This document shows, one piece after another, positions 1 through 64,000 of a stretch of 64,000 bases of DNA; position 1 is the first letter of the stretch; every line of letters starts with the position of its first letter. Made by a program: the position numbers and the translations under genes. The stretch is taken from positions 1-64,000 of the forward strand of contig LNEY01000022.1 of NCBI GenBank assembly GCA_001464195.1, written 5' to 3'. Below the pieces are notes generated by a model. It had not been told where the DNA came from. It searched no databases and worked only from the letters and a program-made list of their open reading frames with translations. The stretch comes from Burkholderiales bacterium Ga0077547. GTDB lineage: Bacteria > Pseudomonadota > Gammaproteobacteria > Burkholderiales > Burkholderiaceae_C.

Positions 1-11
1 CTGATGAGTCG

Positions 12-3000
12 ATGGAGGACTACGCGCTGCGCTACACGCCGCGCAGCTTTCGCAAGTGGTCAGAAATGCGGGTCGCGAACACCGCCTTCGGTGCGGTGTC
101 GTTTCTGGCGCTGGAGGCCATAGGCGGCGCGATCGCACTCAATTACGGCTTCACCAACGCGCTGTGGGCGATCCTGACGGTGGGGCTGATCACGTTCCTG
201 ACCGGCCTGCCGATCAGCTACTACGCCGCCCGCTACGGCGTCGACATGGACCTGCTGACGCGTGGCGCCGGCTTCGGCTACCTGGGCTCGACGATCACCT
301 CGCTGATCTACGCCAGCTTCACCTTCATCTTCTTCGCGCTCGAGGCAGCCATCATGGCGCTGGCGCTGCAGATGTTCTTCGACATCCCGATCGCCTGGTG
401 CTATGTCATCAGCTCGCTGGTGATCATCCCGATGGTGGTGCGCGGCATCACGCTGATCTCCAAGCTGCAGATGTGGACGCAGCCGGTGTGGGGGGTGCTG
501 CTCCTGCTGCCGTATCTCGCCATCTACTGGAAGAACCCGCAGGCGTACTCGGACTTCATGGGCTTGAGCGGCCGCACCTCGGGCAGCAGCGACTTCGATC
601 CGCTCATGTTTGGTGCAGCGGCGACGGTGGCATTCTCCTTGGTGGTGCAGATCGGCGAGCAGGTCGACTTTTTGCGCTTCCTGCCCGAAAAGACCGCGGC
701 CAACCGCACCCGCTGGTGGACCGCGGTGCTGATGGCCGGGCCGGGCTGGATCATCCCGGGCATGCTGAAGATGCTCGGCGGCGCATTTCTCGCCTTCCTG
801 GTGTTGCAGCTTGAGTTGCCGGCCGCCAAGGCCATCGAGCCGACGCAGATGTACCTGGCGGCCTACAGTTATGTGTTCACCGACCCGGCCTGGGTGCTGG
901 CCGCCACGGTGATCTTCGTCGTGGTGTCGCAGGTCAAGATCAACCTGACCAACGCCTACGCGGGCTCGCTGGCGTGGTCGAACTTCTTCGCGCGCCTGAC
1001 GCACAGCCATCCTGGGCGCGTGGTTTGGCTGGTGTTCAACGTGCTGATCGCGGTGCTGTTGATGACGCTGGGCGTGTTCCAGGCGCTTGAAAAGGTGCTC
1101 GGGCTGTACAGCAATGTGGCCATCGCGTGGGTGGGTGCGCTGGTGGCCGATCTGGTGATCAACAAGCCGCTGGGCTGGAGTCCGAAGGGCATCGAGTTCA
1201 AGCGCGCTCATCTGTACGACATCAACCCGGTCGGCATCCTCTCGATGCTGCTGGCGGCGGCACTCGCGGTGGTGGCGTATTCCGGCACGCTGGGACCGCA
1301 GGCCCAGGCCTTCGCACCCTTCATTGCCCTGATCACCGCCTTGGTGCTGTCGCCGCTGCTCGCGTGGTGGACCCAAGGCCGTTACTACATCGCGCGTCAA
1401 CCCCAGGTGCTGGGCCAGCCCGGGCAGGTGCTCAAGTGCAGCGTCTGCGAGAACCGCTTCGAAGCCGAGGACATGGCGCATTGCCCGGCCTACAGCGCAC
1501 CCATCTGCTCCTTGTGCTGCACGCTGGAATCGCGTTGCCACGACCGCTGCAAGAGCGGCTCCCGCGCGGCCGAGCAGGCCGAAGGAATGCTCACTTCGTT
1601 ACTGCCGGCCTCGCTGTCGAACCGGGTGAACTTTCGCGTCGGTCATTACCTCGTGGTCGCGCTCTCGCTGTGCACCTTGCTGGCGGTGGTGATGGGGATG
1701 GTCTACACGCAGGAGGTGAGTCCCGAGCTGTCAAGTGCCACGCAGTTGCTGCTGAAGTCAGCCTTCGTCAAGGTGTTCGCGATGCTGCTGCTGATCGTGG
1801 CCGTGTGCAGCTGGTGGGTGGTGCTGGGCAGCGAAAGCCGGCGCCTGGCGCAGGACGAATCGAACCGCCAGAACCAGCTGCTGCAGCGCGAGATCGAGGC
1901 TCACCAGCGTACCGACGCCGCCCTGCAGGCCGCGCGCGATGTGGCTGAATCGGCCAACCAGGCCAAGACCCGTTATGTGGCCGGCATGACGCACGAACTG
2001 CGCACACCGCTCAACAGCATCCTCGGCTATTCGCAGATCCTGTTGAAGGACGAGGCCCTGGCAACCACGCCGCGCGAGGCGGTGCAGACCATCCAGCGCA
2101 GCGGCGAGCATCTGCTGGCCCTGATCGACGGCCTGCTCGACCTGGCGCGCATCGAGGCCGGTCGCTTGCAACTGGAGCCCATGCCGCTGCACCTGCCGGA
2201 CTTTCTCGACGAGCTGGTGCGCATGGTCAGCCCGCAGGCCGAAGCCAAGGGCCTGGCCTTCGTCCACACGCGCGCCGGCCACCTGCCCACCTGGGTCCGG
2301 GCCGACGCGAAGCGCTTGCGGCAGATCCTGATCAACCTGCTGGCCAATGCGGTGCGATTCACCGACACCGGCACGGTCACGCTGCATGTCGACTCGCGCA
2401 AGCAGGTGGTGCGCTTCGACGTGATCGACACCGGCGTGGGTGTGCTGCCGCAGGACCGCGAGCGCATCTTCCTGCCGTTCGAGCGGGGCGCCGCCGGGCG
2501 TCGGCAGGGTGGCGAGCCCGGCACCGGCCTGGGGCTGACGATCACCGGCTTGCTGACCTCGTTGATGGGCGGCGAGCTCACCCTGGCCAGTACCTCGGGC
2601 CAGGGCAGCACCTTCAGTGTGCGGATCTACCTGACCGAAACCGCCGACCCCGGCCCGCTGCGCGAGATGCCACGGCAGATCGTGGGCTACTTCGGCGAGC
2701 GCCGCACCTTGCTGGTGGTCGATGACCAGCCAGTGCAGCGGCAGATGCTGGCGGGCATGCTGATCCCGCTTGGTTTCGAGGTGCGTGAAGCCGCCAGTGG
2801 CGCCGAGTGCCTGGCCAGCCTGCACGAGACGGTGCCCGATGCCATCCTGCTCGACATCACGATGGACGACATGGACGGCTGGCAGGCAGCGACCCGGCTG
2901 CGCACGGCGGGCTACACCGATGTGCCGATCGTCATGGTGTCGGCCAATGTGTTCGAGAACCAGGTGCAGCGGCTGCGCGCAGCGCAGTGCCAGGCGTTCG

Positions 3001-3329
3001 TGGCCAAGCCGGTGCTTGAGTCGGAGCTGATCGGCGCGCTGCACCGAACGCTGGGCCTGGAGTGGCGCGTGGCTGGTGTACTGAGCCTGCCGACCGACGA
3101 GATCGACCCCGCCTCGGCCGGGCGCCTGGAGTTGCCCGACCGGGTGCGCACCGACCTGTTGCGCCTGGCGCGCGTCGGCCATGTGCGAGGGCTGCAGACC
3201 GCGCTGGATGGCATCGCCGAAGCGGACCCGTCTCTCGCGGCGTCGTGTACCCGCCTGCGAGGCCTGGTCAGCCGCTTCGAGATGGATCGCCTGCAGACCC
3301 TGTTGATGGACGAAGCTGAACTGAACTGA
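12..3329 (+). CDS. NCS1-type (nucleobase:cation symporter-1-like) transporter fused to a hybrid sensor histidine kinase with receiver domain; 5' end may lie outside the window
   Basis: About 1105 aa ORF: polytopic N-terminus (EDYALRYTPRSFRKWSEMRVANTAFG...), Cys-rich linker (CSVCENRF...CHDRC), H-box HELRTPLNSILGYSQ, ATPase motifs (DTGVGV, GTGLGL), receiver LLVVDDQP...LLDITMDDMDGW. The frame is open to the window edge, so the true start may be upstream. Confidence 0.85.
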   Translation: MEDYALRYTPRSFRKWSEMRVANTAFGAVSFLALEAIGGAIALNYGFTNALWAILTVGLITFLTGLPISYYAARYGVDMDLLTRGAGFGYLGSTITSLIYASFTFIFFALEAAIMALALQMFFDIPIAWCYVISSLVIIPMVVRGITLISKLQMWTQPVWGVLLLLPYLAIYWKNPQAYSDFMGLSGRTSGSSDFDPLMFGAAATVAFSLVVQIGEQVDFLRFLPEKTAANRTRWWTAVLMAGPGWIIPGMLKMLGGAFLAFLVLQLELPAAKAIEPTQMYLAAYSYVFTDPAWVLAATVIFVVVSQVKINLTNAYAGSLAWSNFFARLTHSHPGRVVWLVFNVLIAVLLMTLGVFQALEKVLGLYSNVAIAWVGALVADLVINKPLGWSPKGIEFKRAHLYDINPVGILSMLLAAALAVVAYSGTLGPQAQAFAPFIALITALVLSPLLAWWTQGRYYIARQPQVLGQPGQVLKCSVCENRFEAEDMAHCPAYSAPICSLCCTLESRCHDRCKSGSRAAEQAEGMLTSLLPASLSNRVNFRVGHYLVVALSLCTLLAVVMGMVYTQEVSPELSSATQLLLKSAFVKVFAMLLLIVAVCSWWVVLGSESRRLAQDESNRQNQLLQREIEAHQRTDAALQAARDVAESANQAKTRYVAGMTHELRTPLNSILGYSQILLKDEALATTPREAVQTIQRSGEHLLALIDGLLDLARIEAGRLQLEPMPLHLPDFLDELVRMVSPQAEAKGLAFVHTRAGHLPTWVRADAKRLRQILINLLANAVRFTDTGTVTLHVDSRKQVVRFDVIDTGVGVLPQDRERIFLPFERGAAGRRQGGEPGTGLGLTITGLLTSLMGGELTLASTSGQGSTFSVRIYLTETADPGPLREMPRQIVGYFGERRTLLVVDDQPVQRQMLAGMLIPLGFEVREAASGAECLASLHETVPDAILLDITMDDMDGWQAATRLRTAGYTDVPIVMVSANVFENQVQRLRAAQCQAFVAKPVLESELIGALHRTLGLEWRVAGVLSLPTDEIDPASAGRLELPDRVRTDLLRLARVGHVRGLQTALDGIAEADPSLAASCTRLRGLVSRFEMDRLQTLLMDEAELN

Positions 3330-3331
3330 CC

Positions 3332-4264
3332 ATGTCACCAGACCTTGCCACACCCACCTTGTCATCGCAACCGTCCGCCGATCGCCCGGTGGTCCTGGTC
3401 GTCGACGATGCCCCCAGCAGCCTCGGCGTGCTGTGCGACACGCTGGAAAGCGCCGGCTACACCGTGCTGGTCGCAGGCGATGGCGAAACGGCCTTGCAGC
3501 GGCTGGAACTGGTGACCCCCGACGCGATCCTGCTCGATGGACTGATGCCCGGGCTGTCCGGCTTCGACACCTGTCGCCGCATCAAGGAGACGCCAGCCTG
3601 GGCGCACGTGCCAGTGATCTTCATGACCGGGCTGTCGGAAACCTCGAACGTGGTCGAGGGTTTTGCGTGTGGTGGTGTGGACTACGTCGTCAAGCCGCTG
3701 CGCGCACAGGAAGTACTGGCACGGCTGCACACCCATGCACGCAACGCCCGCATCACGCGGATGGCGCGCGACGCGGTCGACGTGGCTGGTCTGGGCGTGG
3801 TGTTCGTCGATGCCCTGGGGCGCATCGCCTGGCGCTCACCGCAAGCGGCAGTGTGGCTGCAGGCGCTGCAAGACGGCAGCGGCGACGGCAAGTTGCCGAT
3901 CGCATTGCGGGCGGCGCTCGATGTCGCCCTGGAGGCCGACAGCACGCAGGTCGTGCACACACGCACCACCCCACCGCTCTCGGTGCGCAACATGGGCACC
4001 GCCACCCTGGGCGAGACGATGCTGCTGCTGGAGCTGCAACGCGAAGGTACGCTCGCGGCATCGCGGCTCAGCCACGCCGCACTGACACCGCGCGAGACCG
4101 AGGTGCTGTCCTGGCTGGCCAAGGGCAAGACCAACCGCGACATCGCCGACATCCTCGGCATGAGCCCGCGCACCGTGAACAAGCACCTCGAGCATGTGTT
4201 CGAGAAGCTCGGCGTCGAGACCCGCGCTGCCGCGGCAGCCCTGGCCAGCGGCTGCCTGCCCTGA
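3332..4264 (+). CDS. Response regulator, receiver domain plus LuxR-type HTH output
   Basis: VLVVDDAPSSLGVL...ILLDGLMPGLSGFDTCRR...; C-terminal LTPRETEVLSWLAKGKTNRDIADILGMSPRTVNKHLEHVFEKLGV. Starts 2 nt after the preceding gene. Confidence 0.9.
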   Translation: MSPDLATPTLSSQPSADRPVVLVVDDAPSSLGVLCDTLESAGYTVLVAGDGETALQRLELVTPDAILLDGLMPGLSGFDTCRRIKETPAWAHVPVIFMTGLSETSNVVEGFACGGVDYVVKPLRAQEVLARLHTHARNARITRMARDAVDVAGLGVVFVDALGRIAWRSPQAAVWLQALQDGSGDGKLPIALRAALDVALEADSTQVVHTRTTPPLSVRNMGTATLGETMLLLELQREGTLAASRLSHAALTPRETEVLSWLAKGKTNRDIADILGMSPRTVNKHLEHVFEKLGVETRAAAAALASGCLP

Positions 4265-4328
4265 CCCGCTTCTCGCCCACGGCACTGACCGCTAGCATCC
4301 AACGATCCGCGATTCACCCGAGCGTCCT

Positions 4329-4631
4329 ATGGAACTGACCCCCCGCGAAAAGGACAAGCTGCTGATCTTCACCGCCGCGCTGCTGGCCGAACGCCGGCGC
4401 GCGCGGGGGCTCAAGTTGAACTACCCCGAAGCGGTGGCACTGATCAGCGCCGCCATCATGGAAGGCGCACGCGATGGCAAGACCGTCGCTGAGCTGATGA
4501 GTGACGGCAAGCTGGTGCTCACCCGGGCCGATGTGATGGACGGCGTGGCCGAACTGATCCCCGAGATCCAGATGGAAGCGACCTTTCCCGACGGCACCAA
4601 GCTGGTGACGGTGCACCAGCCGATCACTTGA
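4329..4631 (+). CDS. ureA: Urease subunit gamma
   Basis: [53 protein letters not shown], a classic UreA sequence. Confidence 0.97.
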
Positions 4632-4654
4632 CCCCCACGACTCAAGGAGTCCCG

Positions 4655-4816
4655 ATGAAAAACTTCGCTCTGCTGCTCTTGACGCCCTCACTGGCGTGGG
4701 CACACACCGGTCATGGCCTGGGGGATGGCGGGCACTGGCACCCGTCTGACACCTGGGGTTATCTGGCCCTGGCGGCCATGGTGGCGATTGCCGTGTGGGG
4801 GAGGCGCAAGAAGTGA
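4655..4816 (+). CDS. Small His-rich membrane protein (53 aa) between ureA and ureB
   Basis: ATG at 4655 after an AAGGAG ribosome-binding site; [53 protein letters not shown] (signal-like segment, His cluster, one TM). Its TGA overlaps the GTG start of ureB (GTGA at 4813-4816). Confidence 0.65.
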
Positions 4817-5118
4817 TCCCCGGCGAACTGCTCACCGATGGCCCGGACCACCCGATCAACGTCGGGCGCCGCACGATCACCACCGTGGTCGAAAACAGCG
4901 GCGACCGGCCGATCCAGGTCGGCTCGCATTACCACTTCGCCGAGACCAACGGCGCGCTGGTGTTCGATCGCGCAGCGGCACGCGGCATGCGGCTGAACAT
5001 CGCCTCGGGCACCGCCGTGCGCTTCGAGCCGGGCCAGCAACGCACCGTCGAGCTGGTCGATTTCGCCGGAGACCGTCAGGTCCACGGCTTCCGAGCGCAG
5101 GTTCAGGGCGCGCTCTGA
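4813..5118 (+). CDS. ureB: Urease subunit beta
   Basis: GTG start gives [46 protein letters not shown], a classic UreB N-terminus. The ORF track starts at an upstream GTG (4795). Confidence 0.95.
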
Positions 5119-5152
5119 GCGCCCCGTCCACACACGATTTCGCAGGACCCCC

Positions 5153-6880
<1,728 letters not shown>

Positions 6881-6909
6881 ACCCATGTTCGTGTCGCAGC
6901 TCGGCGCGA

Positions 6910-7038
6910 GAGCGCTGCGGCGGGCCGCTGTGTTGCGTTCATGTCCCCCGGGCCGGTTCACCTTTTGTTCGCTTCGGGTTCAACAGCGTCGGCCCTCCTC
7001 CTTTACTTCACTCCACACAGCGACCCACCGCAGCGCTC
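6910..7038. repeat. Palindromic dispersed repeat, type A, copy 1 (129 nt)
   Basis: 24-nt terminal inverted repeats GAGCGCTGCGGCGGGCCGCTGTGT / ACACAGCGACCCACCGCAGCGCTC (22/24). Highly similar to 15064-15192 (same length, opposite strand) and 63264-63367. Confidence 0.9.
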
Positions 7039-7093
7039 CTGCCACCACCGAAGCGGGCGGGGTTTGATTCCTTTATCTGCCACTACGGTGCTG

Positions 7094-7226
7094 GCTGTCG
7101 AGGGCATGGGGTGACCGGCGCAGCGAAGTAAAGGGGGAGGGCCGGATCGGTCTTGCCCGAAGCGATTGGATGGTGAACCGGCCCGGAGGACATGAGCGGA
7201 GCCGGTCACCCCGCGCCCTCGACAGC
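7094..7226. repeat. Palindromic dispersed repeat, type B, copy 1
   Basis: 26-nt terminal inverted repeats GCTGTCGAGGGCATGGGGTGACCGGC / GCCGGTCACCCCGCGCCCTCGACAGC (24/26). The core GAAGTAAAGGGGGAGGGCCGG...GGTGAACCGGCCCGGAGGACATGAGCG is the inverted core of type A. Confidence 0.88.
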
Positions 7227-7269
7227 ATCGCGCGCAAGCTTGCATGCGAGTCCTATTGATGCAAGTCGC

Positions 7270-8364
7270 TCAGCTCGCCGGAAACGCGATCAGGTGGTCC
7301 ATGTCGAGGCGGATGCCAATGGCTTCGCCGATGCGGTGGTTGTGGTGCGAGGGCACCATCGACAGCACGCGGGTACCGCTGGCGAGTTCGAGGGTGTACA
7401 GGATCTGCGCGCCTCTGAACGCCTTGTGCCGCACGATGCCCTGTGCGGGGCTGGTGTCGTCGTGCACCACGTCGTCGGGGCGCAGCAGCACATCGATCTG
7501 GCTGCCGATGGGGCACGGACTGCCGTCGGGCGCATAACGGATGGTCTCAGGTGCCGACACCGCGCCGATCTCGATGGCCAGTTGCCGCTCGGCCACGACC
7601 GTGCCACGCACAAAGACACCCTGACCAATGAAGTCGGCGACGAAACGGCTGGCCGGGCGGTGGTACAGGTTGTAGGCGGTGTCGATCTGCTGGATGCGGC
7701 CGTCGGCCATCACCGCCACCTCGTCGGCCATCGCGAAGGCCTCGTTCTGGTCGTGGGTGACAAACACCGCGGTGGTGTTCGTGGCCTTCAGGATCTCGCG
7801 CACTTCGGCGGCAAGCTGCTCGCGCAGATCCACGTCGAGGTTCGAAAACGGCTCATCCATCAGCAACAGACGCGGCTGCGGCGCCAGCGCGCGCGCCAGT
7901 GCTACGCGTTGCTGCTGCCCACCAGACAACTCGTGCGGGTAGCGCTGTGCGTGTGACTTCAAGCCGACCATGTCGAGCAGACGCTCCACGCGAGCTTTGT
8001 CGTCAGCGCTGCCGCGCGTCCCGAAAGCCACATTGCGCTCGATGGTCAGGTGCGGGAACAGCGCGTAGTCCTGAAACACCATGCCGATGCGGCGCTGCTC
8101 CGGCGGCAGATGCCGGCCCGGCCCGCTAACCACCTCGCCCGCGATGCGGATCTCGCCGCCGGCCAGGGGCTCGAAGCCGCCAATGCAGCGCAGCACCGTG
8201 GTCTTGCCGCAGCCCGAGGGGCCGAGCAGACAACAGATGCTCCCGGTGGCGAGCGTCAGATTCAGTCCATCGACCGTGGCACGCGCCCCATAGGCATGAC
8301 GCACGCCGTGGAGGCTCAGGACAGGGACAGGAGTCGGGGTGGTCATCGATGGGGCCGGTGGCAT
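7270..8364 (-). CDS. fbpC: Iron(III)-type ABC transporter ATP-binding protein (alternative start at 8346)
   Basis: Walker A GPSGCGKTT, signature LSGGQQQRVALARALA, Walker B LLLMDEPFSNLD; C-terminal regulatory region as in FbpC/PotA-like ATPases. Confidence 0.85.
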   Translation of the reverse strand: MPPAPSMTTPTPVPVLSLHGVRHAYGARATVDGLNLTLATGSICCLLGPSGCGKTTVLRCIGGFEPLAGGEIRIAGEVVSGPGRHLPPEQRRIGMVFQDYALFPHLTIERNVAFGTRGSADDKARVERLLDMVGLKSHAQRYPHELSGGQQQRVALARALAPQPRLLLMDEPFSNLDVDLREQLAAEVREILKATNTTAVFVTHDQNEAFAMADEVAVMADGRIQQIDTAYNLYHRPASRFVADFIGQGVFVRGTVVAERQLAIEIGAVSAPETIRYAPDGSPCPIGSQIDVLLRPDDVVHDDTSPAQGIVRHKAFRGAQILYTLELASGTRVLSMVPSHHNHRIGEAIGIRLDMDHLIAFPAS

Positions 8365-8446
8365 GGAGGCGCGGCGCCTGCCTCATGGGTCGTACACTGC
8401 CTGCGAATCAATCGCGTTCAGGACGCGTCGCGATGATAGCCCCCGC

Positions 8447-10135
8447 ATGACCGCCGCCCTCGCCTCCCCCCCGCCTCCGCCTTCCGCCACCGTGAGCCTG
8501 CCAGCTCGCCGTCAGATCGGCTGGCTGAGCCTGGCGGCCGCGGTGGTGGCGCTGTTCATCGCGCTGCCGATCCTGTCGGTGGCGACGAACGTGTTTTCGC
8601 CAGGCACTGGCGACACCTGGGCGCACCTCGCGTCGACGGTGCTGCCGGAGTACATCACCACCACGCTGTGGCTGTGTGTCGGTGTCGGCAGTCTGGCCAC
8701 GCTCGTCGGTGTCGGCGCGGCCTGGCTCGTCACGCATTTCGATTTCCCGCTGCGCCGCAGCTTCGAATGGGCGCTCGTGCTGCCGCTGGCGATGCCGGCC
8801 TACGTGATGGCCTACGCCTACACCGATCTGCTGCAGTTCGCGGGCCCGCTGCAGAGCTGGCTGCGCGCGACGATGGGCTGGACGCGTGCCGATTACAGCT
8901 TCCCCGACGTGCGCACGCTGGGCGGCGCGGTGGTGATGTTCGCCTTCGTGCTGTACCCGTATGTGTTCATGCTGGCGCGCTCGGCCTTCATGGAGCGCGG
9001 TGTCGCGGTCATGGAGGCGGGCCGCTCGCTGGGGCTGTCGCCGTGGCAAAGCTTTGCGCGCGTGTCGCTGCCGATGGCCCGGCCCGCGGTGGCAGCCGGC
9101 GTGGCGCTGGTGTTGATGGAAACGCTGGCCGACTACGGCACGGTGTCCTACTTTGCGGTGCAGACCTTCACCACCGGCATCTACCGCGCCTGGTTCTCAC
9201 TGGGCGACCGGGTGGCCGCCGCACAGTTGGCGATGTGCCTGCTGGGCTTCGTCGTGCTGCTGCTGGCACTGGAGCGTCAGTCGCGCGGCACCGCCCGCTT
9301 CCACGGCAGCGGGCTGCGGCGCCAGCCGACCCGCGGCGCGCCGCTGACCGGCCTGCGCGCTGCGCTGGCGGTCGCCCTGTGTGCGCTGCCGATCGTCATC
9401 GGTTTCCTGCTGCCCGCGGGTGTGCTGCTGCAGATGGCCGTGACCGAGGGCGACGCGCAGTTCGGTGCCCGCTTCTGGACGCTGGCCGGCAACAGCATCA
9501 TGGTGTCCGGCCTGACCGCGCTGCTCGCGGTGGCGCTCGCGCTGCTGGTGGCCTACGCCAAAAGGCTGGACCCTCGGCCGTTGACCCGCTCAGCGCACTG
9601 GGCAGTCGGCCTCGGCTACGCGCTGCCGGGGTCGGTGATCGCCGTCGGCGTGCTGATCCCGATGGCGCGACTGGACAACGCGTTGGCGCAGTGGTTGCAG
9701 ACCAGCTTCGGGTGGCAGACGGGACTGCTGTTCACCGGCACGGTTGCCGCGCTGGTGTTCGCCTGTCTGGTTCGCTTCATGACCGCCGCCCTGCAGACGG
9801 TCGACTCGGCGCTGTACCGCGTCACCCCGCACATGGACGACGCCGCCCGCAGCCTGGGCCTGTCACCCGCCCGCACGCTGCAGCGCGTCCATCTGCCGCT
9901 GCTGCGGCGTGGGCTGCTGACCGCCGGGCTGCTGGTCTTCATCGACGTGATGAAGGAATTGCCCGCCACGCTGGTGATGCGCCCGTTCAACTTCGACACG
10001 CTGGCGACCCAGGCCTACACGCTGGCATCGGACGAGCGGCTGGCCGAGGCGTCGACAGCCACCATCGCCATCGTGGCCGTGGGCTTGTTGCCGCTGATCG
10101 TGCTGTGCCGCCAGATCGCGAACGAACGGCGATAG
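8447..10135 (+). CDS. fbpB: Iron ABC transporter permease (FbpB-like, duplicated permease domain)
   Basis: Start at ATG 8447 (MTAALASPPPPPSATVSLPARRQIGWLSLAAA); two EAA-type loops (EAGRSLGLSPWQSFARVSLPMARPAV; DDAARSLGLSPARTLQRVHLPLLRRG). Confidence 0.88.
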   Translation: MTAALASPPPPPSATVSLPARRQIGWLSLAAAVVALFIALPILSVATNVFSPGTGDTWAHLASTVLPEYITTTLWLCVGVGSLATLVGVGAAWLVTHFDFPLRRSFEWALVLPLAMPAYVMAYAYTDLLQFAGPLQSWLRATMGWTRADYSFPDVRTLGGAVVMFAFVLYPYVFMLARSAFMERGVAVMEAGRSLGLSPWQSFARVSLPMARPAVAAGVALVLMETLADYGTVSYFAVQTFTTGIYRAWFSLGDRVAAAQLAMCLLGFVVLLLALERQSRGTARFHGSGLRRQPTRGAPLTGLRAALAVALCALPIVIGFLLPAGVLLQMAVTEGDAQFGARFWTLAGNSIMVSGLTALLAVALALLVAYAKRLDPRPLTRSAHWAVGLGYALPGSVIAVGVLIPMARLDNALAQWLQTSFGWQTGLLFTGTVAALVFACLVRFMTAALQTVDSALYRVTPHMDDAARSLGLSPARTLQRVHLPLLRRGLLTAGLLVFIDVMKELPATLVMRPFNFDTLATQAYTLASDERLAEASTATIAIVAVGLLPLIVLCRQIANERR

Positions 10136-10153
10136 CCGCAACCGAGCGGACGC

Positions 10154-10169
10154 GCTCGGCGCGCCGAGC
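10154..10169. terminator. 16-nt perfect palindrome between convergent fbpB and fbpA; possible bidirectional terminator without U-tract
   Basis: GCTCGGCGCGCCGAGC in the 39-nt gap between the two 3' ends. Confidence 0.35.
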
Positions 10170-10174
10170 CTACA

Positions 10175-11212
10175 TCAGCGCCAGCCGGCGCGGTCGTAAA
10201 TGCGCTGAGCCTGCGCGGCGCTGGCGGCCAATTGGCCGATCGGCAGCGCGTCCGGCTTGAACGGGCCCAGTGCGTCGAGCGCAGGGTTCTTCACCGGCGC
10301 GCTCTTGACGACGGGCCATTCGTTGTTGCCATCGGCAAAGTAGACCTGCGCCGAGTCGCTGGCGAGGTATTCGAGAAACTGCCGCGCGGCGGCCGCGTTC
10401 GGTGCGTGCTTGGTGATGCCCGCACCCGAGACATTGATGTGCGCGCCCCAGGTCTTCTGGTTGGGCCAGACGATGCCCAGGGCCTGCACCACCTGCTGGT
10501 CTTCCGGCTTGGTCGAACGCATCAGGCGAGCGAGGTAATAACTGTTCGAAATCGCCACACCGCATTCGCCCGCGGCCACGGCCTTCAACTGGTCGGTGTC
10601 GCCACCCTTGGGCGTACGGGCGAAGTTCGCGACCAGGCCACGCGCCCAGGCCTCGGTCTTCGCCTCACCCTCGTGAGACAGCACGGCGGCACCCAGCGAC
10701 AGGTTGTAGGGGTGCGCGCCCGAGCGGACGCAGATCTGGTTTTTCAATCGCGGCAGCGCGAGGTCTTCATAGGTCTGTACCCACTCAGGGTTGACCGTGG
10801 CCTTGGCATAGACGATCACCCGTGCGCGCGTCGAGAACGCGGCCCAGTTCGGCGTGCGCAGTGCCGCAGGAATGCGCGCCTCGATCACCGACGACTTCAG
10901 CGGCTGGAACAGCCCTGCCTTGTCGGCGATCTCCAGCCGCGCGGCGTCGACAGTGATCAGCAGATCAGCCGGGCTGCTGGCGCCCTCGTTCTTGAGGCGC
11001 TCAAGCAGTTCCTCTTCCTTGCCATCGAGCCGGTTGATCTTGATGCCGGTCTGCTTGGTGAAGTTGGCATACAGCGCCTCATCGGTCTGATAGTGGCGCG
11101 CCGAGTAGATGTTGAGTTCGCCCTGCGCGTGCGCGAGCGAGGCACCCAACAAGGCAGACAGCGCACCAGCAGCGGCGATGCAGGCACCAAACATGGAGGG
11201 CAGACGGATCAT
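10175..11212 (-). CDS. fbpA: Iron ABC transporter substrate-binding protein (FbpA/FutA-like)
   Basis: Signal peptide, then GELNIYSARHYQTDEALYANFTKQTGIKINRLDGKEEELLERLKNEG...; ...AISNSYYLARL. Confidence 0.88.
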   Translation of the reverse strand: MIRLPSMFGACIAAAGALSALLGASLAHAQGELNIYSARHYQTDEALYANFTKQTGIKINRLDGKEEELLERLKNEGASSPADLLITVDAARLEIADKAGLFQPLKSSVIEARIPAALRTPNWAAFSTRARVIVYAKATVNPEWVQTYEDLALPRLKNQICVRSGAHPYNLSLGAAVLSHEGEAKTEAWARGLVANFARTPKGGDTDQLKAVAAGECGVAISNSYYLARLMRSTKPEDQQVVQALGIVWPNQKTWGAHINVSGAGITKHAPNAAAARQFLEYLASDSAQVYFADGNNEWPVVKSAPVKNPALDALGPFKPDALPIGQLAASAAQAQRIYDRAGWR

Positions 11213-11274
11213 GGACAGGCCTTGGTATGTCGGTCGTGGGTCGTGAGACTTGGAAAGTCAGGCAGAACTGTATA

Positions 11275-11293
11275 CGAAACCATTCTCATTAAC
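11275..11293 (-). promoter_or_regulatory. Candidate Fur box upstream of fbpA
   Basis: Minus strand GTTAATGAGAATGGTTTCG; 12/19 matches to GATAATGATAATCATTATC, counted by hand; 62 nt upstream of the fbpA start. Confidence 0.4.
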
Positions 11294-11429
11294 ATTCCGT
11301 ATCTCCGCACAGCGGCCGGTGGCTTCGGCGCAGCGCCACTGGCCAAGATCCAGTGGCGTCGCTCTCGGCACTCGTGCCAGACTCGCGGCTGTATCAACTG
11401 CGACCGCTGCGCCGCTGGCGCCCACCGAC

Positions 11430-12107
11430 ATGTCCACCCTGCTGACCATCAACAAGCTCATCACCCAGGGGCGCGGACTGAGCCGCGTGCTGCTCGCCCG
11501 CGCCGCCACTGTCTCGCTCGACTGGGACGTGCGCCAGAAAAGCCGCTTCGATGCCACCGACTCGCAAGGCCGCGCGCTGGGCGTGTTCCTGCCGCGTGGT
11601 GCGGTGGTGCGCGGTGGCGATGTGCTGGTCGCCGAAGACGGCTCGCTGATCGCGGTTCAGGCCGCGGCGCAGCCGGTGCTGGTGGTCACGACCTGCAAAG
11701 AGCACGGATCGGCTTTCGACCTGGTGCGCGCGGCCTATCACCTGGGCAACCGCCACGTGCCGCTGGAGTTGAAGCCCGACCACCTGAAGCTCGAACCCGA
11801 CCATGTGCTGGCCGACCTGCTGCGCCAGATGCACCTGACCGTGACCGATGCACAGGCGCCGTTCGAGCCGGAAAGCGGCGCGTATGCGCCGGGCGCGACG
11901 GCCGGTGGGCACGACCATGGCCACAGCCAAACGCACGATCATGCGCATGACCACGGCCAAGCGCATGGGCATACGCACGGCCCGGGCTGCGGTCATGACC
12001 ACAGTCACGACCACGCGCCTGCGGCCCACGCCGCACCGAAGACCATCCCGATCCAGGGCGCTGCCGCGCCCCACGTCCACGGCCCGGGTTGCAAGCACGA
12101 CCACTGA
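11430..12107 (+). CDS. ureE: Urease accessory protein UreE with long His-rich C-terminal tail
   Basis: [48 protein letters not shown]...; tail [37 protein letters not shown]...HGPGCKHDH. Confidence 0.95.
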
Positions 12108-12877
12108 TGAGCGCGCTGCGGGCGCGTCTCGGCGCGCGGTCACTTCAGCGCCGAACGCATCGGCGGCCGGTGGCCCAGGCGCCGAACCTGACGCCCGCCT
12201 CGCTGCTGCAGCTGATCTGGCTGGCTTCGCCCGCGTTGCCGGTGGGCGGGTTCAGCTACTCCGAGGTGCTGGAAGCCGCAGTGAACGCCGGACTGACCAC
12301 GACCGAGCCCGACACCAGCCGCTGGCTGCTGGATCAGTTGCACCTGGGTTTGGCGCGCAGCGACCTGGCGCTGGTGGCGCGTGCCCATGGCGCCTGGCAG
12401 CGCGGCGATGTGCCAGAGGCGGCGGCCCTCAACACCTGGGTGCTGACCACGCGCGAAAGCCACGAGCTGCGCCAGCAGACCGAGCAGATGGGCCGCTCGC
12501 TGGTCGAGTGGATGAAGAACCGGCCGCTCGACGCACGCCACGCCGAGCCGCTGCAGGCGCTGGCCGCGCTGCGCCCGGCGCCGACCTGGCCCGTGGCCTT
12601 CGCGCTCGCCGCGTGGCAGACCGGCGCGCCTTGCCGCGACACGCTGCTGTGCTTCGCGTTCGGCTGGGCCGAGAACATGGTGCAGGCGGCGCTGAAATCG
12701 GTGCCGCTGGGCCAGCTGGCCGGGCAGCGCCTGCTGAGCGCGCTGGCCGCCGAGATCCCCGACGCCGTCGAGGCCGCGATGCGGCTTGGCGACGCCGAAC
12801 GGCAGGTGTGCACACCGATGCTGGCCATCTTGTCGGCGCAGCACGAAACCCAGTACTCGCGGCTGTTCAGGTCCTGA
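12107..12877 (+). CDS. ureF: Urease accessory protein UreF
   Basis: [31 protein letters not shown]...; start overlaps the ureE stop (TGATGA). Confidence 0.95.
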
Positions 12878-12920
12878 ACTTGCAGCGCCCGGCCTACCTT
12901 TCCACACCCCGCACCCCACC

Positions 12921-13586
12921 ATGACCGCACTGCACACCATCCCCCACCGCACCAAGAAACTGCCCCCGTTGCGCGTGGGCGTGGGCGGCCCCGTGGGCTC
13001 GGGCAAGACCACGCTGGTCGAAATGCTCTGCAAGACCATGCGCGAGCAGTACGACCTGGTGGTGGTGACCAACGACATCTACACCAAGGAAGACCAGCGC
13101 CTGCTGACGGTCGCCGGCGCGCTGTCGGCCGACCGGATCATGGGCGTGGAAACCGGTGGCTGCCCGCACACCGCCATCCGCGAAGACGCGTCGATCAACC
13201 TCGAAGCGGTCGACCGCATGCTGGAGAAATTCCCCGACGCCGACATCGTGTTCATCGAGTCGGGCGGCGACAACCTGGCCGCCACCTTCAGCCCCGAGCT
13301 GAGCGACCTGACGATCTACGTGATCGACGTGGCCGCCGGCGAAAAGATTCCACGCAAAGGCGGGCCCGGCATCACGAAGAGCGACCTGTTCGTCATCAAC
13401 AAGATCGACCTGGCCCCCTACGTGGGCGCCAACCTCGACGTGATGCAAGCCGACACCACCCGCATGCGCACCACCCCCCAGGGCCTGCGCCCCTTCGTCA
13501 TGACCAACCTGAAAACCCATCACGGCCTGGACGACGTGATCCGCTTCATCGAGCGCAAGGGGATGTTGGTGGGGGCGGCGGGGTGA
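12921..13586 (+). CDS. ureG: Urease accessory GTPase UreG
   Basis: [46 protein letters not shown]...; ATG at 12921. Confidence 0.98.
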
Positions 13587-13826
13587 CAGCGGCTGGTGGC
13601 GTGCAGCTTTCAGATATGCAGCACAGCGCCGACCAGATGTAACAAAGTCCGAATTTGTCCGAAAAATCAGTACCGTTCCGCATCCGCCTCTTTCAGAGAA
13701 AACGACGATGCCACAAGCACTTGAGCGCGAATCGGTCGACGGTATGAGGGAGAGGGCGCCAATGTTAGGGCGCAGTTCCTGTCTCCCTACAACACGTTGG
13801 GCATCTTCAACAAACAATCGTCACAT

Positions 13827-14405
13827 ATGAATACAGCTACTGACACCCCTCCGACAAAGCTTGGAACTTTTCCGTACGTGATAGGAGGCATGTCATTCAT
13901 TCCGTTGATCGGCGTGGCCTTCGGTCTTGTCGCAGTTGTTTGGGGACTCCGCACAAAAAAAGCTGGAGGAAAGCGTCTGGCGGGTATTGGCGCAGGAGGC
14001 ATCGGATTCACTTTTGTGCTGTATGGATCGCTGTTCTACTTCGGCATGGAGCAGCGTGGTGGCGTGTATGAGGAGCTGCGCGTTAACCTCGCTCAAACAA
14101 CCATCAATTCGTTGGTGCCATCGATTGAGTTCTACAAGACACAGAACGGGCAGTACCCGGAATCACTCAAATCGCTCCAAGAATCTCTTCCGAAGGAAAG
14201 CTTTGTCTCGGTCTTCGATCCGACCGTTATAGGGATCCAAGAGCAACCGAAGTACTTCTATTACGAACGTGTTGGCGCTGACCACTACTACCTGCGAGGC
14301 GTCGGGCAAGATGGCAAACCATTCAGCGCCGACGATGTCATACCTCAGATCGCCGCTACACCTGCCAGCAAAATTGGCTTGCTCCTTGAACACGCGGACA
14401 AGTGA
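13827..14405 (+). CDS. Hypothetical membrane protein with a pseudopilin (GspG)-like C-terminal region
   Basis: N-terminal hydrophobic segments (FPYVIGGMSFIPLIGVAFGLVAVVWGL; GIGFTFVLYGSLFYFG), then INSLVPSIEFYKTQNGQYPESLKSLQ...YYLRGVGQDGKPFSADDVIPQ. Visibly lower GC than its neighbours. Confidence 0.6.
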   Translation: MNTATDTPPTKLGTFPYVIGGMSFIPLIGVAFGLVAVVWGLRTKKAGGKRLAGIGAGGIGFTFVLYGSLFYFGMEQRGGVYEELRVNLAQTTINSLVPSIEFYKTQNGQYPESLKSLQESLPKESFVSVFDPTVIGIQEQPKYFYYERVGADHYYLRGVGQDGKPFSADDVIPQIAATPASKIGLLLEHADK

Positions 14406-14412
14406 ACCAGAC

Positions 14413-14484
14413 GCGTAACCCCTCCGTGGAGCCGACTCTCCAAGAGCTTCGCTCTCTCCGAGCGGCTCACGTCGAACGCTAAAC
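14413..14484 (+). other. attC-like (integron cassette recombination) site
   Basis: R''-like GCGTAAC (6/7 to RYYYAAC), L'' GTGGAGCCGACTC, terminal hairpin AGAGCTTCGCTCT, L' GAGCGGCTCAC, R'-like GCTAAAC (6/7 to GTTRRRY). L''/L' form an 11-bp stem with two extrahelical bases, spaced as in canonical attC. Starts 7 nt after the stop of the preceding ORF. Confidence 0.6.
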
Positions 14485-14503
14485 GGCACCGCCCTCCCGG
14501 CTC

Positions 14504-14758
14504 TCAGTAGTGATATCGCAGCTGCCCGATCTGCAGCGCGGCGCCTTCGACCCGGTAGACCATCCGGTGCTCGTCGGTGATCCTGCGAGACCAGAACCCG
14601 GCGAGCGCATGTTTCAACGGTTCTGGCTTCCCCACACCAGAGAAGGGATCACGCTTCACTTCCTGGATCAGCTTGTTGATGCGCTCAACCATCTTGCGAT
14701 CCTGCTTCTGCCAATACAGGTAGTCGTCCCAAGCCTCATCCGAGAAGACCAGCTTCAC
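14504..14758 (-). CDS. yoeB: Txe/YoeB-family mRNA interferase toxin
   Basis: 84 aa: MKLVFSDEAWDDYLYWQKQDRKMVERINKLIQEVKRDPFSGVGKPEPLKHALAGFWSRRITDEHRMVYRVEGAALQIGQLRYHY. Confidence 0.95.
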   Translation of the reverse strand: MKLVFSDEAWDDYLYWQKQDRKMVERINKLIQEVKRDPFSGVGKPEPLKHALAGFWSRRITDEHRMVYRVEGAALQIGQLRYHY

Positions 14759-15006
14759 TCGGCCAACTCGCGAACCTCGCCCCTGCCTTCCACAAGCTGG
14801 GTGACCGCAGCAAGCAGCCGCTTGGCGTTCGCTGGGCTCCGAAGCAGGTAGGCTGTTTCTTCCAGGGCCTTGAAGTCATCGAGCGACACCATGACCACCG
14901 ACTGTTCGCCATTGCGGGTGATGATGATCGGCTCATGGTCCTCGCAGACCCTGTCCATGGTCTTGGCCAGGTTCGCTCGGGCAGCACTGTAGGTGATTGC
15001 GTCCAT
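14755..15006 (-). CDS. yefM: YefM/Phd-family antitoxin
   Basis: MDAITYSAARANLAKTMDRVCEDHEPIIITRNGEQSVVMVSLDDFKALEETAYLLRSPANAKRLL; ATG at 15006 after AAGGAG; overlaps yoeB by 4 nt. Confidence 0.93.
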   Translation of the reverse strand: MDAITYSAARANLAKTMDRVCEDHEPIIITRNGEQSVVMVSLDDFKALEETAYLLRSPANAKRLLAAVTQLVEGRGEVRELAE

Positions 15007-15017
15007 GGGTGGCTCCT

Positions 15018-15040
15018 TTGTACGTTTTATTGTACGTACA
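15018..15040 (-). promoter_or_regulatory. Candidate autoregulatory operator of yefM-yoeB
   Basis: TTGTACGTTTTATTGTACGTACA: a perfect palindrome TGTACGTACA (15031-15040) plus a second TGTACG half-site, 12-34 nt upstream of the antitoxin start. Resembles the TGTACA-core YefM-YoeB operator of E. coli. Confidence 0.5.
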
Positions 15041-15063
15041 TGACCATACAAATGCCGTGTCCT

Positions 15064-15192
15064 GAGCGCTGCGGCGGGCCGCTGTGTGGAGTGAAGTTAA
15101 GGAGGAGGGCCGGAGCAACTCAGGCCGAAGCGGATGACTGGCGAACCGGCCCGGGGGACATGAACGCAACACAGCGGCCCGCCGCAGCGCTC
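15064..15192. repeat. Palindromic dispersed repeat, type A, copy 2 (129 nt, opposite orientation to copy 1)
   Basis: 24-nt perfect terminal inverted repeats GAGCGCTGCGGCGGGCCGCTGTGT / ACACAGCGGCCCGCCGCAGCGCTC. Core matches the reverse complement of 6910-7038. Confidence 0.92.
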
Positions 15193-15215
15193 ACGAACCG
15201 CGAGAACGCAAAAAC

Positions 15216-16055
15216 TCAGGCAGCCATCACCTCACCCATGCGGATCGCCCCACCCGGCGCCCACCCAGCGTTGAACGACAACGGCCCCGGCGGAAACAGC
15301 ATCACCACGGTCGAGCCGAGCAGAAAGCGCCCCATCTCCTCGCCACGCGCCAGACTGACATCGCCCGGCGCGTAATTCCATTCGCGCAACTCACCTGACC
15401 GCGGCGGGTTGACCACGCCATGCCAGGTGGTGGCCATGCTGCCAACGATGGTGGCGCCCACCAGCACCATCACGAACGGCCCGGCATCGCCATCGAACAC
15501 GCACACCACCCGCTCGTTGCGCGCAAACAGCCCGGGCACGCCGCGCGCGGTGGTCGGGTTCACCGAAAACAGCTCACCAGGCACATGGATCATGCGCCGC
15601 AGCCTGCCGGCCGCAGGCATGTGGATGCGGTGGTAATCGCGCGGGCTCAGGTACAGCGTGGCGAAGTGGCCCCCGTGGAATTCACGAGCCAGCGCAGCGT
15701 CACCGCCCACCAGCGCGGTCGCGGTGTAGTGGTGTCCCTTGGCCTGCAACAGCCGCTCCCCATCCAGCGGGCCGACCTGGCTGATCGCGCCATCGACCGG
15801 ACACAGCCACCGCGCGTCGGCCAGCGGGCGGGCACCGGGCTTCAGCGCGCGGGTGAAGAACGCATTGAAGCTCGGGTACTGCGCGATGTCGGGCTCGGCC
15901 GCCTCGGCCATGTTCACGCCATAGCGGCCGACGAACCAGCGGATCAACCGCGTCGTCCACTCGCCGGCTTCGGCACTGGCAATGCGCCCAGCCAGCGCAG
16001 TGAGGGCCTGCTGGGGAAGCAGGTATTGCGGCAGCACCGCCAGGCGATCGGACAT
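15216..16055 (-). CDS. psd: Phosphatidylserine decarboxylase proenzyme
   Basis: YPSFNAFFTRALKPGARPL, HMPAAGRL, processing motif FLLGSTVVMLFPPG. Confidence 0.95.
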   Translation of the reverse strand: MSDRLAVLPQYLLPQQALTALAGRIASAEAGEWTTRLIRWFVGRYGVNMAEAAEPDIAQYPSFNAFFTRALKPGARPLADARWLCPVDGAISQVGPLDGERLLQAKGHHYTATALVGGDAALAREFHGGHFATLYLSPRDYHRIHMPAAGRLRRMIHVPGELFSVNPTTARGVPGLFARNERVVCVFDGDAGPFVMVLVGATIVGSMATTWHGVVNPPRSGELREWNYAPGDVSLARGEEMGRFLLGSTVVMLFPPGPLSFNAGWAPGGAIRMGEVMAA

Positions 16056-16094
16056 CGATGAAGAAGAAAAAGGGGAAACGAGAGGCGCCGAAGC

Positions 16095-17075
16095 TCAGTG
16101 AATGTGGCCGAGGCTGCTCAAGGCTCGGATCGCGCCCGCACCGATCGACGCGCCGAAGCGCTTGGCCAGCCGCTCGGCCACGTTTTCCTTCGGTGTGTAG
16201 TCGATGATCTCTTCGGCGCGCACCACCTCGCGCGCCACATAGTCGAGGCTACCCAGGTGGTCGGCCAGGCCGAGCTTGATGGCTTCTTCGCCGTTCCAGA
16301 ACAGGCCGGAGAAGGTATCCGGCGTTTCTTTCAGCCGGGCGCCACGGCCTTCCTTCACCACCGCGATGAACTGCCGGTGGATCTGGTCCAGCGTGGCCTG
16401 CAGGTAAGCGCGCTGCGGGTCGGTGAGCGGCGAGAACGGGTCTCCGATGCCCTTGTTCGCGCCAGCCGTCAAAAGGCGCCGCTCGATGCCGTACTTCTCC
16501 ATCACCCCGTTGAAGCCGAAGCTGTCCATCAGCACGCCGATCGAGCCGACGACGCTGGCCTTGTCGGTGTAGATGTCGTCAGCCGCGGCAGCGATGTAGT
16601 AGGCCCCCGAAGCGCACACCTCCTCGACCACCGCGTAGACCTTCTTGTTGTGGAGGGCCTTCAGGCGCTTGATCTCGTCGTAGACGATGCCGGCCTGCAC
16701 CGGGCTGCCGCCGGGTGAATTGATGCGCAGCACCACCGCCTGTGCGCCGTCGTCCTCGAAGGCATTCTGCAGTGCGGACACCAGCAACTCTGCGCTGGCT
16801 TCGGTGTCGGCGGCGATCTCGCCGCGCACCTCCACCAGCGCGGTGTGCGGGCCGGCGGGCGGGCTCGCATGCAGGCGGTCGCTGAGGAATGTCCATGCCA
16901 GCCCGGCGAAGACCACCAGCCAGAGCATGCGGAAGATCATGCGCCAGCGGCGCTCGCTGCGCCGGTCCTGCAGATACAGGCGAACGAGCTGTTCCGCAGC
17001 GCTGTCCCAGCCGCTGCGTGAAGGCGGGCCCAAGGTGGGGGCACGCGAGGCAGACACGTCGTCGTCGGAACTCAT
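16095..17075 (-). CDS. sppA: S49 family signal peptide peptidase (SppA-like)
   Basis: VLRINSPGGSPVQAGIVYDEIKRL...VYAVVEEVCASGAYYIAAAADDIYTDKASVVGSIGVLMDSFGF; start at 17075. Confidence 0.9.
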   Translation of the reverse strand: MSSDDDVSASRAPTLGPPSRSGWDSAAEQLVRLYLQDRRSERRWRMIFRMLWLVVFAGLAWTFLSDRLHASPPAGPHTALVEVRGEIAADTEASAELLVSALQNAFEDDGAQAVVLRINSPGGSPVQAGIVYDEIKRLKALHNKKVYAVVEEVCASGAYYIAAAADDIYTDKASVVGSIGVLMDSFGFNGVMEKYGIERRLLTAGANKGIGDPFSPLTDPQRAYLQATLDQIHRQFIAVVKEGRGARLKETPDTFSGLFWNGEEAIKLGLADHLGSLDYVAREVVRAEEIIDYTPKENVAERLAKRFGASIGAGAIRALSSLGHIH

Positions 17076-17497
17076 GGGGGGCTTTCTTCGGTGCCGTCGT
17101 CGCGAGGCAACGCGACCGGCATGGGCTTGATGTCTGAAGAAGGATACCAATACACCTGCGCGTCGCGCTCCTCGACGCGCAGCGCGGTGAGGCGCGCGCC
17201 CACGCATGGCCCGCCCACACAACGCCCGTTGAGCGGGTCGTAGGTGGCACCGTGGATCGAGCAGATGATCGCCTCGCGGTCGCGGTCGAGGAACTTGCCT
17301 TCCTGCCAGTCCATCTCGGTGGGCACGTGGGCGCACTGATTCAGGTAGGCCACCACCCGGCCTTCAAAGCGCATCACGAAGGCACCCACCTTGCGGCGCC
17401 ATTGCTGCACCTCGAAGACCACCGCGTCGCCGCGCTCGATCAGCGCATCAGAGGCACACAGCAGCACGGGCTCGATGGCCGGATCGATCGCAGGCAT
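17072..17497 (-). CDS. Rieske [2Fe-2S] domain protein
   Basis: VAYLNQCAHVPTEMDWQEGKFLDRDREAIICSIHGATYDPLNGRCVGGPC (CxH...CxxH). Confidence 0.88.
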   Translation of the reverse strand: MPAIDPAIEPVLLCASDALIERGDAVVFEVQQWRRKVGAFVMRFEGRVVAYLNQCAHVPTEMDWQEGKFLDRDREAIICSIHGATYDPLNGRCVGGPCVGARLTALRVEERDAQVYWYPSSDIKPMPVALPRDDGTEESPP

Positions 17498-17517
17498 GGG
17501 GGCTGAAGCAGCGCGTG

Positions 17518-18180
17518 TCAGGCCGACTGCGCCAGCCAGTCGTCGAGTTCTGACACCGAGTGAACGATGTGCAGCGGCTCGAACGCCGCGAACGACGCCG
17601 GCTCGTGGGCCCCATAGCTGACGCCCACACTGGGTACGCCGGCGAGCTTGGCCATCTGCAGATCGTGCGTGGTGTCACCGATCATCAGCGTGCGCTCGGG
17701 CGAGATGCCCACCTCGGCCATCAGTTCCTGCAGCATTTGCGGATGCGGCTTCGAGCGGGTTTCATCGGCGGTGCGGGTGGCGTCGAAGAGCCCCTTCAGC
17801 TGCTCGGTGTGCAACACCTCGTCCAGGCCGCGCCGGGTCTTGCCGGTCGCGATGCCCAGACTGTGCTGCCGCTCCCTCAGCGCATGCAGCATCGGCAATG
17901 TGCCCTCGAACAGGCTCAAGTCGTTCTGCCGGGTCATGTAGTGGTGCTTGTAGCGGGCACTCAGCTCCGGGTAGCGCTCAGGCGCCAGGCCCGGCGCGGC
18001 GTGCTGCAAGGCTTCGGTGAGGCCCATGCCGATCACATAGCTCGCGTCCTGCACGCTGGGCACCGGCAGCGCCAGATCGGCGCACGAGGCTTGGATGCAG
18101 CGGGCGATGAAGGCGGTCGAGTCGTAAAGCGTGCCGTCCCAGTCGAAGACGATCAAATCAAAACGGCGCGGTCGGTTCAT
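17518..18180 (-). CDS. HAD-family phosphatase (phosphoglycolate phosphatase-like)
   Basis: FDLIVFDWDGTLYDSTAFIARCIQ..., LGIATGKTRRGLDEVL, MIGDTTHDLQMAKLAGVPSVGVSYGAH. Confidence 0.88.
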   Translation of the reverse strand: MNRPRRFDLIVFDWDGTLYDSTAFIARCIQASCADLALPVPSVQDASYVIGMGLTEALQHAAPGLAPERYPELSARYKHHYMTRQNDLSLFEGTLPMLHALRERQHSLGIATGKTRRGLDEVLHTEQLKGLFDATRTADETRSKPHPQMLQELMAEVGISPERTLMIGDTTHDLQMAKLAGVPSVGVSYGAHEPASFAAFEPLHIVHSVSELDDWLAQSA

Positions 18181-19241
18181 GGTGTCAGTGTCGTTTTCGA
18201 AGCAGCAGGCGTCGGCCGCGGCGCGAGCGCCTGCAGCAAGGCCGCGCATTCTGGGGGCAGCGGCGCCTGCAGTTCGATGACCTCGCCGCTGGCGGGGTGC
18301 TGGAAGCTCAATCGCCGCGCATGCAAAAACATTCGGGCAAAGCGCATCCCGGGAATGGCTGCGCCGCGGGCCAGTGCCCGGTTGGCATCGAAATCACCGT
18401 ACTTGTCGTCCCCGACGATGGCGTGGCCTTCGTGCAACAGATGAACCCGGATCTGGTGGGTGCGACCGGTCTTGATCGTCACATCGAGCAGCGTGTGCGT
18501 GGTGTAGGCCTTGACGACCTTGACCAGCGTGATCGATCGGCGGCCGTCGGCATCGTCGTCATCGACTGCGCGCACGCGCCGCTCGCCCTCGGCCGACAGG
18601 AACTTGTGCAGCGCCACATCGATGACCTTCTTCGATGCCGGCCACTGGCCCAGCACCAAAGCCGAGTAGGTCTTGCCAGTTTCACGCTGGCGAAACTGCT
18701 CCTGCAGGGCCAGCAGCGCCGAGCGCTTCTTCGCGATCAGCAGCAGGCCGGAGGTCTCCTTGTCGAGCCGATGCACCAGTTCCAGGAACCGGGCCTCGGG
18801 CCGTGCCCGTCGCAGCTGCTCGATCACGCCGAAGCTGACGCCACTGCCGCCATGGACGGCCACACCGGCCGGCTTGTCGACAGCGATCAGATGTTCATCC
18901 TCGAACACGATAGGGAATTCGCGCGCCGGTGCTGGCGCCTCGCCGCTGCGGTCGGCAGCGTGTTCCGAGGTGCGCACCGGCGGGACGCGCACCTCGTCTC
19001 CCAGCGCCAAGCGGGTGTCCGCCGCCGCACGGCCCTTGTTGACCCGCACTTCGCCGGAGCGGATCACCCGGTAGACATGGGTCTTGGGCACGCCCTTGAG
19101 CAGCTTGATCAGGAAATTGTCGAGTCGCTGACCCTCCGACCCCTCATCGACCCGCACGCGCGACACGACAGGGGCCGACGACGTCCCGGGCGCAGAAGCA
19201 GCCCCGCGCCCGTTTTTGGCCCCTATAATGATTTCGACCAC
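18177..19241 (-). CDS. rluC: 23S rRNA pseudouridine synthase RluC family
   Basis: S4 domain (QRLDNFLIKLLKGVPKTHVYRVIRSGEVRVNKGR) and catalytic VHRLDKETSGLLLIAKK. Confidence 0.92.
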   Translation of the reverse strand: MVEIIIGAKNGRGAASAPGTSSAPVVSRVRVDEGSEGQRLDNFLIKLLKGVPKTHVYRVIRSGEVRVNKGRAAADTRLALGDEVRVPPVRTSEHAADRSGEAPAPAREFPIVFEDEHLIAVDKPAGVAVHGGSGVSFGVIEQLRRARPEARFLELVHRLDKETSGLLLIAKKRSALLALQEQFRQRETGKTYSALVLGQWPASKKVIDVALHKFLSAEGERRVRAVDDDDADGRRSITLVKVVKAYTTHTLLDVTIKTGRTHQIRVHLLHEGHAIVGDDKYGDFDANRALARGAAIPGMRFARMFLHARRLSFQHPASGEVIELQAPLPPECAALLQALAPRPTPAASKTTLTP

Positions 19242-19888
19242 GTTCGCGCTGTAAGTGTTTGATTTTCCTGAGTTTACCCGCGCACTTGTTGCGTGAACTG
19301 GCGGTCGGGACAGGAGTCCCGATCAAGCAGTGATGCAACGCACTCCACGTGCGACGGGCCCCGTCCCCGAGTGACCGGGCAGTCCAGATGGGTTGCGGCA
19401 GAGAAAACGAAGAACGAGCCTCCGAAGCGATGCTTCGGAAGAAACCAAGGTTTTCAGGTTGCAGACCGGCGTACGCCGACCCCCGGGTTGGTCGAAATCG
19501 AGCTGTGACCCGCGTCCAGTGACCCTGCGGATGTCGCCCTCCCACAACCCTCCCTCGCGCAAGTTGCGCCTTTCCGAGATGGCCCCGGTACCGGGCTGCG
19601 GATCGGCTGCCCTGTGGCGAGTACGGGCCGTGGGCGTGCGACCGGCCCTGCTGACTCACGCGCTTGCGCCCTACGGCGCTCAGCCCGACGGTCAGACTCA
19701 GGCTCCGCAGTAAGCACTGACACGCAAGCGCCAACGCTGCCCCCACGACCCTTTCGGTCGTTGGCAGTCCAGGGCGATTCCTGCCGGGCTCTCTGAGGTT
19801 TCTCGTGCATCGATGAGTCGGCACCGCTGTCAGGTGTCGGCATGTTGATCGAAGCGCCGACCCACGGGTTGGCGGCACAGGAGCACCC
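19242..19888 (+). promoter_or_regulatory. Long structured leader / divergent intergenic region upstream of rne
   Basis: 647-nt noncoding gap rich in hairpins, e.g. CGGGACAGGAGTCCCG (19306-19321) and TCCGAAGCGATGCTTCGGA (19422-19440). Confidence 0.55.
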
Positions 19889-22800
19889 ATGAAACGCATG
19901 TTGATCAATGCGACGCAGCCCGAAGAGCGTCGCCTCGCCATCGTCGATGGCCAGAAATTGCTGGACTTCGAAACCGAGATCGAAGGGCGCGAGCAGCGCA
20001 AGGGCAACATCTACAAGGCCGTCGTGACCCGCGTCGAGCCCTCGCTCGAAGCCTGTTTCGTCGACTACGGCGAAGACCGCCACGGCTTCCTGCCGTTCAA
20101 GGAAATCTCGCGCAACTACTTCCGTGAAGGCGTCGACGTGCGCACCGCGCGCATCCAGGACGTGATCCGCGAGGGCGATCCGCTGCTGGTGCAGGTCGAA
20201 AAGGAAGAACGCGGCAACAAGGGCGCGGCGCTGACCACGATGGTCAGCCTGGCCGGCCGTTACCTGGTGCTGATGCCGAACAACCCGCGTGGCGGCGGCG
20301 TGTCGCGCCGCATCGAGGGCGAAGACCGCGAGGAGCTCAAGGAAAACCTCGACCAGCTCGAGTACCCCAAGGGCATGAGCCTGATCGCCCGCACCGCCGG
20401 CATCGGCCGCAGCGCACCCGAGCTGCAGTGGGACCTGAACTACATGCTCAAGCTGTGGACCGCCATCGACGGCGCAGCCAAGGCGGGCAAGGGTGCGTTC
20501 CTGATCTATCAGGAGTCGTCGCTGGTCATCCGTGCCATCCGCGACTATTTCACCGCTGATGTCGGCGAGATCCTGATCGACACCGACGACATCTACGAAC
20601 AGGCGATGCAGTTCATGACCCACGTGATGCCGGAGACGGCATCGAAGGTCAAGCGCTACCGCGACGACGCGCCGCTGTTCTCGCGCTTCCAGATCGAGCA
20701 CCAGATCGAAACCGCGTTCTCGCGCACAGTCAACCTGCCTTCCGGCGGCGCGATCGTCATCGATCACACCGAGGCGCTGGTCTCGGTCGACGTGAACTCC
20801 GCTCGCTCCACCCGAGGCAGCGACATCGAGGAAACCGCGACCCGCACCAACCTCGAAGCGGCCGACGAGATCGCGCGCCAGATGCGCCTGCGTGACCTGG
20901 GCGGCCTGATCGTCGTCGACTTCATCGACATGGAAGAGTCGAAGAACCGCCGCGAAGTCGAAACCCGCTTGCGCGAAGCGCTGCGCCCCGACCGCGCTCG
21001 CGTGCAGTTCAGCAGCATCAGCAAGTTCGGCCTGCTCGAGCTGAGCCGCCAGCGCCTGCGCCCGGCGCTTTCCGAAGGCAGTCACATCACCTGCCCGCGC
21101 TGCAACGGAACCGGCCACATCCGCGACACCGAATCCAGCGCGTTGCAGATCCTGCGCATGGTGCAGGAAGAATCGATGAAGGAAAACACCGCCGCCGTGC
21201 ATGTGCAGGTGCCGGTGGAAGTGACCAGCTTCCTGCTCAACGAGAAGCGCACCGAAATCACCAAGATCGAGCTGAAGCAGCGCGTCACCGTGCTGCTGGT
21301 ACCCAACAAGAACCTCGACACGCCGAACTACCGGCTCGAGCGCCTGCGCCACGACGATCCGCGCCTGGAGAACCTGCAGGCCAGCTACACCATGATCGAA
21401 GAGGCCAGCGAGGAACCCGCCGTCACCCGGCGCGAGAAGACCTCCGCCAAACAGGAGCCGGTGATCAAGGGTGTGCTGCCCGAGACGCCTGCGCCGGTGG
21501 CGGTCCAGAAGCCCGCACCCGCGCCGGCCCCGGTCGCCTCCGCGTCGGTGCGAGTCTCAGAACCACGTGCTGCGGCGGCGCCCGCGGCGGCCGGCGGCGG
21601 ATTCTTTGGCTGGATATCGCGCCTGTTTGGCGGTGGTGCGCCGTCGCCGGTGCGCGCGCCGGCAGTGGCAGCCCCTGCACCTGCAGCACCAACCGCCACC
21701 CCAGAAGGCCGCGGCGAGCGTGGTGGCCGCGGCGGGCGTGGCGGCCGACGTGGTGAGCGCAGCGCCGAAGGGCGCTCGGAGGGACGCGGTGAGGGTCGCG
21801 AGGGTCGTGGCGGACGCAGCGGTCGGGGCGAGCGCCCAGATGACGCGGCAGTTGTCGACGCCAGCACCTCGCGCGAAGCCCGTGGCCCGCGCCCTGACGG
21901 TCGTGGCGAGCGAGCAGAGCGACATGAATCTCGCACTGAAGGGCGCGGCGAATCTTCCACCGAGGCACGCGAAGGTGGCCGCCGCGGTGGCCGAGGCGGT
22001 CGCGGGGAACGCCCAGACCGTGACGGCCGCGCCGCACCTGCTGGCACCGATATCGCCACCGATGAGTTGGCGTTGGCCGCACCGGCCTTCGTCGATTCGC
22101 AGCCCGGCGTGGTGGCCCCTGGTGCCGACGGGACAGAAGGTACGGAAGCCCGTGAAGGCGGTCGCCGTCGTCGCCGCGGACGCGGTGGACGTGATCGCGA
22201 CGCAGCGCGCGCAGAGCCCGTTGAAGGCGCCATGGGTACCGAAGTCGATGCGCCTGCAAATGCCGAGGCCCCGCTGGGCGATGGCGATGGCGACGAGTCG
22301 GCGCCAGGCATCGCGGGTGATGCACCCGACGGCGCACCGCGCGAAGGCCGCCGCCGCAGCCGCGGTGGACGCAACCGCCGTGACCGAGGCGATCGCGAAG
22401 AGGTTCGAGCCGACGATGCGCTTGGACAAAGCGGCGTCGCAGTTGCCGAAGCCGCGGCGCATGACCCCCTCGACGCATCGGTGAGCGAGCCCACAGTGGC
22501 CGCGGCCCCCGTGGCGGCGTTCTACGACGAAGTCCCGGTCGCCGCGGCGCCAGAGGCTGCACCAGCCGCTAGTTCCGTGGTCATCGAGCCGGTCGCAGCA
22601 ACCGCTCCAGCCCCCGCCGTGGTGGCCGCACCGGTGGCCGTCGCAGCATCTGCACCGATCGCCGCTGCCTTCGTGCTCGAAACCGATGCCTTGCAGGCCG
22701 TGGCCGAAGGCGCTGGCCTGCAATGGGTCAATTCCGACGCCGAGAAGATTCGTGCGGCACAGGAGGCCATGGCCCATGAGGCGAAGCCGGCGCATGTGCC

Positions 22801-22924
22801 GAGGGAACCGAAGCCCGTCACGGCCATCGACGAGGGACCGCTGGTGCTGGTCGAGACGCGCCGGGACCTGTCGCAGGTGAAACTGCCGTTCGAGTCTCAG
22901 GACGGCGCACCGCCGACCGCGTGA
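19889..22924 (+). CDS. rne: Ribonuclease E with Arg/Gly-rich C-terminal region
   Basis: [61 protein letters not shown]...; [15 protein letters not shown] zinc link; ends with low-complexity RGG and Ala/Pro tracts. Confidence 0.97.
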
Positions 22925-22941
22925 TCGCGCGATCGATGTGA

Positions 22942-22969
22942 AAACGGCGCACCGTGAGGTGCGCCGTTT
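22942..22969. terminator. Bidirectional intrinsic terminator between convergent rne and nagZ
   Basis: Perfect 12-bp stem AAACGGCGCACC-GTGA-GGTGCGCCGTTT. Confidence 0.85.
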
Positions 22970-22990
22970 CTCATTCAGCGCTTCAAACGT

Positions 22991-24106
22991 TCAGGGCAGC
23001 CGCTCCAGCGCGCGCTGATAGACCGGGTCGTGCATCAGCTGGTCCCAGGTCCGCGGTGCGGTCTGGGGCAACAGCGCCAGCCGACGCTGTTCACTGTCTT
23101 CATCGGCCTGCCAGTGCCCCTGGCCTTGCGAGGCCAACAAGCCGTCCAGCAAGGCATCGACCGCCGTGCCGCCATCCACCGACTGATTGCACAGCAGCAC
23201 CAGATCGCAGCCGGCGTTCAAGGCCACCTCGGCCGCATCGGTGTAGCTCACCTCGACACCGGCGATGCGGCGCGCGCCGGCCATGCTCAGGTCGTCACTG
23301 AACACGGCGCCGGTGAAGCCGAGTTGCTGGCGCAGGATTTCCTTCAACCAGCGCGGCGAGAAGCCCGCCGGGTTCGCGTCCACCTTCGGGTAGACAACGT
23401 GCGCCGGCATCACGCTGGTGAGGCTGGTGCTCAACCATTCATAAGGCCGCACATCGTCGGTGAGGATGGCCTTGAGCGAGCGCTTGTCGATCGGGATCTC
23501 GGTGTGGCTGTCGGCCTTGACATGGCCGTGCCCCGGAAAGTGCTTGCCGCAATGGGCCATGCCCGCCTGCAACAGGCCTTGCATCAGGCTCTTGGCCAGC
23601 AGCGTCACCACGCGCGGATCGCGATGGAAAGCCCGATTGCCGATCACGCCGCTGGCGCCGAAATCGAGGTCAAGCACCGGTGTGAAACTGAGGTCGACGC
23701 CGCAGGCACGCAGCTCTGCGGCCAGGACGAAACCGCTGGCGGTAGCGGCATCGGTGGCGCCCAGCGGGTCGTGCATCCACTGCTCGCCAAGCACCCGCAT
23801 CGGCGGCAGGTGGGTGAACCCATCGGTGCGAAAGCGCTGGACGCGGCCGCCTTCGTGGTCCACGCAGACCAGCACATCCGGGCGGATGGACTTGATCTCG
23901 GCGGTCAGCTCAGTGAGCTGATGGCGGTCGTGCCAGTTGCGGCCAAACAGGATCAGGCCGCCGGTCAGCGGATGCTGCAGGCGTCGCCGATCGTCGGCGT
24001 TGAGCTGCAATCCTTCGATGTCGAGCACAACCGGCGCGTGGGCGCTCGGCAGTGCGGGTGCTGTGGTCGCGCGAGGGCTCGCTTTGAGTGAACGTTTCTT
24101 CTTCAT
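22991..24106 (-). CDS. nagZ: Beta-N-acetylhexosaminidase (NagZ)
   Basis: [49 protein letters not shown]. Confidence 0.95.
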
Positions 24107-24498
24107 GTCTGTGTCTCGACGACCACGAAGCTGGTCGCGTAATCGGTTTCATCAGTGATGCTGACATGCGCCTTCAGCCCGCGCGCATCGAACCATACGG
24201 CGAGTTCGCCATGCAGCACGATGTGCGGCTGGCCGCTGGGCAGGTTCAGGATCTCGCAGGCGCGCCAGGTCATCGGCATGCGCAGGCCCAGGCCGATGGC
24301 CTTCGAAAAAGCTTCCTTGGCTGAGAAGCGGGTGCCCAGATAGCTGATGCCGCGGGCTTCGACGCGGGCGCGCCGGGCGCGAAACACCTGCAACTCCTGC
24401 GGGCCGAGCACCTTTTCGGCAAAGCGCTCACCGCGCCGCGCCAGCGTCGCGGCAACGCGGCGAAGGTCGCAGAGGTCGGTGCCGACGCCGTAGATCAT
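24103..24498 (-). CDS. acpS: Holo-[acyl-carrier-protein] synthase
   Basis: [31 protein letters not shown]...[19 protein letters not shown]. Confidence 0.95.
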
Positions 24499-25298
24499 GA
24501 GGCTGCGTACGCCCGATGAATGCAGCGCAGGTAGTCGCGCACGGTTTCGGCCAGACCGAGCTCCAGCGCATCGGCGATCAGCGCATGGCCGATCGACACT
24601 TCCTGCACGCCGGGCACGGCGCGCAGGAAGTCGGTCAGGTTGTCACGGTTCAGGTCATGCCCGGCGTTCAATTGAAGCCCCTGTGTCAGCGCTGCATTCG
24701 CCGTGGCAGCGAAGCCAGCAAGCACGGCAGCTTGATCGGACATTCCATGCGCCCTGGCATAGCTTTCGGTGTAGAGCTCGACGCGCTCTGCGCCCAGTGC
24801 ACGCACCGCGGGCATCGCTTGTGGCACGGGGTCCATGAACAAGCTCACCCGCACACCCAGCGACTGCGCCTCAGCGATCAGCGGCGCCAGCACCGCAGCG
24901 TCCTGCGGCAACTGCCAGCCGTGGTCGGAGGTGGCCTGGTCCATCGAGTCGGGCACGAAGGTGCACTGGTGCAGCGGCAAGCCACGGCGCTTCACCTCGC
25001 GGAGCACGTCCATCAGGTTGTGCAGCGGGTTGCCTTCGATGTTGAATTCGGCTTGCGGCCAGTCCTGCATCAACGCCGCCAGATCGAAGACGTCGTGGGT
25101 GCGGATGTGACGCTGGTCGGGCCGCGGATGCACGGTGATGCCTTGGGCGCCCGCCTGCAACGCCAGCGTGGCCGCGCGGGTCACGCTCGGGATACCGAGC
25201 GCGCGCTGGTTGCGCAGCAAGGCCACCTTGTTCAGATTGGCCGACAGCGCCGTGTGCCCGCGATGCGCATCGAGGCCGGTGGTAAGCAAGGGGTTCAT
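24495..25298 (-). CDS. pdxJ: Pyridoxine 5'-phosphate synthase
   Basis: [45 protein letters not shown]...; start ATG 25298. Confidence 0.95.
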
Positions 25299-26197
25299 GA
25301 GGGGCGTGGATCCGAGCCAAGGTGCGCGACAGCTGCCGCCGCTGGCGTCAACGGCGCCAGGCTTTGCAGACCGAGCATCACCTGCCTCGTCCGCAACACC
25401 GATGAGCCGAGATGATAGTGAAGCAAACCGCGCAGCAGGCCGCGCCACTCCGGCAATGCAGAGGCGCAGGCTTGCTGAAGCGCCGGCACGCTGCCGTGCA
25501 GCAACGCGGCCTGCATGCCGACGAGCATGGCGCCGGACACCGAGGCTTCATCGGCTTGCGCACGCACGACACCCGCTTCGGGTCGCAGGACATAGCGACC
25601 CTCCAGATCGACAGCCTCCAGCGTCAGCGTGACGAGGCTCAGATCAGGGAGCACGCCGATCTGTTGCAGCAGCGTGATCTCGAACGCGCGCAGGGCCGAC
25701 TGCACCTGGACGTCGTCGCCTCCGCCGAGGGCCGGCAAGGTGTGCGCATAGGCGTCGAACAGCAGCGGATGAGCATCCTGCCGGGCCAGCAGCTTCATCA
25801 GCAACTCGTTCAAGTAGAAGCCGCTGAACAGCGCCGCGCCGGTCAGCATCGCCGCGCCACCGGCCCAGTCGGCGCCGCGCAAGTTCTGCACCTCGCGTGT
25901 CGGGGCATCGGCATGCTGCGCGTCTGCTTTCTCGGCTTTGGGTGGGCGACCGAGCGACAGATGCAGGCGCTGGAACGGCAGCAGCACCGATCGCAACTGC
26001 GAATAGGGTCGCTTGGCCCCCTTGGCCACCACGACGAGCCGGCCCTGCTCGCGCGTGAAGACATCCAGGATCAGGCTGGACTCGCTCCAGTCGTAGCGGT
26101 GAAGCACGTAAGCCGTCAGCAGCGATGGCGCTTTGGCCAATCGACGCGTCACCACCCGGTCACTCGTATCCGTAGCTGCGCAAATGCTCTTCGTCAT
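25295..26197 (-). CDS. recO: DNA repair protein RecO (annotated start overlaps era; an internal start is possible)
   Basis: [53 protein letters not shown]. Confidence 0.93.
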
Positions 26198-27089
26198 CAG
26201 CCCAGCCGGAGCGCACCTTGACCCACAGTTCGAGGAACACCGTGGCGCCCATCAGCTTTTCGAGCTCCTGTCGCGCTTCGCTGCCGATGCGCTTGAGCCG
26301 CTCGCCACCGCCACCGATGACCATGCCCTTGTGCGCATCGCGCTCGACCACGATGCTCGCGGCGATGCGGCGCAGGTTGCCTTCTTCCTCGAACTTGTCG
26401 ATCACCACGGTCGAGGTGTACGGCAGCTCATCACCCATGAGCCGGAACAGCTTCTCGCGGATGATCTCGCTGGCCAGGAACTTGTCGGTTCGATCGGTCA
26501 GCGCGTCTTCTTCATAGAACCACGGCTGCTTCGGCAGGTAGGGCTCGACGATGGCCAGCAGGCGCTGCACGTCGGCGTCCTTCTTGGCCGACAAGGGCAC
26601 GAACTCGGCAAAGGCATGGCGATCCTGCATGCCCTTGAGCCAGGGCACGAGATCGGCGCGGCGATGTACCGCATCGAGCTTGTTGGCAATCAGGAACACC
26701 GGCTTCGCGAACTCGCCGGCCGGCATCAGCGACAGCACCTTGGCATCGTCCAGGCCGAAGCGTCCCGCCTCGACCACGAACAGCACCACATCGACATCGG
26801 CCAGCACGCTGTGCACCGTCTTGTTCAAGGTGCGGTTCATCGCTGCGGCGTAGCGCGTTTGAAACCCGGGCGTGTCCACGAACACGAACTGCGATCGGCT
26901 GACGGTGCGAATGCCGGTGATGCGGTGGCGTGTGGTCTGCGCCTTGGCCGAGGTGATGCTGACCTTCTGCCCGACCAGTGCATTGAGCAGCGTGCTCTTG
27001 CCCACATTCGGCCGGCCGACGATGGCCACCAGGCCACAACGCTGGCTCTCTGCGTCGACAGCAGCGGACGGGTCTACGGGTTCGGTCAT
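26160..27089 (-). CDS. era: GTPase Era
   Basis: [40 protein letters not shown]...; KH domain C-terminus [20 protein letters not shown]. Confidence 0.97.
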
Positions 27090-27140
27090 GGACAGGCAGT
27101 CATGGAAGATCTCGGCGTCACGCGGCAGACGCCGGGCAGC

Positions 27141-27845
27141 TCAGGAACGCAGCGGGCTGCCCGGCTGATCGGTCGCCTTCAAGGCGTCGAGCATACGGCG
27201 CGCGGCTTCTTGCTCAGCGTGGCGCCGCGAACGGCCCTCGCCGGTGTGCTTCATATTGAGCGTTGGCACTTCGCATTCGACCTCGAAGGTCTGCGCGTGG
27301 GCCTGGCCGCGGGTCGCGCTGATGCGGTAGCCGGGAACGGGCAAACGCCGCGCCTGCAACCACTCCTGCAGCTCGGTCTTCGCGTCCTTCGCCCAGCCGC
27401 CGATGTCGGTGGTGTTGATGACGTCGCCGAACAGACGCTGCACCAGCGCACGGGCCGAGGCGAAGCCTCCATCGACGAAGGTGGCACCGATGATCGCCTC
27501 GAGCGCGTCGGCCAGGATGGATGCGCGCTGCGCACCGCCACCGCGTGCCTCGCCATCACTCAGCCGCAGCACCTCAGGCAGGCCTTGCAGCACCGCCACC
27601 TTGTGCAGGCTGTCTTCGCGCACCAGGTGCGCACGCACGCGGGTCAGGTCGCCCTCGTCGGAGCCGGCAAAACGCTCGTACAGCAGGCTGGAGATGGCCA
27701 GGCTCAGCACAGCGTCGCCGAGGAATTCGAGCCGCTCGTTGTGATCGGCGCTGAAGCTGCGATGGGTGAGCGCCAGGGCCAGCAGGCCTGGATCGGAGAA
27801 TCGATAGCCAAGGCGGCGCTGCAGCAGGTCGAGACGAGGGTCCAT
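27141..27845 (-). CDS. rnc: Ribonuclease III
   Basis: LALTHRSFSADHNERLEFLGDAVLSLAISSLLYERF; dsRBD C-terminus. Confidence 0.97.
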   Translation of the reverse strand: MDPRLDLLQRRLGYRFSDPGLLALALTHRSFSADHNERLEFLGDAVLSLAISSLLYERFAGSDEGDLTRVRAHLVREDSLHKVAVLQGLPEVLRLSDGEARGGGAQRASILADALEAIIGATFVDGGFASARALVQRLFGDVINTTDIGGWAKDAKTELQEWLQARRLPVPGYRISATRGQAHAQTFEVECEVPTLNMKHTGEGRSRRHAEQEAARRMLDALKATDQPGSPLRS

Positions 27846-27886
27846 CGAGACGGGCAGATCGATGCGTCAGATGGGGCCGGGATGAC

Positions 27887-28258
27887 CTAGCGGGATTGGC
27901 CCTCGTACTTGATCAACAAGTACACCGGCGCGAACAGCTCAATCTCTTTGTCGTAGGCGAAGCGGATCACGATCCGGTCGTTCTCTTTGGTGATGTCGAG
28001 GTCTTTGGCAGTGATGGCCTGAATCGAATACTCGATGTCTCTCTGCTTCTCGAATGCCGCGCGAATTTCAGGCACCGTGGTGCCTCCCTCCAGCGCCACC
28101 TTGTTGACCGCCTTCTGGATGGTGAAGAACTCATTGAGCGTCGGCAGCACGCGTACCGCCAGCAGCGCGACGAACCCGACGACGATGGCCCAAAACAGCA
28201 GGCCCAGCAGTGTGATGCCGCGCTGTGGCCGCCCTACCCGATGCTGCTTGCTCATCAT
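27887..28258 (-). CDS. DUF4845 family membrane protein
   Basis: QRGITLLGLLFWAIVVGFVALLAVRVLPTLNEFFTIQKAVNKVALEG; position between lepB and rnc is typical. Confidence 0.85.
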   Translation of the reverse strand: MMSKQHRVGRPQRGITLLGLLFWAIVVGFVALLAVRVLPTLNEFFTIQKAVNKVALEGGTTVPEIRAAFEKQRDIEYSIQAITAKDLDITKENDRIVIRFAYDKEIELFAPVYLLIKYEGQSR

Positions 28259-28329
28259 GCGCTCATGCTCCAAGTGAATCAGGTGCTGAGAGCACCCCTC
28301 ATCGCCGGTTATTTTCGGCGAAGTCCCGC

Positions 28330-29310
28330 TCAATGAAAGAACCCAATTCGGCTCACCTTACCGAAATTCATCCAGACCAGGAAGGCCCGGCCGACGATGT
28401 TCTCGTTGGGGACAAACCCCCAGTAGCGTGAATCTTCGGAGTGGTCACGGTTGTCGCCCAGCATGAAGTAGTGACCCGCAGGCACTTTGCAGGTCACGCC
28501 CTCGACGGTGTATGTGCAGTTTTCTCGGAAAGCAAAGTCGTCGATGGCGCGCGCATAGCTCGGCAGAGATCGATCGACGACGATGCGGTGGGGCTGGCTG
28601 CCCAGGCTCTCGGTGTACTGCTTGTCATAGCGCAGCGAGTCTTCGTTGTAGAAGTCCGGCAGGGGCTGCGACGGCACTGGCTGCCCATTGAGGTAGAGCT
28701 GCTGGTTGCGGTACGAAATCTCGTCGCCCGGCACGCCAACGACGCGCTTGATGTAATCGACACTCGGGTTGCGTGGATAGCGGAACACCATCACGTCGCC
28801 GCGCTCGGGATCGTGATTGGGGATGATCTTCTTGTTGATCACTGGCAAGCGGATGCCGTAGTGGAATTTGTTGACCAGGATCAGGTCGCCGACAAGCAGC
28901 GTCGGGATCATCGAACCCGAGGGGATCTTGAAGGGTTCGAAGAGGAACGAGCGCAACAGGAACACGACCAGAATGACCGGGAACAGCCCTGCGGTCCAGT
29001 CCAGCCACCAGGGTTGGGCCAGCAGCGACTGGCGGGCCTGGCTGACGTTGCCGTCGCCGTCGCCGTCAATCTTGGTGATGCCTTGCGCGGCGAGTTGCGT
29101 GCGGCGCGTTTCCACCTCGGCTTCGAGCGCATTGGCCGCGGCCAGCCTGCGCGGCGCGAAGTAGAAGCGTTCGACCAACCAGTACGCCATCGTGACCACC
29201 GTCAGCACCAGCAGCAGCAACGAGAAATTGCCGCTCCACTTGCCGACGTACCAGCCGCCCAGAAAAACAATCAGGCAGCCGTAGAGCAGACCGGTCAACG
29301 TACTCATCAA
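28330..29310 (-). CDS. lepB: Signal peptidase I
   Basis: [40 protein letters not shown]...[26 protein letters not shown]. Confidence 0.97.
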
Positions 29311-31115
29311 TCTTCCACTTGGAGAATGGCCAGAAATGCCTCTTGGGGCACCTCCACCGAGCCGATCTGCTTCATGCGCTTCTTGCCCGCTTTCTGCTTG
29401 TCGAGCAGCTTGCGTTTGCGCGACACGTCACCGCCGTAGCACTTGGCAATCACGTTCTTTCGAAGCGCTTTGATTGTCTCACGCGCGATGATGTTGGCCC
29501 CGATCGCCGCCTGGATCGCGACGTCGTATTGCTGGCGTGAAATCAGCTCGCGCATCTTGGCAACCACCGCACGGCTGCGGTACTGGCTCTGGCTGCGGTG
29601 CACGATGATCGACAGCGCATCGACCTTGTCGCCGTTGAGCAGGATGTCGACCTTGACGACGTCGGCTGCACGGTATTCCTTGAACTCGTAGTCCATCGAC
29701 GCATAGCCGCGCGACACGCTTTTCAGCTTGTCGAAGAAGTCCAGCACGATCTCGGCCAGTGGCATTTCGTAGGTCAGCATGACCTGGCGACCGTGATACG
29801 CCATGTTCATCTGCTGGCCACGCTTCTGGTTGGCCAAGGTCATCACCGGTCCGACGTAGTCCTGCGGCATGTAGAGGTGCACGGTGACGATGGGCTCGCG
29901 GATCTCGTTGATGCGGCCGAGATCCGGCATCTTGGAAGGGTTGTCGACCTGAATCACGTCGCCGTTGCCGAGCTGCACCTCGTAGACCACGCTGGGCGCG
30001 GTGGTGATCAGGTCCTGATCGAACTCGCGCTCCAGGCGCTCCTGCACGATCTCCATGTGCAGCAGACCGAGGAATCCGCAGCGGAAGCCGAAACCCAGCG
30101 CCTGGCTCACTTCAGGCTCGTAGCGCAGCGATGAGTCGTTAAGCTTCAACTTTTCCAGCGCATCGCGCAGCTGGTCGTATTCGCTGGCTTCGGTCGGGTA
30201 CAGCCCGGCGAACACCTGTGGTTGGATTTCCTTGAAGCCAGGCAGTGCCTCGCTGGCGGGCCCGAGGTTGTTGGGCAGCTTCTTTTCCAGCGTGATGGTG
30301 TCGCCCACTTTCGCCGCCTGCAGCTCCTTGATGCCGGCCACGATGAACCCGACCTCGCCCGCGTTGAGGCGATCGCGCGGCACCGACTTGGGTGTGAAGA
30401 CCCCCAGGTTGTCGGCGCCATAGACCGCGTCGCTGGCCATCATCCGGATGCGTTCGCCCTTGATCAGCGTGCCATCGACCACCCGCACCAGCATCACCAC
30501 GCCGACGTAGTTGTCGAACCACGAATCGACGATCATCGCGCGCAGCGGTGCCTCGGGGTTGCCACGCGGCGGCGGCATGCGGTTGATCACCGCCTCCAGG
30601 ATGTCGTCGATGCCCATGCCGGTCTTCGCGCTGCAGGGGATCGCCTGGTCGGCGTCGATGCCGATCACGTCCTCGATCTCCGACTTCGCGTTCTCCGGGT
30701 CGGCATTCGGCAGGTCCATCTTGTTGAGGACCGGAATGACCTCAACGCCGAGGTCGAGCGCGGTGTAGCAGTTGGCCACGGTCTGCGCCTCGACGCCCTG
30801 GCTCGCATCGACCACGAGCAGTGCGCCTTCGCAGGCCGACAGCGAGCGGCTCACTTCGTATGAGAAGTCGACGTGACCCGGTGTGTCGATCAGGTTCAGG
30901 TTGTAGACCTGGCCATCGCGCGCCTTGTATTCGAGTGCCGCCGTCTGCGCCTTGATGGTGATGCCGCGCTCACGCTCGATGTCCATCGAGTCGAGCACCT
31001 GCGCCTCCATCTCTCGATCACTCAAGCCGCCACAACGTTGAATCAAGCGATCGGCGAGCGTGGACTTGCCGTGGTCGATGTGGGCAATGATCGAAAAGTT
31101 TCGGATGTGATTCAT
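29307..31115 (-). CDS. lepA: Elongation factor 4
   Basis: [61 protein letters not shown]. Confidence 0.98.
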
Positions 31116-31229
31116 GCTTGCTGCGATGCGACTGACGTACGCCTCAACTTGAAGTCACAACGACGTAGTCGTTGCAGGGGAGGCTCATATCGCGAAGCGA
31201 TGTGAAGGCCCGAAGGGCCGGCCGGACAC

Positions 31230-31263
31230 AAAAAAAAGGCACGTCGAACGATTGACGCGCCTT
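31230..31263 (-). terminator. Intrinsic terminator (minus strand) between mucD and lepA
   Basis: Minus strand AAGGCGCGTC-AATCGTTC-GACGTGCCTT followed by an 8-nt T-tract. Confidence 0.7.
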
Positions 31264-31295
31264 CCAACAAAAATGTTTGGCAACTGCTTGTTGGG
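31230..31295 (-). ncRNA. Candidate small RNA of about 65 nt (two hairpins) upstream of lepA
   Basis: Minus strand TACAAT (-10-like, 31306-31301), then CCAACAAGCAGTTGCCAAACATTTTTGTTGG (7-bp stem), then the terminator hairpin plus T8. The -35 is weak. Confidence 0.35.
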
Positions 31296-31546
31296 ATTTC
31301 ATTGTAGCCAAAAGCATGACCGTAGAACCGCGCCAGTGCTTGTTTGGCGAGCGTTGCGCATCGCCAACATAAAACATATGCACATATTATGCACAGGCTC
31401 TTTGGGCACTTTTCGTGCCTCTGGGTCCCAGTGGCAGGCTCGGCGCTTCAAGCCTCCGAGCCCAGGAGTTTGATGCCTGCAACGGGGTTTGAAATGGCGG
31501 TCAAGTTAAAGAATGTGAGTGCCCACAAACATGCGGTGGGCAACCA

Positions 31547-33049
31547 TCACCGACCAGGACGGATCACGATGTAGTTGACCCATTCACCGCGCTTGACCAG
31601 CAGCGTCACCGATTTCGGCTTGTCCAGCTTGCCGATGGCCGCCTCGAACTGCTTGACACTGGTGATTTCAGTCTTGTCGAGCGACAAGATGATGTCACCC
31701 TCCCGGATACCGGCCCGGGCTGCCGCGCCCTCGATGGCTTCGACGCGCACGCCGTTCTTGACCTTGAGCTCGGTTTTCTGCCCTTCGCTCAGGTCAGACA
31801 CCGCCAGCCCGAGCAATCCGATCACGGAGGGAAGCTTGGGCGCATTCCGCTCGACCGGCGCACTGCGGGGCCGCTCGGCTTCCAGTTCGACCACCGTCAC
31901 GCTCAATTCCTTGGAGGCACCTCGGCGGAACACCTCAAGGGTCGCCTTGGTGCCCGGTTTGGCGCTGCCGACGATGCGAGGCAAGTCTCCCGCCGTCTCG
32001 ATCGGGCGGCCATCGAACTTGGTGATGATGTCGCCCGCCTCGACGCCCGCCTTGTCGGCTGGCCCACCGGCTTCCACGCTGCGAACCATGGCGCCACTGG
32101 GTTTGCCCAGCCCGATCGATTCGGCGACTTCCTTGGTCACCTGATCGATCTGTACGCCGATGCGCCCACGGATCACCCGCCCGCTGGCGCGCAACTGATC
32201 AGCCACCCGCATCGCTTCGTCGATGGGAATGGCAAACGAGATGCCGATGAAGCTGCCTGATCGGCTGTAGATCTGCGAGTTGATGCCCACGACCTCACCG
32301 CGCATGTTGATCAGCGGGCCGCCAGAGTTGCCTGGATTGATCGCCACATCGGTCTGGATGAAGGGCAGGAAGTCGCCGGTGTCTCGCGCCTTGGCGCTGA
32401 CGATGCCCGCGGTGACGGTGTTCTCGAGTCCGAACGGCGAACCGATGGCGATGACCCATTCGCCGACCTTGAGGCGACCAACATCGCCAATACGAACCGC
32501 CTGCAGGCCCGAGGCCTCGATCTTCACGACCGCCACGTCGGTCCGCTTGTCAGTACCGATGACGCGAGCCTTGAACTCGCGCTTGTCGGTCAGCGTGACG
32601 AACACCTCTTCAGCGCCCTCGACCACATGCGCGTTGGTCATCACGTAGCCGTCGGCATTCAGGATGAATCCAGATCCCACACCGCGCTGCTGCGGTTCGC
32701 CCTCCTGCGCTCCGGGTTGCTGCGGGGCGCGCCGCGGAGCCTGTTGTTGACCAGGAACAGGGATGCCAAAGCGCTTGAAGAACTCAAGCATGTCCTCGTC
32801 CATCTCGGGCGCACCACTGCCTCGCCCGGCTCGCTGGCGTTCCGTCGTGCGGATGTTGACCACCGAGCCGCCCACGTTCTCGACCAGCACCGTGAAGTCG
32901 GGCAGCGTCTGGGCCTGCGCGGCGGTGTGCACGCCACCGAGGGTCAGCGCGAACAGCGTCGCCAGCACAACAGCAAGGTGACGCCACAACCCCAGCGCAG
33001 GGACAACAAGTGGACGGCCAGCACGGCTCCAGGAAGATGGCATCTGCAT
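31547..33049 (-). CDS. mucD: DegP/DegQ-type periplasmic serine protease (MucD-like)
   Basis: GSGFILNADGYVMTNAHVVEGAEEVFV, DVAVVKIEA, TDVAINPGNSGGPLINMRGEVVGINSQI; two PDZ domains. Confidence 0.95.
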   Translation of the reverse strand: MQMPSSWSRAGRPLVVPALGLWRHLAVVLATLFALTLGGVHTAAQAQTLPDFTVLVENVGGSVVNIRTTERQRAGRGSGAPEMDEDMLEFFKRFGIPVPGQQQAPRRAPQQPGAQEGEPQQRGVGSGFILNADGYVMTNAHVVEGAEEVFVTLTDKREFKARVIGTDKRTDVAVVKIEASGLQAVRIGDVGRLKVGEWVIAIGSPFGLENTVTAGIVSAKARDTGDFLPFIQTDVAINPGNSGGPLINMRGEVVGINSQIYSRSGSFIGISFAIPIDEAMRVADQLRASGRVIRGRIGVQIDQVTKEVAESIGLGKPSGAMVRSVEAGGPADKAGVEAGDIITKFDGRPIETAGDLPRIVGSAKPGTKATLEVFRRGASKELSVTVVELEAERPRSAPVERNAPKLPSVIGLLGLAVSDLSEGQKTELKVKNGVRVEAIEGAAARAGIREGDIILSLDKTEITSVKQFEAAIGKLDKPKSVTLLVKRGEWVNYIVIRPGR

Positions 33050-33115
33050 GTTCAGTTCTCTTGTCTCAAAAAGGGAATTGACCAACCGCTTCAGGTTGGT
33101 CGGACACAAAAAAGC

Positions 33116-34195
33116 CTACTTAGTCCGATCCACTGCGTCATAGAAGGCCCTCAGCGTCGCCTTGGGCACATCACCGACCACTGTGATCCAGAAATCTCCC
33201 TGACGACTCATCAGTGCCTGCGTCGCTCCGACGACCGTGATGGCTGGCCGCGGATGCCGCTCGGCGTTGTAGGGTTCAATGAACAGCGAAACGTTCGTGA
33301 TGCCGTCGGAAAACACCGCCTGGATCAATTGCCCGGAACTCGCTGTCCTGTCAGCCGACGCCAACATGTCGAGCGGCCTGCGGATGCAGCTCAGTTGTCG
33401 AAACCCTGTCACCGTCTTGCGCAACTTCCAGCCCTCGGCTTCGAGCCGAGTTGGCGTCAACTGCGGCTTCACGACACGGTACCCTGTCAGCTTTCGCATC
33501 GGCAGCAACACCATGTTTGGCTGCGCACGCACGCCGATGTCCACATCAGAAAACGCCGATGTCTCGAGCGTCTCACCCAACGCATTGAGGATTTCAGCGC
33601 GCAGCAGCAAGCCGCTTTGCTTGTCGGTCCAGAGTCGATAGCCGTATCGGAATTCGTCGCGCGGCTTGAGCATCAGGACGTTGGCGTCGCGACCCGCGAC
33701 GCGCTCTGGTGGCTGCAGACTCACATCGTAGAAATCAGCGACCTGGTCGTCGGCGTCCTGCAGCAGGGACGGAAACGACTTCACGACATCGCGCTGCTCG
33801 ATCAGGGCCACCTTGTCGAAGGGCCACACGGTATGCACCACGCCGTTGTGGCGCAGTACCTGACGAGCTTCCCCGTCCAGCGGTTCGATCCGCTCGAATT
33901 GATCCGTTCCGTCGTAGAAATGCGAGATCCGCGCGCTGGTCATGGCGCCTGGAGAGCTGACGACGAACGTGCCCTGGAAATTACGCTGATTGGCTGCGTT
34001 GTGGATGCGCGTCAGCCACGCCTTGACCTCATGCGGCTCGACGGCCACGCCGGGTGCAGCAGACACTTGGCCACCGATGGTCAGAAGCATCACAGACGCG
34101 ACCCATCCCAACCCGGCGGAAGCGAGCCTCGACCGACGCCCAGCCACGGCGTTCGAGTTCAATGGATCACCGCTCGGGAACTTCGACAACCGCAT
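33116..34195 (-). CDS. rseB: Sigma-E regulatory protein MucB/RseB
   Basis: WLTRIHNAANQRNFQGTFVVSSPGAMTSARISHFYDGTDQFERIEPLDGEARQVLRHN; likely start 34195, the ORF is open further upstream. Confidence 0.9.
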   Translation of the reverse strand: MRLSKFPSGDPLNSNAVAGRRSRLASAGLGWVASVMLLTIGGQVSAAPGVAVEPHEVKAWLTRIHNAANQRNFQGTFVVSSPGAMTSARISHFYDGTDQFERIEPLDGEARQVLRHNGVVHTVWPFDKVALIEQRDVVKSFPSLLQDADDQVADFYDVSLQPPERVAGRDANVLMLKPRDEFRYGYRLWTDKQSGLLLRAEILNALGETLETSAFSDVDIGVRAQPNMVLLPMRKLTGYRVVKPQLTPTRLEAEGWKLRKTVTGFRQLSCIRRPLDMLASADRTASSGQLIQAVFSDGITNVSLFIEPYNAERHPRPAITVVGATQALMSRQGDFWITVVGDVPKATLRAFYDAVDRTK

Positions 34196-34853
34196 TGCGC
34201 AACAGGCCCGAAGTCGGACCCAGCACTGACGTACCTGCGAACTGCTTGTGCGCGAGCAGATACCGATCCAGCCGCGGATCACGAATGACCTGCCCGTCGA
34301 AGACCAGTTCCATCCCCGCCGGATAGACATCGGACGGCGGCGCGATGTCCTCCGTTTGACTCACTTTCATCAGCGCTTCGGACGCGTTGCTTGCGGGTGC
34401 CGCAGCCACCAGTGGTTCGACACCCGTGCTCACCGCGGGGTTTTGAACGCCGATGACGGCACCGACGACCACCACGAAGCCGGCCGCCAATGCCACAGGC
34501 CACGCCCAGGCGCGCGCAGGTCGTTCACGGGTCATCTGCTGAGGAACTCCCGCATCTGCAGCGGGATGGTCGGCAAGTCGCGGCGCCAGGACGACCGGCT
34601 CCGCTGCCATACGCTGTCGGAAATCGCGCAGGAACTGCTCGTCGCTCGCACAGGTGCGAGACAGATCTTCACAACGCAAGACATCACCGATCAGGTTGTA
34701 GGCGTGCCAGGTGTCGCGGCTGTGCGCATCGGTTCGCCATTCCGAACAGATGCGCTCGACCGCGACGCTTTGCAACTCGCCGTCGAGCAATGCCGACAGT
34801 TCCTCGCTTCGTGCGCGCGCCGGGTCGGACCCCGAACCCGAATGATCTGCCAT
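34167..34853 (-). CDS. rseA: Anti-sigma-E factor RseA family
   Basis: EELSALLDGELQSVAVERICSEWRTDAHSRDTWHAYNLIGDVLRCEDL; one TM; located between rpoE and rseB. Confidence 0.9.
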   Translation of the reverse strand: MADHSGSGSDPARARSEELSALLDGELQSVAVERICSEWRTDAHSRDTWHAYNLIGDVLRCEDLSRTCASDEQFLRDFRQRMAAEPVVLAPRLADHPAADAGVPQQMTRERPARAWAWPVALAAGFVVVVGAVIGVQNPAVSTGVEPLVAAAPASNASEALMKVSQTEDIAPPSDVYPAGMELVFDGQVIRDPRLDRYLLAHKQFAGTSVLGPTSGLLRNAVVEVPER

Positions 34854-34922
34854 GACAATCTCCTGTCCCACCCCGACACACATCCCAAAGGGGCACCTAC
34901 CGAAGTCAGTGCCCGCCGATGA

Positions 34923-35531
34923 TCACCAACGTTCGCCGACCCGAGTGTCCAATAAAGGTCGTAAACGCAGTGCAATCGCCTCCCGCGCGCGAAAAATCCG
35001 CGACCGAACGGTGCCGATCGGGCAATTCATCAATTCTGCAATTTCTTCATAACTCAACCCTTCAATCTCGCGCAGCGTGATGGCTTGGCGCAGATCTTCG
35101 GACAGCGCGTCGATGGCCGCGTTCACCGTCATGGCCACCTCCTTGCTCGCGAGCAACGATTCCGGCGTCTCGCCGTCGGTTAGTTCGTTCTCGGCGCGGG
35201 AAGTTTCATCGTCGTCGTCCAGGGATGCCCTGGCGGACTCCGTCACCAGCGGATCGCGCTTGAGTTCGCCCAATGCCTTCTTCGCCGTATTGACCGCAAT
35301 CCGGTACAGCCAAGTGTAGAAAGCGCTCTCGCCACGAAACTGCGGAATGGCACGGTAAGCGCGGATGAAAGTTTCCTGCGCGATGTCAGGCACCAGATCG
35401 ACATCCCTGACCATGCGCCCGATCAGTCGCTCAATGCGGCGCTGGTACTTGACCACCAGCATTTCGAACGCCTTGACGTCGCCCTGCTTGACCCGATCGA
35501 TCAGCGGCGCGTCGGCGTCGGGCGCGTTCAT
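34923..35531 (-). CDS. rpoE: RNA polymerase sigma factor RpoE (ECF)
   Basis: DVKAFEMLVVKYQRRIERLIGRMVRDVDLVPDIAQETFIRAYRAIPQFRGESAFYTWLYRIAVNTAKK; start 35531. Confidence 0.96.
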   Translation of the reverse strand: MNAPDADAPLIDRVKQGDVKAFEMLVVKYQRRIERLIGRMVRDVDLVPDIAQETFIRAYRAIPQFRGESAFYTWLYRIAVNTAKKALGELKRDPLVTESARASLDDDDETSRAENELTDGETPESLLASKEVAMTVNAAIDALSEDLRQAITLREIEGLSYEEIAELMNCPIGTVRSRIFRAREAIALRLRPLLDTRVGERW

Positions 35532-35535
35532 GCGT

Positions 35536-36030
35536 TCAACCACTCTGGATCTGCCGATCCAGCGCGGCTGGCGCCACCGCTTCGGTACGACGGGAATGAA
35601 CCGCGACGCGCAGCGACTGCCAGCGGTCCTCGATGCCACGCCGCTGCACAGGTATCCAACCGCCTTGCCAGCGACGGGGCAACGCGGCATCGGCTTGGTA
35701 CATCAGCAGCATCCAGCCACCAAGATCCAGCATGACCCGCATCTCAGAGACGCCGCAGTCGCGCAAGCCGCCATGGGGATCGGTCACATACCAGCGCAGG
35801 CCGTCCCAGCGCAGCGCGATCGGCTGTCGCCGCGCCAGACCGATGACGCCGCACAGGATGACCAACGCGAGAGCAAGCAGCGCCGCACGGCTCCAGGCAG
35901 CAGACTCCTCATGCCAGGCCAGCAACCAGCCAGCGACGACAGACATCGCGGTCGCAACCAGCAGTCCGAGCGCCGCATTCCAGACGCCGAAGCGCCGGAT
36001 CGTCACCTGCACGGTCGACGCCGACTGCAT
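35536..36030 (-). CDS. Hypothetical membrane protein between fabF and rpoE
   Basis: 164 aa, two hydrophobic segments; GVWNAALGLLVATAMSVVAGWLLAWHEESAAWSRAALLALALVILCGVIGLARRQPIALRWDGLRWY. Confidence 0.7.
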   Translation of the reverse strand: MQSASTVQVTIRRFGVWNAALGLLVATAMSVVAGWLLAWHEESAAWSRAALLALALVILCGVIGLARRQPIALRWDGLRWYVTDPHGGLRDCGVSEMRVMLDLGGWMLLMYQADAALPRRWQGGWIPVQRRGIEDRWQSLRVAVHSRRTEAVAPAALDRQIQSG

Positions 36031-36047
36031 GACGCCGCCGCGGACCC

Positions 36048-37292
36048 TCAGGCACGCTTGAAAACAAGCGTACCGTTGGTTCCCCCAAACCCAAAGTTGT
36101 TCTTTACGGCCATCTCGATGCGCATCTCGCGCGCGGCGTTTGCACAGTAGTCAAGATCGCAGTCGGGATCCTGATTGACGAGATTGATGGTCGGTGGCGC
36201 CACCTGGTCGCGCACGGCCAGCACCGTGAACAGCGATTCGATGCCGCCCGCCCCGCCCAGCAAGTGCCCAGTCATCGATTTGGTTGAGCTGACCGCCAGC
36301 TTGTAGGCATGGTCGCCGAAGGCCAGCTTGATCGCGTTGGTCTCGTTCACATCGCCCAGCGGCGTCGAGGTGCCATGCGCGTTCAGGTACTGGACCTGGT
36401 CGGCGGACACGCCTGCGTTGCGCAAGGCCGCACGCATCGAGCGCTTGGGGCCATCAACGCTGGGCGCAGTCATGTGATACGCGTCCGCACCCATGCCATA
36501 GCCAGCCAACTCAGCATAGATCTTGGCGCCGCGCCGCTTTGCGTGCTCGTACTCTTCGAGCACCATCGCACCAGCGCCTTCACCCAAAACAAACCCGTCC
36601 CGGTCGCGGTCCCAGGGGCGCGATGCGGTAGCAGGATCGTCGTTGCGGGTGGATAACGCCCTCGCAGCCGCAAACCCGCCGACACCGAGCGGCGACACGG
36701 TGGCCTCAGCACCACCGGCGACCATGACATCGGCATCGCCATATTCGATCATGCGGCCGGCCTCACCGATGCAGTGCAGGCCCGTGGTGCAGGCCGTCAC
36801 GATGGCCAGGTTGGGTCCTTGGAACCCGAACTTGATCGACAGGTGACCCGAGATCATGTTGATGATCGAGGCCGGCACGAAGAAGGGGGAAATCCGGCGG
36901 GGACCACGGCTCGACAGCTCCGCATGGGTTTCCTCGATCAGCGGCAAGCCGCCGATGCCCGAGCCGACCAGACAGCCGATGCGCTCGGCCTGCTCCTCCG
37001 TCAGCTCGTCGTTGGTTTTCAATCCGGAATCGCGCACCGCCTGGATGGAGGCGGCCATGCCGAACTGCATGAAGACATCCATGTGCCGGGCTTCCTTCGC
37101 GGGGAAGTAGTCCTCGACATTGAAATTCTTCACCTCGCCCGCGAAACGGCACGAGAAGCTGGACGCGTCGAATCGGGTGATGTTGGCGATGCCGGAACGG
37201 CCCGCCAGGATGTTGGCCCAGCCTTCGGTGACCGAGTTGCCGACCGGACTGATCAGGCCCAGTCCGGTGACCACAACGCGGCGCCGGCTCAT
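36048..37292 (-). CDS. fabF: 3-oxoacyl-ACP synthase II
   Basis: [32 protein letters not shown]...; [18 protein letters not shown]. Confidence 0.97.
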
Positions 37293-37386
37293 CTAAATCC
37301 CCAAAGTGGAACAAGCCCGCTGGTCGTCGAGCAGGCTGGATCAGGCGAACATGGTGGGCGGAAATGCATGCAATGAAGGCTCGGTC

Positions 37387-37626
37387 TCAGGCCTTTTGGT
37401 GCTTCAACGCGTAATCGATCGCGAGTTGAACCGTGGTGATCTTTTCCGCCTCTTCGTCGGGAATCTCGATACCGAACTCGTCTTCGAGGGCCATCACCAG
37501 CTCGACCGTATCGAGTGAATCCGCACCCAGATCGGCGACGAATGCCTTCTCGTTGGAGACATCGGATTCGGGTACGCCCAATTGCTCGGCGATGATTTTC
37601 TTGACACGGGATTCGATATCGCTCAT
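37387..37626 (-). CDS. acpP: Acyl carrier protein
   Basis: [63 protein letters not shown]. Confidence 0.99.
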
Positions 37627-37755
37627 GACTCCTCCAGGAGTGTTGTCTGAAACAGCCCGGGATTCTAAAGGTTGCACCGTGTCGCCTCGCGGAGATGGTG
37701 CGCCCTTCGACCGGCCGGGCACAACCGGGTCGATGGATTCAGTGGCGGGCGGCCG

Positions 37756-38505
37756 TCAGTTCATGAACATGCCGCCGTTGACATGCAGCTCGGCGCCGGT
37801 GATGTAGCCAGCGGCTTCGGAGGCGAGGAAGGCGACCGCGTGGGCCACATCGTCGACGCTGCCGAGACGGCCGAGCGGAATCTGCGTCAGCAAGGCTTCC
37901 TTTTGTGCCGCGGGCAGCGCATCGGTCATGTCGGTCGCGATGAAGCCCGGGGCCACGCAGTTCACGGTGATGCTGCGGCTCCCCAATTCGCGCGCCAGCG
38001 AGCGTGTCATGCCAGCCACACCGGCCTTGGCGGCCGCGTAGTTGGCCTGACCGGCGTTGCCGCTGGCTCCCACCACCGAGGTGATGTTGATGATGCGGCC
38101 ATGCCGCTGCTTGACCATGGGCCGAATCACCGCGCGACTGAGACGGAACACGGAACTGAGGTTGGTATCGATCACCGCGTCCCAGTCGGCATCTTTCATG
38201 CGCATCGACAGGTTGTCGCGGGTGATGCCGGCGTTGTTGACGAGCACATGCAGCGCGCCATGGGTCTTCAGCACCGACTCGACCGTGCGATCGACAGCGG
38301 CAGCGTCGTTCACATCCAGACAGGCGCCCGTGCTGCCTGGAAAGGAGGCCAGTGCCTCGCCGATCGCCTGTGCGCCGGCCTCGGTCGTCGCGGTACCGAT
38401 GACGGTCAGGCCGCCTCGCGCGAGTTCGAGCGCGATCGCTCGCCCGATTCCACGCGACGCACCGGTCACCAGCGCAATACGGGTCGTTGTTGGTTCTGTT
38501 GTCAT
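37756..38505 (-). CDS. fabG: 3-oxoacyl-ACP reductase
   Basis: IALVTGASRGIGRAIALELARGGLTVIGTATTEAGAQAIGEAL; YAAAKAGVAGMTRSLARELGSRSITVNCVAPGFIATDMT. Confidence 0.97.
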   Translation of the reverse strand: MTTEPTTTRIALVTGASRGIGRAIALELARGGLTVIGTATTEAGAQAIGEALASFPGSTGACLDVNDAAAVDRTVESVLKTHGALHVLVNNAGITRDNLSMRMKDADWDAVIDTNLSSVFRLSRAVIRPMVKQRHGRIINITSVVGASGNAGQANYAAAKAGVAGMTRSLARELGSRSITVNCVAPGFIATDMTDALPAAQKEALLTQIPLGRLGSVDDVAHAVAFLASEAAGYITGAELHVNGGMFMN

Positions 38506-39446
38506 GCCAGCACTCCACGCACATCGGTCATCGAAGCAGGATCGAACAGCGCCCCCGAATTCGCCTCGGCGTCGATGCGCTTGACCATGCCGGCGAGCAC
38601 CTTGCCCGGGCCGCATTCGATCAGGTGAAACACGCCCCTGGCACGGATGGCTTGGACGGTTTCGAACCAGCGCACCGGCCCGAAAGCCTGTCGGTAGAGC
38701 GCATCGCGAATGCGCATCGGGTCAGACTCGGCCATCACGTCGATGTTGTTGATCACCGGCACGGCCGGGGCCTGGATTGCCACGGACGCCAGCCGCTCCT
38801 TCAGGCGTTCCGCCGCGGGCCGCATCAGGCTGCAATGAAATGGCGCCGACACCGGCAACGGCAGGGTGCGCTTGGCACCCGCAGCCTTCAGCAACTCGCA
38901 GGCCTTGGCCACGCCGGCTTGCGAGCCGGAGATCACCGTCTGCTTCGGATCATTGAAATTGGCCGCCTCCACGACTTCGCCGCTGGCCGCTGACGCCTCC
39001 ACGCAGCCCGCGCGCACTGCGTCTGCATCGAGCCCGAGGATCGCTGCCATGGCACCGGCGCCCACAGGCACGGCTTCCTGCATGGCCTGCGCACGAAAGC
39101 GCACCAGCGGCAACGCGTCTGCCAGGCTCAAGGCGCCCGCAGCCACCAGGGCGCTGTATTCGCCCAGCGAATGCCCGGCCACCACGGCAGGCGCCCGCCC
39201 GCCTTCCGACATCCAGGCGCGGTAGCAGGCGATACCCGCGGTCAGCATCACCGGCTGGGTATTGGTCGTCAGGTCGAGCTGCTCCTTCGGCCCCTCTCGG
39301 ACCAGCCGGGCGATGTCCGCGCCCAAGGCCTCGGAGGCCTCAGCCAGCGTCTGAGCCACCGCGGGGTGATCACCCCAGGCGTCGAGCATGCCCACGGCCT
39401 GCGAACCCTGGCCAGGGAAGATGAAAGCGAACGGAGTCATCGACAT
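38502..39446 (-). CDS. fabD: Malonyl-CoA:ACP transacylase
   Basis: FIFPGQGSQAVGMLDAW; VVAGHSLGEYSALVAAGAL. Confidence 0.97.
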   Translation of the reverse strand: MSMTPFAFIFPGQGSQAVGMLDAWGDHPAVAQTLAEASEALGADIARLVREGPKEQLDLTTNTQPVMLTAGIACYRAWMSEGGRAPAVVAGHSLGEYSALVAAGALSLADALPLVRFRAQAMQEAVPVGAGAMAAILGLDADAVRAGCVEASAASGEVVEAANFNDPKQTVISGSQAGVAKACELLKAAGAKRTLPLPVSAPFHCSLMRPAAERLKERLASVAIQAPAVPVINNIDVMAESDPMRIRDALYRQAFGPVRWFETVQAIRARGVFHLIECGPGKVLAGMVKRIDAEANSGALFDPASMTDVRGVLA

Positions 39447-39491
39447 GAAGAAAAGAAAGGGAAAGAACCAGCAGGGCGACGTGGTCGGCGC

Positions 39492-40502
39492 CTAGAAATC
39501 CAACAACACGGCACCCCAAGTGAACCCGCCACCCACACCTTCGAGCATGACCGTGTCGCCACGCGTGATGCGCCGATCGCGCACAGCGACATCCAGCGCC
39601 AGCGGAATCGACGCCGCTGACGTGTTGCCGTGGTCGGCCACGGTGACGATCACCTTGTCCATCGACAGCTTCAGCTTGCGTGCGGTGCTCTGCATGATGC
39701 GGATGTTGGCCTGATGCGGAATCAGCCAGTCAATGTCGGCTTCGCTGCGACCGGCCTTTACCAACACCGAGCGGGCCACGTCCTCGAGCACACCAACTGC
39801 CAGTTTGAACACCGCCTGCCCGTCCATTTTGAGCATGGGCTCACCGCGCACTTTCCCACCGGCAACGCCGCCCGGGGTGCACAGGATGCCTACATGCTGG
39901 CCATCGGCGTGCAGTTCGCTGGCGATCAGGCCAGGGGTATCGCTGGCCTGCAGCAACACGGCGCCGGCGCCGTCACCGAACAGCACGCAGGTTCCACGGT
40001 CATCGAAATCCAGCAGACGCGAAAACACCTCTGCGCCAATCACCAGGGCTTTGCTGGCTGCACCGGTTCGAATCATGGCATCGGCCACCGTCAGCGCATA
40101 CACGAAGCCGGAGCACACCGCCTGGACATCGAAGGCCGGGCAACCTGCGATGCCCAGCTTATGTTGCACGATGCACGCCGTCGAAGGAAACACCATGTCC
40201 GGCGTTGACGTGGCCACAATGATCAGGTCGACCGATGCGGCGTCGCAATCGGCCGCTTCGAGCGCGCGCCGCGCCGCGGCCACCGCGAGATCACTGGCCT
40301 GCTCAGTCTCAGCCGCGAAATGCCGCGCACGAATGCCGGTGCGCTCAACGATCCATTCGTCAGATGTCTCGACACCACGCAGCGCCAGTTGAGCGGCCAA
40401 CTCGGCGTTGGTCAGCCGTTGTGCGGGAAGGTAGGCGCCGGTTCCCGCGATGCGGGAAAAGCGCAGCGCGGGTGCGGCTGCAGTGACAACAGTGCCATTC
40501 AT
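39492..40502 (-). CDS. fabH: 3-oxoacyl-ACP synthase III
   Basis: [20 protein letters not shown]...[27 protein letters not shown]. Confidence 0.97.
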
Positions 40503-41608
40503 GCGGTGAGGCGATCTGCAAGCATCTTGGGGGAATCGTTGTCACCGGAGAGCGAACTGGCCGGCATGGCCTGGAGCGTGTCGCGGATGCGGTCATGCAC
40601 GGCGTCGAGCAACCCGTTGCGGGCGGCATCATAAGCCCGGTTCAGCGCCTGCTCGAAAGCGAACGCATCGGCTGAGCCGTGGCTCTTGAACACCAGTCCT
40701 CGCAAGCCGAGCAATGCGGCACCGTTGTAGCGGCGGTGATCCACCCGGGCCTTGAATCGATTCAGCACCGGCATCGCGGCCAAGGCGGCGAGCTTGGTGA
40801 ACAGGTTGCGCCTGAACTCCTGCTTGATGAAGTCAGAGAGCATCGCCACCAGCCCTTCGGCCGTCTTCAGGGCGACGTTGCCGACAAAGCCGTCGCACAC
40901 CACGATGTCGGCGGTGCCCTTGAAGATATCGTTGCCCTCGACATTGCCATGGAAGTTCAAGTGCCCGCTGGCCGCGGCGGCACGGAGCAGCTCTCCGGCT
41001 TGCTTGATGGTGTCGCTGCCCTTGATCGCCTCCTCGCCGATGTTGAGCAGACCGACCGTCGGCTGCTCCTTGCCCTCGACCGCCGAGACCAATGCGCTGC
41101 CCATGACCGCGAACTGCAGCAGGTGCTCGGCGGTGCAATCCACGTTGGCCCCCAGATCAAGCACCGTGGTGTAGCCGTCGCGCTGGTTGGGCATCACGGT
41201 CGCGATGGCAGGCCGATCAATGCCCTCGAGGGTTTTCAGCACATAGCGCGACACCGCCATCAGCGCGCCGGTATTGCCAGCAGAGACACAGGCATCCGCT
41301 GCTGACGTGCCTGCGCCGTCGGGCTTCACCAGATCCACAGCCAGGCGCATGGACGATCGCTTCTTGCGCCGCAGCGCGACTTCGATTGCGTCGTCCATCT
41401 CGACGACCTCTGGCGCGCTCACCAGCTGGCATCGCGCCCACTGGGCTGCAGGGGCCAGCGCTTCAGGTCGCCCGACCAGGATCAGCTCAGCTTGCGGGTG
41501 CTGGGCAAGAAACGCCTGACAGGCCGGCAGCGTGACCGACGGACCGTGGTCACCGCCCATGCAATCGACGGCCAGGCGCACCTGGCGGCGCGAAACACCC
41601 GGGTTCAT
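40499..41608 (-). CDS. plsX: Phosphate acyltransferase PlsX
   Basis: [41 protein letters not shown]; start 41608. Confidence 0.96.
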
Positions 41609-41791
41609 GTTGTCGAAACAGCGATCACGGTGACGCTTACCGGTTGAAGGGCCGCAGGGACCGAAGGGGCCAGTCACAAATGCGAAGGCCCGGCATTGCA
41701 AGTGTGCAGCGGCCGGGCCATCGGTGACAGCGGGTCATCGATCTCGACGCTGCGGCGGCGCAACGCTTTCGATCGATCGCGCGTCAGACGC

Positions 41792-41974
41792 TCACGCGTC
41801 GGCTTTGGTCTTGAAGATCTTGCGGCCGCGGTAGAAACCGTTGGGGCTGATGTGGTGACGCAGATGCTGCTCGCCCGTGGTCGACTCGATCGCAGTTCCG
41901 GGCGTGTTCAGCGCGTAATGGGACCGATGCATGCCGCGCTTGGAAGGCGACTTCTTGTTTTGCTGGACAGCCAT
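41792..41974 (-). CDS. rpmF: 50S ribosomal protein L32
   Basis: [60 protein letters not shown]. Confidence 0.98.
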
Positions 41975-42121
41975 GTGAATCTCCGCATACGTTGGTGGTG
42001 GCGCCCGGTGGCGAACCACTGCGGGACGGGCTCCTGTTGGAAGCCTGCGGGCGGTGCGCCGCAGAATGAACCGCGGGAAGAACACCTGCCGAAAAGCCGA
42101 CCAGTATAACAGCAGGGCAAT

Positions 42122-42673
42122 TCAGTTGGGGAGAGGTTTTCGCTTCAGGTCACCCAAGACCGCGAACGGGTTGACGCGTTCCTCGAAGGGTTCGGCGTCG
42201 GCTGGCGCGCTGAGCGGTTGCGGGCAGGCGGCATGGCGGGGCACCAACGGCAGTCCGAGCAGCAGCTCATCCTCGATCAGCTCGATCAGATTCAGCGTCC
42301 GACTCAGGGCCAGGACATCCTCATCACTGTCGGCATCGATTTCGGCAGCCAGGGCCTCGCTGGAGACAAACTGAAAGCTGCGATCCACCCGCACATCGAC
42401 TTCCACGGCCTGCAGGCAACGCTGGCACACCAGACCCACCTTCGCATCGCAGACCAGATGCAGCCTGATCTCTGGCTCGCCGCCACGGCGGGGGCGGGCC
42501 TCACCGGTCACTTGCCAGTTAAGTTGCTCGCTGGTCGCCGGTTTCGCGTCCGCGTGCGCTTCTCCGCAAAGCCGATCCAGCGTCGCCAAAGGCCAGGCGC
42601 CCGAGAGCGCACCACCTTGCTTTGCGAACGCGGCCACGTCCAGGCTCAAGGGGTCGAAGTCGCGTGCTGTCAT
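42122..42673 (-). CDS. yceD: YceD/DUF177 family protein
   Basis: LHLVCDAKVGLVCQRCLQAVEVDVRVDRSFQFV...NLIELIEDELLLGLPLVPRH; next to rpmF. Confidence 0.92.
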   Translation of the reverse strand: MTARDFDPLSLDVAAFAKQGGALSGAWPLATLDRLCGEAHADAKPATSEQLNWQVTGEARPRRGGEPEIRLHLVCDAKVGLVCQRCLQAVEVDVRVDRSFQFVSSEALAAEIDADSDEDVLALSRTLNLIELIEDELLLGLPLVPRHAACPQPLSAPADAEPFEERVNPFAVLGDLKRKPLPN

Positions 42674-42739
42674 GGCCTCCAGTTTACGGCGCAGCGCTGT
42701 GACCCATACGGGGCCAGACGCAGTGTGACAATTCCGCCG

Positions 42740-43342
42740 ATGCGCACGCAAACACGGCTGATCCTGGCATCGACCTCGCCTTACCGCCAGGAATTGCTGA
42801 GCCGGCTGCGGCTACCGTTCGACGTGATCGCGCCGGATGTCGATGAGTCGGCGCACGCCGCAGAGCCACCGGCAGCGCTCGCGGCGCGCTTGGCACATGC
42901 CAAGGCCCAGGCAGTAGCAGCCATGCATCCGAATGCCGTGGTGATCGGCTCGGATCAGGTTGCCGAACTCGACGGCGTCGCTCTGGGCAAGCCAGGCCAC
43001 CACGAGGCAGCGGTGCAGCAACTGCGCGCGATGAGCGGCAGGCAAGTGATCTTTCATACGGCCGTGACGGTGGTGAGGGCCGATCACCACTTCGAAGCAA
43101 GCGGCCTGGCCCGTGTAGGCGTGACCTTCCGCGCATTGTCAGACGCCGAGATCGAGCACTACCTGCACGCCGATCGCCCCTACGACTGTGCGGGCAGTGC
43201 GAAAGTCGAGTCACTGGGCATCGCGTTGCTGCAATCGGTCGAGTCCGACGATCCGACGGCATTGATCGGGCTGCCACTGATCCGCACCTGTGCGTTGCTG
43301 CGGCAGGCGGGAATCGAACCGCTGCTGAAGACTGCGTCATGA
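42740..43342 (+). CDS. Maf-family nucleotide pyrophosphatase
   Basis: LILASTSPYRQELLSRLRLPFDVIAPDVDESAHAAE...VIGSDQVAEL; ATG 42740. Confidence 0.94.
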   Translation: MRTQTRLILASTSPYRQELLSRLRLPFDVIAPDVDESAHAAEPPAALAARLAHAKAQAVAAMHPNAVVIGSDQVAELDGVALGKPGHHEAAVQQLRAMSGRQVIFHTAVTVVRADHHFEASGLARVGVTFRALSDAEIEHYLHADRPYDCAGSAKVESLGIALLQSVESDDPTALIGLPLIRTCALLRQAGIEPLLKTAS

Positions 43343-44106
43343 CGGGCGTGCTCTATCTGATGCCCAACACGCTGGACTTCGGCGTGACACTCTCCGAGTC
43401 CGGGGGCCCACCGGATCTGCAGGAGGTGCTGCCACTGGGCGCAATCCGCATGGCTGCTCGCCTGCCCTGCTGGGTGGCCGAGAACGCCAAGACCACGCGT
43501 GCCTTCCTGAAGCGGGTGAATGAGGTCGTTCCGCTGACTCAACCTCTGCAGGCGATCGTGATCACTGAGCTGCCGCGGGCCAACAAGGGGGCGCCCGCCC
43601 TTTCGCCTGGATCGCTACAGACGTTGCTGGCGCCCGCGCTTGCGGGCCAGGACGTCGGCCTGATCTCCGAAGCGGGCATGCCGGCCGTGGCCGATCCGGG
43701 GGCCGCGCTGGTGCAGGCAGCGCATGCCTTGAAGCTGCGCGTGGTGCCGCTGTCGGGCCCCAGTTCGATGATGCTGGCGCTCGCGGCCAGTGGGTTGAAT
43801 GGCCAAAGCTTTGCCTTCGTCGGGTACCTGCCCGTCGATGCCGCCGCGCGCACGGCGCGCATTCGAGAGCTCGAAACGCTGTCGCGTCGTGCACAGCAGA
43901 CACAGCTGATGATCGAGACGCCCTATCGCAACGCCGCCCTGCTGAACGCGTTGCTGAACGCGTTGAACGGGAGCACCCGGCTGGCGGTCAGTTGCGGACT
44001 GACACTGGCCACCGGCTGGAATCGCAGTGACACCGTCGCAGCCTGGAAATCCAGCCCCTCATCGATCCCGAACGACACACCGGCTGTATTCAGCCTTCTC
44101 GCCTGA
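43339..44106 (+). CDS. SAM-dependent methyltransferase, RsmI/tetrapyrrole methylase fold
   Basis: LYLMPNTLDFGVTL...GLISEAGMPAVADPGAALVQAAHALKLRVVPLSGPSSMMLALAASGLNGQSFAFVGYLP. Confidence 0.85.
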   Translation: MTGVLYLMPNTLDFGVTLSESGGPPDLQEVLPLGAIRMAARLPCWVAENAKTTRAFLKRVNEVVPLTQPLQAIVITELPRANKGAPALSPGSLQTLLAPALAGQDVGLISEAGMPAVADPGAALVQAAHALKLRVVPLSGPSSMMLALAASGLNGQSFAFVGYLPVDAAARTARIRELETLSRRAQQTQLMIETPYRNAALLNALLNALNGSTRLAVSCGLTLATGWNRSDTVAAWKSSPSSIPNDTPAVFSLLA

Positions 44107-44124
44107 GGACGCCTCAGCTGAGCG

Positions 44125-45654
44125 TCACTCGCCCTGCGTCTCTGTGGCTTTTTCGCCAAACAAAGCAGCCACCCGCCGCTTCGGCTTGATGTTGGGCGAC
44201 AGCCCGCGCGCCACGCCCGCCACTGCGGTCGGGGTCGGCGCAGATTCCCAGGTCGGCGGCGCGGTCGAACTGGGTTCATACGGACGATCAAAAAACGGAT
44301 CGGCAGACGCCTTGCGTGCGCCGTCACCGGCACCGCGATACGGTGCGCGCGCAGGTCGGCTGATGCTCGCAGGCTCGTCGTCACCCGCGAGGGCCGGCTG
44401 CTCTGCGGATTCGCGGCGGGCCCGTTCCGGCCGGGGTTCGCGCCGCGCTGGAGCCTCGTCGAGCTCGATCGGCTCCAGCTCGATCTTTTTCTTGATCAGC
44501 TTTTCAATGTCGGCCACCAACCGGGCGTCGTCGCGAGACACCAGTGTCACGGCCAGCCCCGAGGCGCCCGCCCGACCGGTTCGGCCAATGCGGTGCACAT
44601 AGTCCTCGGCGTTGAACGGCACATCGAAATTAAAAACCGCCGGCAAGTCGGCGATGTCGAGTCCGCGCGCGGCCACGTCGGTGCACACCAGCACATCGAC
44701 CTCGGCACGTTTGAAGGCCTCGAGTGCCTTCAGACGCTCGTCCTGTGATTTGTCGCCGTGCAGCGCGTTGGTGCGCAGGCCGTCGCGCTCGAAGGAGCGG
44801 GCCAAGCGCGCGCAACCGAGCTTTGAATTGACGAACACGATGGCCTGCGTCAACGCCCGCTCGCGGATGATCTTGAGCACCGCGGCCCGCTTGTCATCGG
44901 TCGCGACGCTGAAGAAGCGCTGCTCGACGTTGGTCGCGGTGGCATTCGGGCGCGCCACCTCGACCAGGATCGGGTTCTGCAGATAGCTCTCGGCCAGCCG
45001 CTTGATTTCCGGGGAGAAGGTCGCCGAGAACAGCAACGTCTGCCGTTGCTTGGGCAAATAGCTCAGGATGCGCTGCAGGTCAGGCAGGAAACCGATGTCC
45101 AGCATGCGGTCGGCCTCATCGAGGACGACGTATTCGACTTGCCCCAAATTGCAATTCTTGGCCTCGATGTGGTCGAGTAGGCGGCCTGGCGTGGCAATCA
45201 GCACTTCGACGCCAGTCTTCAACTCCGCCGTTTGCGGCTTCATGTCGATGCCACCGAACACCACCATCGAGCGCAGCTTGGTGTGCTTGGCGTAGGTCTT
45301 GACGTTGTTGGCGACCTGGTCGGCCAGCTCGCGGGTCGGCGCCAGCACCAGCGCGCGTACCGGGTGGCGTGCAGGCGACGCGCTGCTGTTTTCATGCTTG
45401 AGCATTTTCTGCAGCAGCGGCAAGGTGAAGGCGGCCGTCTTGCCGGTGCCGGTCTGCGCAGCACCCATCACATCACGGCCATCGAGCACGATCGGGATGG
45501 CCTTGGCTTGGATCGGCGTCATCTGGGTGTACCCGGAATCGACCACCGCACGCAGCAGCTTGTCGTCCAGTGCGAGTGTGTCGAAGCGCACCGGAGCCGC
45601 AACCGGCTCAGCGGCCGGGGTACCGGAATCAGCTTCTGGGGGTGTTTCAGTCAT
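44125..45654 (-). CDS. rhlE: DEAD-box RNA helicase (RhlE-like)
   Basis: MGAAQTGTGKTAAFTLPLLQ, VLDEADRMLDIGF, LFSATF, HRIGRTGRAG; start 45654. Confidence 0.9.
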   Translation of the reverse strand: MTETPPEADSGTPAAEPVAAPVRFDTLALDDKLLRAVVDSGYTQMTPIQAKAIPIVLDGRDVMGAAQTGTGKTAAFTLPLLQKMLKHENSSASPARHPVRALVLAPTRELADQVANNVKTYAKHTKLRSMVVFGGIDMKPQTAELKTGVEVLIATPGRLLDHIEAKNCNLGQVEYVVLDEADRMLDIGFLPDLQRILSYLPKQRQTLLFSATFSPEIKRLAESYLQNPILVEVARPNATATNVEQRFFSVATDDKRAAVLKIIRERALTQAIVFVNSKLGCARLARSFERDGLRTNALHGDKSQDERLKALEAFKRAEVDVLVCTDVAARGLDIADLPAVFNFDVPFNAEDYVHRIGRTGRAGASGLAVTLVSRDDARLVADIEKLIKKKIELEPIELDEAPARREPRPERARRESAEQPALAGDDEPASISRPARAPYRGAGDGARKASADPFFDRPYEPSSTAPPTWESAPTPTAVAGVARGLSPNIKPKRRVAALFGEKATETQGE

Positions 45655-45771
45655 CTTTTGATTATCGCCGCTGACGTCTCTCGGTGGAAATCGATCAAAA
45701 GCCGCACCTAGAATCATCCGACCTGCCGGTCTTTCTCACCAGCGCGGCATCCTCACTCGACACCCGCATCC

Positions 45772-46851
45772 ATGATCCTCGTGACAGGCGGCGCCGGTTT
45801 CATCGGCTCGAATTTCGTCCTCGACTGGCTGGCCCAATCCAGCGAGCCGGTGCTCAACCTTGATGCGCTGACTTACGCCGGCAATCGGGAAAACCTGCGC
45901 TCGCTGGACGGCGATCCTCGCCATGTGTTTGTCCAAGGCGACATCACGGACCGCTCGCTGCTCGACCCACTGTTCACTGCCCACCGCCCGCGTGCGGTGG
46001 TGCATTTCGCAGCCGAGAGCCACGTCGATCGCAGCATCCACGGGCCGGGCGCCTTCATCCACACCAATGTGCAAGGCACGTTCACGCTGCTGGAAGCAGC
46101 GCGGGCTTTTTGGCTGACGCTGCCTGAGGCCGAAAAAGCTTCGTTCCGCTTCCACCATGTGTCCACCGACGAGGTCTACGGCTCGCTCGGCCCGAGCGAC
46201 CCGCCGTTCACCGAAACGAACCTCTACGAGCCGAACAGCCCCTACTCCGCCAGCAAGGCCGCCAGCGACCACCTGGTGCGCGCCTGGCACCACACCTACG
46301 GCCTGCCGGTGTTGACCACCAACTGCAGCAACAACTACGGGCCTTTCCATTTCCCCGAGAAGTTGATCCCGCTGCTGATCGTCAACGCGCTGGCGGGCAA
46401 GCCGCTGCCGGTCTACGGCGACGGCCAGCAGGTGCGTGACTGGCTGTATGTAAAAGACCACTGCGCCGCGATACGCGTTGTGCTGGCGCGCGGCCGGGTG
46501 GGCCAGACCTACAACATCGGCGGCTGGAACGAAAAGCCCAACATCGACATCGTGCACACGGTGTGTGCCTTGCTCGACGAGATGCGTCCGGATACGGCGG
46601 GCCCGTATCGGCGACTGATCACGCATGTGACCGACCGCCCCGGCCATGACCGCCGCTACGCCATCGACGCCCGCAAGCTCGAGCGCGAGCTGGGCTGGAA
46701 GCCGGCCGAGACCTTCGAGACTGGTATTCGGCAGACGGTGCGGTGGTACCTCGATCACGCCGACTGGGTGGCCCGGGTGCAAAGCGGTGCCTATCGCGAC
46801 TGGGTCGACGCCAACTACTCAGCGCGCACGGCCAGCGCAGCCGCACCATGA
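45772..46851 (+). CDS. rfbB: dTDP-glucose 4,6-dehydratase
   Basis: [44 protein letters not shown]...STDEVYGSL. Confidence 0.97.
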
Positions 46852-47738
46852 AGATCCTGTTGTTCGGCAAGGGCGGTCAGGTCGGCTGGGAACTGCAGCG
46901 CGCGCTGGCGCCGCTGGGCGAACTGATCGCACTCGACGCCGACAGCACCGATTGGCACGCCAACTTTGCCGACCCCGAGGCACTGTCGACCACCCTGCGC
47001 GCCATCGCGCCGCAGTGGATCGTCAATGCCGCCGCGCACACTGCCGTCGACAAGGCCGAAAGCGAACCCGAACTGGCGCGGGTGATCAATGCCACAGCGC
47101 CCGGCGTGCTGGCGCGCGAAGCCGCAGCGCTCGGCGCCACGCTGCTGCACTACAGCACCGACTATGTGTTCGACGGCAGTGGCAGCACGCCCTGGGCCGA
47201 AGACGCAGCCACCGGCCCGCTCAGCGTTTACGGCGCCACCAAGTTGGCCGGTGAAGAGGCCATCCGCCGCAGCGGCTGCGCGCATCTGATCCTGAGAACC
47301 AGCTGGGTCTACGGGGCGCGTGGCGGCAATTTCGCGAAGACGATGCTGAAGCTGGCCGCCGAGCGCGACGCGTTGAAAGTCATCGATGACCAGATCGGGG
47401 CGCCCACCGGCGCCGACTTGCTCGCCGACATCTCGGCACACGCGCTGCGCCAGCTCGCGCGGCAGCCTGAGCTCAGCGGCACCTACCACGCCGTCGCCGG
47501 CGGCCAGACCAGCTGGCACGGCTACGCACGGCATGTGATCGAGCACGCGCGCGCTGCGGGTCGTCCGGTGCGTGTGGCGCCCGAAGCGATCGAGGCCGTG
47601 CCCACCAGCGCGTTCCCGACACCCGCCCAGCGGCCCCGCAATTCACGGCTGGACACCCGCAAGCTACAACACAGCTTTGGTCTGCGCCTGCCAGCGTGGC
47701 AAACGGGTGTCGATCGCCTGCTGGCGGAAATCCTTTGA
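46848..47738 (+). CDS. rfbD: dTDP-4-dehydrorhamnose reductase
   Basis: [30 protein letters not shown]...[18 protein letters not shown]. Confidence 0.97.
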
Positions 47739-47763
47739 CCCCTTCTGCGGACCTCCTCTGCGC

Positions 47764-48654
47764 ATGAACTCCCCCAGTCGAAAAGGCATCCTGCTGGCGG
47801 GCGGCTCCGGCACCCGGCTCCATCCGGCCACGCTGGCGATCAGTAAGCAGCTGCTGCCGGTCTACGACAAGCCGATGGTGTACTACCCACTCAGCACCCT
47901 GATGCTGGCCGGCATCCGCGACATCTTGCTGATCAGCACGCCGCAAGACACACCTCGCTTCGAAGGTTTGCTGGGTGATGGCAGCCGCTGGGGCATCCAG
48001 ATCCGTTATTGCGTTCAGCCCAGTCCCGACGGTCTGGCGCAGGCCTTCATCCTCGGCAAGCACTTCGTCGCCGGTGCGCCGAGCGCGCTGGTGCTCGGCG
48101 ACAACATTTACCACGGTCATGATCTGCAGGGGCTGCTGTCGGCCGCCGATGCGCGCACCAGCGGCGCCTCGGTGTTTGCCTATCACGTGCAGGACCCGGA
48201 GCGCTACGGCGTGGTTGCCTTCGACGCTCACAAGCGCGCGCTGAGCATCGAAGAAAAACCGAAGGTACCGAAGAGCAACTATGCCGTCACCGGCCTGTAT
48301 TTCTACGACCACCAGGTCTGCGACATCGCGGCCAACATCCAACCTTCCGCGCGCGGCGAACTGGAGATCACCGACGTCAATGCCCGGTATCTGGCACAGG
48401 GGCAGCTGAGCGTGGAGATCATGGGGCGTGGCTATGCCTGGCTCGACACCGGCACGCACGACAGCCTGCTCGAAGCCGGTCAGTTCATCGCCACGCTGGA
48501 AAAGCGTCAGGGCCTGAAGGTCGCTTGCCCCGAGGAGATCGCCTTCCGCTCTGGCTGGATCGACGCGGCCCAGCTGGAAGCGCTGGCGCGCCCGATGCTG
48601 AAGAACGGCTACGGCCAGTACCTGATGCAGATCGTCAACAACCAGGTGTTCTGA
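47764..48654 (+). CDS. rfbA: Glucose-1-phosphate thymidylyltransferase
   Basis: [53 protein letters not shown]. Confidence 0.98.
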
Positions 48655-49190
48655 TGAAGGTGACCCCAACCGCCATCGACGGCGTGCTGATCCTGGAGCC
48701 CAAGGTGTTCGGCGACGAACGCGGCTTCTTCCTCGAAAGCTTCAACCAGCAGGCTTTCAATGCCGCCGCCGGCCAGGACATCAACTTCGTCCAGGACAAC
48801 CACTCGCGATCCGCCCGCGGCGTGCTGCGCGGTCTGCACGGACAGCGCGCGCCGCATGCGCAAGGCAAGCTCGTGCGCGTCACGCAAGGCAGCGTGTTCG
48901 ACGTGGCGGTGGACGTGCGCGCCGACAGCCCCACCTACGGTCAATGGGTGGGCGTTGAACTGAGCGGAACCAATCACCGGCAGCTGTGGATCCCGCCGGG
49001 TCTGGCGCATGGGTTTCTGGTGACCAGCGACAGCGCCGACTTTCTCTACAAGACCACAGCCTTTTATCGCCCCGAGGCCGAGTTCTCGCTCCGCTGGGAC
49101 GACCCCACGCTGGCCATCGCCTGGCCCTTGAACGGCATCACGCCGGCGTTGTCGGCCAAGGATGCCGCCGCGTTGCCGTTCGGTCGCTGA
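48654..49190 (+). CDS. rfbC: dTDP-4-dehydrorhamnose 3,5-epimerase
   Basis: GVLILEPKVFGDERGFFLESFNQQAFNAA...NHSRSARGVLRGLHGQRAPHAQGKLVRVTQGSVFDVAVDVR. Confidence 0.96.
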   Translation: MKVTPTAIDGVLILEPKVFGDERGFFLESFNQQAFNAAAGQDINFVQDNHSRSARGVLRGLHGQRAPHAQGKLVRVTQGSVFDVAVDVRADSPTYGQWVGVELSGTNHRQLWIPPGLAHGFLVTSDSADFLYKTTAFYRPEAEFSLRWDDPTLAIAWPLNGITPALSAKDAAALPFGR

Positions 49191-49241
49191 GCCAGCGATG
49201 TCGCCAATCACCCCCACGAGGCTCCGCGCTCGTCGCTCCGC

Positions 49242-50333
49242 ATGAGTTTTTTGCTGCTGAGTTTCGCGGTGTCGCTGCTGAGTACCCTGGTGGTGCTGCG
49301 ATCTGCCGATCACCACAGGAGCTTGTCGGCAGACACCGAGTTCTCCGGCCCGCAAAAGTTTCACAGCCACCCTGTCCCACGCATCGGTGGCGTCGGTGTA
49401 CTGCTGGCCTTGCTGGCTGGCGCGCTGCTGGCGCACTTCACCCGGCCGGCGCTCAGCGAGTCGCTGTGGCTGATCCTGGCTTGCGCGATGCCGGCATTCA
49501 TGGCGGGATTGGCCGAAGACCTGACGAAAAGGGTGTCTGCCACGCGGCGGCTGATCGCTGCGGTGGTCTCGGCGGCGCTCGCGGTCTGGCTGCTGGAGGC
49601 GGTGGTGCGCCACACCACCATCCCCGGGGTGGATGCGCTGATCCAGCTCGAGCCATTCGCAATTGCGCTAACCCTGCTCGTGGTGACCGGGGTCTCGAAT
49701 TCGATCAACATCATCGACGGCTTCAACGGCCTGGCCTCGATGTGCGTGCTGATCATGCTGATGGCATTGGCCTACGTGGGATTGCAGGTACAGGACCGCC
49801 TGGTGCTGACCGCGGCTTTGATCTCGGCGGGCGCCGTGCTGGGCTTCTTCGTCTGGAACTTCCCTGGCGGGCTGATCTTCCTGGGCGATGGCGGTGCGTA
49901 TCTGCTCGGCTTCATGGTCGCCGAACTGGGGGTGCTGCTGATCGTGCGCAACGCCGATGTCTCGCCGCTGTTCCCGTTGCTGCTGTGCGCTTACCCCATC
50001 TTCGAAACGCTGTTCTCGATGTACCGGCGCAAGGTGCTCAAGGGCGTGGCCTCGTCGCAGCCTGACGGCATTCACATGCACACGCTAATCCACCGCCGCC
50101 TGGTGCGCCAGACGATCGGCGAGGCGGCGTCGAACCGGCTCACGGTCCGCAATTCAATGACCTCGCCTTACCTCTGGCTGCTGTGCAGCCTGTCGGTGAT
50201 TCCTGCCGTGCTCTGGTGGCGTGACACCGCAGTGCTGACCGGCTTCCTCGCACTGTTCATGGTGTCGTATGTGGTGCTGTACTGGCGCATCGTGCGCTTC
50301 AAGGTGCCCAAGTGGCTGTTGCCTCGTCGCTGA
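49242..50333 (+). CDS. MraY/WecA-family undecaprenyl-phosphate glycosyl-1-phosphate transferase
   Basis: PRIGGVGVLLALLAG...NSINIIDGFNGLAS...GFFVWNFPGGLIFLGDGGAYLLGF; polytopic. Confidence 0.92.
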   Translation: MSFLLLSFAVSLLSTLVVLRSADHHRSLSADTEFSGPQKFHSHPVPRIGGVGVLLALLAGALLAHFTRPALSESLWLILACAMPAFMAGLAEDLTKRVSATRRLIAAVVSAALAVWLLEAVVRHTTIPGVDALIQLEPFAIALTLLVVTGVSNSINIIDGFNGLASMCVLIMLMALAYVGLQVQDRLVLTAALISAGAVLGFFVWNFPGGLIFLGDGGAYLLGFMVAELGVLLIVRNADVSPLFPLLLCAYPIFETLFSMYRRKVLKGVASSQPDGIHMHTLIHRRLVRQTIGEAASNRLTVRNSMTSPYLWLLCSLSVIPAVLWWRDTAVLTGFLALFMVSYVVLYWRIVRFKVPKWLLPRR

Positions 50334-50351
50334 GCCGGCAGCAGCGATTGT

Positions 50352-52229
50352 TCAGCGCGGCTGGTACTCGGGGATGAAGCGCGCCAGCGCCGCCCGCTGA
50401 TCAGCGGGCGTGTGCCCCTGCTGCGGCTGCGCCAGCCATTGCAACAACGCGTCGGTCCACGCCTCGGTGGCATCGTCGTTCAGCCTGGCAATGCGCAGCC
50501 GCGGGTGGGCTGAGGGCTGCGTCAGGTCATCGTCGGCCAGCAGTTCTTCATAGAGCTTCTCGCCCGGCCGCAGGCCGCTGAACACGATGCCGATCTCGCG
50601 CTCGCGGTGGCCGGCCAGTCGAATCAGGTCGCGTGCGAGTTCCACGATCTTCACCGGCTCGCCCATGTCCAGCACATAGACCTGCCCGCTGCGCGCCAGC
50701 ACCGCCGACTGCAGCACCAGGCGCACCGCCTCGGGAATGGTCATGAAGTAGCGCGTGATGTCGGGGTGCGTCACCGTCACCGGGCCACCGCGGGCGATCT
50801 GCTCCTTGAACTTCGGAATCACACTGCCGCTGGAGCCCAGCACATTGCCGAAGCGCACCGCCGAAAAGACCGTGGATGAGCCCCGCGTGGCCAGGTGCGA
50901 CAGCACCCGCTCGGCGGCGCGCTTGCTCGCACCCATCACGTTGGTCGGGTTGACGGCCTTGTCGGTGCTGATCATCACGAAGCGCTCGGCGCCGCTTTCC
51001 ATGGCGGCGAGCGCCGCATGGTGCGTGCCCAACGTGTTGTTCTGCAACGCGGCCCAGGCGTTGTCGTCTTCCATCAGCGGGACGTGTTTGAACGCCGCCG
51101 CGTGGAACACCAACTGCGGGCGGTGCGCCAAGAAAGTGGCTCGCAGATGGGCCAGATCCTTCACGTCACCCATCAGCCGCACCAGCGGCAGGCTGGGGTG
51201 CGATTCGTTGAGCTGCTGCTCGATCTGGTACAGCGCGAACTCGCTGAGCTCATACAGCACCAGCCGCGCCGGGCCGTAGCGGGCAATCTGCCGGCACAGC
51301 TCGCTGCCGATCGAGCCGCCAGCGCCGGTGACCAGTACCGTCTTTCCCGACACCAGCTCGGCGATGCCCGCCTCGTCGAGCACGACGGGTTCGCGACCCA
51401 GCAGGTCATCGGGCTCGATCGCTCGGATGCGCTCGACGCGCGCGCTGCCCGATTGCAGCTCGCTGACCGAGGGCACCGTCAGCACCGGCAGGGCCGTGGC
51501 CGCGGCCAGCTCGATCGCCCGACGCCGTTGAGCAGCCGTGGCGCTCGGCAACGCGGTGATGATGTGCGTGGCCCCGGCGATCACGCGCGGGTCGCTCAGT
51601 TCGTCGAGGCGACCCAGCACCGGCGCACCGGAGATGCGTGCGCCCCGCTTGGCCGGGTCATCGTCGAGCAGACCGAGCACCGTCCAGCCCTGTTGCGGCA
51701 GGCCGGAAACCAGCAGCCGGGCCGCTTCGCCCGCGCCCATGATGATGGCGCGGCGCACATCACCGCTGCGCTTGCCGTTCACGCCACTGATCTGCGCGCG
51801 GGCGTGCTCGTACAGCATGCGGTACGCAATGCGTGTCATGCACAGACCCATCAGGGTGACGATCGGGTGCAAAGCCAGCACGGCTCGCGGCACCTGGTAG
51901 AGCTGCAGCATCAGCACACCCGTGGCGCACAGCGCACCAGCGATGCCACAGCTCCAGGTCAGTCGCTTGACCTCACCAAATCCCGAGAAGCGCCACATGC
52001 CACGCGGCACGCCGGCGAGCGAGAACACCACCAGATAGGTCACGATCACGCCCAGCAGCACCCAGCCGTCATAGCCGGGTCGGTGACTCCAGTAGCGCTC
52101 GAAGCCGAGCCGGAACAGGTAGGTGAAGTTCCAGCAGACGGCAATCACGGCTGCGTCGATCAGCAGCGTGAGCGGCTGGCGGTGCGGGCGCCAACGGGCC
52201 AGAAATCGATCGATGCGATGCCAGAGCAT
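50352..52229 (-). CDS. Membrane-anchored nucleotide-sugar 4,6-dehydratase (CapD/PglF/WbpM-like)
   Basis: N-terminal TMs; LVTGAGGSIGSELCRQIARYGPARLVLYELSEFALYQIEQQL...HAAAFKHVPLMEDD...MISTDKAVNPTNVMGASKR. Confidence 0.93.
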   Translation of the reverse strand: MLWHRIDRFLARWRPHRQPLTLLIDAAVIAVCWNFTYLFRLGFERYWSHRPGYDGWVLLGVIVTYLVVFSLAGVPRGMWRFSGFGEVKRLTWSCGIAGALCATGVLMLQLYQVPRAVLALHPIVTLMGLCMTRIAYRMLYEHARAQISGVNGKRSGDVRRAIIMGAGEAARLLVSGLPQQGWTVLGLLDDDPAKRGARISGAPVLGRLDELSDPRVIAGATHIITALPSATAAQRRRAIELAAATALPVLTVPSVSELQSGSARVERIRAIEPDDLLGREPVVLDEAGIAELVSGKTVLVTGAGGSIGSELCRQIARYGPARLVLYELSEFALYQIEQQLNESHPSLPLVRLMGDVKDLAHLRATFLAHRPQLVFHAAAFKHVPLMEDDNAWAALQNNTLGTHHAALAAMESGAERFVMISTDKAVNPTNVMGASKRAAERVLSHLATRGSSTVFSAVRFGNVLGSSGSVIPKFKEQIARGGPVTVTHPDITRYFMTIPEAVRLVLQSAVLARSGQVYVLDMGEPVKIVELARDLIRLAGHREREIGIVFSGLRPGEKLYEELLADDDLTQPSAHPRLRIARLNDDATEAWTDALLQWLAQPQQGHTPADQRAALARFIPEYQPR

Positions 52230-52238
52230 GGGAGGCGA

Positions 52239-52853
52239 TTATGTTGGCGTGCTGTTCCACAAGGTGCGCAGCGTGGCGACGATCAGCTGCCAATCGCCTG
52301 CGAAGCTGGCCTCGTCGACATAGCGCGCCGACAACTGCAACTTGGCAGGCAACACCACCTCGACATACTCGCGCTCGGGGTCGGCCGCGCGCGCCAGCAG
52401 CGCCGATTCGTCGCGGAAGGCCAACGATGCAGGGTCGGTGATGCCCGGCCGAACGCTGAGCACCTTGTCGCGCAAGGGCTTTGGATACAGCGCGACATAA
52501 CGCGGTACTTCCGGGCGCGGGCCGACCAGGCTCATGCGCCCCACGAACACATCGATCAGCTGCGCCAGTTCATCGAGCTTGGTGCGGCGCAACAGTGCAC
52601 CGACGCGGGTGATTCGGGGATCAGCGCCGACCGTGAGTAGGGCCGTCGTTGTCTCGCTGGCAATCTCCCGATGCACCATCGTGCGGAATTTGTGGATGCG
52701 GAACGTCACCCCGTGGCGCCCGACGCGCACCTGCCGAAAAAACACCGGCCCAGGCGAGTCCAGCTTGATCGCGATGGCGATGGCCAGCAGACATGGCGCC
52801 AGCAACAGCAGGCCCAGGCCCGAGGCCAGCACATCGAACAGCCGCTTCACCAT
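52239..52853 (-). CDS. PglC/WcaJ-type bacterial sugar transferase (initiating phosphoglycosyltransferase)
   Basis: MVKRLFDVLASGLGLLLLAPCLLAIAIAIKLDSPGPVFFRQVRVGRHGVTFRIHKFRTM. Confidence 0.94.
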   Translation of the reverse strand: MVKRLFDVLASGLGLLLLAPCLLAIAIAIKLDSPGPVFFRQVRVGRHGVTFRIHKFRTMVHREIASETTTALLTVGADPRITRVGALLRRTKLDELAQLIDVFVGRMSLVGPRPEVPRYVALYPKPLRDKVLSVRPGITDPASLAFRDESALLARAADPEREYVEVVLPAKLQLSARYVDEASFAGDWQLIVATLRTLWNSTPT

Positions 52854-52870
52854 CGACGGAATTGGCGCGT

Positions 52871-54040
52871 TCAGTCCAGCAGCGAGCGCACCGCGTCGAT
52901 CACGCGCTGCACCTCGGCCGGGCCCATGCGGGTGTACAGCGGCAGGCTCAGCATCTGCTCGTAGGCGCGCTGGCTGTGTGGGAACTGCTGCGGTTGCAAC
53001 TGATACCGGTCGCGCCAGTACGGCTGCAGGTGCAGCGGGATGTAGTGCACGCTGCAGCCGATGCCGGCGGCATACAGGCCTTCGATCAATTCATCGCGAG
53101 TCAGCTTGGCATCGTCGGCCAGACGCAGCACATACAGGTGCCAGGCGTGGGTGTCGCCAGGCAGTGGCTGCGGTGGTGTGATCACCGGCAGATTGGCGAA
53201 GGCCGCGTCGTAGCGCGCGGCCATGTCAGCGCGCGCCTGCTGAAAGGCGCGCGCCCGCTTGAGTTGGTGGATGCCCATCGCCGAGGCGATGTCGGTCAAG
53301 TTGTACTTGAAGCCCGGCGCGGTGACCTCGTAATACCAGCTCGGCACCTTGGCAGTGAAACGGTCGAAGGCATCTCGGTTGATGCCGTGCAGCCGCATCA
53401 CCTGGATGCGCTTGGCGATCTCGGCATCGCGTGTCACCACCATGCCGCCCTCACCGGTGGTCATCGTCTTGTTGGCGTAGAAGCTGAACACCGAGGCGTC
53501 GCTCGCCAGCGTGCCGACGAGTTGACCACCGCAGGTGGTCGGCAGCGCGTGCGCCGCGTCTTCCACCACCTTCAGGCCGTGGCGGCGCGCCAGGGCCAGC
53601 AGCGCCGTCATGTCGGCGGCCAGCCCGGCATAGTGCACCGGCATCACCGCCTTCGTGCGCGGCGTGATCGCAGCTTCGACCGCCGCAACATCGATGCACA
53701 AGGTGGCCGGGTCTATGTCGACCAGCACCACGTCGGCGCCCAGGTAGCGCACCACCTCGGCGGTGGCCGTGAAGGTGTGCGTGGTGGTGATGACCTCGTC
53801 GCCCGGGCCGATGCCCAGCGCTTCGAGCGCGAGGTGCAGTCCGGCCGTGGCCGAGTTGACAGCCATCGCGTGCAAGCCCGCATCACCGAGGAAGGCGCTG
53901 AAATCCTCCTCGAAACGCCGAGTCTTCGGCCCGGTCGTGATCCAGCCCGACTTCAGCGTGTCGACCACTTCGGCGATCTCGTCGTCGCCGATGTCCGGCA
54001 ACGCGAAGGGGATGAAGGGATTGGCAGGCGTGGTCGTCAT
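52871..54040 (-). CDS. DegT/DnrJ/EryC1-family PLP aminotransferase
   Basis: [22 protein letters not shown]...[14 protein letters not shown]...[20 protein letters not shown]; start 54040. Confidence 0.94.
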
Positions 54041-54756
54041 CGCGGTTTGCCTATCCAGCAGAGAAGGTGAGTGCGCAACAGTGGCAGCGTGTTCAACGCG
54101 CTGCAGAGCTTCGGATGAATTCGAGCTGCGCGACGGCTGAGCGGCGGGGCCAGCGTGACACGCCGCGCATCGATGCGGGCACTCGCAAACAGCGTGCGCA
54201 CCCGCGCCAGCGGCACCCCGCGCACATCGGGGTTGCGCGGGTTGTTGTAAGTGAAGTCGTACCAGAGCACGGCGCCGCCAGGGCGAACCCAGCGCCACAT
54301 CGCCTCGGCCAGGCGCTTCTGGAAGGCGTCGTCGAGCAGCGAGCTGAACACCGTCGACTGGTAGACCAGATCGAAGCTGCTGGCCTCAAAGGGCAGCTGC
54401 AAAGCGTCACCTTCATGCAGCACGGTGGCAGCCGGCAGCTGGCGGCGTGCTGCCGCCGCACGCTCAGGCAAGAGTTCGTTGCCGACCAGCCGGCTCGCGT
54501 CGAACCCGAGGCTGGCCAACTCGAGCAAGTTGCTGCCGCTGCCACAGCCGATTTCCAGCACGCGCAATTGGTCCAGAGGTTGCGCCGCGTGACGTGACAG
54601 CAGATCCAGCATGACCCGCTGCCGCTGCTGCCGCGCCAGCGTCACCTCCGGACGCAGCGGGCTGTAAAGATCGGCGCCGGTACCGCTCGCAGCGCGGAGC
54701 GCATAGCGCTCCGCCACCGCCAACGGTTCGTCATTGTGCTGAGGGGTTGTGGTCAC
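54037..54756 (-). CDS. Class I SAM-dependent methyltransferase
   Basis: [44 protein letters not shown]...[16 protein letters not shown]. Confidence 0.85.
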
Positions 54757-54766
54757 GGAAGGATTG

Positions 54767-55801
54767 TCAGCGCGTCAGGCGCGTGGCGACTGCGCCAGGC
54801 GTTCGCCGCAGGAGCAGCACTTCAACCAGCGCATGACCGAAGCCAATGCCATAACCCAGGTGCATGCAGGTGATGGCCGTTGCGATGCCTACCGCATCGC
54901 GCAGCCGATGCGGTGCACAGGCAAGCGCTGCGCCACTGAAGAGCCCTGTCAGCGCATAAACACCAAGCACAGTGGCCAGCGCGGCACGTGCCAGCATCGA
55001 CCACGGCGTCAACGCTGTCAGACAGGCAAGTCCCGCCACGAAGACGAACGGCGCCAGATGTCGAAGCGACGCCGGCAGACGGTGCTTACGTATCACGGGA
55101 ACCTTCCAGTAACCGTATTGGTAGAACTGACGAAAAAGCGCTACGAACGAGGCGCGTGGCGTGTAGGTCGATCGGATGGCCGCGCTCTGCCACACGACAC
55201 CGCCCGATCGCACGATGCGCAGGTTCAGCTCGTCGTCCTGGTTGCGGACCAGCGACTCATCGAAACCACCGAGTCGAATCAAGTCCTCGCGGCGCCAAGC
55301 GCCGAGATAGACGGTATCGACAGGGCCGCTGTAATCCAGACGCCGTGATGCCGCACCGCCCGAGCCGAACCGGCTTTGAAACGCCAGCGCAATCGCCGCC
55401 TGCGGCCAGCCGTCGCCCACCGGTCGCCACGGCCCGCCGACACAAGTGGCACCCGTCGCTTTCAATGCGGCCAGGCACTCGGCGATGTAGTTGGTGGCAT
55501 AGGCGGTGTGCACATCCATGCGCACGATCACCTCGCCGCGCGCTGCATCGATCGCGCGGTTCAAACCGCTGGAGACGATGCGCTGCGGGTTGTCGATCAA
55601 CTGCAAGCGCGGGTCGCCTGCACACAGCGACTGCAGCAGCTCACGCGTGCCATCGTCACTGCGGCCATCGGCGATCAGCACCTGCAGCGCCCAGCCAGTG
55701 GGCAGCGTCTGGCGTGCCAGATCCGCGCAGAACGAGGCGATGTGCACACGCTCGTTGCGGCAGGGCACGATGACGCTGACGGTCTGCAGCGCGTCAGTCA
55801 T
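54767..55801 (-). CDS. Glycosyltransferase family 2
   Basis: VSVIVPCRNERVHIASFCADLARQTLPTGWALQVLIADGRSDDGTRELL...; C-terminal TMs. Confidence 0.88.
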   Translation of the reverse strand: MTDALQTVSVIVPCRNERVHIASFCADLARQTLPTGWALQVLIADGRSDDGTRELLQSLCAGDPRLQLIDNPQRIVSSGLNRAIDAARGEVIVRMDVHTAYATNYIAECLAALKATGATCVGGPWRPVGDGWPQAAIALAFQSRFGSGGAASRRLDYSGPVDTVYLGAWRREDLIRLGGFDESLVRNQDDELNLRIVRSGGVVWQSAAIRSTYTPRASFVALFRQFYQYGYWKVPVIRKHRLPASLRHLAPFVFVAGLACLTALTPWSMLARAALATVLGVYALTGLFSGAALACAPHRLRDAVGIATAITCMHLGYGIGFGHALVEVLLLRRTPGAVATRLTR

Positions 55802-56922
55802 CGCACGGGATCTGGAGAGGCAACGGGCTGCTGCGCGTGTCGCGCAATGACGCCGTCAAAACAACGCAGCATCACGTCAACGCTGTGCGGCCAGTCGTAG
55901 CGCGCCAGCACCCGCTCTCGTCCGGCCGCACCGAAACGGCGACGCAGCTCGGGTGCGGCGATCAGCCGCTGAATCGCCTGCGCCAACGCCGCCACGTCTT
56001 CGCGTGGAACAACCCAACCGGTCTCGCCCTGCACCACCACCTCGGGCAGGCCACCGACATCACTGACCACCACAGGCAAACCACAGGCCGAGGCTTCGAG
56101 TACCGCGACGCCGAAGCTCTCGCTGTCGAGCCGGCTCGCGGCCACGTACAGGTCGAAGCGGTTCAACCACTGCGGCACCTCGGCATGCGGCACGGAACCG
56201 ACAAAACGCACGTGGGCCGCGATGCCCAGCGTTCGACTCAAGGCCTCGAGTTCGGCGCGCTGCGGGCCGTCCCCGACGATGACCAGTGACAGCGCAGCGC
56301 TCGGCTCCGCGGCCTGCCGCAGCTGCGCAAACGCCCGCAGCAGCAGATCGATGCCGTACTTCGGCGCCAGCGTCTTCACGGTGCCAATCACGATGCCGTC
56401 GCGCGGCTGAGGCTGCGGCGCGAAGCGCTCGGTGTCGATGCCAAACGGGGTCACTGCGACATGGCCGATGTCGGGGACCAGGCGGCGCACGTGCCGCGCC
56501 ATCGCCTGGCTGGTCGATGCCACCGCATCAGCCTGTCGCAGGTTACGGCGCAGCAGCCAGCCTTTGAGCCGGCCCTTGGATCCACCTTCATACGGAAAGT
56601 CATAGACGTCGCTGCCCCAGACCGACAGCAGCCAGGGCCGAAAACCAGCGAGCGCGGCGGTGGTGCCGTAGCCGCTGGCGTAGTGCGCATTCAGCAGGTC
56701 AGGCCGTTCGTCGCGCAGCAGCCGCTTGAGCGCAGGCACATTGCAAAAGTAGCCCACCGTTCCGCAGTGCGGCAGGCGAACCAGCTTCACACCGACCGGC
56801 GCTTGCCACGACGCAGGATCGTGCTGCGTGGCCAGTACCAGTTGGATGCCCCGCCCGTGCAGCGCCTCGACCCAGCGCTGGGTATGGATCACGCTGGCCG
56901 GCGCGAGCAGCAGCAACTTCAT
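55798..56922 (-). CDS. Glycosyltransferase family 4 (GT-B)
   Basis: HYASGYGTTAALAGFRPWLLSVWGSDVYDFPYE...VAVTPFGIDTERF...ESFGVAVLEASACGLPVVVSDVGGLPEVV. Confidence 0.9.
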   Translation of the reverse strand: MKLLLLAPASVIHTQRWVEALHGRGIQLVLATQHDPASWQAPVGVKLVRLPHCGTVGYFCNVPALKRLLRDERPDLLNAHYASGYGTTAALAGFRPWLLSVWGSDVYDFPYEGGSKGRLKGWLLRRNLRQADAVASTSQAMARHVRRLVPDIGHVAVTPFGIDTERFAPQPQPRDGIVIGTVKTLAPKYGIDLLLRAFAQLRQAAEPSAALSLVIVGDGPQRAELEALSRTLGIAAHVRFVGSVPHAEVPQWLNRFDLYVAASRLDSESFGVAVLEASACGLPVVVSDVGGLPEVVVQGETGWVVPREDVAALAQAIQRLIAAPELRRRFGAAGRERVLARYDWPHSVDVMLRCFDGVIARHAQQPVASPDPVR

Positions 56923-56968
56923 CGGACAACGGCCGTCGACAAGGATCGAGAGGTGCGCATCGATGGGC

Positions 56969-57955
56969 TCATTCGACGCGCTGCAGTTCGACCGCGATCT
57001 GGTCGCCCTGGTGCTCGCGGTTCAATTGTTCGGCGCGATGCGCCATGTGGCGCAACTGCGCTGCCGTTAACACACCAGGCGCCGGTGTGATGTCATGACA
57101 GCCGCTGCGCATCAGCGGGATGCCGCGGCGGTATTGCTCGCTTCCCCAGAACTGGAACGCATCGGCGTCGTCGGTGATGCGGCACACGCTGAACCCGCAG
57201 CGCTCGGCCAGCAACGCGATGCTCTGCCGCGAATGCAGCACCAGGTGCCGGGGCGCATCGAGCGCACACCAGTCGACGCCGTAGTGGCGCCAGGCGTGCG
57301 AACTCACCGTCGGAATACGCACCAGACAGCGGCCACCGTGCGCCAGCAGGCGGTGCGCCGCGCGCAAGGCCGCCGGCTCGTCGAGGATGTGTTCGAGCGA
57401 GTGGTGGAACATCACCAGATCGAACGACGCCGTAGGCAAGGCGTCCAGTTCGGCCTTCTGCACGCGCAGGCCACCGCCCAGGTCGAGGTCATGCGCAATG
57501 AACGGGTCGACACCCTGCAGCCGGGTGTAGCCCGCCGACTGCAAGGCCAGCAGCAACTCGCCGCTACCGCAGCCCACATCAACGATGCGCGCGTCAGGCC
57601 GCAAGCTCAATGACTGCAAAGATGCCAACGCGCGGAAGGGTCGCCTCTGGGCCAGCACCCATCCCAAAGGGTTGAACTGCCCCGTGAGATGCCGGTTGCG
57701 CGCGCGCACCAGAAACCTGCCTAGGCGGCCCGGCGCCCTGCGCTCGCCGAACGAGTAATAGCCCTCGCCGTAATGACGCGACAAGTCCGCTGGGATGGCG
57801 GCAATCTGCAAGCAGCCGCAGGCTGCGCACAGCCGGTAGTCGAAGTGATCGCCAGGGCCGAACATCATGTCGCGCACCCGGTGGAGCTGGAACGGGCCGG
57901 CGCTGTCGCAGATGCGACAGTGCGGTTCTGTGTCGATGCTCTCGACAGCGCTCAC
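56969..57955 (-). CDS. Class I SAM-dependent methyltransferase with N-terminal zinc-ribbon-like Cys motif
   Basis: HCRICDSAG...CAACGCLQ; RIVDVGCGSGELLLALQSAGYTRLQGVDPF...FHHSLEHILDEPAALR. Confidence 0.88.
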   Translation of the reverse strand: MSAVESIDTEPHCRICDSAGPFQLHRVRDMMFGPGDHFDYRLCAACGCLQIAAIPADLSRHYGEGYYSFGERRAPGRLGRFLVRARNRHLTGQFNPLGWVLAQRRPFRALASLQSLSLRPDARIVDVGCGSGELLLALQSAGYTRLQGVDPFIAHDLDLGGGLRVQKAELDALPTASFDLVMFHHSLEHILDEPAALRAAHRLLAHGGRCLVRIPTVSSHAWRHYGVDWCALDAPRHLVLHSRQSIALLAERCGFSVCRITDDADAFQFWGSEQYRRGIPLMRSGCHDITPAPGVLTAAQLRHMAHRAEQLNREHQGDQIAVELQRVE

Positions 57956-58941
57956 AGCCGGCCCGCCATCACCGCCTCGAATTCATCGCGCGTCACGCGA
58001 TCCATCGTCCGCGCCCGTTGCACCAGCCGCCACAGAAAGGCACGCAGTTCGCCTGGAGACCAATTGCCGCTGCGCCACAGCAGCGCGGCAACATACGGGA
58101 GGTAGACCACCAACCAGCACCACCAGCGCAGCGGACCAAAACGCAGGCGCATGTGGATGAACCGGTTGAGGTAGTAGAGAAACACCTTGGCATTCTGGCG
58201 CGGGCCTGCCGCCGCGTTGAACGCTGAGCTGACCTTGTGCTGCACCACCGCCGCCGTCAGGCACACCGCCGACAGACCTCGGTCTCGCATCCACAGCGCG
58301 AGTTCGAAGTCTTCCTCGCCGAAGAAGAATCGCTCGGAGAACCCGCCCCGCGCCGCGAAATCGGCGGTGCGCACCGCGAAGCAGCAGCCGGTGAAAAAAC
58401 TGCAAGCAATCTCGCCGCGCTGCGCGCCCTCGGCGCGAGGCCGGCCCGCGAGGTGATAGCGGCGTACGCCAACCGAGTGGATCACGCCACCGCAATTCCA
58501 GATGCGGTCACTGCCGTGCACCGTCAGCATCGGCAAGCAGGCGTAGCAGGCGGCATCGCCGACGAGGCGCACTGCGATGCGATCGAGCGCGTCGGCTTCA
58601 ACCACGGTGTCGTTGTTCAGGAACACGGTGACGCCGCAACCCATCGCCACGGCTGCACGCAGCCCGAGGTTGCACCCGGCCGCAAAGCCGAGGTTCTCGC
58701 CGGCCTCGATCAGCACCGCCCGGGCACCGGTTCGCCGGGTTGGCAGCGCGACAGCTGTGGTGCTCAGCAGTTCGATGTCACGCTGTGCCAGCGCGTTCGT
58801 GATGTGCTGAACCGAGTCGTCTGTCGACCCGTTGTCGACGATGATGACCAGAGCCTGGTCGGACCCGGCATACAGCGAGGCCAGGCAGGCCAGCGTGTCG
58901 GCTGCGCCGTTCCAGTTGATGATGACCACGGCGAATGTCAT
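57952..58941 (-). CDS. Glycosyltransferase family 2 (rhamnosyltransferase-like)
   Basis: VVIINWNGAADTLACLASLYAGSDQALVIIVDNGSTDDSVQ...NLGFAAGCNLGLRAAVAMGCGVTVFLNNDTVVE; start 58941. Confidence 0.9.
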   Translation of the reverse strand: MTFAVVIINWNGAADTLACLASLYAGSDQALVIIVDNGSTDDSVQHITNALAQRDIELLSTTAVALPTRRTGARAVLIEAGENLGFAAGCNLGLRAAVAMGCGVTVFLNNDTVVEADALDRIAVRLVGDAACYACLPMLTVHGSDRIWNCGGVIHSVGVRRYHLAGRPRAEGAQRGEIACSFFTGCCFAVRTADFAARGGFSERFFFGEEDFELALWMRDRGLSAVCLTAAVVQHKVSSAFNAAAGPRQNAKVFLYYLNRFIHMRLRFGPLRWWCWLVVYLPYVAALLWRSGNWSPGELRAFLWRLVQRARTMDRVTRDEFEAVMAGRL

Positions 58942-60134
58942 CGGTGGATTCGGCACAGCCGCCAGACCATGCCGGTGTAGGTCAACCCTGCGATCAGCTT
59001 GGCCAGCGCGACCCCGGGCGGGCCGTACCGTTCTGCCAAGTTCGGCGCGATCAGCAGGAAGAGCACCATGGCCAGCGCGACGCCGGCGAACAGCCAGTGG
59101 GTTCGGCCACGCAGTTCGACCGGCTTCTGCACGAAGCCGGCAGAGGTCCACAGCGCGCCCGCTGCGACCAGCACCAGGGCAGTCGACACATCGTCGGTCA
59201 ACGCTGCCGAAATTCGCCCCAGGCCCGACACCGACAACGCAATTCCCATCAGCACACACAAGGCGCCAATCGCCAGCACCCCGAGCAGCGCAAGCCGGCG
59301 CAAGCGACGCAGCGCGGCCGCATCAGGATCGGCTGCTTGCGCCAGGTAGGTCGGCATCATCGCCTGCGCCAACGCGCCACCCAAGGCGGCGAACACCGCA
59401 TTGATCACATCGGCCTGGGCCGCATACCGACCGCTCGCAACGAGCCCCGAGGCAGTAGCCACCACCGATCGCTCGGCCAGCGAAAGCGCAACGATCACCG
59501 CCATCCATCCTGCCAGGCCGACACCGTAGCCCACGTACTGGGCATCGATCACTCGGCTGCCCGCAGGTACCAACGCCGCGCGCCGGGTGCCCACCAACAG
59601 CAGGCAAGCCAGCACCGACAACCCCTGCGCCAGCAACGGCGATTCCGCGAGCGCGCCCCACCCATGAAACAGCACGAACGTCAGCACCAGAGCGAGGCCA
59701 GCGCGCCAGGCGTCGAGCGCAAACACGGCGTCAGCTCTCGCACTGGCAACAAACAAGCTGCGCCGGGTGTCCATGACCGCGAGCGCGGGGATCGACGCGA
59801 TCGCGATCAGCGCCGCGCCCGACCATTCGCCACGCCACGTCATATAGGCCGCGACCAGCGGGCAGGCCAGCGCCGCCGCGCACAAGGGCAAGCCGAGCAG
59901 ACCCCAGCGCATGGCCGAAGGCGACAGTTCCCGGGCATACCGCAGCATCGCCTGGGCACTGATCCCACCCACGAAACCGGCTGCGACACCCGCAGCCAGC
60001 AGAGCCAGGCTGTAGCGCGCGTAATCCTCGGGGCTCAGCGTGCCGATGCACAGCAGCGTCAGCCCCATCGACGCGATGGCGGGAACAACACGCGCCGCAG
60101 CGTACGTGGGCAAAGCTCGTAATGACTGCCTCAT
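58938..60134 (-). CDS. Polytopic polysaccharide flippase (Wzx-like)
   Basis: About 398 aa with many hydrophobic segments; RQSLRALPTYAAARVVPAIASMGLTLLCIGTLSPEDYARYSLALLAAGVAAGFVGGISAQAMLRYARE; inside the glycan cluster. Confidence 0.75.
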   Translation of the reverse strand: MRQSLRALPTYAAARVVPAIASMGLTLLCIGTLSPEDYARYSLALLAAGVAAGFVGGISAQAMLRYARELSPSAMRWGLLGLPLCAAALACPLVAAYMTWRGEWSGAALIAIASIPALAVMDTRRSLFVASARADAVFALDAWRAGLALVLTFVLFHGWGALAESPLLAQGLSVLACLLLVGTRRAALVPAGSRVIDAQYVGYGVGLAGWMAVIVALSLAERSVVATASGLVASGRYAAQADVINAVFAALGGALAQAMMPTYLAQAADPDAAALRRLRRLALLGVLAIGALCVLMGIALSVSGLGRISAALTDDVSTALVLVAAGALWTSAGFVQKPVELRGRTHWLFAGVALAMVLFLLIAPNLAERYGPPGVALAKLIAGLTYTGMVWRLCRIHR

Positions 60135-60895
60135 CCCAACGCCGCGCCAACCCTGACGGGGCGATGCGCCACCATGAAGTAGCCCAGCGGAAACCGGGAG
60201 CCTGTCCGCGCCGCGATGCGCTGCCCCAGGCGACAGCGATCCAGCAGCGCGACAAGGCCCTGAACCGTGGAGGACAGCCCATGGCCGAGGGCGGGCACGT
60301 GCGTGAGGTGCTTGGCCAGCAGATCCGCAAGCACATGGAGGCTGCCTCCGATGGGCAGCAGCAACGTCACATCCAAGCCCGCCTGAACAGCGAAGCGCCG
60401 CAACGCGTATTCGGTGTAGCGGGCGTAGTCGTGCGGTGCTTCGTGCACACCATACAAAAACGGCGTGTTCAGCAGCACATAGCCACCCGGGGACAGCAGG
60501 CGTGCCATCTCGCGCCACAGGGTCTCGGGTATGGCCACGTGCTCCAGCACATCGGACAGGATGATCGTGTCGAACCTCGCATCCGCATACGGCAGCACCT
60601 GCGACAGATCGGCTTCCAGATCCAGGTATCCGCCAGCGTGCACCGACTGCGGCCAGTCCACGCAGGTCACCTCGTCAACCAGGCGGCGATAGGCGCCGTA
60701 CAACGGCACCTTGCCACAACCCAGATCGATCAGCCGGCCACGCGCATAGCGAGGCAACTGCTGGTCGTAGAGGGCAGCGACGCAGTCTGTGATCAGCCGC
60801 GAGCCAACGCCAAGCTCAGCCGTGTCGCGCGAGGCTTGCCATCGACCCTGGCGCCGCACGTACTTGCTTTCGATCCAGCGGTCTTCATGGCGCAT
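60131..60895 (-). CDS. Class I SAM-dependent methyltransferase
   Basis: RGRLIDLGCGKVPLYGAYRRLVDEVTCVDWPQ...FDTIILSDVLEHVAIPETLWREMARLLSPGGYVLLNTPF. Confidence 0.88.
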   Translation of the reverse strand: MRHEDRWIESKYVRRQGRWQASRDTAELGVGSRLITDCVAALYDQQLPRYARGRLIDLGCGKVPLYGAYRRLVDEVTCVDWPQSVHAGGYLDLEADLSQVLPYADARFDTIILSDVLEHVAIPETLWREMARLLSPGGYVLLNTPFLYGVHEAPHDYARYTEYALRRFAVQAGLDVTLLLPIGGSLHVLADLLAKHLTHVPALGHGLSSTVQGLVALLDRCRLGQRIAARTGSRFPLGYFMVAHRPVRVGAALG

Positions 60896-60924
60896 GAGGG
60901 CGAGTGAGACAGATCAGCGCTTGC

Positions 60925-61512
60925 TCACGCCAGCACTTCTGCCGCCAGACAACACACCCCTTCGCGCAGCACATACCGCTCGCCAGTGGCCGGGCAGGAG
61001 GCGATGCCGTCGCCCTTGAGTGGCAAGCTCAGCGGCTCGCCGTGGCGACTCATCCAGCCAATCTGGCGCGCTGGCACGCCGACCACCAGTGCGTAATCCG
61101 GCACGTTGCGGCTCACGACCGCACCGGCTCCAATGAAGGCGTAGCGGCCGATGGTGGTGCCGCAGACCACGGTGCAATTGGCGCCGAGCGTCGCGCCTTG
61201 GCGGACCAGGGTCTTGCACAACTCGGCGCCACGCAACACGCCAGCGCGGGGGTTGAACACATTGGTGAAGACCACGCTCGGGCCGCAGAACACGGCGTCT
61301 TCGAGCGTCACTGCGTCATAGACCGATACGTTGTTCTGGATGTTGACGTTGTGCCCGATGCTGACTTCGTTGCCGATGTACACACCTTGACCCAGCGCGC
61401 AGTTCGTGCCGATGCGGGCCCCTGCACACACATGCGCGAAGTGCGCCACGCGCGTCCCGTCCCCAAGTTGCGCACCTGGGTCGACCACAGCGGTCGGGTG
61501 AATCAGCCCCAT
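60925..61512 (-). CDS. Left-handed beta-helix acyltransferase (WbpD-like N-acetyltransferase)
   Basis: [87 protein letters not shown]. Confidence 0.9.
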
Positions 61513-61687
61513 CAGCAGCCGGGCCGATCACGGCGGCAGGGCAAACCCACAGCGCCAGCGCGAGCTCTCATCGCACAGTGTCAGCAGAGACGTGTTTGAG
61601 CATGCGCCGGATTTTAGGCGCGGTAGCGGGCCTCTAGCGCGCAAAGCCCCCAACCTAAAATCAACGACCGTTCCCATCCTCGCCCCC

Positions 61688-63250
61688 ATGACTGCAGACC
61701 ACGCCCCCTCCGCGCCGCACTCGCCCGCCACCGCCAGCCCTGCGCCGGACGAGAACCAGCTCATCACGGAGCGTCGAGAGAAGCTGTCCGCGATCCGTGT
61801 CGCCGCGCAAGCCAGTGGAGGCGTCGCCTTCCCGAACGACTTCAAGCCTGCAAACCGCGCCGCTGAGCTGGTCTCGCACCACAGCGAGCGCAGCAACGAG
61901 GAACTCGAAGCGCTGAACCTCAACGTCAGCGTGGCAGGGCGCATGCTGCTGAAGCGGGTGATGGGCAAGGCCAGCTTCTGCACGCTGCAAGATGGCTCGC
62001 TCGGCACCACCGGCGGGCGCATCCAGCTGTTCGTCACCAAGGACGCACTGGGCGAGGCGGCCTACGAATCGTTCAAGCACCTGGACCTGGGCGACATCCT
62101 CGGCGCCGAGGGGCTGCTGTTCAAGACCAAGACCGGCGAGCTGTCGGTGCGCGTGACCACGCTGCGCCTGCTGACCAAGAGCCTGCGCCCGCTGCCCGAC
62201 AAGTTCCACGGCATGAGCGATCAGGAACAGAAGTACCGCCAGCGCTATGTCGACTTGATCACCGACGACACCGCCCGCATGCGTTTCACCGCCCGCAGCA
62301 AGGCACTGAGCTCGATCCGCCAGTTCATGGTCGACCACGGCTTCATGGAAGTGGAAACACCCATGCTGCACCCGATCCCTGGCGGCGCCAACGCCAAGCC
62401 CTTCGTCACCCACCACAACGCGCTCGACCAGCAGATGTTCCTGCGCATCGCGCCCGAGCTGTACCTGAAGCGGCTGATCGTGGGTGGCTTCGAGCGGGTG
62501 TTCGAGATCAACCGCAGCTTCCGCAACGAAGGCATCAGCGTTCGGCACAACCCCGAATTCACGATGATGGAGTTTTACGCCGCGTACTGGAACCACCACG
62601 ACCTGATGGACTACACCGAGCAGGTGCTGCGCCACGCCGCGCGCGGTGCCACCGGCTCGGCCACACTCACTTATGGCGGCAAGACGGTCGATCTGGACGC
62701 CCCTTTTGCACGGCTGACGGTGCGCGATTCACTGGTCGCCTACGCCGGCCTGAGCGCCGCCGAAGCAGGCGATGTGAAAGTACTGCACGCAAAGCTGAAG
62801 TCGCTGGGCGAGGAACCGCCGGCGCACTGGAAGCTGCCCGAGCTGCAGTTCGGCCTGTTCGAGGCCGTGGTCGAGGAACAGCTGTGGAACCCGACCTTCA
62901 TCATCGATTACCCGGTCGAAGTCAGCCCGCTGGCACGTGCTTCGGACACCGACCCCTCGATCACCGAGCGCTTCGAGCTGTTCATCACCGGCCGCGAATA
63001 CGCCAACGGCTTTTCCGAGCTGAACGACGCCGAAGACCAGGCTGAACGCTTTAAAAAGCAAATGGCCAACAAGGACGCTGGCGACGAAGAGGCGATGTAC
63101 TACGACGCCGATTTCATCCGCGCACTGGAAATCGGCATGCCGCCCACCGGCGGTTGCGGCATCGGCATCGATCGGCTGATGATGTTGATCACCGACAGCC
63201 CGAGCATCCGCGACGTGATCCTGTTCCCGTCACTGCGCAAGGAAGGTTAA
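61688..63250 (+). CDS. lysS: Lysine--tRNA ligase
   Basis: [19 protein letters not shown]...[26 protein letters not shown]...[33 protein letters not shown] 61688. Confidence 0.97.
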
Positions 63251-63263
63251 GGCGTCTGCGCGC

Positions 63264-63367
63264 GAGCGCCGTGGTGGGCCGCTATGTTCCGTTCATGTCC
63301 TCCGAGTCGGGCTGCGCCCAACTCTCCCCCTTTACTTCACTCCACACAGCGACCCACCGCGGCGCTC
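63264..63367. repeat. Palindromic dispersed repeat, type A, copy 3 (104 nt)
   Basis: Arms GAGCGCCGTGGTGGGCCGCTATGT / ACACAGCGACCCACCGCGGCGCTC (21/24); shares CGTTCATGTCC and CTCCCCCTTTACTTCACTCCACACAGCGACCCACCGC with copy 1. Confidence 0.85.
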
Positions 63368-63423
63368 CTCTAAGCAACGGAGAAGTCGAAGGTTTCGAGT
63401 CTTCGCAAACAACGACGGTGCCT

Positions 63424-63533
63424 GCTGCCGAGGGTGTGGGGTGACCGGCGCAGCGAAGTAAAGGAGGAGCTATCGGCCGCAGGCCGATAGTGGGGGACAT
63501 GAGCGGAGCCGGTTACCCCATGCCCTCGGCAGC
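63424..63533. repeat. Palindromic dispersed repeat, type B, copy 2
   Basis: Arms GCTGCCGAGGGTGTGGGGTGACCGGC / GCCGGTTACCCCATGCCCTCGGCAGC; shares GAAGTAAAGGAGGAG and GGGGGACATGAGCGGAGCCGGT with copy 1; internal 9-bp hairpin CTATCGGCC-GCA-GGCCGATAG. Confidence 0.85.
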
Positions 63534-63543
63534 ACCCTGGCAT

Positions 63544-64000
63544 TCATCTGTGTTTGAACACCGGCTTGCGCTTGTTCACGAAGGCATCCATGCCTTCCTT
63601 CTGGTCTTCGGTGGCGAACAGCGAGTGGAACATTCGGCGCTCGTAGCCGATGCCGTCGGAAAGCGAGCCTTCGAAGGCGCGGTTGACGCACTCCTTGGCC
63701 ATCATCACGCTCGGGCCGCTGAATTCGCAGACGCTTTTTGCAGCCTCCAGCGCCACGGTCATCAGTTCGGCAGCCGGCACCACGCGAGACACCAGGCCGG
63801 CCCGCTCGGCCTCGGCGGCATCCATCATCCGGCCCGTCAGCACCAGGTCCATCGCCTTGGCCTTGCCGATGGCTCGCGGCAGGCGCTGAGTGCCGCCCGC
63901 GCCGGGGATGATGCCGAGCTTGATCTCGGGCTGGCCGAACTTCGCGGTGTCGGCCGCGATGATGAAGTCGCACATCATCGCCAGCTCGCAGCCGCCCCCC
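63544..64000 (-). CDS. Enoyl-CoA hydratase/isomerase family protein (N-terminus beyond window)
   Basis: Reads [73 protein letters not shown]...; frame open at the window edge. Confidence 0.93.

Follow-up and report, generated by a model that had tools for sequence, protein, structure and literature searches.

A covarying family of paired hairpin ends between genes of Burkholderiales, possibly the ends of cassette-like mobile units

Several described kinds of repeat come close to the element reported here. MITEs and cargo-carrying non-autonomous transposons such as TIMEs are short units with inverted ends and can carry cargo, and ERIC and similar enterobacterial repeats are palindromic intergenic sequences of about 130 nt. 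In the accounts of REP sequences on which we draw, which include PMC2817692, the palindromes are 20–40 nt long with a GTAG-type foot, and the RAYT systems of the same source act on inverted palindrome doublets.

The element analysed in this study occupies positions 6910–7226 of a 64,000-nt stretch of the Burkholderiales bacterium Ga0077547 genome (hereafter the window), between ureC (5153–6880, + strand) and a convergent gene for an ABC-transporter ATPase (7270–8364, − strand), the products of both neighbours having been assigned by reading their sequence. It consists of an A-class end (6910–7038, + by the strand of its C-rich core), a spacer (7039–7093) delimited by alignment of own-genome units, and a B-class end (7094–7226) that is inverted relative to A, with its C-rich core on the − strand and its purine fold on the + strand. 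The arms of the A end (6910–6938 and 7010–7038) are 29 nt long and 86% complementary, and those of the B end (7094–7124 and 7196–7226) are 31 nt long and 87% complementary. The A core (6936–7012, +), comprising the internal loop strands and the inner hairpin, and the B core (7122–7198, −) form an inverted repeat of 77 nt with 78% complementarity. Matches to the covariance model described below (R1) were obtained at 6911–7039 on the + strand for the A end (87.2 bits) and at 7095–7223 on the − strand for the B end (95.9 bits). The selected fold lies on the opposite, purine-rich strand, which is the − strand in the A end; compared with shuffled sequences this strand gave z-scores of −7.1 for A and −6.4 for B, with none of 200 shuffles folding equally well. 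A sequence-only reading of this locus had described two tandem palindromes of about 130 nt with inverted cores, and all of the sequences, arms and cores that it quoted could be located; direct reading likewise confirmed that the core 27-mers of A and B are complementary at 25 of 27 positions. The spacer differs in length in other genomes, and comparison of spacers revealed pairs in which it is occupied by cargo genes.

When elements were aligned on their cores, the two sides paired at a fixed offset over approximately 26 bp in nearly all sequences, and the arm sequences split into 33 clusters with the pairing kept. The order from the outside in is a 26-bp covarying stem, the conserved loop strands GCTCATGTCCCCC and TCCTCCTTTACTTCGCT, a short GG/CC stem and a variable hairpin, so that an end of about 100–130 nt has termini that differ between types around a conserved interior. 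In the outer stem of 22 diverse elements, 88.2% of cells were paired as against 37–42% with the partners slid; both sides had changed in 25 of 32 pairs, and the covariation score was 0.606 compared with 0.06–0.13. The arms of 24–26 nt that had been proposed earlier are, at about 26 bp, only the outer part of a longer hairpin whose inner stem pairs too. Similarly, the A and B arms, previously called unrelated, do fall into two distinct classes, but a GGG..CCC block within the outer stem is common to both. The locus had also been predicted to fold either as two separate hairpins or as one long A–B duplex; the covariation argues for the former, and because it falls inside each individual hairpin the long duplex was set aside.

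The two strands of an end are not equivalent. Outer-stem mismatches in 97 dereplicated elements, read on the purine-rich strand, comprised 206 G.U and 39 A.C (p = 1e-28), and the loop bases of TCCNCCGG and TCCNCCTT swapped together, being C/T in 138 elements, T/C in 36, T/T in five, C/G in one and G/C in one on the C-rich strand, which on the purine strand amounts to A.G versus G.A (138 versus 36, p = 1e-32) plus two Watson-Crick replacements, or to counts of 41, 9 and 1 after dereplication (p = 3e-9); all of these p values are upper limits on the strength of the asymmetry because related elements were counted as independent. The G.U excess was present in the A and B classes alike. The natural cause of both the wobble bias and the loop swap is a fold of the purine strand, as RNA or as single-stranded DNA; strand-biased mutation could produce the wobble bias and hardly the loop swap.

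We also noted two further features of the loop. The purine-strand loop strands (AAAGGAGG and GGRGGACATG) contain a Shine-Dalgarno-like GGAGG together with an ATG, the GGAGG lying on one or the other side as a result of the A/G swap. Many copies, across many genera, have a second palindromic segment inserted at one fixed point of the loop, TCATG^TCCCCCGG; one example, GACACAAACAGTCCTCAGGACTGTTTGTGTC followed by a GC hairpin, is found at the ureC locus of genome G068, and four other loci provide more. The hairpins of this inserted segment covary as well; the segment could represent a domain that is optional, or else a further site-specific repeat.

The composition and orientation of paired ends were largely fixed. 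Classified by their arms, 93 of the 99 close pairs comprised one A and one B end, and cores pointed inward in 92 of 94 two-element groups, although many of the counted pairs belong to related species and cannot be taken as independent events, and the looser pattern behind the grouping counts adds chance matches. Full units from the own genome, once brought to one orientation, all read A then B. Of 84 paired units, 42 lay between convergent genes (a count from the same looser pattern) and two in divergent regions, compared with 13 and 46, respectively, of 139 background gaps of 100–700 bp, these counts being approximate because genes were called with a simple ORF script. The copies are thus strongly linked to gene 3′ ends rather than scattered irrespective of them, and the first description of the element is supported on this point. 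Single elements in tandem gene pairs were oriented 13 one way and 11 the other; many apparent single elements have a partner interrupted by the second hairpin, which inflates the single counts. As the composites are symmetric and the single elements divide 13 to 11, a simple sense 3′-UTR element is without support.

An RNA function is the main rival to the mobile-unit reading set out below. The family would then act in cis as an RNA element at the 3′ ends of genes, and its genomic spread would have come about through ordinary recombination: a transcript from either flanking gene would run through the C-rich strand of the near element before reaching the far one, whose folded purine strand would terminate or process the RNA and shield the convergent neighbour. 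The location of half of the units between convergent genes and of almost none in divergent regions fits this proposal, as do the strand-specific G.U wobble and G.A-type loop covariation, which are typical of RNA, and the retention of the unit across the genus at several loci. However, the single elements in tandem gene pairs show no strand preference, some units, including those at two loci, follow an ordinary intrinsic terminator, relatives lose units freely, and both the cargo and the strict A+B pairing would be left unexplained; we consider this explanation a serious one that is nonetheless unlikely.

A search of the window with the covariance model returned exactly five elements, and a core 22-mer allowing up to three mismatches gave four matches in the window and none in 100 shuffles. 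In addition to the two ends downstream of ureC, there is an A-class end without a partner at 15063–15191 on the − strand (R1, 90.7 bits), which directly adjoins yefM-yoeB and also neighbours a phosphatidylserine decarboxylase gene (Pfam). Both yoeB (14504–14758, −; PF06769, E = 3.7e-40) and yefM (14755–15051, −; PF02604, E = 4.1e-26) were identified by Pfam. Since the window search found no B end on the far side of this gene pair (14504–15051), its position is only suggestive of cargo. The remaining two elements form a second complete unit between convergent genes, with an A-class end at 63265–63368 (+; R1, 82.9 bits) and a B-class end at 63425–63530 (−; R1, 83.3 bits), both placed by model match and alignment. 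The inner hairpin of this A end has been swapped for a different one that likewise pairs, and that of the B end is CTATCGGCC..GGCCGATAG. Downstream of yoeB, the segment 14410–14500 forms a strong imperfect hairpin, GAGCCGACTCTCC..GAGCGGCTC, that is somewhat attC-like in look; its boxes do not match the attC consensus.

The covariance model, built from 22 diverse elements, identified 45 copies in the own genome (2.84 Mb), where the 326-bp unit used as a query also matched in many places. The model recognised carriers in 22 of the 61 genera sampled from the host's taxonomic family, and outside that family just one genus of another family carries the repeats among 160 Burkholderiales genomes. At least 106 stretches of public genome sequence contain the core 22-mer, nearly all of them from Burkholderiales, with Rhizobacter, Rubrivivax, Hydrogenophaga, Albitalea, Ideonella, Methylibium and Paucibacter among the matches listed. 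Searches of viral contigs and phages gave no match; plasmids gave none with the window unit and five weak matches, in Variovorax and Burkholderia, with a diverged end. Rfam returned nothing at the gathering score and, at E values up to 1, just a microRNA model far under its threshold, and a search of the literature, covering both the sequence itself and paired intergenic repeats of the taxa concerned, yielded no account of the repeat family, which is apparently undescribed so far. The proposal of a multicopy family with types A and B, made from the window letters, therefore stands; it was an understatement, in that strand asymmetry, end classes, spread among genera and cargo genes were all missing from it.

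Another rival is a REP/BIME-like origin, in which the repeat would be multiplied by a RAYT (Y1) transposase. Such repeats would share with the family its extragenic inverted palindrome pairs, its enrichment at gene ends and its strand-specific fold, and single Y1_Tnp genes are present in some carriers. However, no Y1_Tnp match above the cut-off was found in the own genome, G061, G066, G068, G074, G021 or G012, all of which are carriers (a further genome, G065, gave a sub-threshold match). Given that several rich carriers have no Y1_Tnp above the cut-off, that ends of 100–130 nt are of the wrong size, that the alignments contain no GTAG foot and that the conserved part is the internal loop, dependence on a REP/RAYT system was rejected, and we judge this origin to be highly improbable.

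Some end pairs are 0.3–3 kb apart. In the own-genome parC–parE gap, the order is an end on the + strand, a PIN toxin and RHH antitoxin, a second + end, a 347-aa ORF and an end on the − strand, the two + ends being 126-bp direct repeats of 97% identity that flank the PIN/RHH pair. In the gap of the pccB- and pccA-like genes of G036, a + end and a − end are followed by HipBA and another − end, with HipBA flanked by 129-bp direct repeats of 90% identity, and in G006 inverted ends of 93% identity surround an ORC/CDC6-like AAA+ ATPase and a 290-aa protein. Further cargo comprises DUF2306, a DUF3027-like 100-aa ORF, a glyoxalase and ORFs without an assigned product. The GC3 of cargo is 0.56–0.74 as against 0.76–0.94 for flanking genes, HipBA (0.67–0.74 versus 0.76–0.79) being the weakest low-GC case. 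Searches of Pfam, PADLOC and NCBIfam at E = 0.01 gave nothing for the cargo ORFs of 347, 415, 184 and 290 aa, and neither of the first two had a match in the PDB. No mobilising enzyme was found, and no cargo protein looked like a candidate. The PIN/RHH pair also occurs in G006, there without recognisable ends, and these genes are therefore not confined to the unit.

Comparison of the parC–parE gap among relatives revealed different contents between retained ends. Both ends of the own unit are kept in G069 (94% and 89% identity) with a redoxin gene inside instead, and similarity between the two genomes ends just inside the two ends. In G068 and G074 the ends are partly kept and other genes lie inside, and in G061 and G066 the content is different with little or no end sequence. 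We also noted that this gap is a hotspot, its content differing wholly per species among five congeners and ranging from approximately 1 kb to 12.7 kb.

Strand-specific hairpins beside toxin–antitoxin and other low-GC cargo, together with gene-plus-end direct repeats, raise the question of whether the ends are attC-like recombination sites belonging to an integron system whose gene cassettes are dispersed. However, no integron integrase (IntI) was found in the own genome, which is 88% complete and whose tyrosine recombinases, as read from their sequences and neighbours, are of XerC, XerD and phage types alone. The outer ends vary between types and contain no conserved GTT/AAC (R) boxes, the conserved sequence is internal, and the ends form inverted A+B pairs. 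Integron membership was rejected on the lack of IntI and of the boxes, and attC-like sites seem to us a very improbable explanation.

At the ureC locus, six genomes from a detailed comparison within the genus, the own genome among them, have the unit whole or in part, and this copy is therefore an old one that has been passed down in the genus. In one of the six, G074, the A end has been lost through a deletion across its stem, and in G063 the unit is absent, leaving an empty site. Elsewhere, units were found full, halved, fused by an inner deletion or with an unrelated repeat in their place. Several other sites that had been scored as empty were rejected, having turned out to be the same locus with the unit in place, to be decayed or to hold a different repeat. 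At five sites, in the pccB–pccA and gabD–gabT-like gaps of G061, G063 and G066, congeners without the unit carry another intergenic repeat (..GGCGCCCGCCAGCGGCCCGGCAAAGCCGGTTCCGCGGCGGTTGCTTG..), as if one repeat family replaced another at the same place. No target-site duplication was seen in own-genome flanks, the empty sites of relatives being too diverged or replaced for reading, and no active movement was seen at the loci compared among relatives.

Copy number, defined ends and the existence of both empty and occupied sites would also be expected if the family were a MITE derived from an ordinary DDE transposon, with the arms as terminal inverted repeats. However, variable termini around a conserved interior are the reverse of a MITE, a single end alone is already a complete inverted repeat, and strand-specific wobble and G.A covariation are unexpected for duplex recognition sites. 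With no target-site duplication in the own-genome flanks, we regard a MITE as improbable.

The reading that we prefer, and to which we attach an even chance, is that the family consists of non-autonomous, cassette-like mobile units of Burkholderiales with folded ends, mobilised in trans. It draws on the copy number and spread among genera, the covarying stem with its G.U bias and loop swap, the strict inward A+B pairs, the low-GC3 cargo, the gene-plus-end direct repeats of PIN/RHH and HipBA, the same ends with different genes at parC–parE in the own genome and G069, and the empty ureC site of G063. Against it stand the missing enzyme, the unreadable target-site duplication, the many sites that are old and decaying rather than fresh, and the PIN/RHH pair of G006; moreover, homologous recombination between repeats could have gathered the cargo, and parC–parE may simply be a permissive site. 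Each end is a hairpin of about 100–130 nt with the 3′ side of its purine-rich strand at the outer border of the unit, and this strand folds into the 26-bp stem, the purine-rich internal loop and the inner hairpin. According to the mobile-unit reading, a trans-acting enzyme would recognise the folded strand, as RNA or single-stranded DNA, and move or recombine the ends; copies would persist at gene 3′ ends, where they presumably do least harm, and cargo modules of a gene plus one end would join through recombination at existing ends. The ureC copy is in this view an old unit without cargo that has been passed down in the genus. More tentatively, we suggest as a possibility that these are a new class of mobile unit whose dissimilar A and B ends are both recognised, through the conserved purine loop, as structured single strands of RNA or DNA. 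Such units would take up foreign genes and swap them at fixed sites on the chromosome, using neither an integron integrase nor a RAYT nor any other enzyme recognised so far.

Roughly one in three sampled genera of a major environmental family thus carries an apparently undescribed repeat family with strong covariation. If its ends mobilise cargo, they would offer toxin–antitoxin and defence-like genes a way into core loci that depends on neither integrons nor known transposons, and the enzyme involved would represent a new recombination or retro-mobility system; if they act on RNA instead, they would constitute a new paired 3′-end motif.

Among known systems, the family resembles REP/BIME/REPIN sequences in that its extragenic palindromes form inverted pairs, are numerous in each genome, are concentrated at gene 3′ ends and keep their arms complementary through paired mutations; it differs in its conserved internal loop and inner hairpin, its two fixed end classes, its cargo genes and the several rich carriers without a RAYT above the cut-off. 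With integron attC sites and cassettes it shares a fold that is kept as the sequence varies, strand specificity, a variable terminal hairpin, toxin–antitoxin cargo and gene-plus-site modules, whereas its conserved boxes are internal, its ends form inverted pairs dispersed at gene 3′ ends, and the own genome has no integrase. Like MITEs and TIMEs, the units are short and non-autonomous, with inverted ends and a capacity for cargo, but their terminal sequence is variable and each end is a self-contained hairpin. The likeness to ERIC, which had been remarked on when the element was first read, is limited to size, palindromy and intergenic site, and the present family differs from ERIC in its taxa and in its two-ended composite form.
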